Source of the DNA: a bacterium
Lineage (GTDB): Bacteria > Blakebacterota > Blakebacteria > Blakebacterales > Blakebacteraceae
DNA: 14,586 bases
Direction: 5' to 3'
Assembly: GCA_025774615.1 (NCBI GenBank)
Contig: JALGVQ010000054.1
Location: forward strand, 1 to 14,586
In this document: positions 1-14,586 of the stretch, piece by piece
Layout of the letters: each line of letters begins with the position of its first letter
Position numbering within the stretch: the first letter of the stretch is position 1
Made by a program: the position numbers and the translations under genes
Notes under the pieces: generated by a model
Database searches by the model: none
What the model was told of the DNA's origin: nothing
Seen by the model: the letters and a program-made list of their open reading frames with translations, nothing else

Positions 1-684
1 GGGTCCGTCGGGCAGGTCCCAATATCCGGTCAGCTCACTCTTCTCCGGAAGAAATCTTCGGAAATGCGCCGGCGGCAGGCTCACCATCCCTTCGAAAAAG
101 GTCCTCTCCCAGGTTTCTTCCCGGTTCCTTCTGAGCAGATGGCGGGAGAGATAGACCTCATCAGGTCGGGCCGTGATGCCGGGGCAGGCAAGGATCGCCT
201 TGATCTCAGAGGCGAACACGATCGTATCGCCGCTGCGATGGTAATAGATCGGTTTGACCCCGAAGCGATCACGGACAAGCAGGAGTATCGGCCTTCGCGG
301 ATCGAAGATCGCGAAGGCAAAGTCACCCTTCATCCTGGCAAATGCCGCCTCTCCGCGCGAAAGCCAGCTCTCCAGCACCAGTTCAGAATCGGGCAGGTCG
401 GTCGCGGATTCCGGAGTTTGTCCCAGGTCTGAGAGGAGATCCTCCCGGTTGTCGAGCCGCCCATCGAATACGATGACCGCTCCACTCTCATGCACCACCG
501 GTTGGGTCTCACGGGCCGACTCCGGGGTGATGCGAAAGAGCCGGGAGCACATCCCGATCGACCCCTCGATCCACATGCCATCTGAGTCGGGTCCCCGATG
601 GGCAAGCGCATCGCTCATCCGCGAGAGAACCCCGGGGTCCACCGGTTTCCCGCCCCGATGCCAGATGCCGGCTATTCCGCTCAT
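1..684 (-). CDS. Asparagine-synthetase-like lasso cyclase (C protein), 3' part beyond the window
   Basis: The first 228 residues are visible; the gene leaves the window at base 1. They form a class II glutamine-amidotransferase-like domain: MSGIAGIW start, HRGPD (29-33), GDFAFAIFD (120-128) and RDRFGVKPIYY (138-148). Two features argue against real asparagine synthetase. Residue 2 is Ser (codon AGC), not the catalytic Cys, and the usual NGE glutamine-binding segment reads DGR (74-76). Both are compatible with lasso cyclases, which adenylate a side-chain carboxylate in the C-terminal synthetase domain and need no glutaminase. The ATP-binding synthetase domain lies outside the window. The ATG at 684 lies 10 nt after the B2 stop with no clear Shine-Dalgarno sequence, so translational coupling is likely. 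The immediate B1/B2 neighbours decide the assignment. Alternative: another amidotransferase-fold enzyme of RiPP or surface-polymer synthesis. Confidence 0.85.
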   Translation of the reverse strand, partial: MSGIAGIWHRGGKPVDPGVLSRMSDALAHRGPDSDGMWIEGSIGMCSRLFRITPESARETQPVVHESGAVIVFDGRLDNREDLLSDLGQTPESATDLPDSELVLESWLSRGEAAFARMKGDFAFAIFDPRRPILLLVRDRFGVKPIYYHRSGDTIVFASEIKAILACPGITARPDEVYLSRHLLRRNREETWERTFFEGMVSLPPAHFRRFLPEKSELTGYWDLPDGP

Positions 685-694
685 ATCGGGAAAT

Positions 695-1150
695 TCATGC
701 CGATGTCAGGGGTTGATAACCATCTTCAGGATCGTACCCGAAGATGGGAACCCCGTTCCGTTCGAGCCAGGCATGTGCTTTCAGGTGCTCCCCGGTACGA
801 GTCACACCGATGCGCAACTCTGTATCAATATGTTTCCGATCGAGGATCCGGTGCAGAACCAGGGACTCCTTCAAACAGGTTGTTCTGATCGGAGCAAACC
901 GGCCGGCGCTCTCAACCAGCCAGGCCGCTCGTTTGATGAAAACCTCAGTTTCCTCCTCAGGGATACTCACCAGCCCGGTCCCTCTGTCGGAATAACGATC
1001 GAGAAGCCGTTTTACCGAAACGATGCGGAGAGTGAGGTCCACCCTGATCAATAACACCCATGCCAGGAGAAAGAGAGTTCGTTCGGAGGACGTAAGCCTG
1101 GAAAAGGTCCTGCTTCGTTCAGCGAGAGATCTCAACCAGCCCATTTTCAT
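695..1150 (-). CDS. Lasso peptide biosynthesis B2 protein (transglutaminase-like leader peptidase)
   Basis: A 151-residue protein matching the Transglut_core3 / lasso B2 family in length and layout. It has a basic N-terminus, a hydrophobic helix (about 26-46), a TTCLKESLVLHRIL segment holding the presumed nucleophile Cys92, and AHAWLERNGVPI holding the presumed catalytic His126. The third triad residue, usually Asp about 12 residues after His, is less clear; Asp140 at +14 is nearest. In known lasso systems B2 cuts the leader off the precursor once B1 has bound it. The start is uncertain: ATG at 1150 or 1144 (Met3). Both give a 26-32 nt overlap with the 3' end of the B1 gene, and no good ribosome binding site is seen, so coupled translation is likely. 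The stop lies 10 nt before the cyclase ATG. Confidence 0.85.
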   Translation of the reverse strand: MKMGWLRSLAERSRTFSRLTSSERTLFLLAWVLLIRVDLTLRIVSVKRLLDRYSDRGTGLVSIPEEETEVFIKRAAWLVESAGRFAPIRTTCLKESLVLHRILDRKHIDTELRIGVTRTGEHLKAHAWLERNGVPIFGYDPEDGYQPLTSA

Positions 1151-1409
1151 CCAGTCGGGCGACGAGATCGAGAAGATCGCGCTCACTACGGTCCGATTCG
1201 ACGTCGAATTCATCGAGCAAAGCGACGTGCACATCGTTCAGGATTTCATGCTGCTGCAGAAGCGCCCATATCTTTGTACCGACTGGATCGAGGCCAAAAT
1301 AAGTTCCCGACTCCAGATTGAGGAGCACTGCTTCCCCATCCAGATCCCGGAAGACGATATCTTCCTTAACCCGTACCCGGGAGGCGAGTGTAGCTTGATC
1401 AGTAGTCAC
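1119..1409 (-). CDS. PqqD-like RiPP recognition element (lasso B1 protein)
   Basis: A 96-residue stand-alone PqqD-fold protein. The family pattern is clear: VKEDIVFRDLDGEAVLLNLESG (14-35), then TYFGLDPVGTKIWALL (36-51), then a C-terminal helical part ending DLVARLDENGLVEI. Such proteins bind the leader of a ribosomal peptide and present it to the processing enzymes. With a separate B2 and an AsnB-like enzyme next door, this is the split B1 of lasso systems, not a PQQ-synthesis PqqD. The ATG at 1409 lies 2 nt after the stop of the lipoprotein gene, and its 3' end overlaps B2, so the three genes are almost certainly one transcript. The substrate precursor is not seen in the window. Confidence 0.88.
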   Translation of the reverse strand: MTTDQATLASRVRVKEDIVFRDLDGEAVLLNLESGTYFGLDPVGTKIWALLQQHEILNDVHVALLDEFDVESDRSERDLLDLVARLDENGLVEISR

Positions 1410-1411
1410 AC

Positions 1412-1951
1412 CTACCTGCCCAGTGAAGTGCTCAGAATAGTGATTACATCGAGAGCGATGCTCCTGGATGGCGTCTCGATGATCCGTCCCACCTCGACAC
1501 CCCTGTGCTCCAGCACGAATGTCGGGAGCGCCGAAATCTCATATCGTTCGGCCAATCCATCCCTGTCCCGAAGGCGGCGGTCCATACCAACAATTGTTAC
1601 GCTTACCCGCTTGTTCTCAACCTGTTGAAGGGATGCAAAGAGTGCCGGCACATGGATCTGAGACGAGACATTCCAACTACCCATGAAGATGAGAATCGTG
1701 ACGTCTTTGCGCAGATCCCGAAGATAGGTTACCACTTTCCGATCGGGAGAGATCAGGTCGGTCCGGGAGCGGAATATGGCGATATTGTCGAGGACCCACT
1801 GCATGTCACCCTGGCCGTACATCTCATTTCCATCAAGCCCGGCAGGTGTGACCGCCTCCTTCTGCTCAGATGACCCACAAGAAGCTATAAGCAACACCAC
1901 GACCAGGGCAGAGAGAGAGATAGCTGTGGAGTGCCTCTGGATTCTGATCAT
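1412..1951 (-). CDS. Thioredoxin-fold lipoprotein lacking the CXXC active site
   Basis: A 179-residue protein with a lipoprotein signal: basic start, hydrophobic stretch (11-22) and lipobox IASC with Cys25. The rest looks like a thioredoxin/TlpA-type domain: beta strand VTILIFMG (84-91), then SWNVSSQIHVPAL, and a cis-Pro motif ALPTF with Pro143. Where active relatives have W-C-x-x-C or W-C-x-x-S, this one has Trp93-Asn94-Val-Ser-Ser, so no redox cysteine remains and Cys25 is the only Cys. It cannot act as an ordinary disulfide reductase and may be a binding or scaffold protein at the membrane. AAGGA 8 nt before the ATG supports this start. It begins 9 nt after the cold-shock gene and ends 2 nt before B1, which ties it physically to the lasso cassette. 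Its role there is unknown. Confidence 0.8.
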   Translation of the reverse strand: MIRIQRHSTAISLSALVVVLLIASCGSSEQKEAVTPAGLDGNEMYGQGDMQWVLDNIAIFRSRTDLISPDRKVVTYLRDLRKDVTILIFMGSWNVSSQIHVPALFASLQQVENKRVSVTIVGMDRRLRDRDGLAERYEISALPTFVLEHRGVEVGRIIETPSRSIALDVITILSTSLGR

Positions 1952-1960
1952 GGCGTTCCT

Positions 1961-2407
1961 TCAGGAATTATCTTTGTCCCCTTCATCCTCTTCGTCCACT
2001 TCTTCCCCGGCGGCCTCAGCCAGGTTCTCCTCCGGATCATCCGGAGAAACTGTGTCGGTCTCATCTGACACAGCGCTATCACCAGATTCCACTGCAATCT
2101 CTTCTGCAGCTTCCTCCACAACCTCTTCTGCGGCTTCCTCCACAACCTCTTCTGCAGCTTCCTCCACCTTCTCTTCGCCCTCCGGCGACACCGCAACGGC
2201 GGTCATTCCTTTTCTCAGGATATTTGCCGCCTGTGGACCTTTTGGTCCCTCAGTGATCTCGAACTCCACCTCTTCGCCTTCCTTGAGGGTACGGAATCCC
2301 TCACCGGCGATAGCGGTATAGTGCGCGAACACATCCGGGCCCTCTATCTGGCTTATAAACCCATAGCCCTTCTGGTTATTGAACCACTTCACTGTACCAT
2401 TCGGCAT
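1961..2407 (-). CDS. Cold-shock domain protein with long acidic Ala/Glu-rich tail
   Basis: Residues 1-66 are a CspA-type cold-shock domain, an OB fold that binds single-stranded RNA or DNA. It starts [10 protein letters not shown] and carries RNP1 KGYGFI (13-18). RNP2 reads VFAHY (26-30) instead of the usual VFVHF/Y. Typical Csp proteins end near residue 70. This one is 148 residues, with a strongly acidic tail (79-148) that includes a VVEEAAEE repeat and a run rich in Asp, Ser and Glu. The tail may modulate nucleic-acid binding or act as a flexible linker; that is inference. A purine-rich AGGAG lies about 12 nt upstream of the ATG. The gene heads the tightly packed minus-strand run that includes the lasso-type genes. 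Confidence 0.93.
2101..2172 (-). repeat. Three tandem 24-nt units inside the cold-shock gene
   Basis: Three adjacent 24-nt units (2101-2124, 2125-2148, 2149-2172) are nearly identical. Units 1 and 2 differ at one base, and unit 3 differs only in its last bases. On the coding strand they give in-frame copies of an eight-residue VVEEAAEE-type block in the acidic tail. The unit length keeps frame, so copy number could change without breaking the gene. Confidence 0.9.
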
Positions 2408-2566
2408 AGCGTGCCTGCTCCTGCGTCCGGGTTATCCTGATCACTGACCCAAGTGACCGGGACCGGCATGCAACTGGCCGGAACATTTAATGATGCCCGA
2501 ATAACCTGTTCGGCTACAAGCAGTTTCTCGCTTGAGGGATCCCGGAGCGAAGATATCGGATGGTGA
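2408..2566 (-). other. Intergenic leader between rlmB and the cold-shock gene
   Basis: These 159 bases are the only sizeable gap in the minus-strand run from recG to the cyclase. They probably hold the promoter and 5' leader of the cold-shock operon. Two dyads are visible: 2528-2550 (TCGCT/AGCGA arms around an inner GGGATCCC) and 2441-2456 (TCACT/AGTGA arms). Neither is followed by a U-run, so they are not classical intrinsic terminators. No convincing -35/-10 pair was found. The dyads could belong to a structured leader, as is common for cold-shock genes. Confidence 0.35.
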
Positions 2567-3322
2567 TCAGGTCGTGGTCTCTCCGCGTTGTCGAGAGATC
2601 TCATACAGCACGATACCAGCGGCGACCGAGGCATTCAGGCTCGATGTAGCGCCCGTCATCGGTATGGAGGCGATCATGTCACAGGCCGATCTCACCACCG
2701 GCCTCATCCCCTTCTCCTCACCACCGATCACCACCGCGAGAGGTACGGTCAGGTCGATATCCCTCAGAGGAGTGCCCTCCTCACCGGCGGTCCCCATGAT
2801 CCACAATCCGTCACTTTTCAACTCTTCGAGCGTCCGGGCGAGATTGGGAACCCGGCAAAGGGCCAGGTGACGAAGCGCTCCGGCCGCCACCTTCTCCGCG
2901 GTTCCCCCGGGTGAGGCGGATCGATGCCGGGGCAGGATGAGAGCATCCGCTCCCAGCGCTTCAGCGCTCCGGGCGACTGCTCCCAGATTGTGGGGGTCCT
3001 GGATGTTGTCGAGGGCCACCAGCAGGGGCGTATCGCCTCCGTCGGTCACAGATCTGACGATTTCCCGGTGATCGGAGAAGAGGACCGGCGCAACGATCGC
3101 TACCACCCCCTGATGGAGACCACGGTCAGTCTGTCGATCAAGCCCGTCCCGGGGCTGGAAGACCACCGGCACGCCGGCATCTTTTGCGAGTGTGAGCAGT
3201 TTCTGAAGGCGGTCGTGCCTGTGCCCCTCGACGAGGATGAGTTTGTGGACCCGGTCGGGGCAGACCTCGAGCGCCTCCCTCACGGTATTCACGCCGAATA
3301 TGAGGTCGTCCCGTTCAACCAT
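2567..3322 (-). CDS. rlmB: 23S rRNA 2'-O-methyltransferase of the SpoU/TrmH family (RlmB-like)
   Basis: A 251-residue SPOUT-class methyltransferase, predicted to methylate the 2'-OH of G2251 in 23S rRNA with SAM. The N-terminal part (FGVNTVREAL) is the RNA-substrate-binding domain. The catalytic domain carries motif 1 DNIQDPHNLGAVAR (105-118), motif 2 VVIGGEEKGM (197-206) and motif 3 SSLNASVAAG (227-236), which form the trefoil-knot SAM site. I chose ATG 3322 because GAAGGA lies 9 nt upstream. An in-frame TTG at 3328 would sit only 3 nt from that site. It starts 16 nt after the recG stop, so the two are probably co-transcribed. The exact target (G2251 versus another rRNA or tRNA position) is by family resemblance. 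Confidence 0.92.
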   Translation of the reverse strand: MVERDDLIFGVNTVREALEVCPDRVHKLILVEGHRHDRLQKLLTLAKDAGVPVVFQPRDGLDRQTDRGLHQGVVAIVAPVLFSDHREIVRSVTDGGDTPLLVALDNIQDPHNLGAVARSAEALGADALILPRHRSASPGGTAEKVAAGALRHLALCRVPNLARTLEELKSDGLWIMGTAGEEGTPLRDIDLTVPLAVVIGGEEKGMRPVVRSACDMIASIPMTGATSSLNASVAAGIVLYEISRQRGETTT

Positions 3323-3338
3323 CCGCAATGATCCTTCC

Positions 3339-5477
3339 TCAGGCGATATCTGCCAGAACTATCCGTTGTCCCAGTCGACGCTCCAGCGTCATCCGCCATC
3401 GATCGAGGATCTCGATCGGAACGGATGGTTCCGCGGGATCAGAACCATCCAGGGCGACTCCCAGCGCCGCAAAGGCATCCTCACGCGCTTCGCCCAGCAG
3501 TCTCTGATCGGTGATCAGGTTCGCCACGCGGAGGTCAGGGAGTCCGTGCTGCCGGGTCCCGAAGAACTCACCTGGTCCTCGAATGTCGAGATCAGCTTCA
3601 GCGATCCGGAAACCATCGGTGGTCTCAACCATGGCCGCGAGACGCCGTTCACCCTCTTCGGTGAGCTGCTCGCTCTCGAGGAGAACACATGTTGCCTTTC
3701 CCCCGCCTCTGCCGACCCTGCCGCGGAGCTGGTGCAGCTGTGCGAGTCCGAAACGTTCCGCGTGTTCGACCAGGATCATTGTGGCACCCGCGATATCGAC
3801 TCCCACCTCGATGACGGTGGTACTCACCAGCAGATCCACTTCCCCATCCCGGAAACGTTTCATCACGTCATCCTTCTCTTCCGGCTTCAGGCGCCCGTGG
3901 ACAAGCCCCAGCCGAAAGTTCCCCAGTGGGCCGGATCGGAGCCAGTCGTACGACTCGACTGCGGCCGCCAGGTCGCTCTTCTCGGACTCTTCAACCAGGG
4001 GAAAGACCCAGTATACCTGTTTACCATCAGCCAGTACTTCTCCTATCCGTTCGATCACCTTCTCCCTTTTTGTCAGGGGAACCCGACAGGTCTCCACCGG
4101 CTGGCGGCCGGGGGGCATCTCGTCGATCACGCTGACAGCCAGATCACCGTACAGGGTCATGGCGAGTGTTCTTGGAATGGGAGTCGCCGTCATGACAAGC
4201 ACGTCAGGGTCACTCCCCTTGGCCTGAAGCTCACCACGCTGCAGGACACCGAACCGGTGCTGTTCATCAACCACTACCGCTCCGAGCGCGCTGAAATCGA
4301 CATCGTGCTGGATGAGCGCGTGGGTTCCGATCGCGACCGAGGGGGTACCCGATCCGAGCGATCGCAGAACCGATTCACGCTCAGTCCCACTGAGCCGTGA
4401 GCTGAGGAAATGGACTTTCACATCGAGACGCGAGAACTCATCCCGCAGGCGTCTGGCATGCTGATCGGCAAGTATCTCGGTCGGCGCCATGAGGGCCCCC
4501 TGCATGCCCTGTTCAACGGCCGTCAACAGCACACACGCCGCCACCACTGTCTTCCCGCAGCCGACATCCCCCTGCAGGAGGCGGCTCATCGGATACGGAC
4601 TCCCCATATCCTCGAACACTTCAGCCACCACCCGCTGCTGGGCCCGGGTAAGTGAGAAATCAAGACCTTCCAGGTATTCCCGTACGAGGGGGCCCCACGT
4701 TCGGAACGGGGTACCGGGTCGACGCTGTATCTTCCTGCTCCGATCGGCCAGGAGGAGTTCCATGAAGAAGAACTCTTCGTACGCCAGGCGTCTTCTGGCA
4801 GATTCCGCCTCCTCGTCCGAACGAGGAAAATGAAGGCCTTCGAGAGCCTCGGCCAGACTGACGAGCTCCCGCCGATCGATCAGTTCATCTGTGAGTGGAT
4901 CCTCCACCTGCTCTTTGAGCTCATCGAGAGCGTTCCGCATGATCCGGCGCAGACCGCGACTGGCCAGTCCCACGCTCCGCAGTTCAGCGGTGAGCGGGTA
5001 GATCGGTATCAATCCACCCGCATGGAGGGTGTCCTCGGGGAGTTCCCCCGATTCCGAGAGTTCTTCGACCGAACCGAGCACCTCGAACTCGGGGTGGGCG
5101 ATCTGCACCCCACCCCGGTAGAGGCCGACTTTTCCCGAGAGAACCACCAGATCGCCGCCGCGTAATGCGTTCTTTACATAGGGAACCCCGCGGAACCAGA
5201 CGCATTCGATGATACCGGTACCATCGCTCACTTTCGCCAGGAACCTCGGCTTGCGTCCCCGTGCCACACTGGCGGTCAGCACTTCTCCCAGAACAGTGAC
5301 CTGTTCCCCTTCCCGCAGTTCGGAGATCGGGGAGCAATGGCGCCTGTCGACATAACGACGAGGAGCGTGGAAGATGAGGTCTTCCACGCTCCTGATACCT
5401 ACACTCTCGAGTGCCTCTGCCCGGGCTGGACCAACTCCCTTCACATACTGGACGGGAGCGGCCAGCCGGTCGGTCAT
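3339..5477 (-). CDS. recG: ATP-dependent DNA helicase RecG
   Basis: The full-length protein is 712 residues, close to the usual size. An N-terminal helix-hairpin-helix-like part (YVKGVGPARAEALESVGI) leads into the OB-fold wedge domain (about 55-135), which splits forked DNA. The superfamily 2 motor follows: Walker A GDVGCGKT (303-310), motif II DEQHRFG (404-410), motif III TATPIPRTLA (430-439), motif V STTVIEVGVDI (552-562) and motif VI QLRGRVGRG (583-591). The C-terminal DIRGPGEFFGTRQHG block (631-645) is typical of RecG. It reverses stalled replication forks and helps process Holliday junctions in the cytoplasm. The ATG lies 19 nt after the barrel-protein stop; the upstream GAGG is unusually close. 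All motifs look intact. Confidence 0.98.
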   Translation of the reverse strand: MTDRLAAPVQYVKGVGPARAEALESVGIRSVEDLIFHAPRRYVDRRHCSPISELREGEQVTVLGEVLTASVARGRKPRFLAKVSDGTGIIECVWFRGVPYVKNALRGGDLVVLSGKVGLYRGGVQIAHPEFEVLGSVEELSESGELPEDTLHAGGLIPIYPLTAELRSVGLASRGLRRIMRNALDELKEQVEDPLTDELIDRRELVSLAEALEGLHFPRSDEEAESARRRLAYEEFFFMELLLADRSRKIQRRPGTPFRTWGPLVREYLEGLDFSLTRAQQRVVAEVFEDMGSPYPMSRLLQGDVGCGKTVVAACVLLTAVEQGMQGALMAPTEILADQHARRLRDEFSRLDVKVHFLSSRLSGTERESVLRSLGSGTPSVAIGTHALIQHDVDFSALGAVVVDEQHRFGVLQRGELQAKGSDPDVLVMTATPIPRTLAMTLYGDLAVSVIDEMPPGRQPVETCRVPLTKREKVIERIGEVLADGKQVYWVFPLVEESEKSDLAAAVESYDWLRSGPLGNFRLGLVHGRLKPEEKDDVMKRFRDGEVDLLVSTTVIEVGVDIAGATMILVEHAERFGLAQLHQLRGRVGRGGGKATCVLLESEQLTEEGERRLAAMVETTDGFRIAEADLDIRGPGEFFGTRQHGLPDLRVANLITDQRLLGEAREDAFAALGVALDGSDPAEPSVPIEILDRWRMTLERRLGQRIVLADIA

Positions 5478-5496
5478 ATCCTCAATCGCAGTCCGG

Positions 5497-6093
5497 TTAA
5501 AAACCGAAGGTAATCAACAGAGTGATCCCGTTGTTATTGATCTTCCCGTCATCGAGTTTGATCGTCTGCATCCGGTACTCGGCATTGACCGTGAAGGGCA
5601 GTATCGGAAGTTTGATCTCGAGTCCGGCCATGAAGTGGGTCCCCTGTTTGGTGAAGTCGGCCAGATCGGGTTCGCCGCCAGTGTAGTTCATCACTGCGTC
5701 ACTATCGAGGTAGGACATGAGGTTCATGTTCATACCGCCGCCGACCACCAGCTTTACTGGAAACATGGGAATCAGACCGAAGGTTTTGCGAATTTCTGCG
5801 AATATCCCGAGACTCTTGAAATCCTGATCAGGGAGTGTCAGGCCCGGGCCGTAGTTGTAGTCTGCGGTTCCACTGAGGTATTCGGCTCCGAGCATGAAAT
5901 CCACGATCGGGAGGAACCCCAGGGCCACGTGCGCGCCGAATGCCGTCGAGGCATCCATCGTGATATTGTCATCGTCACTGCTGACTGAGATCTGGCCTAC
6001 GCGCACACCGAACCCGGTCTGAGCCTGCGCTCCGACGACACTCACAACCAAAAGGGCCGCGGCTGCCATGCTCAACACTATTCGACGCTTCAT
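5497..6093 (-). CDS. Predicted outer-membrane beta-barrel protein
   Basis: A 198-residue protein with a Sec signal peptide (MKRRIVLSMAAAALLVVSVVGAQA, cleavage expected after AQA). The mature part alternates polar and aromatic residues in strand-length segments and ends GITLLITFGF, with a terminal Phe as in many BAM-inserted barrels. It resembles small OmpA/OmpW-like eight-stranded barrels, but I cannot name a family. AAGGAG lies about 6-9 nt before ATG 6093, which excludes the longer upstream reading frame. It is first in a minus-strand run with recG 19 nt downstream, although the functions look unrelated. Its start faces rpmB across a 194-nt divergent region rich in dyads. Confidence 0.82.
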   Translation of the reverse strand: MKRRIVLSMAAAALLVVSVVGAQAQTGFGVRVGQISVSSDDDNITMDASTAFGAHVALGFLPIVDFMLGAEYLSGTADYNYGPGLTLPDQDFKSLGIFAEIRKTFGLIPMFPVKLVVGGGMNMNLMSYLDSDAVMNYTGGEPDLADFTKQGTHFMAGLEIKLPILPFTVNAEYRMQTIKLDDGKINNNGITLLITFGF

Positions 6094-6180
6094 GAACCTC
6101 TCCTTGGTTCCGGGTCGTTCGGCAGGAAGCAGGCCTTGCCGCCCCGCGGGGTCGACCCTATCTTCTGATGTTCGATACAA

Positions 6181-6231
6181 GCAGTATTCTTTCAGAACTG
6201 CGTGTTCTGCACAATGTTCTTTCAGAACTGC
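6181..6231. promoter_or_regulatory. Cluster of repeated GTTCT/AGAAC half-sites in a divergent region
   Basis: A 15-nt direct repeat, TTCTTTCAGAACTGC, occurs at 6187-6201 and again at 6217-6231, exactly 30 bp apart. The copies contain inverted half-sites: GTTCT-TTC-AGAAC (6216-6228) is a perfect dyad. Between the copies CAGAAC-N5-GTTCTG (6193-6209) is a second perfect dyad. Repeated, evenly phased half-sites between a barrel gene and rpmB look like an array of regulator binding sites. The regulator is unknown. Confidence 0.5.
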
Positions 6232-6236
6232 ATAAA
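6208..6236 (+). promoter_or_regulatory. Candidate rpmB promoter
   Basis: TGCACA at 6208-6213 (4 of 6 to TTGACA) and CATAAA at 6231-6236 are spaced by 17 nt. The match is modest. The second copy of the half-site array lies inside the spacer, which would suit repression. Confidence 0.28.
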
Positions 6237-6245
6237 AATCTCAAC

Positions 6246-6264
6246 ACAGGGTGTGACACCCTGT
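6246..6264 (+). promoter_or_regulatory. Perfect 8-bp hairpin in the rpmB leader
   Basis: ACAGGGTG-TGA-CACCCTGT is a perfect 19-nt dyad whose 3' end lies 9 nt before the rpmB ribosome binding site (AGGAG, 6274-6278). In RNA it would form a GC-rich stem with a 3-nt loop directly ahead of the initiation region. It could be a translational control element for L28 or, as DNA, an operator. It is not followed by a U-run, so it is not a terminator. Confidence 0.55.
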
Positions 6265-6287
6265 CGATATTCTCAGGAGCAGGCATC

Positions 6288-6476
6288 ATGGCTCGCCGGT
6301 GCGATATATGCGGAAAAGGTCCCCAGGTGGGCGCGAATGTCTCACATGCCCACAACGTGACGAAGCGGAAGTTCTACCCCAACCTGCACAAGGTCCGTGC
6401 CCGTATCGACGGCAAGGTCAAGCGCGTGCAAATCTGTTCATCCTGCCTGAAAGCCGGCAAGATCGAAAAGGTATAA
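6288..6476 (+). CDS. rpmB: 50S ribosomal protein L28 (zinc-binding type)
   Basis: A 62-residue protein that starts [21 protein letters not shown] and continues [26 protein letters not shown], the conserved L28 core. It carries two CxxC pairs, Cys5/Cys8 and Cys50/Cys53, so it is the zinc-ribbon form rather than the Cys-free paralogue. It is a structural component of the large ribosomal subunit. AGGAG at 6274-6278, 9 nt before ATG 6288, fixes the start; the longer open frame upstream is untranslated leader. It stands alone, divergent from the barrel gene and convergent with the next barrel gene, not next to rpmG. Confidence 0.97.
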
Positions 6477-6511
6477 CAACTCCGGGAACTCTACTCCGTG
6501 ACCGGGTGTAC

Positions 6512-7216
6512 TCACTTTTCTTCCTCAAGTGGGAAACCCAGATGTAACGCGAATTCGATCCAGGCAATATCTCCCTGCATGAAATGACCGTAATCGGTAT
6601 ACCGGTGGAATCGCAATACCATGTCCACAGGAACGATGAACCTGGAGAATTCACAACCCACGCCGAGCGCTCCCCCTGCCTTGAACGCGCCCCGTTCGAC
6701 AGTCTGTAACCCTGAGATAAAGCGGTCATTGACGAGTTGATACATCCCCGCGGTCCCTATCAGGTATCCCCTGCCCCATGACCAGTTCAGTGGAAACCAT
6801 CTCGTGCCGACGCTGAGCGTTTTCCCCAGGTAACTGGCATGGGTGATATACAGATTCGACTGCTGCCGGAATTCCCGGGTCTTCATCTTGAAGTTGGGAA
6901 TGATCAGATCCGCAACGAAATCAAAAGAATGCGACATCGGGATGCAGACACGGAAATTGAGTGAGGTCCCGTATTTGGCAAATCCATCACCGAAGCTGGC
7001 GATCCCCCCGTCCGGCCCGATCACCAGCGGATTCTCCGCGGCAGCGAACGAAGCCATGGGGCTCGTGAATCCCGCTCCGATCTGGAGGATCGCGACCCGC
7101 CGGGGAGCGTCATCCGGCGGTAGAACCATCTGGGCAGCGATACTCCCCGGGAGGAGAAACGCCACCAGCGCTCCTGTTACGAATCGTGATCGCCACACCC
7201 TCTGAAATACCTTCAC
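6512..7216 (-). CDS. Predicted outer-membrane beta-barrel protein (second of a coupled pair)
   Basis: A 234-residue protein starting at GTG (7214-7216), with a Sec signal peptide (basic VWRSR, hydrophobic FVTGALVAFLLPGSIAAQ) and cleavage expected near residue 29. The mature sequence has repeated strand-like segments with many aromatic and Gly residues (YITHASYLGKTLSVGTRWFPL, GAFKAGGALGVGCEF). It ends ALHLGFPLEEEK, so the barrel-end pattern precedes a charged tail. No family is recognised; it could be a transporter-like or structural porin. The GTG overlaps the TGA of the upstream barrel gene in a GTGA arrangement, and GGAGGGG lies just upstream, so translation of the two is coupled. This suggests partners made in fixed ratio. 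Confidence 0.75.
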   Translation of the reverse strand: MKVFQRVWRSRFVTGALVAFLLPGSIAAQMVLPPDDAPRRVAILQIGAGFTSPMASFAAAENPLVIGPDGGIASFGDGFAKYGTSLNFRVCIPMSHSFDFVADLIIPNFKMKTREFRQQSNLYITHASYLGKTLSVGTRWFPLNWSWGRGYLIGTAGMYQLVNDRFISGLQTVERGAFKAGGALGVGCEFSRFIVPVDMVLRFHRYTDYGHFMQGDIAWIEFALHLGFPLEEEK

Positions 7217-7950
7217 CTATCCCCTCCAAATGTCATTACCGCAAGGATTCTCAATCCGAACCAGCGGTTGGTGAAATGATCTACTCTGAATCCATGCCAG
7301 GCGAGTCCGAGATCGAGTGCAAAGGCGGGACCAACCGGCAGGAGCCAGCCACCCGCAAGCCCCCAGCCTGATTCCCACGTGGGTTCCTCACCGACCGGAT
7401 CTTGTCCTTCCTGTTCCAGCTCAGCGCGCACGCGGTACCTTCCGGCCATCGCTTCGGCATACGGCCCGTTCTGCCATGATCCCCCTCCCCGCCACCTGAT
7501 ACCGAGACTCCAGGCAACAATCTCGATCCTGCCATCAACCACCTTTGGAGTCACATTCCAGTCCCGTTGGATCGCCTCGGCATCAACCCCATAGGTCGGA
7601 AAGGAAGCCTGGAAGAAGACGCCGACCGGATCGAAGAGCGCAAACGCGATCCTCTGCGTCATCGCTGTTCCCCTGGTCGCGTACCTGCCCGCACCGGGAT
7701 CCTCGAGGAGGATATTTCCCGGGCTCTGCAGGGCAAGATCGGCTAGCGGGATCGCCCAGGTAACGCCGATCGATACCGCCATCGACGCCGGCTCGGGCGG
7801 TGGTATCTGTGCCCGGGACGTCCGGATCGGAACCATGAACAGGAAAAGGTACAGCGACGCGGAGAGAACATGCACCAATCCACGATCACGCAGGCATCCG
7901 GGTACCGGTGCAATGCGGTCTGCTGCGTTGATCGTCGACTCGATGGACAC
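7213..7950 (-). CDS. Predicted outer-membrane beta-barrel protein (first of a coupled pair)
   Basis: A 245-residue protein starting at GTG (7948-7950) with GGAGGAGGG about 7 nt upstream. A polar N-terminal stretch of about 25 residues precedes the hydrophobic segment VLSASLYLFLFMVPI and the likely cleavage site near TSRAQ, so the n-region is unusually long. The mature part has strand-like segments ending in aromatic pairs (RIEIVAWSLGIRWRGG, GWGLAGGWLLPVGPAFALDLGLAWHGF). It ends LRILAVMTFGGDR. The protein family is not recognised. Its stop overlaps the start of the next barrel gene by 4 nt, and the AI-2E-family gene lies 86 nt upstream. A later Met could be the true start, but the strong ribosome binding site favours this one. 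Confidence 0.72.
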   Translation of the reverse strand: MSIESTINAADRIAPVPGCLRDRGLVHVLSASLYLFLFMVPIRTSRAQIPPPEPASMAVSIGVTWAIPLADLALQSPGNILLEDPGAGRYATRGTAMTQRIAFALFDPVGVFFQASFPTYGVDAEAIQRDWNVTPKVVDGRIEIVAWSLGIRWRGGGSWQNGPYAEAMAGRYRVRAELEQEGQDPVGEEPTWESGWGLAGGWLLPVGPAFALDLGLAWHGFRVDHFTNRWFGLRILAVMTFGGDR

Positions 7951-8036
7951 CGTTATCCCTCCTCCTCGTATCCAGGAGCTTGCCGGCCGGACGCCTCGTC
8001 ATTCCCGATACGGGACCGTGATTCCCGGGCGATGCG

Positions 8037-9113
8037 CTATGCTCCCGGTACCTCATCAGATGAGGAAACCTGTTCCACTGACGGGAAATAAAGCACATCG
8101 AGTACGCTCTTGACGATCACGGCTGCCGGTACAGCGAAGACGATACCCCAGAATCCCCACAGCGTCCCGCAGATCAGAATGGCCAGGATGATGCCGATGG
8201 GGTGGATGTTCGTCTCTCTGCCGATTATGACGGGTGTCATGTAGTTCCCGTCCACGATCTGGATCGCGGTATATACACCGAATGTCAGCAGTGCTTTACC
8301 GAGCGTACCCCACTGGATGAATGCCGCGACGACCACGGGGAGACCCACGACAGTCGCCCCGATATAGGGGATGAACGTCGAGAGTCCGGTCATGATGCCG
8401 AGCAGAAGGAAGAAGTCGAGGCCGTATATCCAGAATACGAGGGTTGAGAGGAGGAAGAGAAGGAATACAACGATGAACTTGCCCTTGATGAAATTGCCCA
8501 TCTGCCGGTCGATGTCGGCCAGTACCGCCATGACGGTCCTGTTCCGGAGAAAGGGGAGAACACGGAGCAGATAGGCCCAGATCACATCTTTGTCCTTCAG
8601 CAGGAAGAAGACCATGAATCCGACGATCACCGCGTTCACGACCCCGCCGATCGTTCCACCTGCCACGGCCAGCAGGACTGTGATGAGGCCTCCCAGGAGA
8701 GACTCGAGCTGTATCTGGAGGCGCTCCAGGAATCGCTGGAAGTTCTCGGCCGAGATGTAATCAGGCAGTTTCGCCTGTGCCTGGGCAACCCACATCTCCA
8801 CCGTCGATATCAGCTCGGGTATCTGGTTGGCAACCTGGTTGAGCTGTTCTACGACCGTCGGAAGAATCGCGAAGATGATCAGCGCAATCAGCAGAACCGA
8901 TCCGGTCATAACGAGCGCGACCGCCAGGATCCGGTACACCCCCAGCTTGACCAACCGGTCTACCAGGGGGTCGAGCAGATACCCGATAATCAGCGCCGCG
9001 AACAGCGGTATGAGGGCACTGGAAAACCAGACCACCATCATGAACGAGAAGATCCCGATCACGCCCAATACCCACGTTTCCGGTTTCCTGCTCTGTATTC
9101 GCCAGTCGATCAT
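8037..9113 (-). CDS. AI-2E family transporter / PerM-like membrane protein
   Basis: A 358-residue integral membrane protein of the UPF0118 (AI-2E transporter) family. Two N-terminal membrane helices (about 15-55) are followed by another at about 60-85. A long soluble, largely helical loop rich in Gln and Glu comes next (about 88-140). The C-terminal half has further hydrophobic helices and family-typical segments: KDKDVIWAYLLRVLP, GLSTFIPYIGATVVGLPVV, IVDGNYMTPVIIGRETNIHP and GTLWGFWGIVFAVPAAVI. Members have been linked to autoinducer-2 export or Na+/H+ antiport, so the substrate cannot be named. The ATG at 9113 has only a distant AAAGG. It diverges from the TPR gene across 138 nt in which I see no strong promoter. 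Confidence 0.9.
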   Translation of the reverse strand: MIDWRIQSRKPETWVLGVIGIFSFMMVVWFSSALIPLFAALIIGYLLDPLVDRLVKLGVYRILAVALVMTGSVLLIALIIFAILPTVVEQLNQVANQIPELISTVEMWVAQAQAKLPDYISAENFQRFLERLQIQLESLLGGLITVLLAVAGGTIGGVVNAVIVGFMVFFLLKDKDVIWAYLLRVLPFLRNRTVMAVLADIDRQMGNFIKGKFIVVFLLFLLSTLVFWIYGLDFFLLLGIMTGLSTFIPYIGATVVGLPVVVAAFIQWGTLGKALLTFGVYTAIQIVDGNYMTPVIIGRETNIHPIGIILAILICGTLWGFWGIVFAVPAAVIVKSVLDVLYFPSVEQVSSSDEVPGA

Positions 9114-9251
9114 GTCGGTAGCGACCTTTGCGTTGACGAAGAGGGGGGACCCCGATAGCCTTCCGGAGGACCGATGCCCGCCATGCTATAAGAATATACG
9201 GCTGAGTGACATTCAGTGTCGACCCCGGTGAGTGGTTGGAGGACGGTTTCT

Positions 9252-10238
9252 GTGAACGTGAATCCACATGACAGACTGATTCTCACTCTCCTGGGATGCC
9301 TCCTCCTGGCAACTTCCGCCTCAGCCGCTGATCCACTCCATCTTCAATCAACGGTTTACGATCTGATAAGATCGAGGATCGCCCGGCGTGAGTACCATGA
9401 CGCGGAAACAGAGATCGAGGGCTTTCTGCGCGACCGGCCTGAAGACGCCGAGGCATGGGAACTGCTGGGGAGAGCCCGCCACGGCAGATGGGATTTCGAA
9501 GGTGCCGCCTCTGCTTATCGCACGGCTCTCGATCTGGGCCGGGAGAACGCCGAACTGCTCCGGAACTGGGTAGAAACGAAAGGTCGATCATCAGGCAATG
9601 TCTCTCTGATATTCTCCGCCGGAAGTCTCCGAAAGGACCTCGAGCGGGCCCTCGAACTCGACCCCATGCACGTGGAGACCAGGACCTTCCTGGCCGCCTT
9701 CTACTACATGATTCCCCGGCTGCTGGGCGGCGATAAACGGAGGGCCTCGCAACTGGTATCCGAACTTGTCGAACTGAGTCCGGCCGATGGGTACTACCTT
9801 CTCGGTGTACGGGCACGGGAGGAAGACAAACCGGCCTCGGTCGCCCTCGATCACTGGAAGAGGGCGGTGGAGCTTGACCCGATGCATACACTGACACTGG
9901 TCGAAATGGGTCGATACTGGCTGAACCACGATGATTTCGAGAGGGCGCTCTCCCTCTATGCACGCGCGGTCGAATCGGCACCCGGCGATCCGAGAGTACT
10001 CACATCATACGGTCGGGCACTGCGGAGAAGTGGTATGCGTGAAGAGAGCGCCGCCCAGTACCGGAGGGCACTGGAGATCGACCCGTTCTGGGCCGATGCG
10101 CGATTCGGTCTGGCCGAGTATTTCGAGCGGATCGAGGATCGTGAGGCTGCTAAACGTGAGTACCTGAAGCTCTCAAGGAATAACCCCTCCTACCGGAGCA
10201 GAGAGATCCGGAAGCGTCTCCAGGAGTTCACACACTGA
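9252..10238 (+). CDS. Secreted tetratricopeptide-repeat protein
   Basis: A 328-residue protein read from GTG 9252, with GGAGGA (9238-9243) 8 nt upstream. This start gives a compact Sec signal peptide (basic DR, then [17 protein letters not shown]) with cleavage after residue 25; longer frames from GTG 9216 or 9228 would bury it. Cys16 is a weak lipobox candidate (LLGC), but the hydrophobic core before it is too short. The mature part is helical TPR repeats: [71 protein letters not shown] and [25 protein letters not shown] arrays bind protein partners; no catalytic motif is seen. It stands alone, convergent with sodA, with only 29 nt between stops and no obvious terminator. Confidence 0.88.
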
Positions 10239-10267
10239 CGCCCGCACGGGACTGCTTGACCTATACG

Positions 10268-10879
10268 CTATTGCGCGTTCCGGTAGAACTCAGCCACCTG
10301 ATCCCAGTTCACCACGTTCCACCACGCTCCGATGTAATCGGGGCGACGGTTCTGGTAGTTCAGGTAGTACGCGTGCTCCCACACATCGAGACCGAGGATG
10401 GGTGTGTTGCCCTCCATGAGTGGTGAATCCTGATTGGCGGTGGAGTACACCATCAGACCACCGTCGCCGGTCACGACCAGCCATGCCCAGCCACTGCCGA
10501 ACTGGGTCGCGGCCGCAGCCTCGAATTCTTTCTGGAAGGCTTCGAAGGAACCGAATGAGGCTGTGACTGCCTCTCCAAGTTCCCCCTCCGGCGCTCCTCC
10601 TCCATCCGGTTTCATGATCTGCCAGAAGAGGGTGTGGTTGGCATGCCCGCCACCGTTGTTGATAACGGCGGTTCGGAGCGACTCGGGCAGTGAGTCGACC
10701 TCGGTGAGCAGATACTCGATCTGCCGGGAGTCGAAGTCGGGGTGTGCCTCGAGCGCCGCGTTCACCTTGCTGATATAGGCAGCGTGATGCTTCGAGTGGT
10801 GGATCTCCATGGTACGGGCGTCTATGTGCGGTTCGAGTGCAGAGTAATCGTACGGAAGTTCAGGAAGTTCAAATGGCAT
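10268..10879 (-). CDS. sodA: Superoxide dismutase, Mn-type, cytoplasmic
   Basis: A 203-residue Fe/Mn-family superoxide dismutase without a signal peptide. Metal ligands are intact: His27 (MEIHHSKHH), His82 ([11 protein letters not shown]), Asp165 and His169 (DVWEHAYY). The GGGH context before the second ligand and the outer-sphere Gln150 in STANQDSPL follow the manganese pattern; iron enzymes usually put this Gln near the second His. It converts superoxide to oxygen and peroxide in the cytoplasm. GGAG lies 8 nt before ATG 10879. A strong promoter and a 15-bp dyad lie upstream (10937-10965), with a weaker copy of the 19-bp rrf2-type dyad beyond them. Metal choice is predicted, not proven; some family members are cambialistic. 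Confidence 0.96.
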
Positions 10880-10936
10880 GATTCTCTCCGGCTGATCACG
10901 ATGTGGTACATCGACATCTGGATGCGGTCGCCACCT

Positions 10937-10965
10937 ATATTATAAGGAATCCTTATTATTGGCAA
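10937..10965 (-). promoter_or_regulatory. sodA promoter
   Basis: On the minus strand TTGCCA (10960-10965) and TAATAT (10937-10942) are spaced by 17 nt; a perfect TATAAT is also present at 10939-10944. The surrounding DNA is much more AT-rich than the neighbouring genes. Transcription would begin about 50 nt before the sodA ATG. Confidence 0.6.
10942..10956. promoter_or_regulatory. 15-bp dyad between the sodA -35 and -10 boxes
   Basis: ATAAGGA-A-TCCTTAT is a perfect inverted repeat with a 1-nt centre lying in the promoter spacer and touching the -10 box. A protein bound here would block RNA polymerase. The AAGG/CCTT arms loosely recall metal-dependent repressor sites of the DtxR/MntR type, but that link is a guess. 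Confidence 0.5.
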
Positions 10966-10973
10966 TAAGATAT

Positions 10974-10992
10974 TGTAACAATACTGATTACA
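10974..10992. promoter_or_regulatory. Third, weaker copy of the TGTAAC-N7-GTGACA dyad
   Basis: On the plus strand this reads TGTAACAATACTGATTACA; on the minus strand, TGTAAT-N7-GTTACA. Against the symmetric form TGTMAC-N7-GTKACA it differs at one arm position. It lies about 8 nt upstream of the sodA -35 box and overlaps the last codons of the propeller gene. It could be a site for the Rrf2 protein encoded at 13542. Confidence 0.4.
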
Positions 10993-12529
10993 GATACGGG
11001 TAGGAAAAACCGTGGATGGCCGATGTGACCCTGTAGACCGTCAGACGCCAGGTCCCGGTTGCCACATCCAGTGCCACCGACATGAAATGTCCATGCTCCA
11101 GAGGTACAGCCCGGAACTGCTCCTGAAAATTACCGACAGGCATGGTCGGCGGTGCCAGGGTAGTGCCCAGGAATTCGCCCTCCGGGCTCACGATCCAGTA
11201 ACGGTGTTGAACCGCTTCCGGGCCCCAGTTGTACCTCTCTGGTACCCGGAGCCAGGTGCAGCCTGAATCGTCGACGAACAGATGGTCCCAGAAGGCCTTT
11301 GTCTTCGGCAGGGTCATATACCGTTTCATCGACTCGAGCCGACCCCGGACAGAAATCGCCTCCATCATCTCCATCATTTCCCGGCGGTTGCGGGGACGCT
11401 GGTTCAGGTTCCTCTCGGCACGCCTGGTCTCCCGGTCATCTGTCTCTGTTGTGACCAGAGCATCCCGAAATCCTTTTTCAAACCGCTGTTCATCCTCAGG
11501 GGTCACCGGTGTGGGCGGTACCTCGATCGACACACGTCCCGTCAGGTTCCCGTTCAGATCGTACCATTCGAGCACCGGTTCCTCGCCGGTTGTGAGCACG
11601 ATCCCGCGACCGGGCACATAGCGTACCGCGGGGAACGGCGCGAAGGGAAGCCGGTGCGGTTCCCTGGCCATCACGGATCCGGTTGAGGAAGGCGTCCCTG
11701 GTTGCATTCCCGACCTCATCCCCGGCGACGCTCTCCCGGAATCACTCCTGCGCCCTCCCAGGCGGATCACGACCGTTGTACCGCTCCGAACAGGTTCTGA
11801 ATCCACAACAGCCACCGTATCGAGATCGGCATCGTAGATGATTGCGCGGGTGAGCGCGTTACCACGGGGACGGAATGATACCTCGGGAACGACCCACCCC
11901 CCACCCGGGCGCTCAAATATCCCTACCGGCTGCATGATATGGGTGCGCTCGAACTCCTCAGCCTCATCCTGTGCCCGGTAGTAATCGGATACGGTCGGAT
12001 TCTTCGGTATCGGGGTGAAGGGAAAATGGAACATGGGCACGCCGATGGTATCGATGAGAGCGCCGTCGGTCGTGAATCGGGTGACCCGATCGATCTGCAT
12101 GTCATAGATCGTTACAATACCGTCCTCGACACTCTGGAGGATCGGGGTCATGAACTGTCCTATCTCCTCCCCCTCCTTGCCGAAAGCACGAACAAAATCT
12201 CCCTCGGGATCGAACACCGCCAGGCGATGGTTCCCTGCATCCACGACGTAGAGGAAGCCCTCTTCATCCATGGTGAATACCGTGGGACCGGAAAGAAGGG
12301 CGCGCTTCCTCACTCGCTCCTGGGGGATGGTCAGCACCTCTTCGTAGTTGAAGAGCTCACCAGCGTACTTCGGTCCTCCCGTCGTGACCGTGATACGAAC
12401 ACCGTCAGACTCGATGGTCCGGAAAAGATGCTCCTCCTGCTGGAGGAAGGAGACCAGACCAGCGCCTCCAAGGGGCAGACCGAGTACGAACAGAAGCATG
12501 GCGGCGCGGATGCCGCGATTGATCGACAT
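10988..12529 (-). CDS. Secreted or membrane-anchored NHL-type beta-propeller protein
   Basis: A 513-residue protein starting at ATG 12529 with AGGAGG 9 nt upstream. The N-terminus (SINRGIRAAMLLFVLGLPLGGAGLVSFL) is a signal peptide or anchor. A clear NHL/six-bladed-propeller blade follows near residues 83-125 (TVFTMDEEGFLYVVDAGNHR, then LAVFDPEGDFVRAFG). Weaker blades include VTRFTTDGALIDTIG, LEWYDLNGNLTGRVS and YWIVSPEGEFLG. Two segments break the fold: a Gly/Ser/Arg/Pro-rich stretch (about 259-290) and a charged, Met-rich stretch (REMMEMMEAI). NHL propellers usually bind proteins, peptides or ligands; no catalytic residues are recognised. It lies 55 nt downstream of the exported-SOD gene on the same strand and is probably co-transcribed with it, suggesting a role in the envelope. 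Confidence 0.78.
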   Translation of the reverse strand: MSINRGIRAAMLLFVLGLPLGGAGLVSFLQQEEHLFRTIESDGVRITVTTGGPKYAGELFNYEEVLTIPQERVRKRALLSGPTVFTMDEEGFLYVVDAGNHRLAVFDPEGDFVRAFGKEGEEIGQFMTPILQSVEDGIVTIYDMQIDRVTRFTTDGALIDTIGVPMFHFPFTPIPKNPTVSDYYRAQDEAEEFERTHIMQPVGIFERPGGGWVVPEVSFRPRGNALTRAIIYDADLDTVAVVDSEPVRSGTTVVIRLGGRRSDSGRASPGMRSGMQPGTPSSTGSVMAREPHRLPFAPFPAVRYVPGRGIVLTTGEEPVLEWYDLNGNLTGRVSIEVPPTPVTPEDEQRFEKGFRDALVTTETDDRETRRAERNLNQRPRNRREMMEMMEAISVRGRLESMKRYMTLPKTKAFWDHLFVDDSGCTWLRVPERYNWGPEAVQHRYWIVSPEGEFLGTTLAPPTMPVGNFQEQFRAVPLEHGHFMSVALDVATGTWRLTVYRVTSAIHGFSYPYL

Positions 12530-12584
12530 AACAGGATACCTCCTGAGGATAATGACGGTTCGCAGGCCGGTCTTTACTACATCC

Positions 12585-13298
12585 TCAGACAACTCGTTCG
12601 AACCTCTGTGCTATATCATCCCAGTTCACGACATCCCACCATGCCTTCACATAGTCGCCGCGACGGTTCTGATATGACAGATAGTAGGCGTGTTCCCACA
12701 CGTCGAGCACCAGAATGGGGATCGCGCCCCATACGGTCAGGTTCTGGTGTTTCTCCGCTTCGAGGATCAACAGGCGTCCCGCTGTCGGGTGCCAGGCAAG
12801 TATCCCCCATCCACTTCCCTCGACCTGGGAGGCGGCGGCGGTGAATTGAGATCGGAACGAAGCAACTGTTCCGAAGTCACGCTCGATCGCCTCTCTGAGT
12901 CCACCGGTGGGATCTCCTCCCCCCCCGGGACCCATGTTCTGCCAGAAGAGTGTGTGCAGGAAGTGACCCGATCCATGGAATGAGAGCGCCCTGCTCAGCT
13001 CCTTGATCCCGGCAGTGTCCTCCGAACCACGCTTCCCGGCGAGTCCGGTGAGAGCCCGGTTGAGTCCGCGCACGTACCCGGCGTGATGGATATCGTGATG
13101 GAGTCGCATGGTCTGCGCGTCGATAACAGGCTCCAGGGCATCATAGGCATAAGGAAGCGGCGGGAGTGTAAATTCCACCTGCGGATCCTTCGAACTCCCG
13201 ACCGGATCAAGGGCGGAAGTAAAATCGAATCCATTGAGGACCAGACTGCCTCCCAGAACCATCGACCCACTCCCGATAAAATCTCTCCTTGTGCTCAT
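12585..13298 (-). CDS. Superoxide dismutase with Tat-type signal, exported
   Basis: A 237-residue Fe/Mn superoxide dismutase with an N-terminal extension of about 40 residues. ATG 13298 follows GGAGG at a slightly long spacing. The extension reads STRRDFIGSG, a twin-arginine motif, then a moderately hydrophobic stretch (SMVLGGSLVLNGF). Export of the already folded, metal-loaded enzyme by Tat is therefore predicted. All four metal ligands are present: His67 (MRLHHDIHH), His115 (SGHFLHTLFW), Asp199 and His203 (DVWEHAYY). EKHQN (182-186) supplies the outer-sphere Gln seen in Mn-type enzymes. It would remove superoxide in the periplasm or at the surface. It is a diverged paralogue of the sodA product at 10268. 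The 19-bp dyad at 13365-13383 lies in its upstream region. Confidence 0.92.
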   Translation of the reverse strand: MSTRRDFIGSGSMVLGGSLVLNGFDFTSALDPVGSSKDPQVEFTLPPLPYAYDALEPVIDAQTMRLHHDIHHAGYVRGLNRALTGLAGKRGSEDTAGIKELSRALSFHGSGHFLHTLFWQNMGPGGGGDPTGGLREAIERDFGTVASFRSQFTAAASQVEGSGWGILAWHPTAGRLLILEAEKHQNLTVWGAIPILVLDVWEHAYYLSYQNRRGDYVKAWWDVVNWDDIAQRFERVV

Positions 13299-13364
13299 AT
13301 GCGTTCTTCCCTCCTCTGATCGCGCGGTGGCGGCTGCTGGACAGTTACGGAGCACCGGATAATC

Positions 13365-13383
13365 TGTAACCATTGTTGTGACA
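13365..13383. promoter_or_regulatory. 19-bp dyad upstream of the exported SOD gene
   Basis: TGTAACCATTGTTGTGACA: arms TGTAAC and GTGACA around a 7-nt centre. It shares both arms exactly and the same spacing with the dyad at 13507-13525 in the rrf2 promoter. On the minus strand it is next to a possible -10 (GATTAT, 13359-13364), 60 nt before the SOD start codon. Confidence 0.6.
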
Positions 13384-13489
13384 GTTTATCTTAATATGGT
13401 CCCTCGGACATCCCGTGTACAGGATAAACCAGGATTCCACCTATTCCAGCCGTCGGAGTGGATCAGACCTCAAAAAAAAACGGTAATGC

Positions 13490-13518
13490 TGGACAGCCCC
13501 GGTAACTGTAACTATCTT
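13490..13518 (+). promoter_or_regulatory. rrf2 promoter
   Basis: TGGACA (13490-13495, 5 of 6 to TTGACA), a 17-nt spacer, and TATCTT (13513-13518). A run of nine A bases (13472-13480) lies just upstream, where an UP element would be. The -10 box is inside the 19-bp dyad. Confidence 0.55.
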
Positions 13519-13525
13519 AGTGACA
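13507..13525. promoter_or_regulatory. 19-bp dyad over the rrf2 -10 region (putative autoregulatory operator)
   Basis: TGTAACTATCTTAGTGACA. The dyad TGTAACTA-TCT-TAGTGACA matches at 7 of 8 arm positions. It covers the predicted -10 box and ends just before the ribosome binding site (AGGAGG, 13529-13534). Occupation would block transcription, the usual mode of Rrf2 autorepression. Confidence 0.62.
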
Positions 13526-13541
13526 ATTAGGAGGACGAATC

Positions 13542-13988
13542 GTGACCAAGAACAGCAGATTTACCGTAGCAGTACACGCCCTGGCGCTTCTTGCGATCGT
13601 ACGCGGCAAGCCGGCCACGTCCGATTACATCGCCCGGAGCGTCAACACCAATCCGGTTGTCATCCGACGCATCCTGGGTGTGCTGGGCAAGGCTGGGCTC
13701 GTTGAGACCCATCCCGGCGCGGGGGGAGGCTCGGAACTGGCTAAAAAACCGTCTGATATCTCACTTCTCGAAGTCTACCGGCTGATGGGTAATGTGGATC
13801 TCTTTCCGATGCACACTCAACCGCCCAGTGAGGACTGTGTCTGCGGCCGGCACATACAGACGGTGCTATCGGGTGTGTTTTCCGAGGCTCAGCAGGCCAT
13901 GGAGCACGTCCTTGATGGTTTGACCATCGAGGACATCGAACTCCAGATCGAAGAACTCGAGGAATCAGGGCTGTGCGAGCCCTGCTGA
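13542..13988 (+). CDS. Rrf2-family transcriptional regulator (YwnA-like, cysteine-rich C-terminus)
   Basis: A 148-residue protein starting at GTG 13542, with AGGAGG 7 nt upstream. Residues 5-82 are the Rrf2 winged helix: SRFTVAVHALALLAI, recognition region SVNTNPVVIRRILGVLGKAGLV (33-54), wing GAGGGSELAK and SLLEVYRLM. It looks closest to the YwnA-like subgroup. Cys99, Cys101 and His104 (CVCGRH) sit where Rrf2 sensors carry Fe-S or thiol residues, but the spacing is not the IscR C-x5-C-x5-C. A second pair, Cys145/Cys148 (CEPC), ends the protein. A redox or metal-sensing role is likely but inferred. The operator-like dyad over its own promoter suggests autoregulation. The E1 alpha gene begins 46 nt downstream on the same strand. 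Confidence 0.92.
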   Translation: MTKNSRFTVAVHALALLAIVRGKPATSDYIARSVNTNPVVIRRILGVLGKAGLVETHPGAGGGSELAKKPSDISLLEVYRLMGNVDLFPMHTQPPSEDCVCGRHIQTVLSGVFSEAQQAMEHVLDGLTIEDIELQIEELEESGLCEPC

Positions 13989-14034
13989 TCCACTTCGAAA
14001 CCAGGACCACGTCGAAACTGAACAGGAGCCGTAT

Positions 14035-14586
14035 ATGCCCCTGACCGAGATCGAGACCTTCTCCATCTCCTCGCTCCAGATACTGGATGAGGCCGGAAAG
14101 GTCGACAAGACACTGGAACCCGATCTGTCGGAGAAGGATCTCCTTACTATCTATCGGACGATGATGCGGACCCGCGAGCTCGACCGCCGGATGCTGAACC
14201 TGCAGAGGCAGGGAAGGATCGGCACCTTCGGGCCTGTGACCGGCCAGGAAGCCTCGACAGTCGGGCCGGCCTTTGCCATGGGTGAGAAGGACTGGCTGGT
14301 GACCTCCTTCCGTGAGCTGGGCGCGCGCCTGCAGCGAGGAGAACCGGCAATGAATGCCCTGACCTTCCACAATGGATACGAGGAGGGGAACACCCTGCCC
14401 GAGGGCGTCAACGGGATCACACCCATCTCCATAATCGTCGGTTCCCAGGCCCTGCACGCCGTCGGCATCGCCTACGCCCTCAGGTACCGGGGTGTGGAGG
14501 ACGCGGCTGCGCTCACCTTCTTCGGTGATGGTGCGTCCTCAGAGGGGGATGTCTATGAGGCCATGAACTTCGCGGGTGTCTGGAAC
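14035..14586 (+). CDS. pdhA: Pyruvate (2-oxo acid) dehydrogenase E1 component, alpha subunit, 3' end beyond the window
   Basis: The first 184 residues are visible, running off the right edge. AGGAG (14024-14028) lies 6 nt before ATG 14035. The thiamin-diphosphate fold is plain: LLTIYRTMMRTRELDRRM (37-54), GPVTGQEASTVGPAFAM (66-82) and the TPP/Mg motif GDGASSEGDVYEAMNFAGVWN (164-184), with GDG and Asn coordinating the metal. It decarboxylates a 2-oxo acid and passes the acyl group to E2 lipoate in the cytoplasmic complex. A separate alpha subunit means the heterotetrameric E1 type, so a beta subunit is expected next. A branched-chain 2-oxo acid enzyme is a real alternative, since the motifs seen do not separate the two. 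Its place behind rrf2 suggests shared control. Confidence 0.9.
   Translation, partial: MPLTEIETFSISSLQILDEAGKVDKTLEPDLSEKDLLTIYRTMMRTRELDRRMLNLQRQGRIGTFGPVTGQEASTVGPAFAMGEKDWLVTSFRELGARLQRGEPAMNALTFHNGYEEGNTLPEGVNGITPISIIVGSQALHAVGIAYALRYRGVEDAAALTFFGDGASSEGDVYEAMNFAGVWN

What the first reader, a model, noticed from the sequence alone, without database searches (positions are those of the whole stretch)
1..1409. Lasso-peptide maturation cassette (B1-B2-C) with no visible precursor
Seen: a PqqD-fold protein, a Cys/His transglutaminase-like B2 and an AsnB-like protein in immediate succession, overlapping or 10 nt apart. Known: this trio (RRE, leader peptidase, cyclase) is the diagnostic set for lasso peptides. 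The gene order B1-B2-C differs from the common A-C-B1-B2. No 30-60 residue precursor fits in any gap inside the window, so it must lie left of base 1 or elsewhere in the genome. An orphan or unusual lasso system in a little-studied lineage could make a new peptide.
Basis: partly seen in the sequence, partly recalled or inferred. Interest (0 to 1): 0.8.

Follow-up and report, generated by a model that had tools for sequence, protein, structure and literature searches.

The report
Lasso-peptide gene cluster cut by contig
These genes are the first half of a lasso-peptide (knotted antibiotic-like peptide) gene cluster in a barely sampled bacterial phylum. The peptide gene looks missing because the assembled DNA breaks off in the middle of the third gene, right where relatives keep it.

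Summary
The three genes are real. They encode a PqqD-fold recognition protein (B1), a lasso-type leader peptidase (B2) and the N-terminal 228 residues of a lasso-type cyclase (C). The window is an entire contig (C31), and base 1 cuts C before its synthetase domain. The other side of the break can be recognised. In a congener, the thioredoxin-like gene next to B1 is followed about 10 bases on by an L,D-transpeptidase gene. In this genome that transpeptidase lies on contig C54. C54 begins with 65 residues scoring as the C-terminus of an HPr-kinase-like lasso kinase (K), then the genome's only NTP_transf_5 nucleotidyltransferase (N). The cluster therefore most likely reads B1-B2-C-[at least 2 kb unassembled]-K-N, inserted between two core genes.

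Other clusters with the same B1-B2-C order (Halopiger plasmid, Nitrospirota, Nostoc, Paenibacillus) carry a precursor-like ORF 16-112 bases after C. In Halopiger, Nitrospirota and Nostoc a K gene follows. The Nitrospirota core is textbook (T at -2, Gly1, Asp8). So "no visible precursor" is most simply an assembly gap, and the order is recurrent rather than unusual.

Verdict: a truncated new member of the known kinase/nucleotidyltransferase lasso clusters (bsf and psm type). The product is unknown; neither precursor nor synthetase domain is in the assembly.

The parts
1119..1409 (-). B1: PqqD-fold RiPP recognition element, 96 aa, GTG start, directly after the thioredoxin-like gene
   Evidence: PF05402 57.6 bits; best NCBIfam model NF033536 lasso_PqqD_Bac 60.2 bits (below its cut-off of 80)
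695..1150 (-). B2: lasso leader peptidase (transglutaminase-like); Cys92 and His126 of the 151-aa form are invariant in the six sequences aligned; most likely start ATG at 1150
   Evidence: PF13471 75.8 bits; NF033537 lasso_biosyn_B2 81.9 bits, cut-off 33; alignment A1
1..684 (-). C: N-terminal 228 aa of a lasso-type macrolactam synthetase (MSGI start, Ser2 in place of the glutaminase Cys; DGRLDNR motif), truncated by the contig end
   Evidence: NF033535 205 bits over profile positions 1-223/668; closest proteins tested are the C proteins of Nostoc 40%, Halopiger 40%, Methanothrix 39% and Nitrospirota 36%
1412..1951 (-). Thioredoxin-like lipoprotein gene: flank, NOT part of the cassette. It has a 60% identical orthologue in congener G001, which has no B2
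1961..2407 (-). Cold-shock protein with acidic repeat tail: flank, not part of the cassette
   Evidence: PF00313 E 2e-27

Best explanation
This is the 5' part of a lasso-peptide biosynthetic operon, B1-B2-C-[unassembled gap holding the rest of C, most likely the precursor A, and most of K]-K-N, inserted in the chromosome between a thioredoxin-like lipoprotein gene and an L,D-transpeptidase gene. By analogy with characterised clusters, B1 binds the precursor leader, B2 cuts the leader off, and C uses ATP to join the new N-terminus to an Asp/Glu side chain, closing the ring around the tail. The HprK-like kinase and the NTP_transf_5 protein would (poly)phosphorylate the peptide and add a further group to the phosphate. 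Shown here: gene identities, truncation, synteny of the two contigs, K and N at the far side, and precursor position in relatives. Inferred: that A lies in the gap, that C has a synthetase domain, all enzymatic steps, and the product.
For: B1, B2 and C identities. The window is all of contig C31. Congener G001 has thioredoxin-like and L,D-transpeptidase genes about 10 nt apart and no B2. The transpeptidase orthologue in this genome (72% identity) is on C54, preceded by NTP_transf_5 PF14907 (151.7 bits; the only copy in the genome) and by a 65-aa ORF end. That end scores 24.4 bits against a K profile, aligned near its C-terminus, above all 2000 shuffles (best 3.7). Contig ends are unique in the assembly. 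Halopiger has the order B1-B2-C-A, then K and N, Nitrospirota B1-B2-C-A-K and Nostoc B1-B2-C-A-A-K-ABC. The Halopiger and Nitrospirota precursors pass the lasso leader model NF033521 (19.3 and 19.8, cut-off 19). Motif hits in shuffled relatives average 0-0.08 per locus. Known clusters bsf and psm carry the same kind of K + N pair.
Against: The precursor and the C synthetase domain are not in the assembly. A tree of the C N-domain alone leaves this protein between lasso cyclases and AsnB (support 91/81, not decisive). The join between C31 and C54 rests on synteny with one congener plus gene content, not on sequence. K is judged from 65 residues. B1 is below the lasso-specific PqqD cut-off. No transporter has been located. 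The Methanothrix cluster of the same order shows no motif-bearing precursor.
Confidence: 0.85

Rival explanations
1. A true orphan cassette: B1-B2-C without a local precursor, acting on a peptide encoded elsewhere in the genome.
For: No leader-motif ORF in the window or on C54; no NF033521 match above cut-off in the whole assembly.
Against: An estimated 2 kb or more, exactly where relatives keep A, is missing from the assembly, and the assembly is 82% complete. The YxxPxL-G-T DNA pattern gives only 2 hits in the genome, against 6 for the reversed control, and neither lies in an in-frame ORF of 20 aa or more with a start codon upstream.
Confidence: 0.08
2. A non-lasso PqqD/transglutaminase system: a peptide-modifying cassette of the PqqD-HprK-radical SAM-B2 kind, or an AsnB-type amidotransferase of a surface-polysaccharide pathway.
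For: Distant B2 relatives in two other small phyla sit with PqqD, HprK-like and radical SAM genes and no AsnB beside them. The C N-domain alone is also 35-37% identical to ordinary AsnB. In G003 the same chromosomal spot holds PqqD, a CN-hydrolase and NTP_transf_5 without B2 or C in view.
Against: C follows B2 in tandem and has Ser2 and RLDNR as lasso cyclases do; NF033535 outscores TIGR01536 and TIGR03108 by 60-70 bits on the N-domain; no radical SAM gene lies beside it; close same-order relatives carry lasso precursors.
Confidence: 0.07

Closest known systems
bsf lasso cluster of Bradymonas sediminis (BsfA, B1, B2, C, D, K, N), PMC10368454
   Same: Split B1/B2, C, plus a kinase and a nucleotidyltransferase
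   Different: Here the precursor, most of K, the C synthetase domain and any transporter are unassembled; barely sampled phylum; gene order and sequences of bsf not compared
pseudomycoidin cluster (PsmK + PsmN), reviewed in PMC9266682
   Same: Kinase plus nucleotidyltransferase-family tailoring pair in a lasso cluster
   Different: Experimentally shown to (poly)phosphorylate and then add hexose; substrate here unknown. Precursors of the same-order relatives with K found here do not end in Ser
Halopiger xanaduensis plasmid pHALXA01 cluster (NC_015658)
   Same: B1-B2-C in the same order and tight spacing, precursor ORF directly after C, K and NTP_transf_5 nearby; C N-domain 40% identical
   Different: Archaeal plasmid; K and N on the opposite strand; ABC transporter upstream; precursor not listed in the gene table
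Nitrospirota MAG cluster, SCVQ01000273 (L045)
   Same: B1-B2-C-A-K on one strand; B2 40% identical, the closest B2 found
   Different: Contig too short to show N; core GSKGSFAD... visible there, not here

Membership tests
Lasso peptide biosynthetic cluster | Discrete RRE (B1, PqqD fold) | tested here: met
   PF05402 57.6 bits; best NCBIfam model is lasso PqqD, but below its cut-off
Lasso peptide biosynthetic cluster | B2 leader peptidase with catalytic Cys and His | tested here: met
   NF033537 81.9 bits, cut-off 33; C92 and H126 invariant
Lasso peptide biosynthetic cluster | C: AsnB-like protein with the glutaminase Cys replaced | tested here: met
   GATase_7 domain; MSGI with Ser2; NF033535 is the best model
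Lasso peptide biosynthetic cluster | C: ATP-using synthetase domain (PF00733) | tested here: inconclusive
   Contig ends before it; not found elsewhere in the 82% complete assembly
Lasso peptide biosynthetic cluster | Precursor with YxxPxL/T(-2) leader and Gly1...Asp/Glu7-9 core | tested here: inconclusive
   None in C31, C54 or the assembly; the expected position is unassembled; a leader-motif ORF directly follows C in four same-order relatives
Lasso peptide biosynthetic cluster | ABC transporter (common, not obligatory) | tested here: inconclusive
   No match to three lasso-linked ABC transporters in the window or on C54; the gap may hold one; the rest of the genome was not searched
K/N-type lasso clusters (bsf, psm) | HprK-like kinase and nucleotidyltransferase in the cluster | tested here: met
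   On C54, joined by synteny: K tail 24.4 bits, PF14907 151.7 bits
PqqD-HprK-radical SAM-B2 cassettes (as in G042 and G044 phyla) | Radical SAM gene beside B2, no AsnB | tested here: not met
   An AsnB-like C lies beside B2 and no radical SAM gene is seen there; compare
XrtA/PEP-CTERM amidotransferase | TIGR03108 as the best model, above cut-off | tested here: not met
   136 bits against 205 for the lasso cyclase model; the cut-off of 816.9 cannot be reached by a 228-aa fragment, so only the ranking counts

The most novel reading that the evidence does not exclude
The gap holds a precursor unlike known lasso leaders, or none at all, and the K + N pair makes a phosphorylated and further decorated lasso-type peptide in an uncultured phylum. 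It would be a lineage-specific variant of an architecture (B1-B2-C-A-K-N) shared by archaea and several bacterial phyla.
Probability: 0.12. Interest if true: 0.5.

Novelty: new member of a known kind. Interest (0 to 1): 0.3.

Why it matters
It extends lasso-peptide clusters with kinase and nucleotidyltransferase tailoring to a phylum represented by four held genomes, and shows that the B1-B2-C-A order recurs across archaea and several bacterial phyla. It also shows how a contig break can imitate an 'orphan' cluster, and gives a concrete two-ended target (C31 left end to C54 left end) where the precursor can be recovered by one PCR or long read.

Tried and rejected
(1) Close relatives of B2 by a single-protein scan of genome contigs, viral contigs and plasmids: nothing. 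(2) Continuation of C elsewhere in the assembly by PF00733: only NadE, GuaA and MnmA. (3) Precursor elsewhere in the genome by YxxPxL..G..T DNA pattern: fewer hits than the reversed control. By NF033521: only sub-threshold hits; in this genome they lie antisense to or inside longer ORFs. (4) Lasso-like small ORFs by the bare T(-2)/G1/D7-9 rule: too many chance hits to use. (5) Overlap or repeat at the contig ends: none. (6) B2 hits in G042 and G044 phyla as lasso relatives: rejected, they are PqqD-HprK-radical SAM cassettes. (7) A five-sequence B2 alignment was too divergent to scan with. (8) Thioredoxin and cold-shock genes as cassette members: rejected by synteny with G001. (9) The original pseudomycoidin paper (PMC6993621), wanted for the chemistry of N, is not held.

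Full report
OBSERVATION. The window is the whole of contig C31 of a fragmented genome (3.3 Mb, 324 contigs, 82% complete), from a phylum with only four held genomes. On the minus strand it reads: cold-shock protein (2407-1961), thioredoxin-like lipoprotein (1951-1412), B1 (1409-1119), B2 (1150-695) and C (684 to beyond base 1). B1 matches PqqD (57.6 bits). B2 matches Transglut_core3 and passes the curated lasso_biosyn_B2 cut-off (81.9 against 33). The 228 visible residues of C are a glutaminase-like domain whose best NCBIfam model is the lasso cyclase NF033535 (205 bits), ahead of asparagine synthase (146) and the XrtA amidotransferase (136). C begins MSGI, like most lasso cyclases aligned with it (MSGI, MSGF), where the two complete AsnB proteins aligned have MCGI. 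It also carries RLDNR where those AsnB proteins have EIYN. B2 keeps the invariant Cys and His.

WHAT IS ON THE OTHER SIDE OF BASE 1. No cyclase-type PF00733 domain exists in the rest of the assembly; the three weak hits look like NadE, GuaA and MnmA from their translations. The congener G001 has no B2 but keeps the thioredoxin-like gene (60% identity). There it is followed about 10 nt later by an L,D-transpeptidase gene. The orthologue of that transpeptidase in the window's genome (72% identity; YkuD domain) sits on contig C54, a 3,576-base contig. Upstream of it, on the same strand, C54 carries a 401-aa NTP_transf_5 protein (PF14907, 151.7 bits), the only one in this genome. Before that comes the last 65 residues of an ORF cut by the contig end. 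A profile built from 13 HprK-like proteins of lasso and related clusters scores this 65-residue tail 24.4 bits, aligned to profile positions 239-296. The best of 2000 shuffles of the tail scores 3.7. The ends of C31 and C54 occur nowhere else in the assembly, so the break is not visibly caused by a repeat. The simplest reconstruction is that the cassette was inserted between the thioredoxin-like and transpeptidase genes (or lost in G001), and that a piece is missing that holds the rest of C (about 1.25 kb, judged from Halopiger C), most of K (about 0.7 kb) and whatever lies between them.

WHERE RELATIVES KEEP THE PRECURSOR. I used plasmid records and one scan of genome contigs with the window-plus-Halopiger B2 alignment and annotated all loci by pairwise profile search. 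Six loci have B1, B2 and C contiguous in that order: Halopiger xanaduensis (archaeal plasmid), a Nitrospirota MAG, a Methanothrix MAG, Nostoc sp. CMAA1605, Paenibacillus cellulosilyticus and Priestia megaterium. In four of them a small ORF with a lasso-leader motif follows C by 16 to 112 nt. In Priestia two such ORFs lie 3.8 kb downstream. None lies upstream of B1 in the sequence held. In Methanothrix none was found. Motif hits in shuffled copies of four of these loci average 0 to 0.08 per locus. The Nitrospirota precursor, MTTQRQPETPPPTPGKKAYAAPHLVEYGNIAKLTG/GSKGSFADGK..., shows YxxPxL, T at -2, Gly1 and Asp8. It and the Halopiger ORF both pass the curated leader model NF033521 (19.8 and 19.3 against 19). 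K follows A in the Nitrospirota and Nostoc clusters; K and N follow on the opposite strand in Halopiger. The visible pieces here (B1-B2-C at one end, K-N at the other) therefore fit the same plan, with A expected in the unassembled piece.

HOW IT MOST LIKELY WORKS. From the known roles of these families (B1 binds the leader, B2 cleaves it, C makes the macrolactam), the product is a lasso peptide. K and N resemble the pairs in the bsf cluster of Bradymonas sediminis, where BsfK phosphorylates Ser3 of the precursor (PMC10368454), and in the pseudomycoidin cluster, where PsmK phosphorylates and PsmN adds hexose to the phosphorylated Ser (PMC9266682). A phosphorylated and possibly further decorated peptide is the inference. 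The precursors found in the same-order relatives that have K do not end in Ser, so the paeninodin rule (C-terminal Ser as the target) may not apply.

ALTERNATIVES. Distant B2 relatives in two other small phyla belong to PqqD-HprK-radical SAM cassettes without AsnB beside them, so B2 alone is not proof of a lasso system; the tandem C with Ser2 is what argues for it. A tree of the C N-domain places this protein between lasso cyclases and AsnB with support 91/81, so it does not settle membership. A true orphan remains possible but has no positive evidence. In G003 (same family, other genus) the spot beside the same transpeptidase carries PqqD, a CN-hydrolase, a 75-aa peptide with RRDFLAKSA and NTP_transf_5, so this junction may repeatedly host PqqD-linked cassettes.

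VERDICT. This is an ordinary but genuine lasso-type cluster of the K/N kind, truncated by assembly, in a poorly sampled phylum. It is a new member of a known kind, and its product cannot be predicted until the gap is closed.

Noticed in passing
L083 (G003:C61) 1263-4555: In another genus of the same family the spot upstream of the same L,D-transpeptidase holds a PqqD-domain protein, a CN-hydrolase, a 75-aa peptide with RRDFLAKSA and an NTP_transf_5 gene on the opposite strand, but no B2 or C: a possible hot spot for PqqD-linked peptide cassettes.
   Followed up: partly
L028 9030-9191: A 53-aa lasso precursor-like ORF (YSPPELTEYGSIESVT leader, passes NF033521), absent from the gene table, lies directly after the cyclase on the Halopiger xanaduensis plasmid. 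Its residue after T-x is Gln rather than Gly, as in Nostoc L050 (ITEQV).
   Followed up: partly
L017-L023 (G042, G044 and their phylum mates): All 7 genomes searched in two small phyla carry a B2 homologue; in most of the loci read it sits with PqqD, HprK-like and radical SAM-like genes and no adjacent AsnB, apparently a conserved non-lasso use of B2.
   Followed up: partly
L039 7537-7758, L030 6515-7051: Paenibacillus and Priestia B1-B2-C clusters have Cys-containing precursor-like ORFs (LIQG-TCGWGTENLSLD..., LIQG-CGGWGTENLTLDD...); the Priestia cluster also has DsbA and VKOR genes: possibly disulfide-bearing lasso-type peptides.
   Followed up: no
1961-2407: Cold-shock domain protein with an acidic tail of [15 protein letters not shown] repeats; the matching stretch in congener G001 (L042, about 7.5-8.4 kb) looks repetitive and longer.
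   Followed up: no
10268-10879 and 12585-13373: Two iron/manganese superoxide dismutase-like genes close together, one with a signal-peptide-like extension, judged from the translations only.
   Followed up: no
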